From Thereva unica (taxonomy: Eukaryota > Arthropoda > Insecta > Diptera > Therevidae): a stretch of 64,000 nucleotides of DNA. Location of the stretch: NCBI GenBank assembly GCA_949987705.1, contig OX465281.1, positions 156,068,393-156,132,392 of the forward strand, in the 5' to 3' direction. Each line of letters starts with the position of its first letter. The stretch's first letter is position 1. The notes beneath the pieces were generated by a model that was not told the origin of the DNA, searched no databases, and was given only the letters and a program-made list of their open reading frames with translations. The translations under genes and the position numbers were made by a program. This document shows, piece by piece, positions 1-64,000 of the stretch.

Positions 1-1093
1 AGGCTTCTGGGTATGACATGGGGTCTTACACCACAAATGATGTACTGGATGTACAATACGATCGTTAAACCTGTTGTCACTTATGCTGCTATAGTTTGGT
101 GGCCCAAGACTAAACAGGTTACGTCGATCCTCAAGTGCAGCAAGCTGCAACGGCTTGCTTGCCTCTCCATTACCGGAGCTATGCGGACCTGCCCCACAGC
201 TGCAATGGAAGCAATCATTGCATTGACCCCTTTGCATCTCTTCATATGGAAATCCGCCGCCATAAGTGCTTTGAGAGTTCAGATCTCATCCAACTCATCC
301 AACTCCTTAAAAATATCCCAAGCATTTCCATCTGCCGCGTATCCGACCATATGGTTAGTCAACTGCGGTTCCAAAGGAAATTCAAAGCAATTATCCCGGA
401 TCGCTCTGAGTGGGAGGAAATTCTTCTTCCTAGGGATCCAAACAAGGCACTCTCAACGTGGAAGTTTTCTTCCAAAATAGTAGCAGGGTGTTTTGACGTA
501 CTCCAGAGCCTGACCAGAAGAAACGAGGTCTCGCTCTGCTGGGTCCCCGGACACTGGGGTATCGAGGGAAATGAGGCTGCAGACAGCCTCGCGAGGGAGG
601 GGTCTGAGACGTTGTTCCAGGGCCCAGAACCCTTCTGTGGCATCTCTTGGTCCACCTCCAAGTCCTTGATAGAAGAGTGGATTAAGAAAATAGACCTAGC
701 CTATTGGGAGTCAGTCCCAGGTCTTAGACAGGCTAAAGGACCTAAGGCTGCTGGTGGGCTATCTCACTGGCCATGTAGGACTGCGATACCACCTCCACAA
801 CCTAGGACTGTATCAAGAGACAGAATGCCGACTCTGCTTGGAAGGCGATGAAACTTCCACACATATTCTTTGTGAATGTCCTGCTCTGATCTGGCTTAGA
901 AGAAGAACGTTTATCAGAGAGTTCTTGAGCCCTGCCCAAGTCCGGTCTTCATCAACTAAAGACCTTCTTGCCTTCATTCGGAAGACCGATAGTCTGTTCC
1001 GCTAGTGGGGTACGTACACAATAGGCCTAACTTGGCCGCAGTGTTCACCATATGGGTTGCCCCCCTCATTCCTTATAATAATAATAATAATAG
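1..1093 (+). mobile_element. LOA/I-group non-LTR retrotransposon, 3' part (copy A)
   Basis: This is the 3' end of an RNase H-bearing non-LTR element that enters from outside the window. It ends in a (TAA)n tail at about 1076-1093. It is a sister of the copy ending at 54811: the end of the RT, the RNase H motif and the 3' UTR can be followed in both. Copy A has lost about 200 bases of the RNase H region near 425-455. Its tail abuts an antisense Gypsy fragment, so one was inserted next to or into the other. The TAA tail is typical of I-group elements, and the DANAHH endonuclease motif of copy B fits LOA, so I leave the clade as LOA/I. Confidence 0.85.
13..1005 (+). pseudogene. Non-LTR ORF2 remnant: RT tail, RNase H, C-terminal zinc motif
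   Basis: Three overlapping frames (13-480, 135-851, 754-1005) together encode the end of a LOA/I-group ORF2. The first carries the thumb-side motif IVKPVVTYAAIVWW. The second carries the RNase H end WVPGHWGIEGNEAADSLA. The last carries a Cys/His cluster CRLCLEGDETSTHILCEC, as found downstream of RNase H in this group. Frameshifts between the pieces and the loss of most of the RNase H core show that it is dead. The reverse transcriptase core (YADD) would lie upstream, outside the window. Confidence 0.85.
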
Positions 1094-2314
1094 TTCTACC
1101 CGTGAGCCGTTGTTCTTGTAGAGACTTCAACTCTGTGTCACCTTGTTGAGCCTGAGCCAGTGTAGACAGGTCGAAGATAACCGAGTCGATGTTGTCGGTT
1201 GCTAAGGAGAGTGACAAGTAGTCTGCGACAACGTTTTGTTTACCCGCCACATGTCTGATGTCTGTGGTAAACTGAGAGATTAGACCCCACATGTCTGGTC
1301 TGCCGAGGGGATCGTTCGGTCTTTGTGTGAAGGGCGCGAACCAGTGGTTGTGATCAGTATAGACCACGAAATTGCGTCCTTCAACGAAGTAACGGAAGTG
1401 TTTGATCGCTGCATAGATTGAGAGAAGTTCGCGTTCGAATGCAGAATACTTCCGTTCTGTTGGTGACAGCTTTTTGGAATAAAAAGCTAGAGGTTGCCAC
1501 CGATGACCGTTGAATTGTTCCAAAACGCCTCCGATTGCATAATCAGAGGCGTCAGTCGTTAGACTGTATTTGCATCCTCGATTGGATGGTTCAGCAGAGT
1601 TGCTTCAGCCATCGAGGTTTTCACCTTGAGAAATGCCGCCTGACATTCTGCTGGCCAATCAAAAACTTTATTGGCACGTGAGCGGTTGAGAAGGTCTCTC
1701 AAATGCTCGTTTATAGGCACCAACTGTTCAGCCAATTTTGAGATAAATCGGTGATAGAAATTCACCATTCCCAAAAACTTCTGGATCGATTTGACAGAAG
1801 TTGGAGGTGCGAGATCAACGATTGCCTGAATCCGATCGGAGGATGGAAGTATTCCATCCTTTGTGATGCGGTGGCTTAGAAACTTAATCTCTGTTGCACC
1901 AAAAACGCATTTCTCTAGCTTAATGGTTAAACCGAAGCTATCGAGGCGTTTAAAGAGCTCTTCAAGGTGAACGATATGTTCGTCCTCGGTTTTACTGGCG
2001 ATAAGTATACCGTCCAAGTATACATAAACGAAGTTGAGATCTCTCGGAACTTCATTTAGGAACCTTTGAAAGGTTTGTGCTGCATTCCGTAAGCCGAATG
2101 GCATACGTGTAAACTCATATAGGCCGAATGGCGTAATGAGTGCAGTCTTATGCACGTCTTCTGGGGCGATTGGTATGTGATCATATGCACGTACCAAGTC
2201 AACCTTCGAAAAAATTGTGCAGCCGTGAAGATTCACGGAGAAATTCTGTATATGCGGGATCGGATATCTATCCGGCACAGTGACAGCATTAAGGCGACGG
2301 TAGTCGCCGCATGG
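1094..2314 (-). pseudogene. Gypsy (CsRn1-like) pol fragment: reverse transcriptase and RNase H
   Basis: Read on the minus strand, this encodes Ty3/Gypsy RT (2278-1559: [44 protein letters not shown]) and RNase H (1523-1094: FYSKKLSPTERKYSAFEREL). The catalytic box that should read YxDD is YLDG (residues 87-90 of the RT frame), so one catalytic aspartate is lost. The RNase H TDH motif is followed by abnormal sequence. The N-terminal side of the RT (CGDYRRLNA) stops at 2303-2314, and the same element resumes at 15205 after the RTE insertion. The 3' side is cut by the LOA tail at 1093. Confidence 0.9.
2303..2314. repeat. Target-site duplication of RTE-1, left copy
   Basis: GTCGCCGCATGG occurs here and again at 15205-15216. 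The two copies flank the RTE-1 element. Removing the insertion joins the two halves of the Gypsy RT coding sequence at CGDYRRLNA. Confidence 0.9.
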
Positions 2315-2452
2315 GGGGGCAAAACCGTACCGTCACCTCCTCGCTGGTGCCTCCTGGAAAACCAACCGACGACGGACGTACCCAGTGCCCGGGGGTATAG
2401 CTAGGCCACCGTATCCGATGGGGTATAATTCACGGATCCGGTCCTCCTGGTA

Positions 2453-4435
2453 GTGGGGTTGGGTGTTGGGCTAACTACCGGACCCTGTAAAAACACATCA
2501 GTTAAGAAACCCGATGCAAAGCCTCGGAACGGACGGGAAAAACGGCAACGACTACGGCAACAGCACCTGGAAATGATTTTCGGAACATGGAATACGCGAA
2601 GTATGTACAGAACTGCAGCAGTTAAGTCACTATTAGACGAAGTGAGCAGATATAAAATAAAATTACTCGCGTTACAAGAGATCAGATGGATAGGAGACGG
2701 GACAATGGACCTTGGCAACTACAGGATATTCTACAGCTGCGGAAGGCAACATCACTTAGGAGTAGGCTTCGCAGTACACAAATCAATTATAGATAATGTG
2801 ATAGAGTTCAAGCGAATCAGTGAGCGATTATGTTCAATACGACTCCGAACGAAGTTCTTTACCCTCTCAATCATAAACGTACACGCGGAGACGGAGGAGA
2901 AAGCGGACACGACAAAGGACACTTTCTATTATAAGCTTGAGCACGCATATGATACGGCCCCTTCCAATGACATCAAGATGGTGATAGGAGACCTCAACGC
3001 CAAAATTGGAAGAGAGAACTGGCACAGACCGACCATTGGAAAGGAACGTCTTCACGAAACATCAAACGATAATGGACAACGTGTTATCGATTTCACAATG
3101 AGTAAAAATATGATCGTCAGCTCAACATATTTCCCAAGAAAGGACATTCACAAATACACATGACAATCTCCCAGCGAAAGATACTGCAATCTAGTAGACC
3201 ATATTCTAATAGACAGAAGGTCAGCTTCCAGTATCCTGCTAGTAAGAACCTGAAAATTGTGAATCTGACCACTTTCTAGTTAAAGCTAGATTCAGATGTC
3301 GGCTGTCTACTCAAGAAAGAAGAAACAGCAAACAAAAGAAATTCGACGTCGATCGCCTCCAAGAACAGCTCGTGTTGGAGAGATATCAGGAAACTCTAGC
3401 AGAAAGGATAGGTATAAATAATGAAGATACAGTCGAGGGAAAATGGATGAGATTGAAGACGGTACTGACAGATGTCACGAAGGAAACTGTAGGGTATAAA
3501 CGCACAGCCAGAGCCAGTGACTGGTACGACGAGGAATGCAAAGCAGCTATAGAGGCCAGAAATAAAAATAGGAGAATATACATAGAGAGACCGACGAGGA
3601 GTAAGAAATTGAAATACGAGGAAACAAGAAGAACCGCAAAAAACATCTGCAGGAAGAAGAAAAGGCAATTCCTCAACAATCACATCCTGAGAGCAGAGGA
3701 AAACTTTGCCCAAAACAAAACACGGGAAGCATACAGGGAAGTAAACTTCTTCAAGAAAGGCTTCAAACCCTCCTCCGGTATATGCAGAACAAAAGAAGGC
3801 ACTATAGTCACAGGCAGCGAAGATGTAATGAAAAGATGGAAGGAATTTTTTAGCGAGCTGCTGAACGCAAACGAGAGCATCAGACATGTACCAGAACCCC
3901 GTCTACAACATAACGATGACACCAGAGAAACAAATGTACCCACTCTGGAAGAAGTACAAAGTGCCATACGATTATTAAAAAAACAATAAATCTCCAGGAA
4001 TTGATAACATCCCAGCAGAGTTGATCAAACAAGGAGTCGAATCGCTCTCAGCAGCTATACACGAATTACTATGCTGCATATGGAGGAATGAAAAAATGCC
4101 TGAAGAATGGGAGCAAAGCATTATCTGCCCAATACACAAGAAAGGGGACAGATTCAACTGTGAAAACTATAGAGGAATATCTCTTTTAAGCACAGTATAT
4201 AAAATAATGACCAATATAATTAAGACCAGACTGGAACCTTACGCAGAAGCTGCAATAAGTGAATACCAAGCTGAATTCAGAAGAAATAGGTCAACAATGG
4301 ATCAACTTTTTACAATAAGGCAAATCCTCCGAAAGTGCTGGGAATACAACATTGACGTGTATCAACTTTTCATCGACTTTAAACAAGCATACGACAGCAT
4401 CGACACGGAGCAAATGTATGCAACAATGCTGGACC
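2453..4435 (+). pseudogene. RTE-1 endonuclease and N-terminal half of reverse transcriptase
   Basis: Frame 2453-3163 encodes an EEP-type endonuclease (FGTWNTRSMYRT, LLALQEIRW, INVHAETEEK, VIGDLNAKIGRE, NDNGQRVIDF). A TGA at about 3163 interrupts it before LVDHILIDRR. Frame 3372-3989 covers the linker. A one-base slip near 3985 separates it from 4021-4435, which carries RT motifs (PAELIKQG, GDRFNCENYRGISLLS, FIDFKQAYDSI). The coding sequence is cut at 4435 by the BEL-1 LTR and resumes at 14167. At least one nonsense change and two frameshifts make it inactive. Confidence 0.88.
4431..4435. repeat. BEL-1 target-site duplication, left copy
   Basis: GGACC stands directly before the LTR start and again at 14162-14166 directly after the second LTR. 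Five bases is a usual length for BEL/Pao integration. Confidence 0.93.
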
Positions 4436-5826
4436 TGTTCAGCACAGATAATCAAAAAACAAATAAGAAAAATAACTAGAATAAAAAAAAAATAGACAAC
4501 TAAATACTGAAAAATAAATTAATGTATTTAAAGATAAAAAACTAAATACTACATAAAGACAAGACAATTAAAAACATACATTCTAAATAAATATAAATAA
4601 ATAACTGAATTAAGAACTACAAATACTTAAATATAAACAAATAACTTAAATTAAGAACTATAATTACTTAAATATAAAACAAATATACATAAATACAAAC
4701 GAAGAACTTAAATAAATTAACATTATGAACTAAAATATACTATTAGAAATAAGCTAAATTGATGAGGAATCTGCAATAAAAAAAACCATTAATAATTATG
4801 AAAAAAACATGAGCAAGATACATAAATACTCACCTGAACTTTAAAACCTAAAAGAAATTACAAATCATTATTAAATACCTGTACCTGAAATTGAATAAAT
4901 AATATTAACAGGGAACTGTATGAATTTATATTAATATGAGTTATCCTTTGCCCATATAAACATAAAAACTCAAGGGCGATGAGCCCCAAAGTAGAACATA
5001 AAAATTACACATAAAACAACAACAACAAATGTCAATTCTTAAAATACGTAAAAAAGAGGACAAATAACATAAATAAACCACATCACATGCAACATATTGA
5101 TACAAAAACGAACAAAGAACACATAGTCCACCTTATGTTGCACATAACGAGGCAAAACATAGGCAAAACTTATGTTATAAGAACATAAACAAACATAACC
5201 CGATTTTTTCGTGTTTATAAAATATAACAAAGATAACACGAACTTACACAAAGTTTTTGCACCACCACCTAACACAACCACTGGTTATTCACAAAAACAC
5301 AAAACGCGTCCCTGAATTTACGCAATTCAGGTGAATGCCGCGAAATTAATGACCGCGATTTCGCGAAAGTGTCCATTTCGCGTAAACGTCAAACTTCACC
5401 GACAGACATGATATTACATATCAAATCGATGTAGAATTTGACGTAGATTGTAATGGTGGTACTAGAATGGCGAGATTTTAACCGAATTAAAAGTTATGAA
5501 AATAAATAAATTTTCCCATATGAATAATAAGAGAGAGCGAGAGGTAAAAAGAAGGAGGAAATGAAAGAGAAAGCGATATTTTCGAAAAAATGGACGATGC
5601 GATTTCCCATAGCCATTTTGTACTAAAAATAATTTTGATACTAAAAACAAAATAACAAAATATAAAAAAATGTAAATAATGGAGAATTTATTGATAAAAA
5701 ATGAATGAAAAATAAAGAATAATTTTTTAAAAAGTGAATTATGCCAGTAGAAGGCATATATATAAAAATTACATGAAGATTATGAAATTATACAAAATGA
5801 CGGTGTAGTACTTCCGCCAAAAGAGT

Positions 5827-5857
5827 TATATAAACAGCGCCTTTACAAGGCTCAGCC
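5827..5857 (+). promoter_or_regulatory. Core promoter in BEL-1 5' LTR
   Basis: TATATAAA at 5827-5834 is followed about 26 bases later by an initiator-like GCTCAGCC (A at about 5854). This spacing fits an RNA polymerase II start. The same sequence at +7672 lies in the 3' LTR and could drive outward transcription. Confidence 0.6.
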
Positions 5858-6336
5858 TCTCTCTTGTTCCAGCTTCAGACACGCGATCATGGTATGCATT
5901 TAGTGCCAACGTGATCTCAGGTGCTCTAGAAAACAATACAGATAGTAAGAAAGCACTAAATGCCAATTGGGCCATGAGTGTTTTTTAACATCTGCAACAG
6001 ATATCTAAAATTTTTAATTAATAATTTCCAACAAACAGATAGTAGTGAAACAGGAGATTCCGTCACGGTTATACCTGTTTCTATATCATCTGCAACTTTA
6101 AGGTACAGTACGTGCATCGAGTTCGGTATACCAGAAACGTTAAGGAAATTCATGCCCAAGAGGTCATACGGATTTTTGTATACGTTTTCTGGTTGCTGGC
6201 TGACGACGTCTGCATAATTTCTAATCCACTACAAGCGCGTGAGACCACGTTGGAGCAGTTTTTTTTTCCCAATACATTTATATTTTCTTAAAATTATTAT
6301 ACGTTTTATTGTCGTTTTAACACATATTTTTAATGA

Positions 6337-6342
6337 AATAAA
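6337..6342 (+). terminator. Polyadenylation signal AATAAA in BEL-1 LTR
   Basis: AATAAA lies about 480 bases downstream of the predicted start in the 5' LTR. The 3' LTR copy at 14009-14014 would be the functional one. Confidence 0.55.
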
Positions 6343-6491
6343 GACAAGCTTGATACACTAACTGGCACGTTTTATCATTTTTACTACCCATCCAAAGTGG
6401 AATATTTTTATTTCAGCATTAACACGGTGGGTATTAATTACGAACGATTAATTGTTCTGTTTGAGCAATTGAAGGTCCGTGATTAAACATT

Positions 6492-6509
6492 TGGAGGTTC
6501 CACCGAGAT
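6492..6509 (+). promoter_or_regulatory. Primer binding site, tRNA-Gln
   Basis: TGGAGGTTCCACCGAGAT begins two bases after the 5' LTR. It is complementary to the last 18 bases of insect tRNA-Gln including CCA (acceptor GGTTCCA...TGGAACCT). The match to the tRNA is from memory of tRNA-Gln sequences. Confidence 0.85.
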
Positions 6510-6578
6510 ATACGTGTACGGCGTGCTCAAGCTTGTTTTTAGTTCATTTCGGGTACTAATTTCCTACGTGCCGGTAAA

Positions 6579-9500
6579 ATGACTTCGCTACAGCAATTAT
6601 GTAACCAGCAGCAAACCCTACAGCTCCAATTGGACAAATTCATTGAGAATTGCAAAAAAACTGCCATAGTAAAACGAACTCAGGGATTTTATGAATCAAG
6701 GATTGCGGGACTAGACAAAATTTGGACGCAGTTCCAAACAAATGATATAGCGATTAACGACGCAATTTTACAAGATTCCAACGCTAATGTGGGGGATTAT
6801 TTCGAGTCCGATAAATACAGTGACGTAGAAATTAAATACTATGAATATATGGGGGAACTGGTAGATGGGCTAAAGAGACAAACTCCAAGTACCATGTTAC
6901 CGCCTCCTGTCATACCAACTATAGTCACGACGTCGTCACAGCAAGATATCCAATTGCCAAGGATAAGTCTTCCTAAATATAATGGCAACTTTGATTTGTG
7001 GCGATCTTTTCACGATATATTTGTGTCCCTAGTCCATCACAATCGAAAATTGCAACCTGTGCAGAAGCTTCATTATCTTAAAGAATGCTTGACTGGCGAT
7101 GCTGAGGCCCTTATACGACATGTGCCAATTACAAACGATGCTTATGAACCAGCTTGGGCCAAATTACGCGAACGATACGAAAATAAAAGGATTCTAGTCA
7201 ACCACCAACTAAAAACGTTTTTGAATATGCCTAAATTGGCGACGGAAACTGCAAATGCACTTAAGGTACTCATCGACACCACTGCTGAATGTTTACAACA
7301 GCTTAAGAGTTTAGAGGTGGATACAACTTCTTGGGACGCCATATTAATTTACATCTTGGTACAAAAGTTACCTTTTGCCACGTTGAAGTTATGGGAAGAA
7401 GAGTTAGGACCATCCCAAACATTGCCGAGCCTTGCAACCTTTCGGACATTTCTAAACACAAGACTGAGAATTCTCGCGTCTATTGCGGATACTATTACCA
7501 CCAAGCCACCATCGCACGCTAGACCATCAGCCCCTCAAAGGGTGTCACACGCACATCATACCAGAAAGGCAAACTGTTGCCCAGCATGCCATGCTAAGCA
7601 CTTCGTGGCCACTTGCAAGCAGTACCATGCCATGACTCCTGAAGCAAGACGGAGGATCTTACAAACAAACGGCCACTGCTTAAATTGCCTTGCAAGCCAT
7701 CATAGCACCAAGGACTGTCCCAGCAAATATAGATGCTGGAAATGCAAACAGCGCCACCATACCACGATACATCAAGACGTTAAGCAAGAGAGCCCTGGAT
7801 CGACATCATCCAAGGAAAATTATTCACAAGGAGCAACCATCCCAAACCAGTCTCCGACATTGCAATATACTACTAACCGAAAGACTTCTGGATCATCATT
7901 ATCCAAGGAGGACTACTCACACGGGGAAATCACACCAAGTCACTCTCCGTCGTTGCATACCACCTTAAAACAAGAGAAACCTGAATCACTAGATTTCAAG
8001 GAAGATCATTTACAAGGATATGTAGCACCTAACCATTCTACGATACACGAGGAAATGCAATCCTCCACCACTACCTCCAAACCCAAGGTACAAAGTTTTT
8101 TAGCGATAAAAAACCATCAAGCCCTACTAGCTACCGCATTGGTAGTTGTACATGCAAATAAGGGCAAGAAGGAGATTTTACGATGCCTCGTTGACCCTGG
8201 CTCAGAGTCATCGTTCATAACTACAGCCGCATGCAAGCGACTAGGTGCTAAAACCAATTATACAAATATACAAATTACAGGCTTAAACACAAGTCAAGCA
8301 GGTATTGCACAGAACCAAGTGAAGTTCACATTGGAGGGAAGGACTGCAACCCCTATCCCAATCGTTGACAACTTCCTAGTGATTGATACAATTACCGACC
8401 CATTGCCCGCAAGAATACTTCGAAGACCAAAGTGGAAACACCTACAAAATCTCCAACTGGCAGACCCAACCTTTTGGAAAACCGGAGGAATCGACATGCT
8501 GCTAGGGGCAAGAATCTATACAACAATCTTGCGAGACGGCATACGACGTGGAGCTGAAATAGATCCAGTCGCTATAAATACGATATTTGGATGGATCCTA
8601 ATGGGACCAATATCTATGTTTAGCAACCAAACTACAACATGCATCGCCACAACACAAGATATTAGCCTAGAAAATCAAATCAAACGTTTTTGGGAAATAG
8701 AAGAAGTACCTACAACTACATTGCTATCGGAAGATAATAACTTATGCCAACAAATCTTCGAAACTACTCACCTAAGACTTCCCAGTGGAAGATACCAAGT
8801 TACACTTCCATTTATTAATAATACGCTTCCAGTACTTGGGACTTCAAGAACCCAAGCAGTAAAAAGATATACCACACTTCAACAACAATTTACCAAGAAA
8901 CCTCAACTAGAGGAAGAGTACCGAAAATGTTTGAACGAATACATCGAACTGGGACATATGGTTCCGGTAAGCCCTCCCAAGGACAATGAAGCCCATTACT
9001 ATATACCACACCATGCAGTTTTTAAAGATAGTACAACAACAAAATTACGTGTGGTCTTTGATGCTTCCGCCAAAACCAGTAATGGAAAATCTCTAAATGA
9101 GCAACTTTTAACTGGGCCAACACTACAGCCTAAACTCTATTCTACTTTGCTTAATTGGAGAAAGTTTAGAATAGCCATGAATGCTGACATTGAGAAAATG
9201 TACAGAATGATCGAAGTTCATCCAGATCACCAAACATATCAGCGGATTTTGTGGCAACATCCCGAATCAAAGGAACAGCAAGATTATAAATTGAAAACAG
9301 TGACTTTTGGCACAGCATGCGCTCCATTCTTAGCCATCCGCACTTTACAGCAGCTAGCTGAGGACGAGAAGGGAACCTGGCCCTTAGCGGCCGAAGCAAT
9401 CTATACTAATTTTTACGTAGACGACTTGCTAACGGGCGCAGACAACATTCAAGAAGCCAAAATACTGCAAAACGAGCTACTTAACATTACAAGTGCAGGG

Positions 9501-11987
9501 GGATTCAAGCTGAGAAAATGGGCCAGCAATGAGCCAGAGTTACTAACTACTATACCTTTGGAGGATCGGGAACTGAAACCTACTTTGGAACTCACTAAGG
9601 ACGAGTCAGTCAAAACATTAGGCATCAAATGGCATCCTGGACCCGATTACTTTACCTTCAATATTAATCCACTGCGGGAACATCATACAACCACAAAAAG
9701 AAATATTCTGTCGGACACTGCATCATTATACGATCCACTAGGATGGCTGGCACCAGTGATCATCAACGCTAAGGTATTAATGCAATCCTTATGGATGACC
9801 GGTTTTTCATGGGATCAGGAAGTACCAACCCAGATTGAACACCAATGGAAAACATTCAAAGCAGAATTGCAGGACCTCAACACTCTGCAAATCCCAAGGT
9901 GGATTAATTTTTCAAAACGGGCAAGCATGCAGATACACGGATTTTGCGATGCATCTGCCAGAGCCTACGCGGCCGTTGTGTACTTGAGGGTAGAGTCAAA
10001 CAGCGGACCAATCACGTCAATACTACTCACATCAAAAACTAGGGTCGCCCCTACCAAACCAATCACTATCCCTAGGCTGGAACTAAATGGTGCAGTCATT
10101 TTAGCCAGATTGTTGAAAAACACAATGGAAAACATGCAATTGTGCCACCTACCAACATTTGCGTGGACAGACTCAACGATAGCTCTTCAATGGATTCGAG
10201 AACACCCGTCTAAATGGAAGACATACGTAGCCAATCGGGTAGTGGAAATACAGGAAGTCATTCGACACGATCAGTGGAGGCATATCCCAACTAGCGACAA
10301 TCCAGCAGATTTAGCTTCCAGGGGTGTACCAGTATCCAAATTACTAACCTCGCAACTGTGGTGGCATGGACCGAGTTGGTTAATCAATGACCCAAGGGAG
10401 TGGCCTAAAACGAAATCTACAAGTGAACAAACCAATTTAGAAGCAAAAAAGTCAACTGTAATTAACTTTCTCGCGCAAGTGGATGATAGCATTTTACTCC
10501 GATACTCTAATATGACACGGCTCACATCCATCATTGCGCTCATACTACGCTTTGCGTATAATTGTCGTAATACCAAGACTAAACGACTAAATTACTTATC
10601 ATCAGTTGAATGGGCAGAATCAGAAAGAGTAATATTACGGCTAGTACAACAAGCAGAATTCCCGCTAGAATACAACAATCTACAAAACAAGAAACTATTA
10701 TCCGCTAACAGTCGCCTATATAAATTATCCCCATTTATGGACAATAATAACATACTGCGAGTAGGTGGACGGCTAGTTAACGCCACAATATCATACAATG
10801 CAAAGCATCCTATCATTCTACCCCAAAGGCACCTGGTAACAAGGCTAATCATAAGGCAGATACATCTAGGAACACTCCATGGAGGTACTTCACTTGTGTT
10901 AGCCACCAGTCGTCTTAAGTATTGGATCTTGGATGCCAGGAGAGTTATTACTAGTGAAATTCGAAAATGCGTTACGTGCATAAGATACCGAGGAGAAACC
11001 ATGACACAACTCATGGGACAGCTACCAACACCTAGAGTCACCATCTCGAAGCCGTTCACAAACATCGGAATTGATTATGCCGGTCCAATTACCATTAAAA
11101 CGTCTACGATTCGGAATGCCAAACTCCAAAAGGCATATATATGTGTCATAGTCTGCTTAGCTACACGGGCGATACACTTAGAGCTTGTGTCAGATTTATC
11201 TACTCCGGCATTCATAGCGGCCTTTAAAAGATTCGTGGCTAGAAGAGGATTATGCAAAAATATTTACTCTGATTGTGGCAGCAACTTCATGGGAGCTAAA
11301 ACCATACTTGACAGAGAGTTAAGACAAGCAATAGACCAAGCCAGCCCAGAAACTGCGCGATACCTTGCTTCGGATCAAGTCACGTGGCACTTCAATCCGC
11401 CAGCCGCCCCACATTTCGGAGGCCTCTGGGAAGCAGGAGTTAAATCCGTCAAACACCATCTACGAAGAACATTGGGAAAGGAGACTTATACCTTTGAAGA
11501 ATATACCACTATCTTGACACAGGTGGAAGCGTGTCTAAATTCTCGACCACTTTGTTACGTGCGAAATGACCCTGACGACCCATTTGTATTAACACCTGGC
11601 CATTTTTTAATCGGACAAGCGCTTAATGCCGTGCCCGAGCCACCGCACAACGAAACCATATCATTTTCTGGACGATGGCAACGTCTACAAGGCGCAGTTA
11701 AAAGATTTTGGGACAAATGGACCAAAGACTATTTAAATCAGCTTCAGCACAGACCAAAATGGCAGCTGGAACAAGTGAATATTCAGATTGGAGACCTAGT
11801 TCTCGTTAAACAGGAAACCATGGCTCCAACACATTGGCCTCTTGCAATAGTCGAAAAGGTTTTTCCAGGTTACGATGGCTTAACACGTGTAGTGCAACTA
11901 CGCACTAAAGATAATGTGTTCCAACGACCCATCACAAAAATTTGCCGTATACCCATCGACGATTCAATGCCCGAACCGAAGCATTAA
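6579..11987 (+). CDS. BEL/Pao Gag-Pol polyprotein
   Basis: One uninterrupted 1802-aa frame encodes the proteins for particle formation, reverse transcription and integration. In order: a DUF1759-type Gag core around residues 125-190 (LPKYNG, FHDIFVSL); zinc knuckles from about 333 (CCPACHAKHFVATC, CLNCLASHHSTKDC, CWKCKQRHH); an aspartic protease at about 536 (CLVDPGSESSFIT, with the DPGS form usual in BEL); RT with FYVDDL at 945-950; RNase H at about 1122 (FCDASARAYAAVVY); and integrase with an HHCC region near 1420-1460, then D (GIDYAGP, about 1500), D (YSDCGSNF, about 1563) and E (HFGGLWEAG, about 1612). All catalytic residues I checked are present. The start MTSLQQLCN is the first ATG after the primer site and has no competing frame. 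Confidence 0.96.
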   Translation: MTSLQQLCNQQQTLQLQLDKFIENCKKTAIVKRTQGFYESRIAGLDKIWTQFQTNDIAINDAILQDSNANVGDYFESDKYSDVEIKYYEYMGELVDGLKRQTPSTMLPPPVIPTIVTTSSQQDIQLPRISLPKYNGNFDLWRSFHDIFVSLVHHNRKLQPVQKLHYLKECLTGDAEALIRHVPITNDAYEPAWAKLRERYENKRILVNHQLKTFLNMPKLATETANALKVLIDTTAECLQQLKSLEVDTTSWDAILIYILVQKLPFATLKLWEEELGPSQTLPSLATFRTFLNTRLRILASIADTITTKPPSHARPSAPQRVSHAHHTRKANCCPACHAKHFVATCKQYHAMTPEARRRILQTNGHCLNCLASHHSTKDCPSKYRCWKCKQRHHTTIHQDVKQESPGSTSSKENYSQGATIPNQSPTLQYTTNRKTSGSSLSKEDYSHGEITPSHSPSLHTTLKQEKPESLDFKEDHLQGYVAPNHSTIHEEMQSSTTTSKPKVQSFLAIKNHQALLATALVVVHANKGKKEILRCLVDPGSESSFITTAACKRLGAKTNYTNIQITGLNTSQAGIAQNQVKFTLEGRTATPIPIVDNFLVIDTITDPLPARILRRPKWKHLQNLQLADPTFWKTGGIDMLLGARIYTTILRDGIRRGAEIDPVAINTIFGWILMGPISMFSNQTTTCIATTQDISLENQIKRFWEIEEVPTTTLLSEDNNLCQQIFETTHLRLPSGRYQVTLPFINNTLPVLGTSRTQAVKRYTTLQQQFTKKPQLEEEYRKCLNEYIELGHMVPVSPPKDNEAHYYIPHHAVFKDSTTTKLRVVFDASAKTSNGKSLNEQLLTGPTLQPKLYSTLLNWRKFRIAMNADIEKMYRMIEVHPDHQTYQRILWQHPESKEQQDYKLKTVTFGTACAPFLAIRTLQQLAEDEKGTWPLAAEAIYTNFYVDDLLTGADNIQEAKILQNELLNITSAGGFKLRKWASNEPELLTTIPLEDRELKPTLELTKDESVKTLGIKWHPGPDYFTFNINPLREHHTTTKRNILSDTASLYDPLGWLAPVIINAKVLMQSLWMTGFSWDQEVPTQIEHQWKTFKAELQDLNTLQIPRWINFSKRASMQIHGFCDASARAYAAVVYLRVESNSGPITSILLTSKTRVAPTKPITIPRLELNGAVILARLLKNTMENMQLCHLPTFAWTDSTIALQWIREHPSKWKTYVANRVVEIQEVIRHDQWRHIPTSDNPADLASRGVPVSKLLTSQLWWHGPSWLINDPREWPKTKSTSEQTNLEAKKSTVINFLAQVDDSILLRYSNMTRLTSIIALILRFAYNCRNTKTKRLNYLSSVEWAESERVILRLVQQAEFPLEYNNLQNKKLLSANSRLYKLSPFMDNNNILRVGGRLVNATISYNAKHPIILPQRHLVTRLIIRQIHLGTLHGGTSLVLATSRLKYWILDARRVITSEIRKCVTCIRYRGETMTQLMGQLPTPRVTISKPFTNIGIDYAGPITIKTSTIRNAKLQKAYICVIVCLATRAIHLELVSDLSTPAFIAAFKRFVARRGLCKNIYSDCGSNFMGAKTILDRELRQAIDQASPETARYLASDQVTWHFNPPAAPHFGGLWEAGVKSVKHHLRRTLGKETYTFEEYTTILTQVEACLNSRPLCYVRNDPDDPFVLTPGHFLIGQALNAVPEPPHNETISFSGRWQRLQGAVKRFWDKWTKDYLNQLQHRPKWQLEQVNIQIGDLVLVKQETMAPTHWPLAIVEKVFPGYDGLTRVVQLRTKDNVFQRPITKICRIPIDDSMPEPKH

Positions 11988-12094
11988 CTCCAGGAAGGAG
12001 CGTCATCGTGTGTGTTGTTTTGTTTAATGTGTTGTTCCATCACCACCATAAACGTGGCATCAGCAAGATGAACAATTTTGAACGTGACCGTTCA

Positions 12095-12107
12095 ACGGGG
12101 CGGAGTA
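12095..12107 (+). promoter_or_regulatory. Polypurine tract of BEL-1
   Basis: ACGGGGCGGAGTA lies immediately before the 3' LTR start, the place where plus-strand DNA synthesis is primed. BEL-2 has a similar GGCGGGGAGAA in the same place. Confidence 0.8.
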
Positions 12108-14161
12108 TGTTCAGCACAGATAATCAAAAAACAAATAAGAAAAATAACTAGAATAAAAAAAAAATAGACAACTAAATACTGAAAAATAAATTAATGTATT
12201 TAAAGATAAAAAACTAAATACTACATAAAGACAAGACAATTAAAAACATACATTCTAAATAAATATAAATAAATAACTGAATTAAGAACTACAAATACTT
12301 AAATATAAACAAATAACTTAAATTAAGAACTATAATTACTTAAATATAAAACAAATATACATAAATACAAACGAAGAACTTAAATAAATTAACATTATGA
12401 ACTAAAATATACTATTAGAAATAAGCTAAATTGATGAGGAATCTGCAATAAAAAAAACCATTAATAATTATGAAAAAAACATGAGCAAGATACATAAATA
12501 CTCACCTGAACTTTAAAACCTAAAAGAAATTACAAATCATTATTAAATACCTGTACCTGAAATTGAATAAATAATATTAACAGGGAACTGTATGAATTTA
12601 TATTAATATGAGTTATCCTTTGCCCATATAAACATAAAAACTCAAGGGCGATGAGCCCCAAAGTAGAACATAAAAATTACACATAAAACAACAACAACAA
12701 ATGTCAATTCTTAAAATACGTAAAAAAGAGGACAAATAACATAAATAAACCACATCACATGCAACATATTGATACAAAAACGAACAAAGAACACATAGTC
12801 CACCTTATGTTGCACATAACGAGGCAAAACATAGGCAAAACTTATGTTATAAGAACATAAACAAACATAACCCGATTTTTTCGTGTTTATAAAATATAAC
12901 AAAGATAACACGAACTTACACAAAGTTTTTGCACCACCACCTAACACAACCACTGGTTATTCACAAAAACACAAAACGCGTCCCTGAATTTACGCAATTC
13001 AGGTGAATGCCGCGAAATTAATGACCGCGATTTCGCGAAAGTGTCCATTTCGCGTAAACGTCAAACTTCACCGACAGACATGATATTACATATCAAATCG
13101 ATGTAGAATTTGACGTAGATTGTAATGGTGGTACTAGAATGGCGAGATTTTAACCGAATTAAAAGTTATGAAAATAAATAAATTTTCCCATATGAATAAT
13201 AAGAGAGAGCGAGAGGTAAAAAGAAGGAGGAAATGAAAGAGAAAGCGATATTTTCGAAAAAATGGACGATGCGATTTCCCATAGCCATTTTGTACTAAAA
13301 ATAATTTTGATACTAAAAACAAAATAACAAAATATAAAAAAATGTAAATAATGGAGAATTTATTGATAAAAAATGAATGAAAAATAAAGAATAATTTTTT
13401 AAAAAGTGAATTATGCCAGTAGAAGGCATATATATAAAAATTACATGAAGATTATGAAATTATACAAAATGACGGTGTAGTACTTCCGCCAAAAGAGTTA
13501 TATAAACAGCGCCTTTACAAGGCTCAGCCTCTCTCTTGTTCCAGCTTCAGACACGCGATCATGGTATGCATTTAGTGCCAACGTGATCTCAGGTGCTCTA
13601 GAAAACAATACAGATAGTAAGAAAGCACTAAATGCCAATTGGGCCATGAGTGTTTTTTAACATCTGCAACAGATATCTAAAATTTTTAATTAATAATTTC
13701 CAACAAACAGATAGTAGTGAAACAGGAGATTCCGTCACGGTTATACCTGTTTCTATATCATCTGCAACTTTAAGGTACAGTACGTGCATCGAGTTCGGTA
13801 TACCAGAAACGTTAAGGAAATTCATGCCCAAGAGGTCATACGGATTTTTGTATACGTTTTCTGGTTGCTGGCTGACGACGTCTGCATAATTTCTAATCCA
13901 CTACAAGCGCGTGAGACCACGTTGGAGCAGTTTTTTTTTCCCAATACATTTATATTTTCTTAAAATTATTATACGTTTTATTGTCGTTTTAACACATATT
14001 TTTAATGAAATAAAGACAAGCTTGATACACTAACTGGCACGTTTTATCATTTTTACTACCCATCCAAAGTGGAATATTTTTATTTCAGCATTAACACGGT
14101 GGGTATTAATTACGAACGATTAATTGTTCTGTTTGAGCAATTGAAGGTCCGTGATTAAACA
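12108..14161 (+). repeat. BEL-1 3' LTR
   Basis: Second 2054-base LTR, with the same start and end as the 5' copy and no length difference. It is followed by the second GGACC. Nothing else is seen in this stretch. Confidence 0.95.
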
Positions 14162-14166
14162 GGACC

Positions 14167-15182
14167 TAAACATCCCCATGAAGATAATAAAATTAACATA
14201 AATGACAATGGAAAATACAAGATGTGCAGTCAGAATACAAGGAGAATTGACGGAATCCTTCCCAGTCTAGCAAGGCTTAAAGCAGGGCGATGGGCTGGCA
14301 CCCATGCTATTTAATCTCTGCCTAGAAGGAGTAATTCGCAAGGTTAACATTGATGCGAACGCAACTCTGCTTAACAAATCCAAACAGTTGACAAGATATG
14401 CCGACGATATAAACTGCCTTGCAAGATCACTGTCATATCTTAGAGAAATATTTACAGAATTAGAAGATGGAGCAAAACATATAGGGCTGCAAATAAACGC
14501 AGAGAAGAGTAAGATTCTAATTCAGTCAAGGGTGGAAAGAAGAAGAAGAAACCACAATACCACCTGGGGGGAATATAACTTCGAACGGGTAAACCAATTT
14601 AACTACCTGGGGTCAACAGTCAGCGAAGACAACGATGAAACGATAGACGTACAAAGAAGAATAAACGCCGCGAACAGAACATACTTCTCACTACTGCCAG
14701 TAATGAAATCCAGAGACATTCCCAGAAAAACTAAAATAAGAATCTACAAAACAGTAGCTACGTATGGATGTGAAGCTTGGAGTATCTCCCAGAAATCCGC
14801 AGACAAGCTGGATATATTTGAGAGGAAGGTTCTCCGAAGGATATACGGCCCAATCAATGAAGACAGTGCATGGAGAATACGCTACAATCACGAATTGTAC
14901 GACTTATACAAAGAATGTAAACTTTCGACCCATGCCAAACTACTACGTTTACGTTGGGCCGGCCATGTCCAAAGAATGGATGACTCAAGGATACCAAAAA
15001 AAGCCCTGTGTCTACTACCAGATGGCAAAAGACCAGTTGGTAAACCACGGTTAAGGTGGGAAGATAATGTTAAGGTCGATGCAGCAAAACTGCTCAACAC
15101 AAGAAACTGGAGACAAGCTGCGGAGCAGAGAGACGTCTGGAGGAAGAAGCTGATGGAGGCCAAGGCTCGAATTGGGCTGTAG
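14167..15182 (+). pseudogene. RTE-1 reverse transcriptase, C-terminal half
   Basis: This continues the RT frame from before BEL-1. An in-frame stop occurs near 14270, before QGLKQGDGLAP. The frame 14304-15182 then carries the catalytic box RYADDINC and the RTE tail (GCEAWSISQKSADKL, KVLRRIYGPI, RWAGHVQRMDDSRIP, GKPRLRWEDNVKVDA). The ORF ends RIGL-stop at 15180-15182, only about 22 bases before the end of the element. YADD is intact, but the upstream breaks make the copy inactive. Confidence 0.9.
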
Positions 15183-15204
15183 AGCCATCGAAGAAGAAGA
15201 AGAA
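15175..15204 (+). other. RTE 3' terminal hairpin with (GAA)n tail
   Basis: GGCT-GTAG-AGCC forms a 4-bp stem with the ORF stop codon TAG in its loop. It is followed by CATC and (GAA)n. The related RTE-2 ends the same way at 43199-43230 with GGTT-GTAG-AGCC. Confidence 0.55.
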
Positions 15205-15216
15205 GTCGCCGCATGG
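15205..15216. repeat. RTE-1 target-site duplication, right copy
   Basis: GTCGCCGCATGG, identical to 2303-2314, directly after the (GAA)n tail. Confidence 0.9.
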
Positions 15217-16593
15217 CCTCCAATCATGAGAGTCCCGTTTAGGGACCAGATGAAGCGGAGATGCTGCGGGGGAGACGACGGTCGACAAATCCCCAATTGG
15301 ACCATGTGGTCAAATTCTAACTTTGCCACCTTCAGTTTCTCCGGATGGAGTCGGCGAGTGGTGACCAAAGGTAATTGCCCTTTAGTCACAATGTGGTGTT
15401 GCACATTGTGTTTAACCGGAAGGTTAAAATTGGGCGGTTTTGTTAACGTTAGCGTACTTCGTTAATAGCTCTTTGTATACGCCGGTAATTCGGCATGGAA
15501 ATGTTTCGGGGTTGTAGTCGACTGTGGCGCACACGTTAATTCGAAAATTGGTGCGTTTGTCAACTAAATGCCGATATTCAAAATCGACGGACAATTTGAA
15601 CTTCGTTAAGAAGTCCGCCCCGATAATGGGTTTAGTGGTGTCGGCAATAATAAAGTTGTAAACATATCGTCGGCGTAAGCCGAGTTCAAGCAACTTTGTG
15701 CCGAAAGTTCGGATCAATGATCCGTTGGCCGCGTACAGAAGGACGTTCGGGCTACCGTTATGGCCCGGGAACGCCTTGGCGGGAACAATTGAAACGTCCG
15801 AGCCCGAATCAATCAGAAAATCCATCCGATTGTTGGTGTCACTGACGAATAAACGATATGAGCGGCCAGTTGTATGCTCGCTCATGTCGACCCCCTGCCC
15901 CTTTAGTTTTTTTTAGGGTGGGTAGGTGGTTTCTTCGCCGACTTGGCACCACCACCACTGAAACTGCAGGGGGCCTTGCATGTGCGTGCTTCCTTACCAT
16001 AACGGTAATGGAAGTAGCACAGACTACCCCGCAGTTTGTTGGCCCCTTGTGGCCTATTGGCCGAGGGGTGTCGAGGGCCGCCTTGCCGATTGGCAGGTGT
16101 TCGGCTTCTCGGACTTCGCGAGCTACTGTCAAGCTTGTCCAGCCGGGCCTTCAGCCTATTGATGGCGCTTTGCAGCGCCACCAATGTGGGCTCCGCTTTG
16201 GCAGGTGTTGCGTGAACGGCGGACGCGTATGAGGCGCCTCCGTGTGGAAGCACCTCCCATACTTTGTCCGCCGTGGATGCCAACCCGGCTAGGGTTTGGT
16301 CGGCAGCTGTGGCCAATGTGACCTGAATGGCCTGTGGAAGCCTTCGCTCCCACAGGTTCCGGATCAGGTCATCATTGACTGCCGATGACCCGCCAGCCAG
16401 TGCCTTGAGAGCCTGGAGGAACTCGGAAGAAATCTCCAGGCCCTTGCATTGACAGCAGCTGCTCGAGTCGGCGCTTCTCCGAAGTGCCGTACTTCTCGAG
16501 CAGATGCTGCTTGATTTCCTCGTAGGAGGAGGTGGCAAAGTTTACGGTTCTATGCCGCACCGCCGTTACCGCCTCTTCTGACAGTGCGGCCAT
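15205..16593 (-). pseudogene. Gypsy (CsRn1-like) gag, protease and start of RT
   Basis: On the minus strand, 16593-16372 and 16538-15903 are two frames of one Gag (start MAALSEEAVTAVRHRT) separated by a frameshift. The Gag carries an atypical zinc motif, CYFHYRYGKEARTCKAPC, of the C-H-C-C order known from CsRn1 elements rather than the usual CCHC. Next comes an aspartic protease (15885-15424) with LIDSGSDVSIVPA and IIGADFL. The beginning of RT follows (HHIVTKGQLP, RRLHPEKLKVAK, RPCGD) and breaks at 15205, continuing at 2314. The 5' LTR is not visible because the LOA(-) element abuts the gag start. Confidence 0.88.
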
Positions 16594-16610
16594 AGGTTAG
16601 GTTAGGTTAG
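16593..16610. repeat. Short (TTAGG)3 tract at a LOA 3' end
   Basis: Three and a half TTAGG units separate the LOA(-) 3' end from the Gypsy gag ATG. On the LOA strand this reads as a (CCTAA)n tail. The unit matches the common arthropod telomere repeat but is far too short to be a telomere. Confidence 0.6.
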
Positions 16611-16702
16611 ATATGGCTGAGCTTTTGGTTCAAGCCCACACACTTAGGCCAGAAGGATAGGCCCATTGTGATGCCATAGTGATCCCACTTTAAAACCCGA
16701 TG

Positions 16703-18371
16703 TTAAAATGTCGTATATTCGTTAAACCATCTCGAGGAAGTAATGAATCTTCTAAGTTGCGGGATCCCAAACTTCGAGATTTCCGCAAGCTTGCTTAGAA
16801 AGGGTTCACCAAATGTGGTTAGCCTTATCCTGCTTAGGGCCGGGCAGTGACAGAGGAGATGTAGTACACTTTCCGCCTCGTCAAGGTTCTTACAGCTTCT
16901 GCAGAAATAGTAGGTCTCAAGACCTAAACGGGTTGCATGCGTCCCTATCAGACAGTGTCCGGTCAACACTCCCACTATAACTGAGAGTTCTTGTCTCCCA
17001 AGGCTCAGTAATGTGGTGGTTCACCTGAGATCATAGGAGGGCCAGGTTAATTTGGCCAAAGTGCATTTATTAAGACCCCTCCAATGCTTTTTCGCTTGTG
17101 TGATTGTGTGTTGCTTGCATCGGAGTTTAAAGGAGGCCCAAGGCATACCAACTCTTTCCTTTTCTGGAAGAGTTGGTCGTGCCTCTCCTATCCAGTTCGT
17201 CAGCTTTACAAATTTCTTCTATATTTCGGTGACCGGGCACCCAAACGAGGAGGGTCCTGAACTGCTGAGCCATCTCGTTAAGAGATCTGCGACATTCAGA
17301 GGTAGTTCTAGAGCTGTTTGTGCAGGAGCGCAAGGCTTTCAGAGCTGCCTGACTATCTGAGAAGATGTATCCAGCCCGTTTCCCATCGCCAGCTTCTTGT
17401 TTGGCTAGAATTTCCGCTTGATATACACTGCAGTGATCGGGAAGTCGGAAGGAGACTTCAATCCCAAGTTCTGGGGAAAATACTCCTCCTCCCACTCGAC
17501 CCTCGAGCTTAGAGCCATCAGTAAAAACGTTTATGGCACCCTGAAAACTATGTGGTCTATTTAACCATTCACGACGTGAAGGGATGTGGACTCCGTAGTT
17601 CCTCGTGAAGGTAATTTCGGGAATGCAGAAGTCGGTTTTTGTGGGGATAGTAACTGAGTTCGGTACCTTCGTGTGCCCTCCCCTGATTCCAGTCCAGAAA
17701 CCGGATTCTTTTATTCTAAGGGCTGTGATGGTTGCGCTGTTATGCATAACTCCGCACATCTTTGTACTCTTTGTAATTTGTTTAGCACGGTGGATTTACT
17801 CAGAGTTGGCCACCACACTAAAACCCCGTAAAGGAGAATTGGGCGGACAATCGCTGTGTAGATCCATCGCACAATGTAAGGGGAGAAGCCCCATTTCTTA
17901 CCAGTGGATTTTTTGTAGGCGAAAAGCGCGATGTTTTCTTTCTTAATGCGCTCTTCTGTGTTTTCATGCCAGAGGAATTTCTTGTCCAGGATTACTCCCA
18001 GATATTTGGCACTGTTGTTAATTTTGAGCCTAACATTGGTAAGCCGGGGGGGGGGGTGTGTGAACGGAGAGATCTTATACCTTCTTGTGAAGAGGACCAG
18101 CTCCGTTTTTACTGGGTTAACACTGAGTCCCCGGGTAGCAGTCCAACTTGAGAGGGTTTGTAGCGCTGCCACACAGCTGGTTCATAGTTACGACCCATAG
18201 CAGCGGGAAGAGTACTCCTCCTTGCGGAGTGCCTCTATTTACGGCCTTTCGGACCGAGCTATCGCCCAAGATCGAGCTCACCATCCTGCCAGTAAGCATT
18301 TGGTGGATAAGAGACACCAACGATGTCTCGATCCCATGTTCTGTCAAGGCCAGGGTAATGGCATCTGGCAA
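16703..18371 (-). pseudogene. LOA-group ORF2 remnant: RT, RNase H, C-terminal zinc motif
   Basis: Minus-strand frames in order: 18371-18117 RT (TGRMVSSILGDSS, NRGTPQGGVLFPLLW); 18172-17711 RT palm end and thumb (NPVKTELVLFTRR, KYLGVILDKKFLW, IVRPILLYGVLVWW); 17759-17127 RNase H with TDGS, QAEI and SDSQ acidic motifs and WVPGHRNIEE; 16975-16703 with CRSCKNLDEAESVLHLLCHC. The sequence passes from the PQG motif almost directly to the segment after YADD, so the catalytic box is deleted near 18172-18200. Frameshifts separate all pieces. Confidence 0.88.
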
Positions 18372-18466
18372 AACTTGTTAAATGCTCCTTCAATGTCAAG
18401 AAATGCTACTAATGTATATTCCTTAACCTCGAGGGATTTTTCAATGGTTGAGACCAGTGAGTTAAG

Positions 18467-18471
18467 AGTAG
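18467..18471. repeat. BEL-3 target-site duplication, left copy
   Basis: AGTAG before the LTR at 18472 matches AGTAG at 36554-36558 after the far LTR. It shows that 18472-36553 is one insertion into the LOA(-) element. Confidence 0.9.
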
Positions 18472-19011
18472 TGTTTTTGTATAGCGAGGGAAGCTTTTTT
18501 CGCCCCGCTTGGTTGATGGTGGAAATGCGCCTAGGTACAAACCTGTGCGCTTTTGTTTGGGAAGTTCGCCTAGGTACAAAACCTATGCGCTGTAGAATAG
18601 TGCCCTAGTTCACTACTAGTGCACGAGAAGGGAAAAAAATGTCTTAGGTGATACACCAAAAACGCTTGATTCTAGTTGAAAGTCAACTGGGCTTTATTAA
18701 TTTAAAAATTCAACTTATATACTATCTGGTTAACATATTTTTTGTCTTATTTTAATATTTACAACAAAAAATATTTTTCTTTAAAGACAACTTAAATGCA
18801 TATTCAACAATTAAATTCTTACGTTCTAATGTAATATGATCTGTCTGACTGATAAGAGTATTGTGGTAAAAATGCTACGTTAACAAGAAAATAAATTTTT
18901 ACTGTAATGAAGCTAAGTTGTTTTGTGGGAAAAAATTGTATTACTTGAATTTGAATATTTTTGGAAAATTTAGGTTTTGATGGACTTAAAAATAAATACG
19001 TGATCTGAACA
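18472..19011 (-). repeat. BEL-3 3' LTR
   Basis: The 540-base LTR ends (plus strand) TGTTTTTGTATAG and GATCTGAACA. A repeated GCGCCTAGGTACAAAC-like unit occurs at 18520-18590. The copy at 28930 lacks the segment 18623-18712. Confidence 0.92.
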
Positions 19012-19022
19012 TCCTCCCCCGC
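19012..19022 (-). promoter_or_regulatory. Polypurine tract of BEL-3
   Basis: On the minus strand GCGGGGGAGGA directly precedes the 3' LTR. The stretch between here and the MITE at 19315 holds the last part of the envelope gene and its 3' flank. Confidence 0.75.
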
Positions 19023-19179
19023 GTTGAATCATCTGTGATTCAACTAGACTGGTGTATCGTCTGCTAGCGCTGGGTTGATGTTAAAGTCGGATGTGTTGAT
19101 GTCTAAGGAATGCCTTCTTCTCGGAAGAGGTATTGGGATGCGCGGTTTTTTCTGACGCCTTTTCTTGATATATTTATAG

Positions 19180-19310
19180 GTTATAAGCCTATTGCAGCTA
19201 AGGTGCTAAAGACTGTCAAGTACCCTAAACTAAAATAATGGACATGATGCGGTATCGTCTGAAGGCCATTAGCTTCTTCGGTTTGTAGTTGTTTGATGTC
19301 TTCTTTTAAT
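19180..19310 (-). pseudogene. C-terminal remnant of BEL-3 envelope gene
   Basis: Minus-strand translation left of the MITE continues the envelope frame. It shows a charged stretch followed by a hydrophobic run (YLTVFSTLAAIGL) that looks like a membrane anchor, then a stop. It is separated from the main envelope body by the MITE, so no intact protein is made. Confidence 0.55.
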
Positions 19311-19314
19311 TTAG

Positions 19315-19780
19315 CCCTAGATAGCTAACCTCCGTCGAATCGACGGGCATCGCTAAGTAAAATCGCTGTATCTTTTAAACGGTGGATTTAATTGTTTCAG
19401 CTCAGCTAGCCAACTCAGTCGTCGTTGAGGTCGCTGCAGTGGCAAACACATTGAGCAAGTAAGTGTTATAGTTTTTGAGATACTTAAGCTTTGTCCGTCG
19501 TCGTCCGTCGTTCGTCGTCGAATTTTGTTCTTTAAGTGTATGAAAAAAAAAATTGTTTGTTTTTCAGAGGTCTTAAAAATGTTACTGTAATTTTTGAATA
19601 ATTAAATAAAGTACAACTAAAAATACCCATCTTTATTGAAAAACCTTTTAATAACCAGTAATGTAAGGTATCAGGTGCGTGCAGTTTATATTTTATATAA
19701 AAAAATACTTTTTGAAATACACGTCGTTTCGACGGATGGTTAGCTTAAATGGTGTACGCCAGAAGGTTAGCTATCTAGGG
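19315..19780. mobile_element. piggyBac-like MITE with imperfect inverted ends
   Basis: The ends are CCCTAGATAGCTAACC and its inverse, then TCCGTCGAAACGACG-like inner inverted repeats. The right arm carries about 28 extra bases. TTAG flanks both sides (19311-19314 and 19781-19784). CCCTAG ends and a TTAA-like 4-base duplication are the marks of piggyBac-type elements. The 466-base body has no ORF. It contains a GTCGTC-rich stretch at 19495-19520 and an A run at 19543-19554. It splits the envelope gene of BEL-3. Confidence 0.75.
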
Positions 19781-19784
19781 TTAG

Positions 19785-20740
19785 TGAAGTCTTCTTCTAG
19801 GGTTTGCTGGTTTCTGGGCGGTTGAAGTAGTTCTTCTAATTGTGAAAATGGGATGATGTCCGTGAGGTTCTGTGACGGCAAAAATGCTGTTCTGATGGTA
19901 CTTGGGTAGAGATTGTGAGACTGTATTGTTGTGCTCGTGTCCTTGATGGTGCATCCAGGTTGTAGCGTGAGCATTCCTTGCCCCTTCAGTAATTGCTGTG
20001 AGACCGCGCTTCCACATACGAGATTTATGGTGGTAGATTCATTCATATTGTAAATCCAATTATTTGGATTTAATAGTTGTATCCACCTGGGAGGATTCTG
20101 TGATCGGACCAATTTACAACTTGGAGGCGTTGAAGAATGCATTAAGAATTCCACTTCGAATAGACTAACGTTGGACGCTTTCCTGTAGATAGGATGATGC
20201 TGTTGACACATGTAGCTGGAATAATCAATTTTTGTGCATCTTGCAAGCTCTTGATCGGATAACGGGTAATATTGATCTCGATGTAAGTTGATAATAAGGT
20301 AGTTTGTTGAGGGTTCTATAGTTATGTAGCTTCCATTAGCTACAATTGGTAATGGAATAATGCGCAGCAATTCATACTGTTCATATGTGAATAGTGGTAG
20401 TCGCGCTCGGAATATGATGTGATCCTTAACCAAACGACCCTGTACTGTCATCAGGTTGTATACTTGCAATAAGTTGTTCTGACTTCCTGGTAGACGAACT
20501 GTTGAAGGCAAGTGCTCCTTGATAATGGTTATCTGCTCTTGTAGCTGCCTTGGTGTCAATAATTGAGGGTTGATCTTACCGTGGTGAGTGTCGATAATTA
20601 GGTCCAATAAGCTATTCTGCATTCTTTGGTAGTTGGATATCATCAGGATCAGACTAAGAGAGGCTGAGCTCAACCATTCCTTTAATTGCTGCTCTTTCAA
20701 TTCTTCCTCAATGGTATTGCAAGAGTTAACCCTTCTAGCA
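19785..20740 (-). pseudogene. BEL-3 envelope-like protein, main body
   Basis: This is the larger downstream part of an insect retroelement envelope of the baculovirus-F/errantivirus Env type. Such a protein would mediate membrane fusion. The open frame on the minus strand (20799-19771) is about 320 residues after its junction with inserted sequence. It holds a helical region rich in L and Q near the start (EEELKEQQLKEWL) and several Cys residues with possible N-glycosylation sites (NGS, NVS, NES). It is cut off from its N-terminal part by the CR1-group insertion and from its membrane anchor by the MITE, so it is disrupted. Confidence 0.7.
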
Positions 20741-20999
20741 CAGAAGGCGCACTTTACAGCAAAGCATGAAAATCTATATATACATACACATACATACATA
20801 TATATATATATGTATATATATACATATATAGAGTTTCCCTTCTAAGACAGAAGGCACACTTCCCAGCAGAGCTGAGAAATATTTACCACTGCCGTGGCTC
20901 AGCTGAGACATGCAAACATAAAATATTAAAACATAAAAGATCAAAAACATTAAACAGAGAAGCGTGCAAAACTGAAAAGGGAGTAAGGCACGCAGAGAG
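20741..20999 (-). repeat. CR1-group 3' UTR with duplicated terminal hairpin and TA-rich satellite
   Basis: This is the 3' flank of the CR1-group ORF2. Two related units of about 40 bases, each with a CCTTCT/AGAAGG stem (loops AGCAC and AAGAC on the plus strand), lie at about 20730-20765 and 20836-20870. A (TACA/TATA)n tract at 20775-20829 separates them. Microsatellite-like 3' ends are usual for CR1-group elements. The exact boundary with the envelope sequence is not certain. Confidence 0.5.
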
Positions 21000-23909
21000 T
21001 CACGCCACATTGAGAAGGGTCCTTTTAAGGACAACTTCACTGGTTAGCAAGCTAAACACACTCCTATTGTTGTTAGTATTTATAAGCATGCGATTAACGG
21101 GTTCGAACATGCCATAATTGGTGTTAGAGGAGTTAATGTGCAAAAGAGGTTCACCTCTCAGGTTGTAGTTATTCACTCTAAATGACGCGCGGTTTCTTAA
21201 GAAACCAGAGTCCACTTTGTCATTCATCAGTCGATGAACGAATATAACGTCAGCGACCTCACGGCGCTTATGGAGGGAGCTTAAGTTGAGCAATTTAAGT
21301 CTGTTCTCATAAGGCGGAAGAGCGAGTGGGTCATCCCACGGGAGGTGGCTGAGTGCAAACCGGACGAACTTCCTTTGAACCGATTCGATTCTACTAACAT
21401 GGGAGGAATAGTAAGGAGACCAAACCTGGGAAGCGTAGTCAAGCAAAGGCCTAACCAAAGATACGTACAGGTGTTTAGTGACGAGGGGGTTGTTGAACTC
21501 TTTGGACCATCTTTTTATAAATCCCAGGACTGAATTGCCCTTGGAGGAGATATAATTGATGTGGGTGGAGAAATCCAACTTACTTTCTAACCTAACCCCA
21601 AGATCGATTACAGATTCAGTACGGAAGACCTTGTTGTCAAGGAGAGTATAGTCAAAAGTTATAACACCACGTTTCCTACAAAAAGTCATGATCTCGCATT
21701 TAGTAATATTAAGCACAAGGTTGTTGTTGGAACACCAAGAATAGAAGGTGTTTAGATCTGATTGCAGAAGTTTGCAATCCTCTATACTCCTTATGTGGCG
21801 ATACAGTTTGATGTCATCAGCGTAAATAAGGATTTTACAGTGCCTTAGCACGGTAACAATATCGTCAATTGATAAAATAAAAAGAAGAGGGCCAAGATGA
21901 CTGCCTTGTGGGACTCCAGAGGACGCTTTGATGTTCTTCGATTTGACTCCGCGGAATAGAACCTGGTAGGTTCTATCGGCTAAGTACGACTGGAACCAAC
22001 CCACAAGGGCATGAGGAAATCCTAATTTCTTTAGTTTAAGAGCTATAATAGAGTGGGAGAGCTTGTCGAAAGCCTTACTAAAATCTGTATAGACACAGTC
22101 AGTTTGGCAGCCAGTGACAAAGCCTCTAATTGTGTGTGAAGAGAACTCCAGTAAATTAGTAGTAGTGGAACGGGCTGCAAGAAAACCATGTTGGTTTGTT
22201 GAAATAAGCCTCTTGCAGATAGGGGCGATAGCAGAATAAATAATAGATTCGAAGAGTTTTGGTATAGACGATAACTTTGCAATTGGCCTATAATTAGATA
22301 TTTCGTTTTTACAGCCTTTCTTATGGACAGGTATTATAAAAGAGTTCTTCCATAAGGTTGGGAAGCGCCCTTTATTTAGGGATTTTTGAAATAAACATAG
22401 AAGAGGAGACAGTAGGGCCCCTGCACAGGATTTTAGAACAGCTGGAGGGACTCCATCAGGGCCGGACGAAAAATCTTGTGGAAGTTCATTTATATGTTTC
22501 GAGATATCATCCCTGGTTATAGACAGGGAAAAGTTTTGAGCCGTTTGGATTGCATTGATATGTCGAAAATTGTCTTCATCTGGTTGGAAAACAGAGGACG
22601 AGAAAGATTTGAGGAAGAACGATGCAAAATTTTCACAAATTTCGGCTGGATTAGAACTAAGGGAGTTCTCGTATTGCATGGTGTAAGGGTAATTATCAAC
22701 TTTTTTCTTTGTGTTGATAAATTGAAAGAATGCTCTGGGATCACCATACACTTTACCTTCCATGTTTCTGAGGTACTCTTTATAGAGGGTTTCGGAGAGA
22801 GCATGAAATTGGTCATAGCAATTGAGAAATGCATCGAAACTCGCAGTGTCTTTCTTCTTCAGGTAGGTTTTCCAGAGTTTATTCTTCAGGTTTTTGGTAC
22901 GTCTCAACTCGTTGTTGTACCACGGTGGGGATGATCTGGGCGATTTTAACGGTTCGATAGGTACACAGGATGCGAAGGTTTCATACAGGATGGAGTAAAA
23001 TCTGGCTACATCGACATCCAACTCATTAGGTGAGAGCAACCAAGTGAAATCGACCGAAGCGAGCTTGGATGAGAGTTCCTCAAGGTTGGCTTTTTTAAAG
23101 TTAAAGGTAAAGGTTGTCTCCTCTGGGATTGGCTTATTGTTAAAGACAGAACAATAGCTCAGTAGGAGAGGAGGGTGATAATTATCGACAGGTGACAAGA
23201 CAATTGAGCTAGGCTCAACATTCATGTTGTCTGAGTCGGAAAAGAATACAAGATCTAACCGCCTTCCTAAAATATTATTCACACCGCTCATTTGGCACAA
23301 GCCGCAGGAAAATAAGGAATTCAGAAAGTTGGATTCCCTAGAGTTAAGGTTGTTTCCAGGAAGGTAGTTATCGTCATCATCGTAAGATACCCATTTAACA
23401 TCGGGTAAGTTAAAATCACCCACAAGTAGGAGTTCATCTTTGGAATCCATCATATCTTGGATATGATTTATGCAAGCGATTAGAATATCATAGAGGTTTT
23501 GACCTCTATCGTCAAGAGTGCTAAACATATCTGGTGGGATGTAACAGCAGATTAAAAATAAGTTGTTATGAACAAGGGAGACTTTGAGAGCGAGGACCTC
23601 AATGTCTAAAGTATTGGAAAAATCAGGAAGCGTTATTAAGCAACAGTTGAGAAGGTTACTACATGCAAGTAGTACACCACCTCCACGAGCCTCCGAGTCA
23701 ATATATCTATCCCTCCGAAAAACTTGGAAAGAAGAGTCGAAAAGTTCGGCATTAAGAATCCCACTGTATAGCCATGTTTCTGTAAAAGCGATTATATCGA
23801 AATCGCTGGCCGAAGTCGACAGAAACACATCTTGGGTTTTGGATCTGATTCCCCTCACGTTTTGGTAGTAGAGGGAAAGCGTCTTAAGTTTTTTGAAACC
23901 TGTAAAGTG
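21000..23909 (-). CDS. CR1-group ORF2: endonuclease-reverse transcriptase
   Basis: This open frame of about 965 codons encodes an EEP endonuclease (YYQNVRGIRSK, FTETWL, VGDFNLPDVKW, DNYHPP) and RT (NYRPIAKLSSIPKLFE, TDFSKAFDKL, GVPQGSHLGP, LIYADDIKLY at about 679-682 from the GTG at 23858). A thumb/C-terminal region follows (RPLLDYASQVWSPYY, LKLLNLSSLHKRRE). No stop interrupts it. There is no ATG at its beginning: the frame opens after a TGA at about 23910 and the first motif YYQNVRG lies upstream of the nominal GTG start. It overlaps ORF1 by about 55 bases in the -1 frame. Confidence 0.9.
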   Translation of the reverse strand, partial: HFTGFKKLKTLSLYYQNVRGIRSKTQDVFLSTSASDFDIIAFTETWLYSGILNAELFDSSFQVFRRDRYIDSEARGGGVLLACSNLLNCCLITLPDFSNTLDIEVLALKVSLVHNNLFLICCYIPPDMFSTLDDRGQNLYDILIACINHIQDMMDSKDELLLVGDFNLPDVKWVSYDDDDNYLPGNNLNSRESNFLNSLFSCGLCQMSGVNNILGRRLDLVFFSDSDNMNVEPSSIVLSPVDNYHPPLLLSYCSVFNNKPIPEETTFTFNFKKANLEELSSKLASVDFTWLLSPNELDVDVARFYSILYETFASCVPIEPLKSPRSSPPWYNNELRRTKNLKNKLWKTYLKKKDTASFDAFLNCYDQFHALSETLYKEYLRNMEGKVYGDPRAFFQFINTKKKVDNYPYTMQYENSLSSNPAEICENFASFFLKSFSSSVFQPDEDNFRHINAIQTAQNFSLSITRDDISKHINELPQDFSSGPDGVPPAVLKSCAGALLSPLLCLFQKSLNKGRFPTLWKNSFIIPVHKKGCKNEISNYRPIAKLSSIPKLFESIIYSAIAPICKRLISTNQHGFLAARSTTTNLLEFSSHTIRGFVTGCQTDCVYTDFSKAFDKLSHSIIALKLKKLGFPHALVGWFQSYLADRTYQVLFRGVKSKNIKASSGVPQGSHLGPLLFILSIDDIVTVLRHCKILIYADDIKLYRHIRSIEDCKLLQSDLNTFYSWCSNNNLVLNITKCEIMTFCRKRGVITFDYTLLDNKVFRTESVIDLGVRLESKLDFSTHINYISSKGNSVLGFIKRWSKEFNNPLVTKHLYVSLVRPLLDYASQVWSPYYSSHVSRIESVQRKFVRFALSHLPWDDPLALPPYENRLKLLNLSSLHKRREVADVIFVHRLMNDKVDSGFLRNRASFRVNNYNLRGEPLLHINSSNTNYGMFEPVNRMLINTNNNRSVFSLLTSEVVLKRTLLNVA

Positions 23910-25258
23910 TCAGAAATACGCTGTACACGCGTGCGAGGAATAAAACACTTTGAAAAGGCACCAGGAGGCCAGAACGTCGAGTCTAAAAGCTTTTCAGCGG
24001 TGTTGGGCGGTGCAGTCAGGACGAAAGACGCAACCGGTTTGGAAACATTGCTGATCTTCCTGCAGGAAACTGTAGCAGGATTAATAGCTTTAGCCCTAAG
24101 GTATTCTTTAATTGCCTCGCACGTGGTTTCAGGAGAGAAACGGGAAATGAAAATATTTCGCGGTCTGGGTACCGTTATCAAATTGGCGCAGGTGTCCGAA
24201 GACTCAGTATCCCCTGTGCCCGACGGTTCAATGACATAAACAGAAGAAGTAGTTGCCGGATCCGCTTCTGGGGTATAGTCTGAGCCCATTGCGAATGAGG
24301 GGGTGGGGACAGACGGACTAGTAGAGGGGTTAGCAGGGGCGGCATCCGCAGCGTTGACTTTACAACTGCGTCTGCGTTTACCATGCTTTCTACGGGTTTT
24401 CGGGTTGTTAGGAGCCAGACTGGATGCAGCCACCACCGAAGGGGCTTGCTCAAGTATTTTGGTCGGGTCGTTTAAGGCTGTGAGGTTTAAAGTAGCTGCG
24501 TCATCCTCCGTTGGAGGAACAGCCGTGGAGCAGGGTGCAGGGAGAAGCTGCTCCCCTACCTGCAGGGCGCCAGCAGATACTGTCAACGTTGAGGGGGAGT
24601 TTATTCTATCGCTGACGCTTTCTAATTTTACGGATAGGGAACTCAGGACATTGTGATTTTGTAACACTGCTATAGACAGCGGTTCCATATCCGCCCGAAC
24701 ACGTTTCGTACTCCTTTTGATGTCATCTAATATCGGAAAAAGAGGAGCTAAGGAGTTAACAGTGCAGGAGGAAGTAGCGACAGGATTGAGGATCGCCGAA
24801 TGTATGTCGTCGATCGAGTCAAAGACCGTTGCAACCCGGGACGAAAATTCTTGGAATTTATTTATAAGGGTACCCGAGTTGGTCGCAACAGAAGCAAGGG
24901 TGGCGGTCAATGTATCGAGCCGGGCGTTGATCGACTGGACATCATCGGTTAACATCTGAAAATGTGGGATATTTCCAGAGAAAGAATTTAGACGTCCCAT
25001 GACTTTCTCATGACTATCAAGGAAGACATCAGAGATCTCTTTCATAAGTCTCAGGACGTGGCAGGGTTGAATGTCGGAGCATTCAGTGCAAGTTGACCCT
25101 CTAGGAGCCGAAGCTTTGCCACTAACTCGAACGTTGAGGCAGGTAAGGTGGAAAACGCCACCACATACACCATCACAGGAAATTCCGTCTTGGACGATTT
25201 CCAAAGAACACAGCTTACAAAACTGGGGACCCGCCATTGGAAAAAGTAAGGTGGTCAA
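23855..25258 (-). CDS. CR1-group ORF1: PHD-finger nucleic-acid-binding protein
   Basis: This 467-aa frame (possibly starting at the internal ATG at 25237, MAGPQFCKLC) begins with a PHD-like zinc finger: CKLC, CDGVC, HLTC, CTEC in C4HC3 order. A region that looks coiled-coil follows (residues 70-170), then a Ser/Thr/Pro/Ala-rich linker with a basic block (KTRRKHGKRRRSCK). The C-terminal segment (NIFISRFSPETTCEAIKEYL) resembles the start of a small RRM-like fold. ORF1 proteins of CR1 elements bind the element RNA. The frame ends TKT-stop at 23855. Confidence 0.8.
   Translation of the reverse strand: MTTLLFPMAGPQFCKLCSLEIVQDGISCDGVCGGVFHLTCLNVRVSGKASAPRGSTCTECSDIQPCHVLRLMKEISDVFLDSHEKVMGRLNSFSGNIPHFQMLTDDVQSINARLDTLTATLASVATNSGTLINKFQEFSSRVATVFDSIDDIHSAILNPVATSSCTVNSLAPLFPILDDIKRSTKRVRADMEPLSIAVLQNHNVLSSLSVKLESVSDRINSPSTLTVSAGALQVGEQLLPAPCSTAVPPTEDDAATLNLTALNDPTKILEQAPSVVAASSLAPNNPKTRRKHGKRRRSCKVNAADAAPANPSTSPSVPTPSFAMGSDYTPEADPATTSSVYVIEPSGTGDTESSDTCANLITVPRPRNIFISRFSPETTCEAIKEYLRAKAINPATVSCRKISNVSKPVASFVLTAPPNTAEKLLDSTFWPPGAFSKCFIPRTRVQRISDTLQVSKNLRRFPSTTKT
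23888..23894 (-). promoter_or_regulatory. Candidate -1 ribosomal frameshift site AAAAAAC
   Basis: On the minus strand the ORF1 codons TCA-AAA-AAC contain the canonical heptamer A_AAA_AAC in the zero frame. Slipping back one base enters the ORF2 frame (CTT AAG ACG...), which has no ATG of its own. Confidence 0.6.
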
Positions 25259-25310
25259 AAATAATTTCCAGGACGAGAAAGCGAAAATAAACTGCAGATA
25301 ATAGAAATTG

Positions 25311-25431
25311 CTAAATCTGATAATAAAAATTTTTCAGTTTGAGAAGCAATCCACGGGTTTAAAAAAACGTTGCATAACCTTAGGTGAATGTTATCACCAA
25401 AGTAAATAGAGTAAAAGGTTATGCACCAACT
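25311..25431. other. Junction between CR1-group 5' end and BEL-3 envelope
   Basis: No gene is seen here. An 11-base inverted repeat TGCATAACCTT / AAGGTTATGCA (25371-25381, 25415-25425) encloses a smaller GGTGA/TCACC hairpin. This may be the 5' UTR of the CR1-group element or a small rearrangement. Confidence 0.35.
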
Positions 25432-26030
25432 TTGAGGGAGCGGTTAACATAGCGATTGAATTCCTCGAACTGTTGGTTGATGTCGTCGTATGATCTTCGA
25501 ACTATGTTCGTCGTTGAATCACTCAGCGTGGTTTGGTTTTTGATGAGATCTAGAAGATATTTCTGGTTTCCTTCTACCTTGTTTATAACCTCGGACATTT
25601 CCTCTGCGTAGCTGAAGTCGAGCACCCCAAATAACGAGTGTGCAATATTCCCGACAATATCGAGTGGGTCTCTTTTCTTCCTTGAATTTGTTGGAGATTG
25701 AAGCAGTTCATTTGTATCCTTTAAGCCTTGTAAAACATTTCTGAATTGAAAGTTTGTAGAATTGCATTGCGATTGGTCTGTCATTCTACTGCATATGTGC
25801 TTTAGTCTCTCGATCCCGTAACCGATATTATAATACTCTTGCCAATAACTCGTCATATTATAATAGATTACTAAGTTCCACTCATGTGATATTAAGTGGG
25901 TTGGCCCCATACCCTCAAAGTAAATGCCAGGCTGGTTCTCAAATGGAGTTATGGCCACAGGACTTGTGGAGCCCATTACAGGAAAGATAAAGCAAGCTAA
26001 CAATGATAAGGTTAGAGCAGTCCTTGAAAC
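25432..26030 (-). pseudogene. BEL-3 envelope-like protein, N-terminal part
   Basis: Minus-strand frame with a basic-then-hydrophobic start (LTLSLLACFIF), probably a signal peptide. Asn-glycosylation sites and a furin-type cleavage site RKKRD at about residue 110 follow, then a hydrophobic stretch expected of a fusion peptide. There is no ATG at the frame start, which fits expression from a spliced mRNA. It follows the integrase frame by about 25 bases. The CR1-group insertion ends it at about 25431. Known relatives are Env proteins of insect endogenous retroviruses. Confidence 0.7.
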
Positions 26031-26051
26031 CCGTCGGCGTTTCGGTCGTGA

Positions 26052-27488
26052 TTATGGATGTTCTGAGACGCTCGCCAGAGGTTCTAGCTGATGTTGTGGA
26101 GCAGAACCAGATGCGATAGGTTCTGGCTGAATAGCTCGGGAATCCATTGATCCAATTGGGGATGAGTTTTCCTGGTCCGTCTTCAAATCTGAAACGGTCA
26201 CTGTGTCCACTTCAGACGGTATTGGCAAAGGTGCCAGTTTATGTATTGGGCGTCTTAAGACACCGGATGCGGTCTTTACGTCTGCGACTCTAACTAAACC
26301 ATCTTGGCCCTTAATGGTTTTTAGGATTCTTCCTAGTTGCCAGCTTAATACTGGAAGGTTATCTTCTTGGAGCACAACCATGGTGCCTGGTTGGACGTTT
26401 TGGCATCGATTTTTCCATTTATACCTGTGTTGTAGTTCATGAAGGTATTCTCTAGCCCACCGATGCCAGAATTGTGTCTTTAGGTGGGTTACTAGCTTCC
26501 ATCGTTGTAGCAGAGTGACCTTGGTTTGTTCGGCCTGAGGATCAATAACACTTGTCAACGGTTCACCTATGAGGAAGTGACCGGGAGTAAGAGCCGAAAG
26601 ATCGTCTGGATTCTCCGAGAGTACGGTTAGTGGTCTAGAGTTCAGAATCCCCTCAATCTCCACTATCACTGTCTCCAATTCCTCGTATGTTGATACTGTT
26701 CTTATTAACAGATGTTTTGCTGACTTCACCGCTGCCTCCCACAATCCGCCAAAATGTGGTGATTTTGGAGGAATAAAATGAAAATCTATGCCATTTCCTG
26801 TACAGAATGTGGTAATCTTTTCTTCTGAGTCCTTGGAATACACCGAATCTCGTAACTCCGTTAGTTGATTTTTTGCTCCTACGAAATTTGTGGCATTGTC
26901 GCAATATAGATTGCGACAATTACCGCGTCTACTGGTAAATCTTCGGAGGGCGGCGATAAAAGCTGCTGTTGTTAGATCGCTAACGACCTCAAGATGCGTA
27001 GCTCTGGTGGCGAAACAACAAAACACTGCTACGTAACATTTATGCGGACGCTTCCCTCTTAATTTGTAGTGGATCCAGAACGGACCACAGAAGTGCACGC
27101 CAGCGTTTACAAATGGTCTTGCGGGTTGTACTCGCGTTTTTGGCAAATTTCCCATAAACTGTGCAAGTAATTTTGGTTTAGCTCGTGCACATCGCAAGCA
27201 GTTTTGGACTGTTGATCTTGCAGTTGTTTTACCTTTTAAAGGCCAAAACCTCCCTCGTGTTATTGCAAGTAAGTTCTGGGCGCCTGCATGTGAATTTTTA
27301 TGGTGTAAATGTTCCATCAGCATCTTTGTGGTGCTATGTGCGTAAGGTAATAGCATTGGATGCTTTGTGTCGTAAGGTAGGTTGGCTTCCTCGAGTCTTC
27401 CTCCTACTCGTATAGTCCCATTCTCATCAATAAATGGGCTGAGGCTGCTGATGGGACTTGCGTTGTGTACGATGGCTGACTTTTTCAA
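26052..27488 (-). pseudogene. BEL-3 integrase region of Pol
   Basis: The 478-aa open frame covers the BEL integrase: the HHCC zinc region (HLHHKNSHAG, CLRCARAK) and core (HKCYVAVFCCFATRATHLE, LYCDNATNFVGA, PHFGGLWEAAVKS), then the C-terminal domain. The position of the first catalytic Asp is His132 (AGVHFCGPF, usually GVDxxGP), while D197 and E251 are kept. The enzyme should be dead. It is separated from upstream Pol by a stop at about 27558. Confidence 0.88.
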
Positions 27489-27557
27489 TTGCTGAAGCTC
27501 CTCCTTGAATGTTTCAGCTTGCGTTTCCTTAATAAGGACAATTAGCGCTTCTTCTAG

Positions 27558-28775
27558 CTAATTTACAGTCAACTGCCCTTTGCTTCTATCTGCTTCTGTT
27601 TTGCACTTACAGTTCTTTACAAATCTAAGAACGTAAGCCGTAACCCTCTGCATATGGCTAAAGGAATTACGATGGTTGATGGTTTTGGTAACCAGTCCTG
27701 CAACCATGCTTACTGGGATTATAATCTTCGTTTTTTTCTTCTCCAAGTCGCTCGCTGCAGGAACATATTGTGCCGGCCAAATGGATTCCTTCCCATGCAG
27801 GAACGGCTTCCCCAGATTGGTTTTAAGGTACCAAAGCTTTTGACATCGTCCCATCTGCTGGTTATTTACCATTTGGTTGAAAAGGTCATGAAATTGGCGC
27901 CATTTTAGGTAATCGCCGTCAAATTTCGGGATGCTGATCTTGGGAAGCTGCATCATGCTTGGCTGGTTAATTGAAGTGGAGTATTGCTGCGTGGTAACTT
28001 GCTGAGGTACATCCTGTACTTCCAATTTTTGTGTTAGGTGCAGTATTCCTGCTTGGACCAACTGCTCCAATTGAAGGTAAGTCTCCATATTGTAGCCGAC
28101 TGCCTGTGGGTCATCGCTTAGTTCGCAAATAGTTTGGTGGTACTGCTCAACCTGAGCCCAATAGCCGTCAATTGATTTTAATTGTAGCTCCAAGTACTGC
28201 TTGGGTTGCATTTGTCTGTCCGCAAGTGTTTGTGTCAGAAGCCGATCAAGTGACTGCATGATCGCTCCTTGCCTCCTTATCAGCTTCACAATTTGGTCAT
28301 TATTCTCTGTATTACTCTCGGGAGCTGCTGTATGATTAACAGCCGGTTGACCTGTTTTGATCAACTTCTTGATGGCCCCCTTAGATGGTTGATATGCCTT
28401 AGCACCTTCTTCAGCTTCATGGTCGTTTTCCTCGTCGTCCAATTGCAAGTACAACATGGGCCCTGGAAGTTGTGACGATGCTGCATCTTTGAGCTTGGTT
28501 ATGTTGGCACCGATGATCTCAAAGTATTTGTGGTATAACTTCTTTATGGCGTCGAAATATTCCTTCATGAAATATGCATGGCTCAATGGTACGTCTTCTA
28601 GTTTCCTGATCGCGCTATCTGTTTGCTGAAAGGTCTCCCAAGCAGCCTGCAAACATTTCAGTTTGTCTTGGCAGTATTTCAGAGTTCTGCGCTCGGTTGG
28701 AGTCTTCCTGTAGTTGGATATAAGCTGCTCGATCTCTCCCCCACCCTTGCCTTGTGATTCTGCCAGTGGTTCCAT
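27558..28775 (-). pseudogene. BEL-3 Gag fused to Pol by internal deletion
   Basis: The 405-aa frame begins MEPLAESQGKGGG with a coiled-coil-rich N-terminus and a DUF1759-type Gag core (PKISIPKFDGDYLKWRQFHD, about residues 280-320). At about residue 324 (near 27806) it jumps into late Pol sequence (PFLHGKESIWPAQYVPA, then AYVLRFVKNCK). The zinc knuckles, protease, RT and RNase H are all missing. The join is in frame, so this looks like a deletion derivative rather than random decay. Confidence 0.82.
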
Positions 28776-28907
28776 GACTTCAAAGCGATGATCAGCTGGA
28801 TATAAAATTTATGCTTCTGGTATGTGTGTTGGATAGGTGTCCGCTGTGACCTTAACGATGCTTCCAGCGACTGTGGTTTTGCGTGGATCGTGATATTAGC
28901 CCTTGCT

Positions 28908-28927
28908 AAATCACGTCGGGGTCACCA
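28908..28927 (-). promoter_or_regulatory. Primer binding site, tRNA-Trp
   Basis: On the minus strand TGGTGACCCCGACGTGATTT begins two bases after the 5' LTR. It is complementary to the 3' end of metazoan tRNA-Trp (CACGTCGGGGTCA plus CCA), matching about 20 bases. Confidence 0.85.
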
Positions 28928-28929
28928 GA

Positions 28930-29283
28930 TGTTTTTGTATAGCGAGGGAAGCTTTTTTCGCCCCGCTTGGTTGATGGTGGAAATGCGCCTAGGTATAAAC
29001 CTGTGCGCTTTTGTTTGGGAAGTTCGCCTAGGTACAAAACCTATGCGCTGTAGAATAGTGCCCTAGTTCACTACTAGTGCACGAGAAGGGTCTTATATAC
29101 TATCTGGTTAACATATTTTTTGTCTTATTTTAATATTTACAACAAAAAATATTTTTCTTTAAAGACAACTTAAATGCATATTCAACAATTAAATTCTTAC
29201 GTTCTAATGTAATATGATCTGTCTGACTGATAAGAGTATTGTGGTAAAAATGCTACGTTAACAAGAAAATAAATTTTTACTGT
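28930..29283 (-). repeat. BEL-3 5' LTR, proximal part
   Basis: This matches 18472-18903 of the other LTR but lacks about 90 bases after 29087. It is cut at ACTGT (29279-29283) by the 7.1-kb LTR element and resumes at 36427. Confidence 0.9.
29280..29283. repeat. Target-site duplication (CTGT) of the gene-carrying LTR element, left copy
   Basis: CTGT before 29284 matches CTGT at 36423-36426. The other BEL-3 LTR has this CTGT once (at about 18899-18902), which confirms the insertion point. Confidence 0.88.
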
Positions 29284-30034
29284 TGTAACGGTCGGTTGGA
29301 AAATTTATTTTGACGGGGGAATTTAGTTTGGAAATCACCCTGTAGGCAAGGGGAAATTTACTGTAAAATTACTGGGGAGGAAAAGGAAAATTTAAAAAGG
29401 ATAGGCGAGGGAAAAAATGAATAATGAAAGGAGTTTTTTTTGAGAAAAGGAAAGAGTTCTATCTAGTTCGTGGGACAGAATTTCATTAAGCAGTCCTTAA
29501 AAATTACACATAACTACAATATCATATTATCGTGTTATAAAATAATGATATTAACACGTTGATTAAAAGTATACTGACGCGGTTCTATATTCGTAAGAAT
29601 TAAATAAAAAGAAAAAAAATAAAAAAGGGAACGACTAAATAATAAATCATCATCATCAAAAACAACAAAAAACACGACGAGAGAAGATCAGAAAGGAAAG
29701 AAGACGACGACGACGTACGGCTGCTCTACACCACCAACACACCACAACCAACGGGGGGGAGAAAAAAAGAAGCCACAAAAGATGACGTAAAGCCAGAGTT
29801 TATGTTACCTCGGAATTCAATAGAAATCCTTTTAAATTCCGTGCAGCAGTAAGTAAAAATTTCATACATCAAAAAATATATGTAGCTTTCGTGGGTTAAT
29901 TAAAACACAAAAAAAGAAAAAAATTAATAAAAAAAAAAAAGAAGAAAAACAAAAAAAAACAGAAGGATTAAAAAACGCACACGGGAGGAAAGTTTCACGT
30001 ACATTTTGTTTTGCTATTGAAACACAAAAATCGG

Positions 30035-30044
30035 TATATAAAAG
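30035..30044 (+). promoter_or_regulatory. TATA box candidate in LTR
   Basis: TATATAAAAG stands about 1190 bases before the LTR end. It is repeated in the 3' LTR at 35236-35245. Confidence 0.45.
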
Positions 30045-30971
30045 AAAATTTATATTTAGTTATTTTTCTTTGATATCGGTAATATTCAGCGGAGAAGAAT
30101 TATTTCAATAAAAACTGAGGATTTTTGTCTATAATTCGGTCGCAGATCGCAAATTACAAAAAAAAAGAAAAAAAAGGAAAAACTTTAAAAGCGGCTGAGG
30201 ACGTCTAAAATAAAAAAAAAAAAAAATTTAATTGAATTTTGTGTGGTTGGGTTTTTTTTGGTTAGAGGAATAAAATAGAGAAGAAAAAGAGGGGGTGAAA
30301 TTTCGTGTGCTCTGAAAACCCCGTAGGCGGCGTTTTTACAAAATATATTATACTTATATATATAAACTGAGGACGAGAGCTATAGTCAATTAACTGTCTG
30401 GGGTGGAGAAGTTCAACAAATTCTTGCAGTCCAGAAGAATATAAAAAAAAAAAAAAAAAAAAAAAGAAAACTTTCTTGTTGCTTTAATTTAAACAAAAAA
30501 AAAGAAAAAATTTATTACTAAAATAACAATTTTAATATTAATAGTATTTATTATTAACTTGATAATATTCTTTATACTTAGTTGTGATTTGTGTTGCTCC
30601 TTGTCGGTAATAATTACATTTTGTTTTTTTGTTGGTTCAGGAAATTTTTGTTTTCCTCTTCTGTTGATTGTACTATCATTTGTACAAAGTGAGGAGTATT
30701 GGCCAATACTGCGCACTTTAGTGGTAACATCCATAAAGTACGTAACTCGTATTTTTTTTATTTTATTGTATTCGTTCACGATTATTTGACATGGGCAACT
30801 AATCCGTGTTGTTGGTATTAAACTTCCATGTACTGTTTATGTTTAGTTTTCCAGATTAAATGATTATAATCATGAGAATGGTCCAGTGGTAAATTTTTTT
30901 TGGTGGAATGGTTGAGGGGGGGATCATTTCTTTTCAGGGATTGACGCGGCTCAGGCGACGATCGGAGAATT

Positions 30972-31008
30972 ATGGATGAAAGTCAAAGTGGCACCGATAC
31001 AGGTAAGT
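30972..31008 (+). promoter_or_regulatory. Start codon plus splice donor in LTR
   Basis: ATG at 30972 opens MDESQSGTDT and is followed by CAG|GTAAGT at 31000-31008, a perfect 5' splice-site consensus. Both LTRs carry it (second copy at 36171-36207). It may allow spliced messages for internal ORFs or for sequence downstream of the 3' LTR. Confidence 0.5.
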
Positions 31009-31227
31009 GGTGAACCAGCCTCGGTAAATCCCGGCCACACACCCCACGACCCCTCCGGCGAGCTAGCTAACTCCGTGTGGCCGGCGTAGGAGTTCCGGAT
31101 TTTCTTTGTATTTCTTATGTACGGTGTTGGCTCCTTGGCCATTCTCTTCAGGGCCTATGGCTAAGGGGGTGACACCTCGCATAAGTGGCGCCCAATAAAT
31201 GGTCGCGCCATTATGCTGCTACATAAA

Positions 31228-31242
31228 TGGCGCCCAACGAGG
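31228..31242 (+). promoter_or_regulatory. Primer binding site, tRNA-Lys type
   Basis: TGGCGCCCAACGAGG lies four bases after the 5' LTR. The first 12 bases are complementary to the 3' end of tRNA-Lys(CUU) (CGTTGGGCG plus CCA). A second TGGCGCCCAA occurs 42 bases upstream within the LTR (31186-31195). Confidence 0.75.
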
Positions 31243-32470
31243 CTTTTAAAGCCCGTTAAAGTTCCTTCACGGACAATGTAACTTTTCTGGTATACAATAC
31301 TACTTGTGCCTGCACGGCCAACCTCTTATTTTTTTACTGAATGGTTCACCACAATTACCAAGCGCTCGCTGTGGGCTAAGGTAGTACCGCGAGGCCTTAG
31401 CCCTTGTCTATTTTTTCGAATTTTTTTGCAGCATCCTTGTCTAAATTCTATGTGAATTTTTATTTGTCTTCGCTTTTAGGCCTGTCCGTTCACTTACGCG
31501 GTAACTTCTTCGTTTTGGAGTAGCTTCGAGCCATGCTGACCTGCACGGCTTGCTAACAAGCGGTGTTCGCTTGGCTATGCGTGTAGGTGTAGTAGTGGTT
31601 CATCCTTGTCCTGTTTCTGGGGTCGGCGACTCTGGTATCAGGCGTGATACCGCCTGCCACTGCGTCGGTCTTGGAACAGGATCTTCTTTTAATTTTCCTG
31701 GTGGACGTTGAAGTTGGTACAAGGGCTTAACCGTCTTTGGTAACAGGCGTGTTACCGCCTGCCACTGCGCCCCTTGCCCTCCTGATGGTCCATCCAGATT
31801 TTTAAATTCTATTTTTTTGTTTATGTCCTGCGTCCATTTTTTTTCGTCTGTTCTTCCCAACTGATTGATTTTCCGAAAGGTAGCTCAGTTGTGGTTGGAC
31901 AGCGGATCCCCCAAATTTTTTTTATTTTTGAAGAAGTTTCCTTTCTTTTCGTGTCGATGCGATTTTGAATTTTCGTTTCCGTCCTTCGTTCCGGGTTTAC
32001 CTGAAGCTGGGTCGGCGACCTGGATGACACTTGGTGATGACTATGCTTCATAGTTTTCACCAACTGCCATCGAGGCCATCGACAGGCGGGATCCCTGAGG
32101 GGAAGTGTTATCCGTCTCAACCATTCTTCGCGTATATTGAATTAAAGCAAATCACTTATCTACCTACACTAACACACTTTTATTGTTTTATTGCTACCCT
32201 CTAATCGTTGTTGATTTTTTTGAGGTACCCTCCCATAGCACCAATAGTTATTTGATTTGTTCATACACACTAATACACTTTTATTGTTCTGTCTATACAA
32301 ACTAAGCGGCGTTGATTTTGATTCTTTGAGATATACACACACTAGTGTTACCATCTATTTGATTTGTTTATTGCAACCTTTTGTGTTAATGAATTGCAAG
32401 ACTTTTTATCGATTAAATATCCTAATTAATTAGTTTTTTTGTGGAATTTTTGCTAAAACCATAGATAACA
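31243..32470 (+). other. Non-coding structured leader of the gene-carrying element
   Basis: No convincing gene in 1.2 kb. It holds hairpins: GGGCTAAGG/CCTTAGCCC (31373-31403), CAAGCG/CGCTTG (31557-31573), GGTATCA-GGCG-TGATACC (31634-31651), GGTAACA-GGCG-TGTTACC (31739-31756) and a 33-base hairpin at 32031-32063. The three last ones are each followed by CTGCCA, and two share GCCTGCCACTGCG. Possible splice acceptors occur at about 31433 (TTTTTTTGCAG) and 32464. The region probably holds packaging or translation signals. Confidence 0.55.
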
Positions 32471-33022
32471 ATGGCCGACTCGGGCCGTCGCACCTTTTAT
32501 GGCCTGCCCATCCGGCATAAGGTGCTAAGAAGGCCACATTTATTTTCGACTCTATCTCCGTTTGCGAAGGAATTCGTTCCTAAGGCTAAACGGGTTGTCA
32601 TGTCACACTCACTGGACGAGGGCACATCATTGAGTTATCTTTTCGAGGTGATGAATAGGTTAGCAGATATTCCGGGATCGTTCGATACCATTGCGTCGAG
32701 AATCTTAACTATATTTTTCGATTTTAAGAATAATCCCTGGGTGTTAAGTCAGGCAATGGAGGGTATCTTCTATCGTTGCGTGGCGGAACCGGCGTTGTGC
32801 GTTACGGGAGCAAAATTATATGGGCTGCTGGATTCAATGAATCCCGAAAAGGGTAGTGCCTTTAGAAGTCTAGTTAGATTACTGTTGGCCGAGCTGCAGA
32901 GGCTACTTAGGCAGGACGGACTGAATGGTCGTAGGTTACGAGGGGTCGAGTTGTTCTTGTCGGCCGTAAGTACCCATACCCTTCGACGATCAGTTAAGGC
33001 GCCCGGAAAAAAAGTCAACTAA
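32471..33022 (+). CDS. PAIP1-like protein fragment (PAM2 motif plus partial MIF4G domain)
   Basis: 183-aa ORF with a good start context (AACAATGG), starting MADSGRRTFYG. Residues 28-37, LSPFAKEFVP, fit the PAM2 motif (L-S/N-x-x-A-x-E-F-x-P) that binds the MLLE domain of poly(A)-binding protein. Residues about 55-170 (IPGSFDTIASRIL, MEGIFYRCVAEP, VTGAKLYGLL, GSAFRSLVRLLLAELQRLL, VELFLSAV) resemble the first half of the MIF4G domain of PAIP1, which in that protein follows PAM2. Full PAIP1 is longer: the second half of MIF4G and the acidic C-terminus are absent. The ORF is intronless and unbroken within a young retroelement, suggesting a captured cDNA that may still be translated. The identification rests on motif order recognised by eye. 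An unrelated helical Gag is the alternative. Confidence 0.6.
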   Translation: MADSGRRTFYGLPIRHKVLRRPHLFSTLSPFAKEFVPKAKRVVMSHSLDEGTSLSYLFEVMNRLADIPGSFDTIASRILTIFFDFKNNPWVLSQAMEGIFYRCVAEPALCVTGAKLYGLLDSMNPEKGSAFRSLVRLLLAELQRLLRQDGLNGRRLRGVELFLSAVSTHTLRRSVKAPGKKVN

Positions 33023-33524
33023 TGCATTTTTCATTATCGTTTTGTTGGCGTCATCATTTTTTTAATACGTTAATTTAGAGAAAAATTAAATATAACAGAT
33101 CTACACATGTATGTGTTTTTAAGACAGTTATTTGGTAAAAGTTAATAAGGAAATATAATTTTACAAATTAAAATGCAACGAATTTGTAGTATTAACGATT
33201 TTATCATCAGGATATCAGTGGTCGTCGAGAAATTTTTTTTTTGTTTGTAAGGTTATTTTTAAAGGCGGAAAATGTATTTTCATCTCAACTCGGAACTTGC
33301 GAAGCAAAAAATTGTACACAAATAAAGGGGACAGTATCCAGATATGGATGGCGTATTTAACAATAAGCCCACTAGAGCTTGCCGCAGCAGCCGCCAACTT
33401 TTCTTCATCTTGATGTCAATTTCCTCTGGATTCCTGATTTTCTCGTATTTCCCGCAATTGAAATATATTCAACGTATCCGAAATACGAAATTATTGAAAG
33501 TGTTTGCGTGACTGATATTCGGTA
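33023..33524. other. Non-coding stretch, possible captured promoter region
   Basis: I see no reliable gene here. It is AT-rich up to about 33350, then a mixed segment runs into the ALG12-like start codon. On the minus strand 33440-33290 can be read as an open stretch without recognisable homology. It may be genomic DNA from upstream of ALG12 that was captured with the exon. Confidence 0.35.
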
Positions 33525-33689
33525 ATGGGGCTCATACTGTTCTTGGTAGCTCTGGCTCATCTATTCGATGCACCCTTCCCAAACGTGGAGGAGAGCTTTA
33601 ATATACAAGCAGTGCATGATATACTCTATCTACGGCACAATTTCACTCAGTATGATCATCATGAATTTCCTGGTGTCGTGCCAGCATAA
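33525..33689 (+). pseudogene. ALG12-like first coding exon (mannosyltransferase N-terminus)
   Basis: A 54-aa frame from ATG to TAA. It includes [15 protein letters not shown] and [12 protein letters not shown], which match the conserved N-terminal block of ALG12, the ER alpha-1,6-mannosyltransferase of N-glycan assembly. The hydrophobic start ([12 protein letters not shown]) corresponds to the first membrane segment. Similarity stops exactly after GVVP, where the intact protein continues with R-x-F-x-G. This suggests a captured single exon or a breakpoint. Of a protein of roughly 450-500 aa only the first tenth is present, so no enzyme function is possible. Confidence 0.82.
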
Positions 33690-34320
33690 AGACATACGTC
33701 GTTGATTTTCCTCAAGGGGTCCTCTTCACCTTTTGATTTTTGGTCAGGCGTAGGTTTCCCTCGGCGAATTAGTTGCCTGTCGTCCTACTGGGGAACTCCA
33801 TGCAATGTGGGATTGCGTGAGTTGGACTCCAGGGTGCGAGGGGAAACTGGTTCGGGCGAGAATTTCTGAAAGATTAGAGGAGCCGGAAGGGGACAATATG
33901 GAATTGCCTTCAGCCGGATCCTTGTCCTTCCAGATATTCTTCCGAGAGAACCTGCAGACTGTCCAACGGTCAACAGGTTTGTATACACTCCTCACACTGT
34001 CCTTCCTCTTCGGTCAGTCTGGAGAATATCTCTCAGCAGACAGTTTGACTATCGTTTCACCGGGGGGAGTCAAAGGCAATGTGGTATTGCTGGAGACTGG
34101 CCCGGTGGAGCGAAAGCAACCCGGGTTTGTACGAAATGTTTGGAGACTTGTTGATATCCGTCGGGGAACAATGTGGTATTGTCTTCCGCCTGTTATTCGC
34201 AACTCCAAATATTTCTCCGGGAGATTTTTCAGACTGGCCATCGCAACTTACGGTTGCAAGCATGAACCTAAATTATAGTTAGCTTTTCACTCGGTTCGTA
34301 TATTATCAACTAGTTCACGT
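33690..34320 (+). repeat. Diverged tandem repeats in element 3' region
   Basis: A motif CAAT-GTGG(G/T)-ATTG recurs at about 33801, 33893, 34076 and 34168, giving spacings of about 92, 183 and 92. Two blocks of about 275 bases (33785-34040 and 34050-34290) align loosely. The open frames here on both strands have no recognisable domain and look like by-products of the repeats. Confidence 0.45.
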
Positions 34321-34322
34321 AT

Positions 34323-34424
34323 GCCCGGCTAGCTCACTAGAGCATGAGACTCCTATTCTCAGGTCGTGAGTCGAGTCCCACATTGGCGCCAACATATTAG
34401 ACCTACGGCATAAAAAAAAAAAAC
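34323..34424 (+). repeat. tRNA-Lys-derived SINE-like unit or tRNA pseudogene
   Basis: 34323-34390 follows tRNA-Lys(CUU): GCCCGGCTAGCTC acceptor/D-arm, AGAGCATGAGACTC anticodon arm, a TCGAGTCCCAC-like T arm and TTGGCGCC. The D loop is shortened and the anticodon loop reads CTCCTAT instead of CTCTTAA. About 25 bases later comes an A run (34411-34424). A degenerate tRNA head plus poly(A) suggests a short SINE. It is not a working tRNA gene. Confidence 0.6.
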
Positions 34425-34482
34425 CGTCCGTTATTTTCGGCTCCTCACTGCCTCGCGAGTCGGCCTTGTGGACCCGAGGGTA

Positions 34483-36422
34483 TGTAACGGTCGGTTGGAA
34501 AATTTATTTTGACGGGGGAATTTAGTTTGGAAATCACCCTGTAGGCAAGGGGAAATTTACTGTAAAATTACTGGGGAGGAAAAGGAAAATTTAAAAAGGA
34601 TAGGCGAGGGAAAAAATGAATAATGAAAGGAGTTTTTTTTGAGAAAAGGAAAGAGTTCTATCTAGTTCGTGGGACAGAATTTCATTAAGCAGTCCTTAAA
34701 AATTACACATAACTACAATATCATATTATCGTGTTATAAAATAATGATATTAACACGTTGATTAAAAGTATACTGACGCGGTTCTATATTCGTAAGAATT
34801 AAATAAAAAGAAAAAAAATAAAAAAGGGAACGACTAAATAATAAATCATCATCATCAAAAACAACAAAAAACACGACGAGAGAAGATCAGAAAGGAAAGA
34901 AGACGACGACGACGTACGGCTGCTCTACACCACCAACACACCACAACCAACGGGGGGGAGAAAAAAAGAAGCCACAAAAGATGACGTAAAGCCAGAGTTT
35001 ATGTTACCTCGGAATTCAATAGAAATCCTTTTAAATTCCGTGCAGCAGTAAGTAAAAATTTCATACATCAAAAAATATATGTAGCTTTCGTGGGTTAATT
35101 AAAACACAAAAAAAGAAAAAAATTAATAAAAAAAAAAAAAGAAGAAAAACAAAAAAAAACCAGAAGGATTAAAAAACGCACACGGGAGGAAAGTTTCACG
35201 TACATTTTGTTTTGCTATTGAAACACAAAAATCGGTATATAAAAGAAAATTTATATTTAGTTATTTTTCTTTGATATCGATAATATTCAGCGGAGAAGAA
35301 TTATTTCAATAAAAACTGAGGATTTTTGTCTATAATTCGGTCGCAGATCGCAAATTACAAAAAAAAAAGAAAAAAAAGGAAAAACTTTAAAAGCGGCTGA
35401 GGACGTCTAAAATAAAAAAAAAAAAATTTAATTGAATTTTGTGTGGTTGGGTTTTTTTTGGTTAGAGGAATAAAATAGAGAAGAAAAAGAGGGGGGGAAA
35501 ATTTCGTGTGCTCTGAAAACCCCGTAGGCGGCGTTTTTACAAAATATATTATACTTATATATATAAACTGAGGACGAGAGCTATAGTCAATTAACTGTCT
35601 GGGGTGGAGAAGTTCAACAAATTCTTGCAGTCCAGAAGAATAAAAAAAAAAAAAAAAAAAAAAAAAAAACTTTCTTGTTGCTTTAATTTAAACAAAAAAA
35701 AAGAAAAAATTTATTACTAAAATAACAATTTTAATATTAATAGTATTTATTATTAACTTGATAATATTCTTTATACTTAGTTGTGATTTGTGTTGCTCCT
35801 TGTCGGTAATAATTACATTTTGTTTTTTTGTTGGTTCAGGAAATTTTTGTTTTCCTCTTCTGTTGATTGTACTATCATTTGTACAAAGTGAGGAGTATTG
35901 GCCAATACTGCGCACTTTAGTGGTAACATCCATAAAGTACGTAACTCGTATTTTTTTTATTTTATTGTATTCGTTCACGATTATTTGACATGGGCAACTA
36001 ATCCGTGTTGTTGGTATTAAACTTCCATGTACTGTTTATGTTTAGTTTTCCAGATTAAATGATTATAATCATGAGAATGGTCCAGTGGTAAATTTTTTTT
36101 GGTGGAATGGTTGAGGGGGGGATCATTTCTTTTCAGGGATTGACGCGGCTCAGGCGACGATCGGAGAATTATGGATGAAAGTCAAAGTGGCACCGATACA
36201 GGTAAGTGGTGAACCAGCCTCGGTAAATCCCGGCCACACACCCCACGACCCCTCCGGCGAGCTAGCTAACTCCGTGTGGCCGGCGTAGGAGTTCCGGATT
36301 TTCTTTGTATTTCTTATGTACGGTGTTGGCTCCTTGGCCATTCTCTTCAGGGCTTATGGCTAAGGGGGTGACACCTCGCATAAGTGGCGCCCAATAAATG
36401 GTCGCGCCATTATGCTGCTACA
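34483..36422 (+). repeat. 3' LTR of the gene-carrying element
   Basis: 1940 bases, aligned to 29284-31223. The differences seen are A-run lengths, one extra C after an A run, TATCGG versus TATCGA, GGGGGTG versus GGGGGGG, and GGCCTATGG versus GGCTTATGG. Followed by CTGT and the remainder of the BEL-3 LTR. Confidence 0.93.
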
Positions 36423-36426
36423 CTGT

Positions 36427-36553
36427 AAAGAAGCTAAGTTGTTTTGTGGGAAAAAATTGTATTTCTTGAATTTGAATATTTTTGGAAAATTTAGGTTTTG
36501 ATGGACTTAAAAATAAATGCGTGATCTGAAGAAATAAATGCGTGATCTGAACA
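36427..36553 (-). repeat. BEL-3 5' LTR, distal part
   Basis: Continues the LTR interrupted at 29283. It contains a 22-base tandem duplication (GAAGAAATAAATGCGTGATCT-like, 36517-36550) not present in the other LTR. AGTAG follows at 36554-36558. Confidence 0.88.
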
Positions 36554-36558
36554 AGTAG

Positions 36559-37857
36559 TATCAGTATATTTGCCCTTTGAATAGGCGTGTTGTGCGCCAG
36601 AGAGTTCCGAGGTCAATATGGTCTGACTCAGATATATGTATTTCGATTAGCCTCGCCTGAAGTCTTTGGGTGTTACGTGGGAGGCTTTTCCTGCCTTAGG
36701 TATAAAAACTACTTTAACCTCTTTCCAACTAGAGGGAATGCAGTTATTTTGGAGGCACCCAGTAAACATGGCCTGCAACCAGGGCATAATATAACTAAGA
36801 GTGTGCTGCAGTTTTGCCGGCACTATGCCGTCAGGGCCTGGTGATTTATAGGGCTGGAAGGTGTTTACAGCCCATTTTATTTTTGCTCTACTTATGATAG
36901 ATCTGATCAGCTGTTGTGAAGCTGAAGAGTTGATCGTGATAGTTGTATCAACTGTAGTACTACTCGGGAAGTGGGTGTCCATAAGTAGTTTCAGGGATTC
37001 TCTGTTTGAGTCGGTCCAATCGCCGTCTTCCTTGCGTAAATAACTAAGCATTGTTGGCGCTTTAGTTAATATTTTGCGCAGCCTTGAGGTCTCCGATGTG
37101 GACTCTATATTACTGCAAAAGGTAGCCCAGGAGGTACGTTTGGCTTTCCTTATTGCCGTTTTGTATCTATTCAGCTTTGACTCATAGCAGCCCCAGGCGG
37201 TCTCGCTGAATTAAATTCCTTTCTGCACTCTTTTCGGAGTGTCTCAAGTTCGCGAGACCACCATGGGGGTTTGGAAGCCTCTTTATGTGGCGGAAGTGCA
37301 TTGTTTCGTGAAAATGTCCACAATGCTGTCGAGTTGTTCCCGGTTTTTGGGAATAAAGGGAGGCTTGGGGGCAAGGTTTTTTTGCGATAAGCCTAGTATA
37401 GTAACCCCAATTTGTCCTTTGGAGGTTTTTATTTTGGAAGGGGTGGCTGGGATCGAGTCTTGCAGTTGGAACTCTATAAATCTATGATCTGAAAATTAGT
37501 GTTCCTTCAAAACCTTCCAGACCACTATTCGGTCGGAGTGGCAGTCCGAGACAAGGGTGATGTCCAGAACTTCCTCTCTGTTCTTGGTAACAAAGGTGGG
37601 GTCATTACCTTTATTACAAATAGCAAGGTTGGTATTCAGTAGGTAGTTAAAAATAACTTCACCTCTATCATTGGTGTCCGTGCTGCCCCATTGTGTATGG
37701 TGCGCATTTGCGTCTCCCCCATAACCAGAACCGTGGTAGGATGGGTGAATCTTACCAGGTCCTGAAAGGCCATAGGGGGTAAAGGGCCATCATCATTGTG
37801 GGCTAGATAGAAAGAGGCCATCCTGATTTTCTTTTGTTTCAACTCTAACGTCGAGCA
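36559..37857 (-). pseudogene. LOA-group ORF2 remnant: endonuclease and start of RT
   Basis: Minus-strand continuation of the element at 16611-18471. It starts 5'-truncated at about 37857 with endonuclease motifs (KIRMASFYLAHNDDGPLPP, then a GGDANAHHTQWGSTD stretch in another frame near 37720). A linker follows, then RT (INTFQPYKSPGPDGI-like motif at about 36850, WKEVKVVFIPKAGKAS at about 36700). Several frameshifts and stops are present. Its 5' end meets the 5' end of LOA copy B head to head. Confidence 0.82.
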
Positions 37858-37985
37858 CTCTGGGAGTCCTGGCTAATGGTAGTCGGGCGGAGAGAAGAAC
37901 ACTGTTTGAAAAATCACCCCAGTCTAAGGTGAAACAGGATATGCCGAGAGACTCGTGGCCAAGGGGGTGCTTGGTCCCAAATATC

Positions 37986-38036
37986 CGAGCTCTGGATACC
38001 TGGCGTCCTCCAGTTTCAATTAGCCTTCCCATAGTA
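37986..38036 (+). promoter_or_regulatory. Conserved 5' UTR stem-loop of LOA copy B
   Basis: CTGGA (37992-37996) pairs with TCCAG (38009-38013) around a loop TACCTGGCGTCC. The block is about three-quarters identical over 50 bases to the 5' UTR of the R1 element at 59345-59396, where the stem is CCGGA/TCCGG. Confidence 0.55.
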
Positions 38037-38049
38037 TACGGGCTCGCTA

Positions 38050-39187
38050 TGGGTGACTTACTTTCCCGAATACTAGTGGGACCATTCATGGAAACAAATA
38101 ACATAAAAAATTATGAGCTCGATGCAACTCCGACAGCATCATCCTCGTCAATTGTGACGATGGCCTCATCTCAAGTGCCTTTAGGGACACAAGGGATAGC
38201 AATTGCCTCAACTAGCGGAGCCATTGGGCACGCTAGCTGTGAACCAATTGCTTTAACGAGCGGAGCCATTGGGCACGCAAGATTAAAACCAACCTCACCC
38301 GGTGGAGCCATTGGGCACACTGGTTCTACAGGCGGATCGTCAGTCGCTGAAGATGAGTCTTTAGACGCAGAATCCGTCTGCAGCGCAGACTCGGTCAGTG
38401 TGTGTTCGGTTATTTCCGGAGCTACCACCATTGGCCGAGACTTGGATAAGATGGAGCTTGACAAACCCAGGTTTGTCAAACTCTACAACCGCCAGAGGAA
38501 ATGCTTCCAAGAAGCACTGGCAAAAGGCCTCTCCAGGGATATGGCCTTGCAAAAAGCCTTAACAAAGCCCTCCAAAAAAACTGAGCTGAAGAGAGCTCGC
38601 TCAGAGGAGGAAACTCCGGAACGTCCGGAACAGAAGAGGACCAAGACGGCCAAAGGGCCCACTCGCCCCACCTTTAGCCAGGTGGTAAGCAGTGTCAAGC
38701 TTGGCCTCATCTAGACAGACATGGTCAACTGCCCTCTGACACCTGACCAAATGGCACAGTTGCAGGAGGCGATTATTGACGTCGTAATCGAAAAAGCGGG
38801 CGGTAAAGTCAAGCCGTCTTTCGAGGGGAGTTTCCCAAGAAGAGGCTGGCTGCTGTTAGTCTGCTCAAACCCTGACACAGCAGAATGGGTGAGGAGTAAC
38901 GTCTCCTTCATTAAGAGCAAGAGTGCTCTGGATATCACTCTGGTGGAAGAGGGTAATTTCCCTCAAACTCATGTCATTCGTGGCTATTTCCTCAGAGTGG
39001 TGCTCTAAGCAACAAGAAAGTGCTGGCTACTATCGCTGCACAAAACTCGGTTCCCGCTGACAAGTGGAAAGTGGTCCAGAGGCGGGTAAATGATAAAACC
39101 GTTCACTTAGTAATGGTTGTGGATACCGCTTCCATGACTAAGTTAATTAGTCTTAAAGGGAAAATCCCATACCAGGCTAATTCTTAA
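38050..39187 (+). pseudogene. LOA-group ORF1 (Gag-like protein)
   Basis: Frame 37929-38714 (real start probably an ATG near 38050) encodes a Ser/Thr-rich N-terminus with three imperfect repeats of SGAIGHA, an acidic stretch, KMELDKPRFVKLYNRQRKC and a basic block ending TFSQVVSSVKLGLI. After a stop, 38721-39008 continues (PLTPDQMAQLQEAIIDVV, FEGSFPRRGWLLLVCSN, NVSFIKSKSALDITLVEE). A frameshift near 39005 leads to KWKVVQRRVND and a stop at about 39187. Order and content match ORF1 of LOA/R1-type elements. It is broken by at least one stop and one frameshift. Confidence 0.75.
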
Positions 39188-39483
39188 GGATAAAGATCTT
39201 TCAAAGAAGCAGCCACAAGGGCACGGTTCGTCCTGTGACACTCAGACCACACGGTCTGAATTGACACCTCCCAATGCTTCTGCTGTCACCGAGGACTGCA
39301 GTAATGCTCTCGCAACGACTCCAGGTCCATCTGGCGTTGTTCCAAATCCGGCCCCCGCATCCTGTAGCAGAGCAAACTGCTGGGCGGAGAAAGAACACAC
39401 CTGCCGAACCTGGAGTCGGAGCACGGGCAAATCAGCACCCCCCAAGGGCAAAGGCGGTAGGATAAAGGGTCCTTGGAGTAAAA

Positions 39484-40018
39484 ATGAGCGCCATAAGGGC
39501 ACTCCAAGCAAACTTGCACCATGCGAAAGGGGCATCCTCCACCCTGTGCAAGACTTACGCGGAGAGGCATCTTACCCTTGCTCTCATTCAGGATCCTTGG
39601 GTAACCGATGGTAAAGTCAGAGGACTTACCACTGGCTCAAGTAAACTGGTATATGATCGGAGATGCCGGGCACCTCGCGCTGCGTGTCACTCATCTCTCC
39701 ATTACCAACTTTATTTCTAGAGATCTAGTGGCGATCTCGGTTGCGGTTCCCACCGCCAACGGATTCCAAGAAATCGTTCTTGCGTCCGCTTACTTTCCGG
39801 GGGATGTAGCAGTTGTGCCACCCCAGGAGGTTCAAGATCTCATTGAGTTCTGTCGCAAGACGAACCGGCAATTCGTCATCGGCTGTGATGCAAATGCTCA
39901 CCACTCCATCTGGGGGAGTACCGATGTAAACCAAAGGGGTGAGTGTCTTCTAGAATTTCTTGTTATGAATAACATAGATATTGCAAATAGAGGATGCAAA
40001 CCCACTTTTATCACTGCT
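39484..40018 (+). pseudogene. LOA-group ORF2 endonuclease, first part
   Basis: 39484-39720 gives MSAIRALQANLHHAKGAS and LALIQDPWV, the typical start of LOA endonucleases. 39608-40018 gives ASAYFPGDVAVVPP, IGCDANAHHSIWGSTD, NQRGECLLEFL and RGCKPTFITASRKEV. A frameshift separates the two. The frame is cut at 40018 by RTE-2 and resumes at 43246 with LDLTFTSRLLSDRI. Confidence 0.85.
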
Positions 40019-40033
40019 AGTAGAAAGGAGGTG
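40019..40033. repeat. RTE-2 target-site duplication, left copy
   Basis: AGTAGAAAGGAGGTG is repeated at 43231-43245 on the other side of RTE-2. Joining across it restores EVLDLTFTS in the LOA endonuclease. Confidence 0.9.
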
Positions 40034-40319
40034 GTCAGTCATCAGCGGAATAGGGGGAATAACATGTAGCATAACATGCACGTGCCGTAACTATTTCGGA
40101 CTGATGGAAGTGCGATCATAACCTCCTAGCGGTGGCCACTGGTAACTATTCTATGAGAGAGGAGAGGCTAATATGATCGGGCTAGTCCCTTCCAAGTTAG
40201 GTTGGCGTGAGGCTAATAACCTCACCCGTAAAAAACAATTATTACGGAACGAGCAACATGCCTCGGATACTGGAATAAACGACGACGACCACGACAACGA
40301 AAAAGGCAAAACGATTTAC

Positions 40320-43212
40320 GAATTTTTTCATGGAACGTTCGAACTCTGTACAGAACTCGAGCTTCAAAACATCTAGCCGATACCCTGTCAAAGTATAAAG
40401 CTGACATTACCGCCATTCAGGAGATGAGGTGGACAGGGAATGGTGTTTTGCAAAAACCTGATTACGACGTATATTACAGCTGTCAGCTGTCATACAAAAC
40501 ACCATGTTGTAGGAGTAGGTTTTATTGTTAGCAAAAGAATGAAGCCTACCATTATCGGCTTTAAAGCAATAAACGAAAGGCTATGCTCCCTTCGTGTGCG
40601 AGGTAAATTTAAGAACATCAGCCTCATAAACGTTCACGCACCTACAGAAGAGTCCCCGGATGATGATAAAGAAGAATTCTTCGAATTAGTTGAACGGGAA
40701 CTTAATGCCTGCCCCAGGTATGATGTAAAAATCATACTGGGAGATCTGAACGCCAAAGTAGGCCGGGAGCCCATATACAGGCAATATGTCGTCAACCACA
40801 GCTTGCATGAAAACACTAATGACAATGGACAGCGAGTTGTAGAGATGGCAGCAAGTAAGAACTTGGTCGTTGCAAGTACTAGATTTGCGCGTAAAGATAT
40901 CCATAAAGCCACCTGGGTATCTCCTGATGGAGCCACTCGCAACCAAATAGATCATGTGTTGATAGACCGCCGCCAGCTTTCGGGTCTGATGACGGTACGA
41001 ACGTACCGAGGTGCCAAATTCGACTCGGATCACTATCTTGTTGGTATGGTGCTCCGAGAGCGCATTACAACGCTGAAAAGCTTTGTATCCGCTGATCAGG
41101 CTCGAATCAACATAGCTGCACTACGCAATGAAATGGCCAGAAACAGCTACGGTCATACATTAGAACTTGCCCTAAGTCCTGGGGATGAGATGCCGGGCGT
41201 CGACGAGAACTGGACCCGCCTTAAAAATACTGTCATTAGTACTGCTGATTCCATCTTAGGCAGAAGTCGTAAAGATCGGAACGACTAGTTCGATAATGAA
41301 TGCAAGCTGGCAACTGAACGTAAGAATGCTGCGTACCGAGCCATGCAGCAGTCTCAGAGAACACGGGCACCCGAAGAGAACTATAAAGAGCTCAGAAAAG
41401 AAGAAAAGAGAATTCACAGACGAAAAAAGGAAGCCTGGGAAAAAAATCTCGTCTGTGAGCTAGAACAGTACAGAGAACGACGGCCGCACCAGGCGCGGGA
41501 GTTCTTCCAAAGAGTCCGCAGTATGACGCAATTCACACCACGTTGCACATACTGCAAGGACAAAGAAGGGAATCTGATCACCGATCTTAAATGAATCTTG
41601 GAGCGATGGGAAGAGCACTTTCATGAATTGCTAAATGGCGAGCTAACTGAGGTTTCGGAGGCTCCACCAATATCTGATGACAATGCTATGCTGCCGCCAC
41701 CAAGCATAGAAGAAGTTGGCAGAGCCATCTGCCGGCTCAAAAATAACAAGGCCTCGGGTGCAGACGGCATCGCAGCGGAGCTGGTTAAATATGGAGGGCC
41801 TACATTACACCAAGCGATTCATGAATTAATTGTGCAAGTATGGGAGCAGGAAGTGATGCCAGAAGACTGGAGAAAAGGCATCCTCTATCAGGTACACAAA
41901 AAAAAGGATATCACAGCGTGCACTAATTATCGCGGTATAACGTTGTTGAGTACCGTGTATAAGATATTCTCCGCTATACTACAAAACAGGATGGCCCCAT
42001 ACGCCAGAAACATCATAGGCCATTACCAGTGTGGCTTCAGCCCAGGCAAATCAACGACTGATCAGATTTTCACCTTGAGGCAGGCTATGGAAAAATGTCT
42101 AGAGTTTCAAAACTCAATTCAACACCTCTTCATAGACTTTAAAGCCGCCTATGATAGCATAGCCAGGGTAGAGCTCTACAAAGCCATGAGAGAATTCGGC
42201 ATCCCCAACAAACTGACAAGACTATGTAGGCTGACCATGATCAATGTGTCAAGCCAAGTAAAGGTATCCGGAACACTGTCCAGACCAATCAACATCTCTA
42301 ATGGACTCCGACAAGGGGACGGTCTGGCCTGCCTCCTTTTCAACCTGGTGTTGGAGAAAGTGATCCGAGATTCGGGCGTGACATCAAGGGGTACAATCCT
42401 CCACAAGTCCACCCAATAACTGGCTTACGCAGACGACATTTACATCATTGGAAGAGCAACAACAGCTGTACAAGAAGCTTTCACTCAGATTGAGCAAGCG
42501 GCAGGAAATCTGGGACTGCATATTAACGAAAGCAAAACAAAGTACATGGTGGCCTCGTCTGGAAGAACACCTAACATTGGTCCCACAATCAAGGTAGCGG
42601 AACACGAGTTTGACGTGGTAAAATCATTTACCTACCTTGGGTCAATAGTAGCAGCCGACAATAGCATGGAACCAGAAATACGCGCACGACTGCTAAAAGC
42701 CAACAAAGCCTACTATAGTCTGTCAAGGCTCTTCAAATCCAAATATCTAACCATAACGTCTAAACTTTTACTATATAAGACGATGGTCTTACCCGTTCTC
42801 ACATATGCATCCGAAACGTGGGTGCTTAGAAAAAAGCACTCAAACCTCTTGGGCGTGTTTGAGAGGAAAATACTTCGGAGGATTGTTGGCCCCGTATGTG
42901 AGGAAGGACGATTTCGGAGACTCTACAATGACGAGATCGCGACATAGATGTTGTTAAGAAAATAAAGCTCGGTAGGCTCCGGTGGGCAGGGCATCTAGCT
43001 CGTATGAGTGAAGATGAGCCTGCTCGGAAAGTTCTCTGCGGTAAGACCTATGGGGTGCGACAGCGAGGGAGGCCCAACCTTCGCTGGAAGGATGGCGTGG
43101 ACCAGGACGCTCAGAGTTTAGGGATGCCAAACTGGATGACATCGGCTCAGAATCGGGACCGGTGGAGAGAACAGTTGCGCGAGGCCAGGACCGGATCCGG
43201 TTGTAGAGCCGT
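40320..43212 (+). pseudogene. RTE-2 endonuclease-reverse transcriptase
   Basis: The endonuclease starts near 40330 in a broken frame (CTELELQNI / LADTLSKYKADITAIQEMRW). It continues in 40440-41288 (VHAPTEESPDDD, IILGDLNAKVGREP, NQIDHVLIDRRQ, FDSDHYLV). A stop at 41288 precedes 41343-41594 (linker) and 41598-42419 (GADGIAAELVKYGG, NYRGITLLSTVYKI, FIDFKAAYDSI, NGLRQGDGLACLLFNL). Another stop at 42417 comes just before YADDIYII. 42546-42947 and 43004-43212 carry the C-terminal part (PVLTYASETWVLRKK, RRIVGPVC, GRPNLRWKDGVDQDA). At least four disablements. Confidence 0.9.
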
Positions 43213-43230
43213 TAAAGAAGAAGAAGAAGA
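43199..43230 (+). other. RTE-2 3' terminal hairpin with (GAA)n tail
   Basis: GGTT-GTAG-AGCC (43199-43210) followed by GTTAAA and (GAA)n. It is the counterpart of the RTE-1 hairpin. The C-to-T change turns one G-C pair into G-U and keeps the stem. Confidence 0.5.
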
Positions 43231-43245
43231 AGTAGAAAGGAGGTG
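43231..43245. repeat. RTE-2 target-site duplication, right copy
   Basis: AGTAGAAAGGAGGTG, identical to 40019-40033. Confidence 0.9.
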
Positions 43246-43794
43246 CTGGACCTCACCTTCACGAGCAGGCTTTTATCCGACAGGATTGAAAACTGGCGTG
43301 TTCTGGACGAGGCCTCACTGTCGGATCATCTGCACATTAGATTTGACATTGTAAGCCTTCCACATATCCGCGCCTCTTCTTTGGTTCCTAAGAAAACCAA
43401 CTGGTCTAAGTTTCACGGGCTTGTGGCTTCGAAATCAGATCAGCTTGCGGCTTCTATCAGCTCAGTGTATGAACTGTCCGCAGTCCCGCAGTCTTTCAGG
43501 GAATATCTTAGACTGTGACAAGGTTAAATGGGCAGTGGCCTCTTTTCAACCCCATAAGTCCCCCGGAGGAGACGGAATTTTTCCGGCACTTCTTCAGAAG
43601 AGCCTTGATCTGATCCTCAACAACCTGGTCTGCCTCTTTAGAGCCAGCTTCAATTGGAGATACATTCCAACCATCTGGAGGAAAGTCGTGGTGGTTTTTT
43701 TCCCTAAACAGGGCAACAGACCCCTCGAGCTGCCTAAATCGTACAGACCTATCAGCTTAATCTCTTTTCTTTTGAAAACAATGGAAAGGCTGCC
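43246..43794 (+). pseudogene. LOA copy B ORF2: end of endonuclease and N-terminal RT
   Basis: 43243-43518 gives TFTSRLLSDRIENWRVLDEA and SLSDHLHIRFD, the last endonuclease motifs. After an apparent deletion, 43421-43794 gives KVKWAVASFQPHKSPGGDG, RYIPTIWRKVVVVFFPKQG and KSYRPISLISFLLKTMERL. The sequence breaks at 43794 with the BEL-2 LTR and continues at 53207. Confidence 0.85.
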
Positions 43795-44195
43795 TGTTCG
43801 AGTTCATCTCAACCAATTCACCGAGAAGCGGAAGCCGTTATACAAAAACACGATCAACATTCATCTCAACCAATTTACCAAGAGGGGGAAGCCGTTATAC
43901 TAAAAACACGATCAACACATCAAGTTTGATCGACACTTCACAGAGTTACATCAACCAAGCAAGATTGGAAGCACGCCGCACCATAAAGTGCACCTTTTCA
44001 TTATTAATCAGTTTTCTTTGAGTTTATACTTAATATATATTATATAAAATTTGAATTAGTTATCAACATACTTATGTGGAATATACATATATTGAAGAGT
44101 ATTAAGGCAGCAAGGTGTTTGATTGAAGAAACCCATAATCCATTCAGTATTCACCGATCAAAGTACAGTTATCATATTTCCCGGCCCTCAAAACA
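43795..44195 (+). repeat. BEL-2 5' LTR
   Basis: 401 bases from TGTTCGAGTTC to CTCAAAACA. It contains two related units of about 57 bases beginning TTCATCTCAACCAATT (43801 and 43858), also in the 3' LTR. CTGCC precedes it and CTGTC follows the 3' LTR. Confidence 0.93.
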
Positions 44196-44196
44196 T

Positions 44197-44214
44197 TGGT
44201 CCTTCGAGCCGGAT
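44197..44214 (+). promoter_or_regulatory. Primer binding site, tRNA-Tyr
   Basis: TGGTCCTTCGAGCCGGAT, one base after the LTR, is complementary to the 3' end of metazoan tRNA-Tyr (CCGGCTCGAAGGA plus CCA). Confidence 0.85.
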
Positions 44215-44426
44215 CCCGGCCTCCTTCACGGTGAGTACCGATATATATGTACTTATTTGCACGTTTTCAAAGAAAAATATTAGTGACATACCTATTCTGA
44301 TTAAAGGTGAATAAAGTACAGTTGCAAGTTCTGAGTGCTTATGATTTAAAGCATAAGTTAGTGCGTAATCAATGAGTGTCATAATCCATTGAAAGCAAAT
44401 TTATCATCTATCTACATAATTTCATT

Positions 44427-45143
44427 ACAGTGTTATCATCAGATCTGCGATGGAACAATCACATATTCCAAATCGCCAAACAAGCTTTGCAATGCCTGGG
44501 ATTCCTCAAGAGATGCAAGTTCCTCCTCCAGTCATCTGCTCTGGCTACAATTTACAAGTCCTACATTCGGCCCCGCCTTGAATATAACTCGTATATTTGG
44601 GCGGGAGCCCCAAAAACCACCTTGGCTTGGCTCGACAAGGTGCAAAATCGCGCCATCAAACTCATTGGCGATAGCACCCTTTGCTCCTCCATCGACTCTT
44701 TAAGCCACCGTAGGAATGTTGCAGCACTTAGCAAATTTTACCGCTATTACCATAGTGAGTGTTCCACCGAAATTAGAAACCTCCTGCCTACACGGCAATT
44801 TTTTTCCCGCAACACAAGACTAGCCAACTCGGCTCACCCCTTCACCCTCCAGCCCTCCCCTTCGCGCACATTACATTTTAGTAGTTCGTTTATAAATAGA
44901 ACAACTCGGTTGTGGAATTCTCTTCCGCAGTCGGTGTTTCCGAGCTCATATAACATCTCAGAGTTCAAACGCAAGGTTCATAGACATCTACTCACGCACC
45001 CTCCAGACCCCTAACCTATCCCTTCTCCTCTATCCTTCAAAGCAAGCTTACTACTAGAGACTGGCCATGACTCGAACGACATGACAAACTAGTAGTACAA
45101 AGGGTAATTCCTAAGCTTGACTTTACCACATAAAAAAAAAAAA
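44427..45143 (+). mobile_element. 5'-truncated non-LTR (CR1/Jockey-like) fragment in BEL-2 leader
   Basis: 44430-45014 encodes the C-terminal end of an RT (LSSDLRWNNHI, YIRPRLEYNSYIWAGA, LDKVQNRAIKLIG, RTTRLWNSLPQSVFP, EFKRKVHRHL) and stops. A 3' UTR of about 115 bases and an A run at 45131-45143 follow. 5' truncation with a poly(A) tail is the usual outcome of target-primed insertion. The remaining frame is intact but lacks all catalytic motifs. Confidence 0.78.
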
Positions 45144-45373
45144 ATATATATTTGTTATCTTTGGTGAAGTGTAGAAAGTGCTATTGTTTGAATCTTTGAA
45201 TTTGATTTTTATAATTTGGTGGTGAGTGCCTTGATTTGAATAATCTGAATTTGTTGTGTTGTTCATATCGTGTTTTTAACTCCTCCCAGTATAACTTGTT
45301 TTCAGCTGTTGTCTGTCTAGACCTACGCCACATTTGAAATTTAAACTCTCTGTTTCGAATCTACGAATCAATT

Positions 45374-47249
45374 ATGGCAATGGAAGGCGTGTCGGGAAAG
45401 ATACTAGAGCAATCTGCGTTGTATGAACAGTTGGAACGTTTGAAAATCAATTTAAACAAGTCCCAAAAGGAACGGTTGAAAAACCTGAGTCATGTGGAAG
45501 GCCGGCTTCAAACCTTGGATAAATTGGTCGAACAGTTCCGCGGCAACGATACCCATATTAGATCCCATGCTTCCGAAGAGGATAGAAGGCACCCATATTT
45601 TGCTGAGGCAATCTATAATTTTTCGAATTGTATTTCGACTGCAAAGGAACAATCAATAGTCTTCTAGCGGACCTAATCCCACCTACGTCGCCCTGTCATC
45701 AAAACATAGGCAATAGAAGTCAGCAACCCCAATTTCAAGAAAGCGTACCCGATGTCAAGGCTCCGGCTGGTATCAAGCTCCCTCAAATAACAATCCCAAA
45801 ATTTTCAGGAAGTTACTCGTCCTGGCTCTCCTTTCGGGACGTGTTTACGTCGCTTATCCATTCCAACTCTGATGTACCCCAGTACAGAAAATGCATTATC
45901 TCCGAACCTGTTTAGAAGGCGAAGCTGAGAAACTCATTCGACATCTAAACATTACCACCGATAATTATCAAATAGCATGGGATCACCTGTGCACACGATA
46001 TGAAAATCCCCGAGCCTTGGTCAATAATACATTGAAAATTCTCATTTCGCAGCCCCCTATTCAATCGGAGAACTTCCACGCAATAAGGAACTTGCTTGAT
46101 CGTACGAAAGAATGTATTGCGACTCTTAAGTTGTTGAAGGTAAACACAGACAATTGGGATCCCATTATTAATTACCTGATGTTAGAACGTCTCCCTGACG
46201 AAACCCGACAATTATGGGAACAGAGCCAAGGAAAATCTACGTCACTTGCGGAAACTTCCCAATTACAAGGTTTTTTGGAATCCAGGTTTCGGACTCTTGA
46301 AGCCACTCCAACACCCAAGCCTCTAAAAATGGAAGCAAAGTTTTCACCCAAGTTTCCAATCTTAAAACCTCACACGTTTCACATCATTAAAATTACCTGC
46401 CCCTTGTGTAAAGGAAGCAACCACACGTTGAAAAGATGCTTCAAATTTGGAAAGCTGACCGTTGAAGAAAGGAACAGGTTTGTTTCATCTAAAAATATGT
46501 GCCAAAATTGTTTAGCCCAGAGCCACACCTTAAATAATTGCATCAGCAAAGAGGCTTGCAAAGAGTGTAATGAACGGCATCATTCACTTCTACACCGGAA
46601 CCGCAAGTCAAGTCAGGTTTCGCCAAAGGAACAGAAACCCAGGCCAGGGCCTGCCCAAATTTCCCCGCAAGTTAACTCCGACACTTCAACCATTCAAGTA
46701 AGTTCTTACTTCTCTAGAGAAAACCCTAGAGTATTATTAGCCACTATCCTGGTAAAGGCATTCTCCAGCAACGGTGAACCCCACTTATTGCGCGCTCTCG
46801 TTGACCCCGGCTCAGAAGCAACCTTCACGACTAATCGAGTTATTCAAATGCTGCGTCTAAAACCTTCTCATACCCTAGTTAATGTATATGGATTAGAAAA
46901 TACCATCACTACAAAGTCCCAAGCCATAGCGACATTCAACATTTCCCCGCATTTCAAAGACGAGCCCAACTTGCAAGTAAAGGCCATAGTTTTAAACGCT
47001 TTAACAAATTTTCTACCCACACAAAGGATACCCCTCTCTCAGTGCACTCATATTGCCAATTTTCCTTTAGCAGACCCTTCCTTTCATATCCCAGGAAGAA
47101 TTGACCAAATTCTCGCTGGTAATTTGTATGCAAGTATGCTTGAAGAGGGTCTTATCCATGTCTCTAACTTCTGCACACAAATCAAAGAAGATTATGATTT
47201 GCTAAACCGATTTTGGGAACTAGAGGAAGTCTTTCCCCCCAAAACATAG
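45374..47249 (+). pseudogene. BEL-2 Gag and protease
   Basis: 45374-45667 is the Gag N-terminus (MAMEGVSGKILEQSALYEQ). A frameshift leads to 45628-45915 (LPQITIPKFSGSYSSWLSF, DUF1759 core) and another to 45891-47249. The last frame has zinc knuckles (CPLCKGSNHTLKRC, CQNCLAQSHTLNNC, CKECNERHH) and the protease ALVDPGSEATFTT at about 46795. It ends in a stop at 47249 before RT. Confidence 0.9.
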
Positions 47250-48704
47250 CTCTTCTCAAGACACTCTTTGCGAGAAATTGTTCTCGGAGACTCATTCACG
47301 CACCCCTGAAGGGCGATACACCGTGAAGAGTTTATACCCTTACCCAAAGGAGAAGAGAAATTCGGTGACTCGAGGGCAAATGCACTCAAACGATTCCGTG
47401 CGCTAGAACACCGTCTTAATAAAGACTCTCACCTATATAAAGACTACCAGTAGTGTCTTGAGGAGTATCTAGAAGAGGGCCATATGGAAAAGGCCACGAA
47501 CGCTCAAGCCAGCAGTACCGGGGATAACATGTTCTATCTACCCCACCATGCCGTTCAAAAAATGGACAGCCTAACGACTAAAACGCGGGTGGTGTTTGAC
47601 GCCAGCGCAAAATCTTCAAATGGATATTCACTGAATGACCGTTTACTGTGCGGGCCACCCTTACAGCGCGATATCGCGCTTTTGCTATTTGAGTCGCGAC
47701 AAAGAAAGTTTGTATTTACAGCGGATATTGCTCGAATGTACCGACAAGTGCTCGTCGATTATTCAGATATCGACTATCAAAGAATTCTTTGGCGTTTCGA
47801 CCCAAATCACCCTATAGAAGAGTATCGTCTACTGACGGTTACCTTCGGAGTTTCCAGCGCGCCTTTCTTGGCCATGCGCGCTCTTCACCAGCTGGCCCAA
47901 GATGAAGGCCATGACTTCCCTCTCGAAGCAAAGATTCTCGTTCGAGATTTATATGTAGACGATCTGTTTTCTGGTGGAAGTACACTAGAAGAGACAACTG
48001 AAGCTCGTAATCAAATTGACTCCTTGTTGAAACGCGGGAGGTTCGAATTGAGAAAGTGGGCATCAAATCATCGCGAAATTTTAATGGACGTCGTAGATTC
48101 TCAATAAAACTCATCTCCTTCTATTCTTCTCAATAAGGAACATATGATCAAAACTTTGGGGTTACATTGGATACCTGAAAAGGATCTCCTCTCGTATGAT
48201 GTCCAACCCAGTTCCATCCAAATGCCTTTCACCAAGCGAAAAATACTGTCCACCATTGCCAGAATATACGACCCATTAGGGCTCCTATCATTTGTGATTG
48301 TATCATCTAAATTATTACTACAGAGTTTATGGCAAAAGGGGCTAGAATGGGATGAGCCTGTTTCCGATGAAATTTCTGTTAGGTGGCTAGGATTCATAAA
48401 AATGTTAGATCAGATCAAAAACGTATCTATTCCACGTTTTCTTCACACTGAGCCTCAAAGCTTAGTGCAAATTCATGGGTTTTCCGACGCCTCAGAAAGA
48501 GCATACGGTGCTACCTTATATCTTCGTTCGGAGACCAATAATCAAATACAAGCACATTTGATATGCCAAAACAAAAGTTGCTCCGGTAAAATCCATCATC
48601 CTCCCGAGATTAGAATTGTGCGGCGCTCTTTTACTGTCCCGACTCATAAAGAGATTTTTACCCTCCGTAAAAAACCTAGCTACAGATGTTTATGCCTGGA
48701 CTGA
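47250..48704 (+). pseudogene. BEL-2 reverse transcriptase and RNase H
   Basis: 47484-48107 carries RT (FYLPHHAVQKMD, RVVFDASAKSSNG, FTADIARMYRQV, DLYVDDLFSGG). After a TAA at 48105 the frame resumes at 48144 (IKTLGLHWIPE, RKILSTIARIYDPLGLLS) with RNase H (IHGFSDASERAYGATLYLR). A frameshift at about 48610 ends it. The stretch 47250-47483 reads as RT N-terminus with stops. Confidence 0.9.
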
Positions 48705-50506
48705 TTCCACGATTGTTCTGTCTTGGCTTCGGCGTCACCCAAATAATTTCAAACCGTTTGTGAGCAATCGGATTTCCGAAATTATCGACAATGTGGGTCC
48801 TATCCCGTGGAGACATGTGCCATCTTCCGAGAACCCGGCCGACCATGCATCCAGAGGGATCTCGTCCGCTTCAAGTTTAAAGGATCCTATTTGGTGGAAC
48901 GGTCCTAAATGGCTTTCACAACCAAAGAGTTCTTGGCCCAATAAATTCAAAATATACGATTCTGATCCAGTCACGTTTGAATTAAAACCAGTCAAGTCCT
49001 TTTTAACCCAGACCATAAACCAAGATTCAGGGAATATATTACAGCGATTCTCCTCCATCTCAAGTCTTCTACGAGTTACAACCCTGTGCAAAATCTTCGC
49101 TAATCGGTGCCGAGGTAATTTCTCTCATCAATCGCCCCAGATTGAAACGACTCAATTAGAAGAGGTACGACGATTTTGGATGCAGCATGAACAAAGGGAT
49201 TTTTTTGCGGAAGAATTCGTTAGTCTATCTCAAGGCAAATCAATTCGCAAGTCTAGCAAGCTCCTAAACCTTAACCCGTTTATCGATCATAGTGGGTTGC
49301 AACGAGGGGGTGGTCGATTATCGAATTCCGATTGGCCATACAATGAAAGGCACCCAGTCGTCCTGCCCGCGAACAGCCACCTTACACAGTTGTTAATTAG
49401 GGAGGCTCGTAGTCTCTGTTTGCATGGTGGGCCAACACTAACCTTATTCCTGCTATGGAAGAAGGTCTGGATTTTAAACGCCCGCAAGCTAGTAAAAGGG
49501 TTTATTCGTCGATGTATCCGTTGCTGCAAAAACACTTCTACCCTGCAGACTCAGTTGATGGGCGCTCTACCCTCCCCGCGAGTAAGGGCTACTCGAGCTT
49601 TTACGAATGTCGGAATCGACTATGCAGGCCCATTTCATCTCCGATCCTCACATCTAAGAGGATGTTAAACTTTCAAGGGATACGTGGCTATATTTGTATG
49701 CCTCTGCACGAAGGCTATCCACATTGAAATCTTAAGTGACCTTTCCACAAATGCCTTTATCGCCGCCCTAAGGCGTTTTATTGCTCGCCGAGGTCGAGGT
49801 CGATTGTGGAGCCACGTTTGTCGGTGCCCATAACCAACTCGATAAGGAAATAAGACTCGCCATCACACAGGCCAGTCGTTATGCCGCTGAATTCTTCAGC
49901 CTTCAAGGAATTCAATGGCATTTTATACCTCCAGCTTCGCCCCATTTTGGAGGCTTATGGGAAGCTGGAGTGAAATCGACTAAGTTCCACCTAAAACGCG
50001 TTGCAGGAAATGCTTCTCTAACCTATGAAGAGATGTCAACTCTTTTGACCCAAATAGAAGCTTGCCTTAATTCGCGGCCCCTCTGTCCACTCACCGACGA
50101 TCTCCATGACTCACGTGTTCTGACTCCCGGACATTTTTTGATAGGGGATGCTCTCCTAGCTCCACCTGAGGAAGATCTTTCTTTATTTAAGTTGAACTCT
50201 TTGAAGAGGTGGAATCTGGTACAAAGAATGAAACAAGAATTTTGGCGTGCTTGGAGGGATGAATATTTATCTAGGCTTCAGCAGAGGCCGAAGTGGCTCA
50301 GAACTTCTGGGAACCTAAAGATAGGAAATTTAGTTTTACTCAAGGGCGAAAATCTACCGTCAAACCAATGGCCTTTAGGCAGAATCACACAAGTTCACCC
50401 GGGAAAAGACCAACTCATTCGAGTGGTCACTGTGAAAACTAAGGATGGCGAATATAAACGTCCAGTGACGAAGATAAGTTTGCTTCCAATTGAAACCGAA
50501 AATTAA
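48616..50506 (+). pseudogene. BEL-2 RNase H end and integrase
   Basis: 48616-49668 carries the RNase H end (YAWTDSTIVLSWLRRHP, ENPADHASRGIS), the pre-integrase region and the first integrase motif GIDYAGPF. After a frameshift in 49660-49790 the frame 49781-50506 holds VDCGATFVGAHNQ, PHFGGLWEAGVKS and the C-terminal domain to a stop. Catalytic acidic residues remain, but the frame is broken. Confidence 0.88.
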
Positions 50507-50788
50507 AGGCAATTAAATACTAGATCATTACGTAAAAGGAGGTTTTAAATATTTAAACTACCAGCTATGCTTGCATCACTTTATTCACCTATCTTAGTCA
50601 AATGTCATTCCTAATTGTATGTACAATTATGTATACGGCACTCACCAATTTATTTCCTCATGTCCATCCATGATCACGAGACGTACACCTCTTCAATGAT
50701 TGCGCCCACACATAAGGAGCTTCAAACACCATCAGAAGGAAGGAGGATGACAACCTGTTGTTGAAACTATGTTTCAAGGCGGGGAGAA
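50507..50788 (+). other. BEL-2 3' non-coding region and polypurine tract
   Basis: No gene. It ends with AAGGCGGGGAGAA (50776-50788) directly before the 3' LTR, the plus-strand primer site. Confidence 0.7.
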
Positions 50789-51038
50789 TGTTCGAGTTCA
50801 TCTCAACCAATTCACCGAGAAGCGGAAGCTGTTATACAAAAACACGATCAACATTCATCTCAACCAATTTACCAAGAGGGGGAAGCCCTTATACTAAAAA
50901 CACGATCAACACATCAAGTTTGATCGACACTTCACAGAGTTACATCAACCAAGCAAGATTGGAAGCACGCCGCACCATAAAGTGCACCTTTTCATTATTA
51001 ATCAGTTTTCTTTGAGTTTGTACTTAATATATATTATA
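50789..51038 (+). repeat. BEL-2 3' LTR, first part
   Basis: Matches 43795-44044 of the 5' LTR with a few substitutions, then is cut by the repeat insertion at 51039. Confidence 0.9.
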
Positions 51039-53050
51039 CTAGCAAAAACCCGCGTGCCTTGCAACGCCTACTCGAATTTTCACAGATATCTCTTATTTAC
51101 ACTTATTAATTTCCACTTTAATTTAAAAAATCACAGATTGGGAAAAAAAAATAAAATTCAAAATTATCTCAATAAATTCACGCTAAATCACCAAATCAAT
51201 TAAAACAATTTTTTTTCTATAACCAAGGTTAAACTGCTTCGTCACAAAATCACTTCGTTACGAAACAAAACTCGATCATTCAAAGCCTTCTTCAAGACTA
51301 AAGTGTTGAATGAAATACTCTAGCTTCCTTTAAAGTGTACCGTTACAATAATTGGCAGAACCTTGTTTTAAATATCCTATTCATAGACTTCTTTTTAACC
51401 CATCATAAAAAACAGGTACTCGTTTTTTTATTGCCATTCCTGGAAGGCCGAATTTTCGACCCAAAACCATACCTGAACATTCACCTGTTTACCTAATTTC
51501 TCTTGTAGGATAATATGGCATGCGACTTTTGTATTTACATTGTTTGCGGTTTCCTTTTTTAATATTGTAAATTGTCTACTGAAATTGAGGTTTTGGAAGT
51601 TCCCTTTGCTATGCATACTTCTTTATTTCTATAAAATGGAATCCCAATTACGGCTCGCTAGTATATGTATATCAACAAAATAATTTTTTTTTTCGAGTGA
51701 AAAAGAAGCCAGAATCAGAAAGAATGCGTACCTATTATTACAATCAATAAAAATCCTTCATAGCGAGGAAAGTCAAAAAGTGGAAGTCATTTTTAAAAGA
51801 GTCGAAGTTTCAGAAGGAGTAGTATTTTCAAGGCCGATAATAAATATCGATGGCTGCCTTTCGAAACCTTATTCTACTGTCGGATCAGACTGAAAATCCG
51901 AAGGCGATAATCGGGAAAAATATATCCCTGATAGAGTACAAACTTTTTATCATTGCAATTGTAGACCTGAAAGAGCCTATTTAAATATCGATTGTTCCGT
52001 GAATGTTTCCTATAAAACGATCAGGATATTTTTTGGAATATCTAGATATTTAGATACAGGTCTGTCAAGTATACAATTCGAATGATCACTTGCTTTCCTT
52101 CTCCTATAGGTTAGACTAAAAAGTAACCCGGTAGTCGGACACGATAGTCGGTACCGATAATCGTATCTGATAGTCGTATTCGCCTAAAATATGGCCGCAA
52201 AAGTATTAAATCTTTTTGTGAAATTCCCATTGCAATACATACAGCCAACAATTTTAAAAATGGGTTTTGAAATCACAGCCAGACACTCCAATTATAATTA
52301 TATAGATAGATAGATAGATAGATAGAAGATCGATAACCATATGAAACAGAACTATATTTTTAAATCACAGACAGACACGCCATTTACATTTATATAGATA
52401 GATAGATTTGAATGACGCCGCTCAGGTAATAGTATTCTACTTGTCATATCCTTTTGTTTGGTACCCATATCGAGTGGGTTGTAAAGAAAAGGTGAGTCCG
52501 GCATAGTTGGTCGCCATTTTGAATTTATAATGACAAAAAATAGGTAATTGTACTCTAATTATCATCCCCTTTAATTTGATACTAATGTCGGGGATCGGCG
52601 AGCCCAATTGCGAAATTCACCCGCCATCTTGGAACCGCCATCTTGATTTTTTTACAAAGTGGTCAGATTACATTGTCACCCGAACTAAATATATGTGCAA
52701 AATTTGAAGTTGAACGGTTATATGGAAGTGGGTCAAAATCAAGTTTTAAGTTTTGTCTACATACATACATCCATACATACATACAGATAGAGCAAATATA
52801 CGGTGTATATAAATAGCCTAAAACATGCTCGCAAAAATACTGAATCTTCCAGTGGAAGTCCCATCCCGATCGGCCCAGCCGTTTCCGAGATTACCGCGGC
52901 CAAACAGACAGACATACAGACATACAGACAGACAAAAATTTTAAAAATAGTAGATTTTGTTTTAATTACATGTAAATAACCAAAAAAACTTAAAAAAACA
53001 TAATTATTTTGAAATTACAGACAGACACTCCAATTATATTTATATAGAAG
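51039..53050. mobile_element. Unclassified 2-kb non-coding repeat in BEL-2 LTR
   Basis: Starts CTAGCAAAAACCCGCGTGCC and ends TTATATTTATATAGAAGAT. A terminal-like block, ACAGACAGACACTCCAATTA then TATATAGATAGAT, occurs three times (about 52272, 52368, 53018). CAGA runs (52908-52935), CATACATACAT (52765-52780) and GATA runs (52305-52325) are present. No ORF of note. The end structure resembles widespread insect non-autonomous repeats, possibly Helentron-like. The three end blocks suggest nested or tandem copies. Confidence 0.55.
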
Positions 53051-53206
53051 ATAAAATTTGAATTACATAGCTATCAACATACCTATTTGGAATATACATA
53101 TATTGAAGAGTATTAAGGCAGCAAGGTGTTTGATTGAAGAAACCCATAATCCATTCAGTATTCACCGATCAAAGTACAGTTACCATATTTCCCGGCCCTC
53201 AAAACA
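53051..53206 (+). repeat. BEL-2 3' LTR, second part
   Basis: Continues the LTR (matches about 44041-44195) to CTCAAAACA. CTGTC at 53207-53211 follows and pairs with CTGCC at 43790-43794. Confidence 0.9.
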
Positions 53207-54732
53207 CTGTCAGTCATATTAGGTGCAAACTGGAGCTCTCCCTCCCTCTACATAGCTCCCAGTTCGCTTACTCTAAAGGTAAATCAACAGAGGTTGCTTT
53301 ACACCACCTGGTCAGTAAAATCGAAAAAGCCTTCCTCGCTAAAGAAACTGCCCTATGCGCGTTCCTTGACATCGAAGGTGCTTTCGATAACACTGGCTAT
53401 GATTCTATCTCTTGATTCTTAGACAAGGGGCTGAACTGGAACGCTCAACTTGACTACGTCATCAGCAAAGCCACAAGGGCCATATGGGCTTGCAAAAGGC
53501 TTCTGGGTAAGACATGGGGTCTTACACCACAAATGGTGTACTGGATGTACAATACGATCGTTAAACCTGTTGTCACCTATGCTGCTATAGTGTGGTGGCC
53601 CAAGACTAAACAGTTTACGTCGATCCTCAAGTGCAGCAAGCTGCAACGGCTTGCTTGCCTCTCCATTACCGGAGCAATGCGGACTTGCCCCACAGCTGCA
53701 ATGGAAGAAATCATTGGATTGACCCCTCTCTATGGAAATCCGCCGCCATAAGTGCCTTGAGACTTCAGATCTCATCCAACTGGCCCCATACGGTCAAAGG
53801 ACACATGGATATCCTTAAAAATATCCCAAGCATTTCCATCTGCCGCGTATCCGACCATATGGTTAGTCAACTGCGGTTCCAAAGGAAATTCAGAGCGATT
53901 ATCCCGGATCGCTCTGAGTGGGAGCGACGGGTCAAAGATGGAACATGACACAGGGGCTGGCGTCGCAGGACCCAACTCCAAGGTCTCGATTGCAATGGGT
54001 AAGTGGACCTCTGTTTTCCAGACTGAAATACATGCCATTACGACCTGCGCTAGGCTCAACCTTGAGAAAGGCCGGAAAGGCGCCAACATTAAAATCTTTT
54101 CTGACAGCCAAGCTGCCATCAATGCACTCTCCACGTGGAATTTTTCTTCCAAAATAGTAGCAGGGTGTTTTGACGTACTCCAGAGCCTGACCAGAAGAAA
54201 CGAGGTCTCGCTCTGCTGGGTCCCCGGACACTGGGGTATCGAGGGAAATGAGGCTGCAGACAGCCTCGCGACCGAGGGGTCTGAGACGTTGTTCCAGGGC
54301 CCAGAACCCTTCTGTGGCATCTCTTGGTCCACCTCCAAATCCTTGATAGAGGAGTCGATTAAGAGAATAAACCTACCCTATTGGGAGTCAGTCCCAGGTC
54401 TTAGACAGGCTAAAGATCTTATAAGACCCTTTGCCTTAAGAGGCACTATTACTCTAAACAGAGCGGACCTAAGGCTGCTGGTGGGCTATCTCACTGGCCA
54501 TGTAGGACTGCGGTACCACCTTCACAACCTAGGACTGTCTCAAGAGACAGAATGCCGACTCTGCTTGGAAGGCGATGAAACTTCCACACATATTCTTTAT
54601 GAATGTCCTGCTCTGATCTGGCTTAGAAGAAGAACGATTATCAGAGAGTTCTTGAGCCCTGCCCAACTCCGGCCTTCATCAATTAAAGACCTTCGTGCCT
54701 TCATTCGGAAGGCCGATAGTCTGTTTCGCTAG
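53207..54732 (+). pseudogene. LOA copy B ORF2: RT, RNase H, C-terminal zinc motif
   Basis: 53207-53415 continues RT (SSQFAYSKGKSTEVALHHL, FLDIEGAFDNTGYDSIS) to a stop. The sequence then jumps to the post-palm region (LDYVISKATRAIWACKRLLG, IVKPVVTYAAIVWWPKTKQ), so YADD is deleted. 53938-54732 gives RNase H with QTEIHAI, FSDSQAAINAL and WVPGHWGIEGNEAADSLA, then CRLCLEGDETSTHILYEC. The first RNase H aspartate (TDGS) falls in a broken stretch. The last frame is long and clean but cannot be expressed alone. Confidence 0.88.
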
Positions 54733-54811
54733 TGGGGTACGTACACAATAGGCCTAACTTGGCCGCAGTGTTCACCATATTCCCCCTCATTCCTTATAAT
54801 AATAATAATAA
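54733..54811 (+). repeat. LOA copy B 3' UTR and (TAA)n tail
   Basis: GTGGGGTACGTACACAATAG to TTCCTTATAATAATAATAATAA, the same end as copy A. It abuts the truncated 3' end of R1-a. The minus-strand R1 frame reads through into this tail. Confidence 0.8.
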
Positions 54812-57746
54812 CCCCACTCCATTCCGCGGGGCCTCGGAGCATAACCCCGACAACGGTGTCGGGGGTCACGCTTCCGAGCTCCTCTTCCATCGCGTTTCTT
54901 TCGTCCGCCCACCTCGTGCATTCAAAGAATGTATGGTGGGCGTCGTCCGAAGCGGAGTCCCCGTAGGGGCATGCGGCATCCGCCACCTTACCCATCTTCT
55001 TCAGGTACGCACGGAACAAACCGTGCCCCGTCAGAAACTGGGTAAGGTAATAATCCACCTCCCCGAACTCCCTGTTCACCCAGGTGATCAGGTGGCCGAT
55101 CAGGCGGGCTGTCCACCTGCCCCTAGTGTCACCTTCCCAGCGCGTTTGCCAGACCTCCATCGTGTGGGCCCTAGCAGCCCTCGCCGCCTCCTTTTTTCCC
55201 ACCCTGCTCCTTTCTCGGCGGACGGACAATCTCTCCTGGGCCAGTAGGTCGATCGGAATCACTCCGGCGACCACCAGCACTGCGGGCTCGGAGACCGTGC
55301 GGTAGGAACACGCGACACGGAGAGCTCCCCGTCTTTGTACTGCGGCCATGCGCTTGCGGTACTTCTCGTACCGCAGCGCATCAGCCCACACCTCCGCTCC
55401 GTAGAGCATTATTGACTCGGCAGTGCTCATGAGTAGGCGTCGCATGCAGGGTCTGGGGCCATGAACATTGGCCATGATCCTGCTAAGCGACGCTACTGCC
55501 GCAGCTGCCTTGTCCGCTGCCCGCAGTACATGTACCCCGAAGGACAGCTTGTTGTCAAGCATCACTCCGAGGTACTTCACGGCTCTCGACGACTCGATTG
55601 TCGCGTCTCCCACCTCGAAGTTGCGCACCATATTGATGCGCTTCTTCGTTAGTAACACGATCTCCGTTTTGTGAGCTGCTAGCTCGAGCCCGCAGTCGTC
55701 CATCCAGGAGGATATTCTACGCATTGCCAGGTTGAGGCGCATCTGCGCTGCATCGACGTCCCTCGCAGTGATAATCACTGCGACGTCGTCTGCATACCCA
55801 ACCAGGCAAACACCCTCAGGCATCTCCAAACGCAGGAGCCCGTCGTAGGAAATATTCCATACGTCGGGACCCAAAATGGAGCCCTGGGCGGCCCCAGATG
55901 TTATCTCCCTCCTTCGCAAGCCATCGTCGGTATCGTACTCGATGAAGCGCTCATTCAGATAGTCCCCCAGCATCCTTTGCAGATACTGAGGAAGTCTGAA
56001 GTCGCGCTCCATCACCCTCAATGCCCTGTCCCACCTGACCGAATTGAACGCGTTTTTCACGTCCAAAGTGGCCAGGAGGCACACGTGCCGGGAGAAGTGA
56101 TTCCCCCGCTCCGTTGACCTGGCAGCCTCGACCACCTGTTGGACCGCATCAATAGTAGAGCGGCCCGGTCGGAAGCCGAACTGTCTGGCTGCCAAGTCTC
56201 CCGCCGCGCGTACGGCCTCGTGAAGGCGAGGCCGTAGGAGTTTCTCCAGTAGCTTCCCGGTCGTGTCCAGCATACACAGAGGTCTGTAGGACGCCGCCGT
56301 TTCTGTCGCCCCCCCACCCTTGCTGATCAGCACAAGGCGTGCGACTTTCCAGCGAGCAGGAAATCTGCCCGCCTTCAGGCACGAGTTGTACATGTCCAGC
56401 AAGAGAGAGGGGTGACTGGAAGCCACTGCCTTCACTATTTCTGCTGGAAGGCCGTCTGGACCAGGAGCCTTCCGGTTACGCATCGAACGAGCGGCCACAA
56501 TGAGCTCCTCTTCACTGAAGGGGGGGGGTTCCAGATCAGAGAGCAGTGGTCGCTCGGACGGTCGCCGCGGATGGGTGGGGAAAAGGGTACTCACGATATC
56601 GTCCAAAGTGGCTGGATCCATAGGGGATCCTTGGGTGAAAGACCCGAGCCGCTTTGTGACGATCCTGTACCCTAGTCCCCACGGGTCTCGGTCCACATCC
56701 TGCATGAGGGCCCTCCAGCATCTCCGTTGGCTGTTTTTGATGGCTTGCTTCAGAGATTTTTTGGCCGCATGGAACGCTGCGGCCAAAGGGGCTGCGTGTA
56801 TATCGCGGGCTCTCGCTCTTTGGACCTGCCGACGAAGTCGAAGGCACGTCCTGCGGAGCTCCGCGATCTCGTCCGTCCACCAGTAGGCAGGACGGCCTCG
56901 ACGACTCGATCCGCGTCGCGGCACTGCTTCTTCGCAAGCGATCTGGATGACTCGCATAGCCTGTGCGGTCATCCGATCTGCTCGCTCAGATGGCGATAGA
57001 CCTTCGGGAGCGGCGGGTAGGGATGTCTGGGCACGCTCTAGAGCTGCAGAGAACGTCGTGGGGTTCATTTCTCTGACGTTCCATCTGGGGGGGCGCGTAA
57101 GACGGGTAGTGGCAGACGGCCGCACATCATGTACTCGGAACATGATGTACTGGTGATCGCTTCCCGTGTAATCCTCGATCACCTTCCAGTCTACCACTCG
57201 CGCTGCCAGTTGTTCGTTGGCTAGGGAGACATCCGGAATTGTCCCCCTGTGGCCCGGCCTTCTGAAGGTTGGTGTGGAACCGGTGTTCAGCACCACGAGT
57301 CCCAGCCGGGACACCATGTCCATCACCCTCCTTCCGCGGGAGTTAGGCCGGGCCTCCCCCCATTCGACAGCTCTGGCGTTAAAGTCCCCGGCGACCACCA
57401 GACCTCCCTGTTCCTCCCGAAGAAAGTCTTCCAGGTCATCCAACTTCTCCTGGAAGTCGTCTATCCGATCGCTTGGGGTGAGGTACACGCTCACGTACGT
57501 GGTGGCGTTATGCTTCACCCAAACGAAGCCGCACCTGGATCCTGCTCCCTCGACAAAGAAATTTCGTGGGTTTGGGATCCAGATGGCCGCAGTGCCGAGG
57601 TCGTCAGCATGCCAACCCAGCCCAGCTCTTGCCCGATACTGTTCGCTGATAAGAACAATATCAGCACTTTTTTCGGTGCAGAGCTGTGCTAGGAGGTCAT
57701 GGGCCGTCCTGCTCCTATGGAGATTTCCTTGGAGGACTTGCGTCAT
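54812..57746 (-). CDS. R1-a ORF2: endonuclease-reverse transcriptase, C-terminally truncated
   Basis: About 978 codons, open. Endonuclease: LQGNLHRSRTAHDLLAQL, VVAGDFNARAVEWGE, GSDHQYIMF. RT: APGPDGLPAEIVKA, SYRPLCMLDTTGKLLE, FGFRPGRSTIDAV, ATLDVKNAFNSVRWD, GAAQGSILGP, VGYADDVAVI (YADD at about 651-654), KYLGVMLDNKLSFG. C-terminal CCHC-like CPYGDSASDDAHHTFFEC. The start ATG (57746-57744) overlaps the ORF1 stop as ATGA. The last 27 residues of the open frame come from the antisense LOA tail. The protein lacks only the extreme C-terminus. Confidence 0.93.
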
Positions 57747-59344
57747 CGCGAAGTCTTGCCGAGTACCTGCTTAAAGGCTTTACAGCCTTTCGACCCCGCC
57801 ACGTGGTTCGTGTCTCCCATGTTCCCCGCAGAACATAGGAAGCACGAGGGGTCGGCTGTACAGCCCGCGCCCTTATGCTCCGCCGCGCCGCATCGGTAGC
57901 ACAGCCTGCTCCTATCCGGCCCTTTGCAGGCCGAGCTCAGGTGCCCGTACCCGAGGCAGCGGAAGCAGCGCTTCACCTCCACCCCGCGCCTCACCTGGCA
58001 CCTCACGAAGCCGACGAGTACTCGCCCACTTGCCAGGATCTTCTCTGCGGCATCCTCCTCGAGTCTGACAAAGGCCAGGCGCTGTTGCCTAGCGTTTGGC
58101 CTTGTCACGGACACCTGTATTTCGCCCGCGTAATCCGGGAGCGACCCCCTCAGCGCCCGCTCAATCTCCTCCGCCGTGGTCCAGCTGTCGAAGTCTTTGA
58201 TCTCCAGCAAAGACTTCGCGGCCAGCTCCCTGATGGTGCTTGTGCCGCCCACCGCCGATCTTAGGGCGCTTGCCAGTATCGCCTTATTTTCGGCAGTGGC
58301 ACGTCCCAGCTCCAGCAGCACTCCCCCGGCTCTAGTCTGCCGGACCGCCCTCACCTCGACCCCGAGTTTGGACGGCTCGACCTTATCTCGGATAGCCTTT
58401 ACGACTTCCGAGTAGGTGGAGCCTTCAGAGGGGGTCAGGAGCACCGCGTCAGGTTTTTTCCTTTTCTTCCCTCCTTTCCTTTTTTGTTTTCTGCGCCTCT
58501 TCGGTTTTTCGGCGTCCTCGGGCTTCTGGCCAGCTTTTTCCGCTTTCTCCTTCCTCTTTTTCTTTTTCCCCACGACCTCTGACCACTGGGCCTCAGTTGT
58601 GGGCTGAGCGACTGTCACCGGCTGTGAGGCGGTCGCGGGCTGGGCGGCGGCAGTGGGCTGAGCGACGGCTCGTGGCTTCTTTGAGGTCCTCACCACCTCG
58701 ACTTTCGGGGAGCTTGTTGCCTTCCGCTTGCTCCCGCCGGCGTCTGTTGGTGGGGCCTGTTCAGGGGCTCTGGCCAAGATTTCTTTTATTTTAAGAACTT
58801 CCTGCATATCCAAGGCCGCCATGTCGACAAGATGTTGGAGCTTCGGCAGCCCCTGCTTAATTTCATTGTTGACGTTCTTCTGCTTCTGGGTTGACGTCAC
58901 CATCCCGGAGAGCAGAGCCTTCATGGCCTCGAGCCGGTCGCCGACCTTCTTTGTGGTTGCTTCCAGCCGCCTCACGCCTTCAGCGTACGGGTTGGATCCA
59001 CGCTCCTCCTCCGTTGCCAAAGGCTCTGCTGGGCCAGTTGGCGCCACCGATATCGCGGCCGCCGCTTCAGCGCCAACCCGGTCCTCCGCGTCCGGGTCAT
59101 TTGCCTCCTCCACCTCCAGGAGAGGCTGGGTGGTGCCCTCCCGCCGTGACGGCGGTGACCTGGCCACCCTCGCCCGTCTCTCAAAACGAGCTAGCACAGC
59201 TAGCTCAGCTGCTCTAGTTTGTTCGGCCTCCTGTTTGGCAGCTTCTTCTTCCGTTAACGCCGTTGTTTTTTTATTTTTACCTTCTTCCATAGTTATTCCC
59301 ACGAGTGGCGGAGAAATGAGGTCCACCCGGGCAGAGATCCGCAT
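57743..59344 (-). CDS. R1-a ORF1: Gag-like RNA-binding protein
   Basis: 533 codons; the probable start is the ATG at 59290 (MEEGKNKKTTALTEEEAAKQ). It has a Glu/Ala-rich N-terminus, a middle with repeated AxAQPxT units and a strongly basic block (KKKRKEKAEK, KPKRRRKQKRKGGKKRKK). A folded region follows (TYSEVVKAIRDKVEPSKLGV). Three zinc knuckles lie at the C-terminus from about residue 460: CFRCLGYGHLSSAC, CYRCGAAEHKGAGC and CFLC...H...C. This arrangement is standard for R1-clade ORF1, which packages element RNA. It is unbroken. Confidence 0.92.
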   Translation of the reverse strand: MRISARVDLISPPLVGITMEEGKNKKTTALTEEEAAKQEAEQTRAAELAVLARFERRARVARSPPSRREGTTQPLLEVEEANDPDAEDRVGAEAAAAISVAPTGPAEPLATEEERGSNPYAEGVRRLEATTKKVGDRLEAMKALLSGMVTSTQKQKNVNNEIKQGLPKLQHLVDMAALDMQEVLKIKEILARAPEQAPPTDAGGSKRKATSSPKVEVVRTSKKPRAVAQPTAAAQPATASQPVTVAQPTTEAQWSEVVGKKKKRKEKAEKAGQKPEDAEKPKRRRKQKRKGGKKRKKPDAVLLTPSEGSTYSEVVKAIRDKVEPSKLGVEVRAVRQTRAGGVLLELGRATAENKAILASALRSAVGGTSTIRELAAKSLLEIKDFDSWTTAEEIERALRGSLPDYAGEIQVSVTRPNARQQRLAFVRLEEDAAEKILASGRVLVGFVRCQVRRGVEVKRCFRCLGYGHLSSACKGPDRSRLCYRCGAAEHKGAGCTADPSCFLCSAGNMGDTNHVAGSKGCKAFKQVLGKTSR

Positions 59345-59628
59345 TACCCGGGTAAGGCTAGTTAGAACCGGAGGTCGCCAGGTATCCGGAGCACACCGTT
59401 CACGACTGAGCTATTTTTATAATCTGGGTCCTCAGCCAGGCTGATCATCGGCACGGTTCGTGTTACACCTTGATCCGACCCAGGGGATTAGGGATGGGGG
59501 CAAGGATTAAGGGAGGAGGACGCAGGGTTGGGAGGACGACTGTCTGCTACGTTTGATACGCATTGCCCAGGGTGAACCAGCGTGATGGGATTGTCACGCA
59601 TACGTGGAGGTCATCGTCATCTCACCCC
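59345..59628 (-). other. R1-a 5' UTR
   Basis: Non-coding. It starts GGGGTGAGATGACG next to the (TAA)n tract. A conserved stem-loop, CCGGA...TCCGG (59389-59368), lies about 80-100 bases before the likely ORF1 ATG, the same block as in LOA copy B at 37986-38036. Confidence 0.6.
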
Positions 59629-59681
59629 ATAATAATAATAATAATAATAATAATAATTTTTTTTTTTTTTTTTTTTTTTTT
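59629..59681. repeat. (TAA)n tract and poly(T) between tandem R1 copies
   Basis: Nine ATA/TAA units (59629-59656), then 25 T (59657-59681). On the minus strand this is the poly(A) tail of R1-b followed by (TTA)n and then the start of R1-a. Confidence 0.85.
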
Positions 59682-59872
59682 ACGAGGGATGGTGAGAATC
59701 TTGCATAGACACCGTTGAGGATCCGCACTCAGACGGTAGTGTCAGATTCCTACTGACTAAACTCACCCACCCTTTCTGTGACGATTCCCCCACCCGGCAC
59801 CGCCGCGAGGCATTACTTCGGGTGGGCGTCACCGACGTGACCCTTACCGGGTCCCCTCCTATCCTTGGCGGA
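59682..59872 (-). other. R1-b 3' UTR
   Basis: 191 bases between the ORF2 stop and the poly(A) tail, GC-richer than the tail region. No gene seen. Confidence 0.75.
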
Positions 59873-62866
59873 TCAGCGGGCTTCCGTCTCCGTTTTCTTT
59901 GTCTTCAGGATGGTCTGGACAAACCGCGCCACCCTCAACCATTCCTCGGGGCCTCGGAGCATTATCCCAACAATTGTGTCGGGGTTCATGTTTCCGAGTA
60001 CTCCTTCCAACGTGCTTCGTTCGACATGCCACCTAATACATTCGAAGAATGTGTGGTAGGCGTCGTCCGAAGCGGAGTCCCCGTAGGGGCACGCGGGTTC
60101 CGCGACCTTACCCATTTTCTTCAGGTACGCACGGAAAAGACCGTGCCCTGTTAAAAATTGGGTAAGGTAGTAGTCGACCTCGCCGAACTCCCGGTCCACC
60201 CAGGTGTTCAGCTGGCCGATCAGGCGGAATGTCCACCTGCCCCTGGAATCACCCTCCCAGCGCGTTTGCCAGACCTCCATGGTGTGGGCCCTGGCGACCC
60301 TCGCAGCTTCGCGTTTCCCCAACCTGCTCCTATCTCGATGGACGGACTGTCTCTCCTGGGCTAGCAGGTCGATCGGAATGACTCCGGCGACCACCAGCAC
60401 TGCGGGCTCGGAGACCGTGCGGTAGGAGCACGCGACACGAAGAGCTCCCCGTCGTTGTACTGCGGCCATGCGCTTGCGGTATTTTTCGTACCGCAGCGCG
60501 TCTGCCCATACCTCCGATCCGTAGAGCAGGATCGACTCCGTTGTTCGCATTAGTAGACGTCGCATGCAGGGTCTGGGGCCATGAACGTTGGCCATGATCC
60601 TGCTAAGAGACGCTACTAACGCTGCCGCCCTGTCCGCAGCTCGCAGTACATGTACCCCGAAGGACAGCTTGTTATCAAGCATTACTCCGAGGTACTTCAG
60701 AGCTCTCGTCGACTCGATCGTCGCGTCTCCCACCTCGAAATTGCGCACCACGTTGATGCGTTTTTTCGTTAGTAGCACGATCTCCGTTTTGTGAGCTGCA
60801 AGCTCAAGCCCGCAGTCGTCCATCCAGGAGGAGATTCTACGCATTGCCTGGCTGAGGCGCATCTGCGCAACGTCGACGTTTCTAGCAGTGATGATCACCG
60901 CGACGTCGTCTGCGTACCCAACCAGGCAAACACCCTCGGGCATCTCCAAACGCAGGAGCCCGTCGTAGGAAATATTCCATACGTCGGGACCCAGAATGGA
61001 GCCCTGGGCGGCCCCAGATGTTATTTCCCTCCTTCGCAAGCCATCGTCGGTTTCATATTCTATGAAGCGCTCATTCAGATAATCCCCCAGCATCCTTTGC
61101 AGGTACTGAGGGAGTCTGAAGTCGCGCTCCATCACCGAAAGTGCTCTGTCCCACCTGACAGAGCCGAACGCGTTCTTCACATCCAGTGTAGCCAGCAAGC
61201 ACACTTCTCGGGAGAAGTGGTTTCCCCGCTCCGTAGACATGGCAACCTCGACCACCTGTTGGACCGCATCAATAGTAGAGCGGCCCGGTCGGAAGCCGAA
61301 CTGTCTGGCTGCCAAGTCTCCCGCCGCCCGTACGGCCTCGTGAAGGCGAGGCCGCAGTAATCTCTCCAGTAGCTTCCCGGTCGTGTCCAGCATACACAGA
61401 GGTCTGTAGGACGCCGCCGTTTCTGTCGCCCCCCCACCCTTGCTGATCAGCACAAGACGTGCGACTTTCCAGCAAGCAGGAAATCTGCCCGCCTTCAGGC
61501 ACGCGTTGTACATGTCCAGCAAGAGAGAGGGGTGACTGGAAGCTACTGCCTTCACTATTTCTGCTGGAAGGCCGTCTGGACCAGGAGCCTTCCGGTTACG
61601 CATCGAACGAGCGGCCACATTGAGCTCCTCTTCACTGAAGGGGGGGGGTTCCAGATCAGAGAGCAGTGGTCGCTCGGACGGTCGCCGCGGATGGGTGGGG
61701 AAAAGGGTATTCACGATATCGTCCAAAGCCCCTGGATCCGTAGGGGATCCTTGGGTGAAAGACCCGAGCCGCTTTGTGACGATTCTGTACCCTAGTCCCC
61801 ACGGGTTTCGGTCCACATCCTGCATGAGGGCCCTCCAGCATCTTCGCTGGCTACATTTGATGGCTTGCTTCAGGGATTTTTTGGCCGCTTTCAACGCTGC
61901 GGCCAAAGGGGCTGCGTAGATATCGCGAACTCTCGCCCTCTGTACCTGCCGACGAAGTCGTAGGCACGTCCTGCGGAGTTCCGCGATCTCGTCCGTCCAC
62001 CAGTAAGCAGGACGGCCTCGTCGGCTCGACCCGCGTCGCGGCACTGCTTCCTCGCAAGCGGTCCGAATGATTCGCATTGTACGTGCGGTCACCCGTTCCG
62101 CCCGTTCAGATGGCGATAGACCTTCGGGAATGGTTGGCAGATATTGCTGGCAACGCTCCAGAGCTTCGGAGAACGTCACAGGGTTCAATCCCCGGACGTT
62201 CCATCTGGGGGGGCGCGCAAAACGAGCAGTGGTAGCTGGCCGTACATCACGTACTCGGAACATGATGTACTGGTGATCGCTTCCCGTGAAGTCTTCGATC
62301 ACCTTCCAGTCTACCACTCGCGCAGCCAGATGTTCGCTGGCTAGGGAGACGTCTGGGATTGTCCCCCTATGGCCCGGCCTTCTGAAGGTTGGCGTGGAGC
62401 CGGTGTTCAGCACAACTAGCCCCAACCGGGACACCATATCCATCACCCTCCTTCCGCGGGAGTTAGGTCGGGCCTCCCCCCATTCAACAGCTCTGGCGTT
62501 TAAGTCCCCAGCGACCACCAGCTCCCCCTGTACCTCCCGAAGTGCGTCCTCCAGACCGTCCAGTTTTTCCTGGAAGTCGTCTATCCGGTCGCTTGGGGTG
62601 AGATACACACTCACATAGACCGTGGTGTTGTGTTTCACCCAAACGAAGCCGCACCCGGATCCCACTCCATCGATACAAAAGTTTCGTGGGTTTGGGATCC
62701 AGATGGCCGCAGTACCGAGGTCGTCGGCGTGCCATCCCAACCCAGCTCTTTCCCGATACTGTTCACTGATAAACACTATATCAGCGCCTTTCTCGGTGCA
62801 GAGCTGGGCTAAGAGGTCATGGGCCGTCCTGCTCCTGTGCAGATTTGCCTGTAGTATACAGGTCAT
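59873..62866 (-). CDS. R1-b ORF2: endonuclease-reverse transcriptase
   Basis: A complete 997-aa frame. Endonuclease residues 1-220 (LQANLHRSRTAHDLLAQL; GDLNARAVEW at 120-129, where most relatives have GDFN; GSDHQY at 195-200). RT follows (KAPGPDGLPAEIVK, FGFRPGRSTIDAVQQV at about 523-538, TLDVKNAFGSVRWD, SGAAQGSILGPD, YADD 651-654). The thumb and a C-terminal CPYGDSASDDAYHTFFEC motif at about 935 come last. It ends KTKKTETEAR-stop. It makes DNA from element RNA at the cut target. The ATG overlaps the ORF1 stop as ATGA at 62863-62866. Probably still able to encode active enzyme. Confidence 0.94.
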   Translation of the reverse strand: MTCILQANLHRSRTAHDLLAQLCTEKGADIVFISEQYRERAGLGWHADDLGTAAIWIPNPRNFCIDGVGSGCGFVWVKHNTTVYVSVYLTPSDRIDDFQEKLDGLEDALREVQGELVVAGDLNARAVEWGEARPNSRGRRVMDMVSRLGLVVLNTGSTPTFRRPGHRGTIPDVSLASEHLAARVVDWKVIEDFTGSDHQYIMFRVRDVRPATTARFARPPRWNVRGLNPVTFSEALERCQQYLPTIPEGLSPSERAERVTARTMRIIRTACEEAVPRRGSSRRGRPAYWWTDEIAELRRTCLRLRRQVQRARVRDIYAAPLAAALKAAKKSLKQAIKCSQRRCWRALMQDVDRNPWGLGYRIVTKRLGSFTQGSPTDPGALDDIVNTLFPTHPRRPSERPLLSDLEPPPFSEEELNVAARSMRNRKAPGPDGLPAEIVKAVASSHPSLLLDMYNACLKAGRFPACWKVARLVLISKGGGATETAASYRPLCMLDTTGKLLERLLRPRLHEAVRAAGDLAARQFGFRPGRSTIDAVQQVVEVAMSTERGNHFSREVCLLATLDVKNAFGSVRWDRALSVMERDFRLPQYLQRMLGDYLNERFIEYETDDGLRRREITSGAAQGSILGPDVWNISYDGLLRLEMPEGVCLVGYADDVAVIITARNVDVAQMRLSQAMRRISSWMDDCGLELAAHKTEIVLLTKKRINVVRNFEVGDATIESTRALKYLGVMLDNKLSFGVHVLRAADRAAALVASLSRIMANVHGPRPCMRRLLMRTTESILLYGSEVWADALRYEKYRKRMAAVQRRGALRVACSYRTVSEPAVLVVAGVIPIDLLAQERQSVHRDRSRLGKREAARVARAHTMEVWQTRWEGDSRGRWTFRLIGQLNTWVDREFGEVDYYLTQFLTGHGLFRAYLKKMGKVAEPACPYGDSASDDAYHTFFECIRWHVERSTLEGVLGNMNPDTIVGIMLRGPEEWLRVARFVQTILKTKKTETEAR

Positions 62867-64000
62867 CGCGAAGCCTTGACCGACACCTCCGGGAAGGCTT
62901 TACAGCCTTTTGAACCCGCCACGTGATTCGTCTTTCCCAAGTTCCCTGCGGAACACAAGAAACACGAAGGGTCCGCCGTACAACCCGCGCTTTTGTGGTC
63001 CGCCCCGCCACAGCGGTAGCACAGCCTGCTCCGGTCCGGTCCCTTGCAAGCTGAGCTAAGATGCCCGTATCCGAGGCAGCGGAAGCAGCGCTTTACATCT
63101 ACTCCGCGTCTCACTTGGCATCTGACGAAACCGATCGTCACCCGTCCGCCATCAAGGATCTTTGAAGCGGCGGCCTCCTCTAAACGCACGAAGGCCAGGC
63201 GTTGTTGTCTGGAGTTTGGCCTAGTTAGACCAACGGTCATATCCCCCGTATAGCCCGTCAGCAGTCCCCTTAGTGCCTTCTCGACCTCTTCCGCCGTGGT
63301 GCAGCTGTCAAAGTCCCTTATTTCAAGAAGGGACTTAGGTACAAGCTCCCTAACGGTGCTTGTACCTCCTACCGCCGATCTCAGGGCGCTTGTTAGCGAC
63401 GCCTTGTTTTCGGCGGTAGCCTTCCCAAGTTCCAGGAGCACCCCTCCGGCCTTAGTCTGGCGGACCGCTCTCACCTCTACTCCCATCTTCGCCGGCTCGA
63501 CATTCTCCCTTATGGCCTTCACGACGTCTGCGAAGGTGGAGCCCTCGGAGGGGGTCACGAGCACCGCGTCGGGTTTTTTCTTTTTATTTCCTCCTCTGCG
63601 TCTCTTCCTCTTCCTACGTTTGTTTTGTCCAGGCTCCGGCTGGGTTTTCTCCACGCCAGACTTCGCCGCCTTTTCTTTCTTCCTCTGCTTCTTTCCCACG
63701 ACCTCTGACCACTGGGCCTCGGTTGCGGGCTGAGCGACGGTCGCAGGCTGAGCGACGGCCGTAGGCTGAGCGACAGCAGTGGGCTGAGCAACGGGTCGCG
63801 GCTTCTTTGAGCTCCTCACCGTCTCGATCTTGGGGGAGCTTGTTGCCTTCCGCTTGCTGCCGCCCGCGACTACTGGGGGGGGCCGTTGAGGGACTTCGGC
63901 AAGATTCTTCTTGACTTTATGTACTTCCTTGATTGCGGAAGCCACCATATCAACAAGGTATTGGAGTTTCGGCAATCCATTCTTTATCTCCATGTTGACG
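62863..64000 (-). CDS. R1-b ORF1: Gag-like protein, 5' part outside window
   Basis: The frame is open to the window edge, at least 376 codons. It carries the same features as R1-a ORF1: AVAQPTAVAQP repeats, a basic block (RRKRKRRRGGNKKKKP), TFADVVKAIRENVEPAKMGV, and three zinc knuckles at the C-terminus (CFRCLGYGHLSSAC, CYRCGGADHKSAGC, CFLC...). The start codon lies beyond 64000. Confidence 0.92.
   Translation of the reverse strand, partial: VNMEIKNGLPKLQYLVDMVASAIKEVHKVKKNLAEVPQRPPPVVAGGSKRKATSSPKIETVRSSKKPRPVAQPTAVAQPTAVAQPATVAQPATEAQWSEVVGKKQRKKEKAAKSGVEKTQPEPGQNKRRKRKRRRGGNKKKKPDAVLVTPSEGSTFADVVKAIRENVEPAKMGVEVRAVRQTKAGGVLLELGKATAENKASLTSALRSAVGGTSTVRELVPKSLLEIRDFDSCTTAEEVEKALRGLLTGYTGDMTVGLTRPNSRQQRLAFVRLEEAAASKILDGGRVTIGFVRCQVRRGVDVKRCFRCLGYGHLSSACKGPDRSRLCYRCGGADHKSAGCTADPSCFLCSAGNLGKTNHVAGSKGCKAFPEVSVKASR

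Follow-up and report, generated by a model that had tools for sequence, protein, structure and literature searches.

An intact open reading frame in the window, the 64,000-nucleotide stretch of Thereva unica DNA analyzed here, is shown by sequence comparison to be a captured copy of the host Paip1 gene, comprising its N-terminus, PAM2 motif, linker and MIF4G, and cut before the acidic tail. The frame lies inside an LTR retroelement, and the whole appears to be an element that depends on a helper and bears a host translation factor. According to PMC10404277, PAIP1 binds poly(A)-binding protein (PABP) and promotes translation via eIF3G and eIF4A, and Drosophila has one homologue, CG8963, whose loss reduces translation and kills the animals as pupae. 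The open reading frame and its recognizable parts are:

32471–33022, + strand: Paip1-like open reading frame, 183 codons, at the gag position
32552–32581, + strand: PAM2 core LSPFAKEFVP, inside the most constrained part of the frame
32612–32968, + strand: truncated MIF4G, residues 48–166, by sequence

The ATG stands at 32471 and the stop codon ends at 33022; translation gives an intact 183-codon frame with LSPFAKEFVP at residues 28–37, exactly as the original prediction had stated. The strict pattern L[SN]P.A.EF.P arose in none of 200,000 shuffles of the encoded protein. A + strand frame of at least 183 codons was reached in 15 of 3000 first-order Markov simulations with the internal composition of the element; such a length is therefore unusual, not impossible, and is not decisive by itself, which leaves homology and conservation to decide.

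Searched as a single sequence, the window frame has PDB and Pfam matches that point to PAIP1, each of them weak when taken singly. Its sole PDB matches below E 1 are the PAIP1 MIF4G entries 3rk6 and 6yxj (E 0.058 and 0.059; query residues 48–163), and in Pfam it meets PAM2 at E 0.0015 with 18.5 bits, the cut-off being 20, whereas the MIF4G family gives no match with this frame alone. Since host Paip1 also scores 18.5 bits for Pfam PAM2, the sub-cut-off score is a trait of this PAM2 subtype and not a sign of decay. An AF2 model of the window frame alone is all-helical with a mean pLDDT of 48, too poor for fold comparison.

The family was then represented by a profile of 18 aligned open reading frames: the window copy and 17 others picked for diversity from 43 loci. 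Searched against the PDB, the profile places PAIP1 at the top (E 1.1e-11) and eIF4G p150 second (E 0.0018), and the other matches up to E 10 include designed helical proteins (E of 0.019 or higher) and, weakly, the PAIP2 PAM2 peptide 1jgn (E 0.88). At E ≤0.1, Pfam recognizes PAM2 in 14 and MIF4G in 12 of the 18 copies, and one long copy, L042, lies above the Pfam cut-offs for both (MIF4G 2.5e-11, PAM2 1.8e-4). The helical region that had been described as MIF4G-like is thus, as far as sequence alone can tell, a MIF4G of PAIP1 type. We set aside a Pfam match to DUF1908, which occurs in 2 of the 18 copies (best E 7.4e-4), is below the cut-off and overlaps PAM2 and the linker. We also make no claim that FYGLPI, close to the N-terminus, is an eIF4E-binding-type motif, as it departs from the consensus and the host has YFGNHI at this point. 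A search of the window frame against a large protein collection yielded 211 candidates, none at E ≤1, and we take the coverage of the collection as the limit. Profile scans gave 29 pattern matches in viral contigs and 67 in genome contigs, none of which was confirmed; records of or near the window genome may be absent there.

The original prediction had placed the frame in a young LTR element, and the anatomy of the locus agrees. Along the window, the element and the sequences that belong to its integration are:

18472–19009, + strand: empty site, a second copy of the target sequence, aligned with the joined flanks
29280–29283, no strand assigned: target-site duplication CTGT, left copy
29284–31223, + strand: 5′ LTR (TGTAAC...TACA), 1940 bp, with the same kind of ends in other copies
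31003–31004, + strand: 5′ splice-donor-like GT (CAG/GTAAGTGG), in the R/U5 part of the LTR
31031–31084, + strand: U5 inverted repeat, CCGGCCACAC and GTGTGGCCGG, 10 bp, from an alignment of 16 copies
31228–31239, + strand: primer-binding site TGGCGCCCAACG, following the 5′ LTR
31240–32470, + strand: leader, like that of a gag-pol element to 32261, plus a 31-bp block ending at 32383
33525–33686, + strand: fragment of an ALG12-type mannosyltransferase N-terminus, 54 codons
33688–34482, + strand: 3′ segment common to other subfamilies, ending in GTCGGCCTTGTGGACCCGAGGGTA before the 3′ LTR
34330–34381, + strand: degenerate tRNA-like stretch, Rfam 24.6 bits, gathering score 29
34483–36422, + strand: 3′ LTR, 1940 bp, with 3 mismatches to the 5′ LTR
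36423–36426, no strand assigned: target-site duplication CTGT, right copy

The whole element occupies 29284–36422, with an internal part of 3259 bp. Its two LTRs, 1940 bp each, are identical in 1933 of 1944 alignment columns, which leaves 3 mismatches and 8 gap columns. The joined flanks match the empty site gap-free across the insertion point, with CTGT present once and about 80 bp extra elsewhere in that copy. The paired LTRs, the target-site duplication and the empty site, all within the window, show a real and recent integration. The empty-site sequence is probably the other LTR of an older element on the opposite strand that we take, by eye, to be BEL/Pao-like. That older element extends over 19771–28775 (− strand), holds a LINE-type insertion at about 21000–25258 (labels by eye), and has its LTRs near 18.5 kb and 29 kb; the Paip1 carrier is inserted into it.

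The primer-binding site is presumably of the tRNA-Lys type. The tRNA-like stretch near the 3′ LTR, which resembles tRNA-Lys, the likely primer, falls below the Rfam cut-off. The splice-donor-like sequence AG/GTRAGTGG is conserved in 14 of 16 copies, and the gag-pol copy has it as well; we infer that the site at 31003 may be used for splicing; no conserved acceptor was seen upstream of the open reading frame among the fetched copies, and the frame lies behind a 1.2-kb leader. An extra in-frame N-terminal exon was considered and rejected, as the ATG that stands just ahead of the donor (at about 30973) in the window group is not conserved in the other subfamilies and no conserved acceptor precedes the frame. 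Fifteen of the 16 aligned copies have the U5 inverted repeat without a mismatch, and L026 has it with one; it is a possible packaging or dimerization signal.

Besides the Paip1-like frame, the only frame of at least 100 codons from a start codon in the element is 33805–34278 (157 codons), for which Pfam gave no match. The long open frame of the 3′ segment (33688–34296) has 157 codons in the window and 174 in L014 (L014:3923–4444, − strand). The 3′ segment is 92.9–93.7% identical in L014, L018 and L019 and less so, over parts, in other copies; its conservation may reside at the RNA level and not in coding. The mannosyltransferase piece, for which we assume the name ALG12, is recognized best in its L013 copy (L013:3701–4162, − strand), which matches PDB 9s6t, a mannosyltransferase, at E 2.6e-12; the window copy matches Pfam Glyco_transf_22 at E 0.066, below the cut-off. 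It constitutes a second captured host-type gene fragment, present in some subfamilies only.

We searched the window frame in its own assembly (910 Mb, 930 contigs), scoring 150 of 271 first-look candidates. The frame has counterparts at at least 150 places (163 matches), with identities from 100% to 40% among the matches listed. By hand count, the matched stretch, which at some of these places is shorter than the frame, is free of stop codons at 136 of the 150 listed places and contains at least one at 14. Some of the flagged stops concern the C-terminal end only: L027, with two flagged, reads open for 195 codons. The frame is therefore open at most of the listed places and not broken in all other copies of the element, the outcome that would have counted against the original prediction. 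A genome search with Pfam MIF4G gave 107 matches, comprising a few host genes and many more carriers, with frames mostly of 257–320 codons. About 60 of these places are absent from the list of the frame search (hand comparison); six such copies and one array were read, and the rest were judged by score and frame length. These copy counts are lower bounds, and duplicated stretches may be included in them.

The primer site is present upstream of the frame in 15 of 19 fetched copies. Target duplications of 4 bp, differing between copies, flank 7 of 8 further clean-ended copies (by eye), and L010 has none. The LTR pairs of carrier copies are 96.8–100% identical, and many carrier copies are young. 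When eight copies were compared with the window, R-U5, leader, open reading frame and 3′ end were found in common, and U3 was unrelated to that of the window save for the first 140–180 bp in 5 of the 8 and a short block (56 to 190 bp) in 3 of the 8. As U3 is mostly unrelated and the rest is common, the cassette is present in several LTR backgrounds.

The long-form copy L042 has LTRs and a 3.25-kb internal part with one 303-codon open reading frame. It lies within an open frame that resembles, by eye, an ionotropic receptor gene (L055-L042-L056, G000:C1:40381200-40390000), and its insertion may have broken a chemosensory gene. At another locus (L054, G000:C4:58686964-58702641), four long-form carrier frames stand in a row with a spacing of exactly 5059 bp, approximately one LTR plus one internal part, and this row is probably a tandem array with LTRs in common.

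The parent PAIP1 gene that the original prediction proposed to look for is present in the same assembly: a 409-codon Paip1-like open frame at G000:C2:155516700 to 155517929 on the + strand (L045 with L052 and L053), located from the Pfam MIF4G matches. Its first 400 codons match PAIP1 in the PDB at E 7.8e-11, with no other match up to E 1, and the window frame is 51% identical to it over residues 1–47 and likewise 51% over residues 49–166. Of the places that were read, L045 alone has a Paip1-like gene free of flanking element sequence. Set against the fetched element copies, the 6.4 kb around the host gene matches only the open reading frame itself and one piece of 5′ UTR, and contains no LTR or leader of the fetched elements. 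This 5′ UTR piece, of 78 bp, is matched at 81% upstream of the open reading frame of carrier L033, which supports the 409-codon gene as the parent.

The host protein ends in an acidic C-terminal PABP-binding region, which we take to be PAM1. This tail is absent from all 9 of the 9 element frames set against the host, and these frames end within or just after MIF4G. The short clade, which includes the window copy, also lacks the greater part of the linker, along with the C-terminal part of MIF4G. To judge from the encoded proteins, the window lineage has thus kept PAM2 and lost the C-terminal part of MIF4G, and its MIF4G is partial, as had been predicted, relative to that of host Paip1. Outside the first 37 codons, dS between host and carriers is approximately 0.85–1.4 (12 carriers), which indicates that the capture is old. 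In codons 16–37, host and carriers are closer at synonymous sites too (16–17 sites only).

Selection on the open reading frame was evaluated from frames chosen for being open from their ATG, a sample biased towards conserved copies, in which pairwise dN/dS is 0.22–0.75 (25 pairs, 28 frames) and the maximum-likelihood omega is 0.47 (28 frames; lnL −7268.6 with omega free and −7339.5 with omega fixed at 1; the best among four kappa values on a coarse grid, with no recombination in the model). Of the 43 loci, 15 were left out of this set: the near-duplicates L002–L008, plus L023, L025, L026, L029, L031, L035, L037 and L040, eight others in which the ATG is not in place, the start is broken or missing, or the sequence is close to a frame already used. 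With the host and six more copies added, omega is 0.264 for the first 37 codons (33 sequences) and 0.427 for the MIF4G region (35 sequences). Within the short clade (19 frames), the first 37 codons give omega 0.305 (2ΔlnL 25.9) and the rest 0.497 (2ΔlnL 32.2), both rejecting 1; a young group of 12 frames, with omega 0.499 (2ΔlnL 12.7), rejects 1 as well; and the longer MIF4G of the long-form lineages gives 0.506 (2ΔlnL 68.9). These substitution patterns show the Paip1-like protein to be under purifying selection, strongest in the N-terminal PAM2 module. The dN/dS comparison that the original prediction suggested is thus in favor of a maintained protein (omega 0.47 for the whole frame, 0.26 for the N-terminal PAM2 module), within a sample confined to frames open from the ATG. 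Since the truncated MIF4G of the window lineage is still constrained (omega 0.50), PAM2 docking would not be the sole thing kept, and something else is presumably bound too.

A DNA query made up of U5, primer site and leader (31020–31700) gave 2600 first-look candidates in the genome, 40 of which were scored. All 40 scored leader matches are nearly full-length and 91–100% identical. By hand comparison, 25 of the 40 are without a nearby Paip1-like match among the matches listed, and the three of these 25 that were read (L057, L058 and L059) have no Paip1-like open reading frame. In L058 and L059, the same leader (88% and 92%) is followed by gag, protease and the start of pol with reverse transcriptase (RT). 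Pfam finds Retrotrans_gag and, by a narrow margin, Ty3_capsid in L058 (Ty3_capsid at 29.3 bits, cut-off 29.1) and RVT_1 in both L058 and L059; in L058, Retrotrans_gag and RVT_1 exceed their cut-offs. The best PDB matches of the L058 RT are 4ol8 (6.5e-58), which we take to be Ty3, and 7q5b (4.6e-57), with the next at 2e-39. By its best PDB and Pfam matches, the gag-pol relative appears to be of the Ty3 type. Reading of the gag-pol elements began at their 5′ side and reached the middle of pol, which for L060 and L058 together amounts to 5.95 kb.

The 5′ LTR of the element to which L058 belongs (L060) is 94.9% identical to the window LTR over its full length, and the similarity of L060 and L058 continues through the leader to window position 32261, plus one 31-bp block. 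After the last common leader block, the Paip1 frame starts at 88 bp and the L058 gag at 51 bp; with a common leader followed at a like distance by either the one or the other, the Paip1 frame occupies the gag position. In L057, a truncated gag is joined in frame to a tail matching the ALG12-type piece of the window, followed by a 3′ end and LTR of the window type. A tblastn search (1e-3) with L058 gag and pol gave no match in the window element, L009–L028, L042, L054, L055 or L056, and matched only L057 and L059. Unrelated polymerase-like frames were seen by eye in carrier flanks and, in L025, between its repeats; L024 has a 309-codon frame between LTR and Paip1-like frame. The window element is non-autonomous: LTRs, target-site duplication and primer site are present, and its own gag-pol is absent. 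Candidate protein-supplying elements exist in the same genome, and from the shared ends we infer that they may supply proteins in trans.

Based on these observations, the reading that we favor, with a confidence slightly above even, is that of a Paip1 carrier that lives on trans-supplied proteins and protects its own RNA through docking on PABP. Related gag-pol elements would supply particle, reverse transcriptase and integrase in trans, and the carrier protein would dock via PAM2 on the MLLE domain of PABP. PAM2 peptides bind this domain, and deadenylase-recruiting proteins use the same pocket. The RNA that encodes the protein itself ends in a PABP-coated poly(A) tail, so this RNA is probably the protein's main target; PABP would be shielded from other, deadenylase-recruiting PAM2 proteins, and the carrier RNA would remain stable and could be packaged by helper Gag. 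In the long-form lineages, MIF4G may still recruit eIF4A/eIF3 as in host Paip1, and in the window lineage, with its shortened MIF4G, PABP docking would probably be the main remaining activity. In both clades, constraint is strongest in the N-terminal PAM2 module, in agreement with PABP binding. It is thus plausible, as suggested at the outset from the motif, that the frame lets the element bind PABP and favor its own RNA or damp host translation.

Chief among the rivals is a Paip2-like repressor, a possible but on balance unlikely reading, in which PAM2 would occupy PABP without working MIF4G contacts, displace Paip1 or eIF4G and damp translation. Its target would be host translation, or the element's own RNA, which would then be freed from ribosomes for packaging. 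A dominant negative of this kind is consistent with the PAM2 module being the most constrained part, with the absence from the window lineage of both the acidic tail and the C-terminal portion of MIF4G, and with the weak match of the profile to the PAIP2 PAM2 peptide 1jgn (E 0.88); it sits less easily with the purifying selection on the truncated MIF4G (omega 0.497, 2ΔlnL 32.2) and on the longer MIF4G that the long-form lineages keep (omega 0.506, 2ΔlnL 68.9).

Already disfavored, and in our judgement improbable, is the reading that the frame has no protein function, and is open through youth or helps at the nucleic-acid level, where small-RNA silencing of the element would also hit an essential host gene. 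Many copies are indeed young (LTR pairs 96.8–100% identical), codons 16–37 of host and carriers are alike at synonymous sites too, over 16–17 sites only, and a conflict of this sort is discussed for plant elements in PMC13317346. Omega, however, is well below 1 on deep branches as well as in the young group, and the matched stretch is stop-free at 136 of 150 listed places. Moreover, a host–carrier dS of about 0.85–1.4 (12 carriers) leaves little DNA identity for small RNAs, save a block of about 66 bp, which argues against a shield.

We regard it as decidedly improbable that the protein mainly aids the gag-pol helper, in translation of gag-pol RNA or in particle assembly, and that the cassette spreads because co-occurring helpers do better. 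The cassette does occur in LTR backgrounds with little common U3 (8 copies against the window), as though recombination had passed it between elements, and a gag-pol element has leader and U5 in common with it, but a public good brings scant return to a non-autonomous copy whose own RNA is not the preferred target. That the frames are a host Paip1 paralogue family merely flanked by LTR elements is scarcely credible: the Paip1 homology is real, but the frames occupy one and the same position relative to LTR, primer site and 3′ end, only L045 is without element flanks among the places read, and chance LTR flanks are refuted by the empty site and the differing 4-bp target duplications.

The preferred reading, a helper-dependent Paip1 carrier that docks on PABP, can be put more broadly as a long-lived animal retroelement of this kind, in which Paip1 is the only conserved protein gene, is shuffled among LTRs and confers an advantage through the seizure of PABP; for this broader claim we consider the balance to be even. 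If true, a parasite RNA would have in PAM2 a means of deciding among decay, translation and packaging. The findings raise a testable question, namely what an RNA parasite without gag and pol gains from encoding a protein; they suggest that the contact is made at PABP, and host Paip1, which Drosophila cannot do without, provides a ready comparison. Capture of host genes by LTR elements is known, and the captured pieces are usually viewed as short-lived debris; here, a host translation factor is kept under protein-level selection across at least 150 places, with the parent gene and probable helpers in the same genome. In the open-access literature, we found no LTR element or other retroelement with a PAIP1-, PAM2-, MIF4G- or PABP-interacting gene, in line with the earlier remark, which knew of no insect LTR element described with such a gene.

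Finally, the carrier can be set beside known systems. With PAIP1 and Drosophila Paip1 (CG8963), the window frame has in common the order PAM2 then MIF4G, a 51% identity to host Paip1 and the best PDB match of the family profile; unlike them, it is LTR-encoded, present in many copies and without the acidic C-terminal part, and its lineage has a shorter linker and a truncated MIF4G. As in acutely transforming retroviruses, a host gene replaces gag-pol between intact ends, and in such defective, gene-transducing retroviruses the proteins come from a helper whose ends are the same; here, in contrast, the ends are of Ty3 type, in a genome assembly and known from sequence, and the captured gene is at a dS of about 1 from its parent. 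The carrier is also like TRIM, LARD and TR-GAG elements in having LTRs, primer site and target duplication and no pol, and in its sister L057 the same leader is followed by a truncated gag; TRIM and LARD elements, however, are non-coding or hold element-derived remnants, whereas the Paip1 carrier codes for a host-derived protein. Bdelloid rotifer LTR retrotransposons have added modular non-envelope ORFs common to several retroelements, as described in PMC5408684, but their extra ORFs (esterase, exonuclease, envelope-like) stand beside gag and pol, whereas here a relative of a PABP binder replaces gag-pol. Maize Bs1 is likewise an LTR retrotransposon with captured host gene segments, as PMC13317346 describes; the present element differs in that the captured gene is a translation factor, the genome is that of an animal, the open reading frame is selected across many subfamilies, and probable gag-pol helpers with the same leader and LTR are present.
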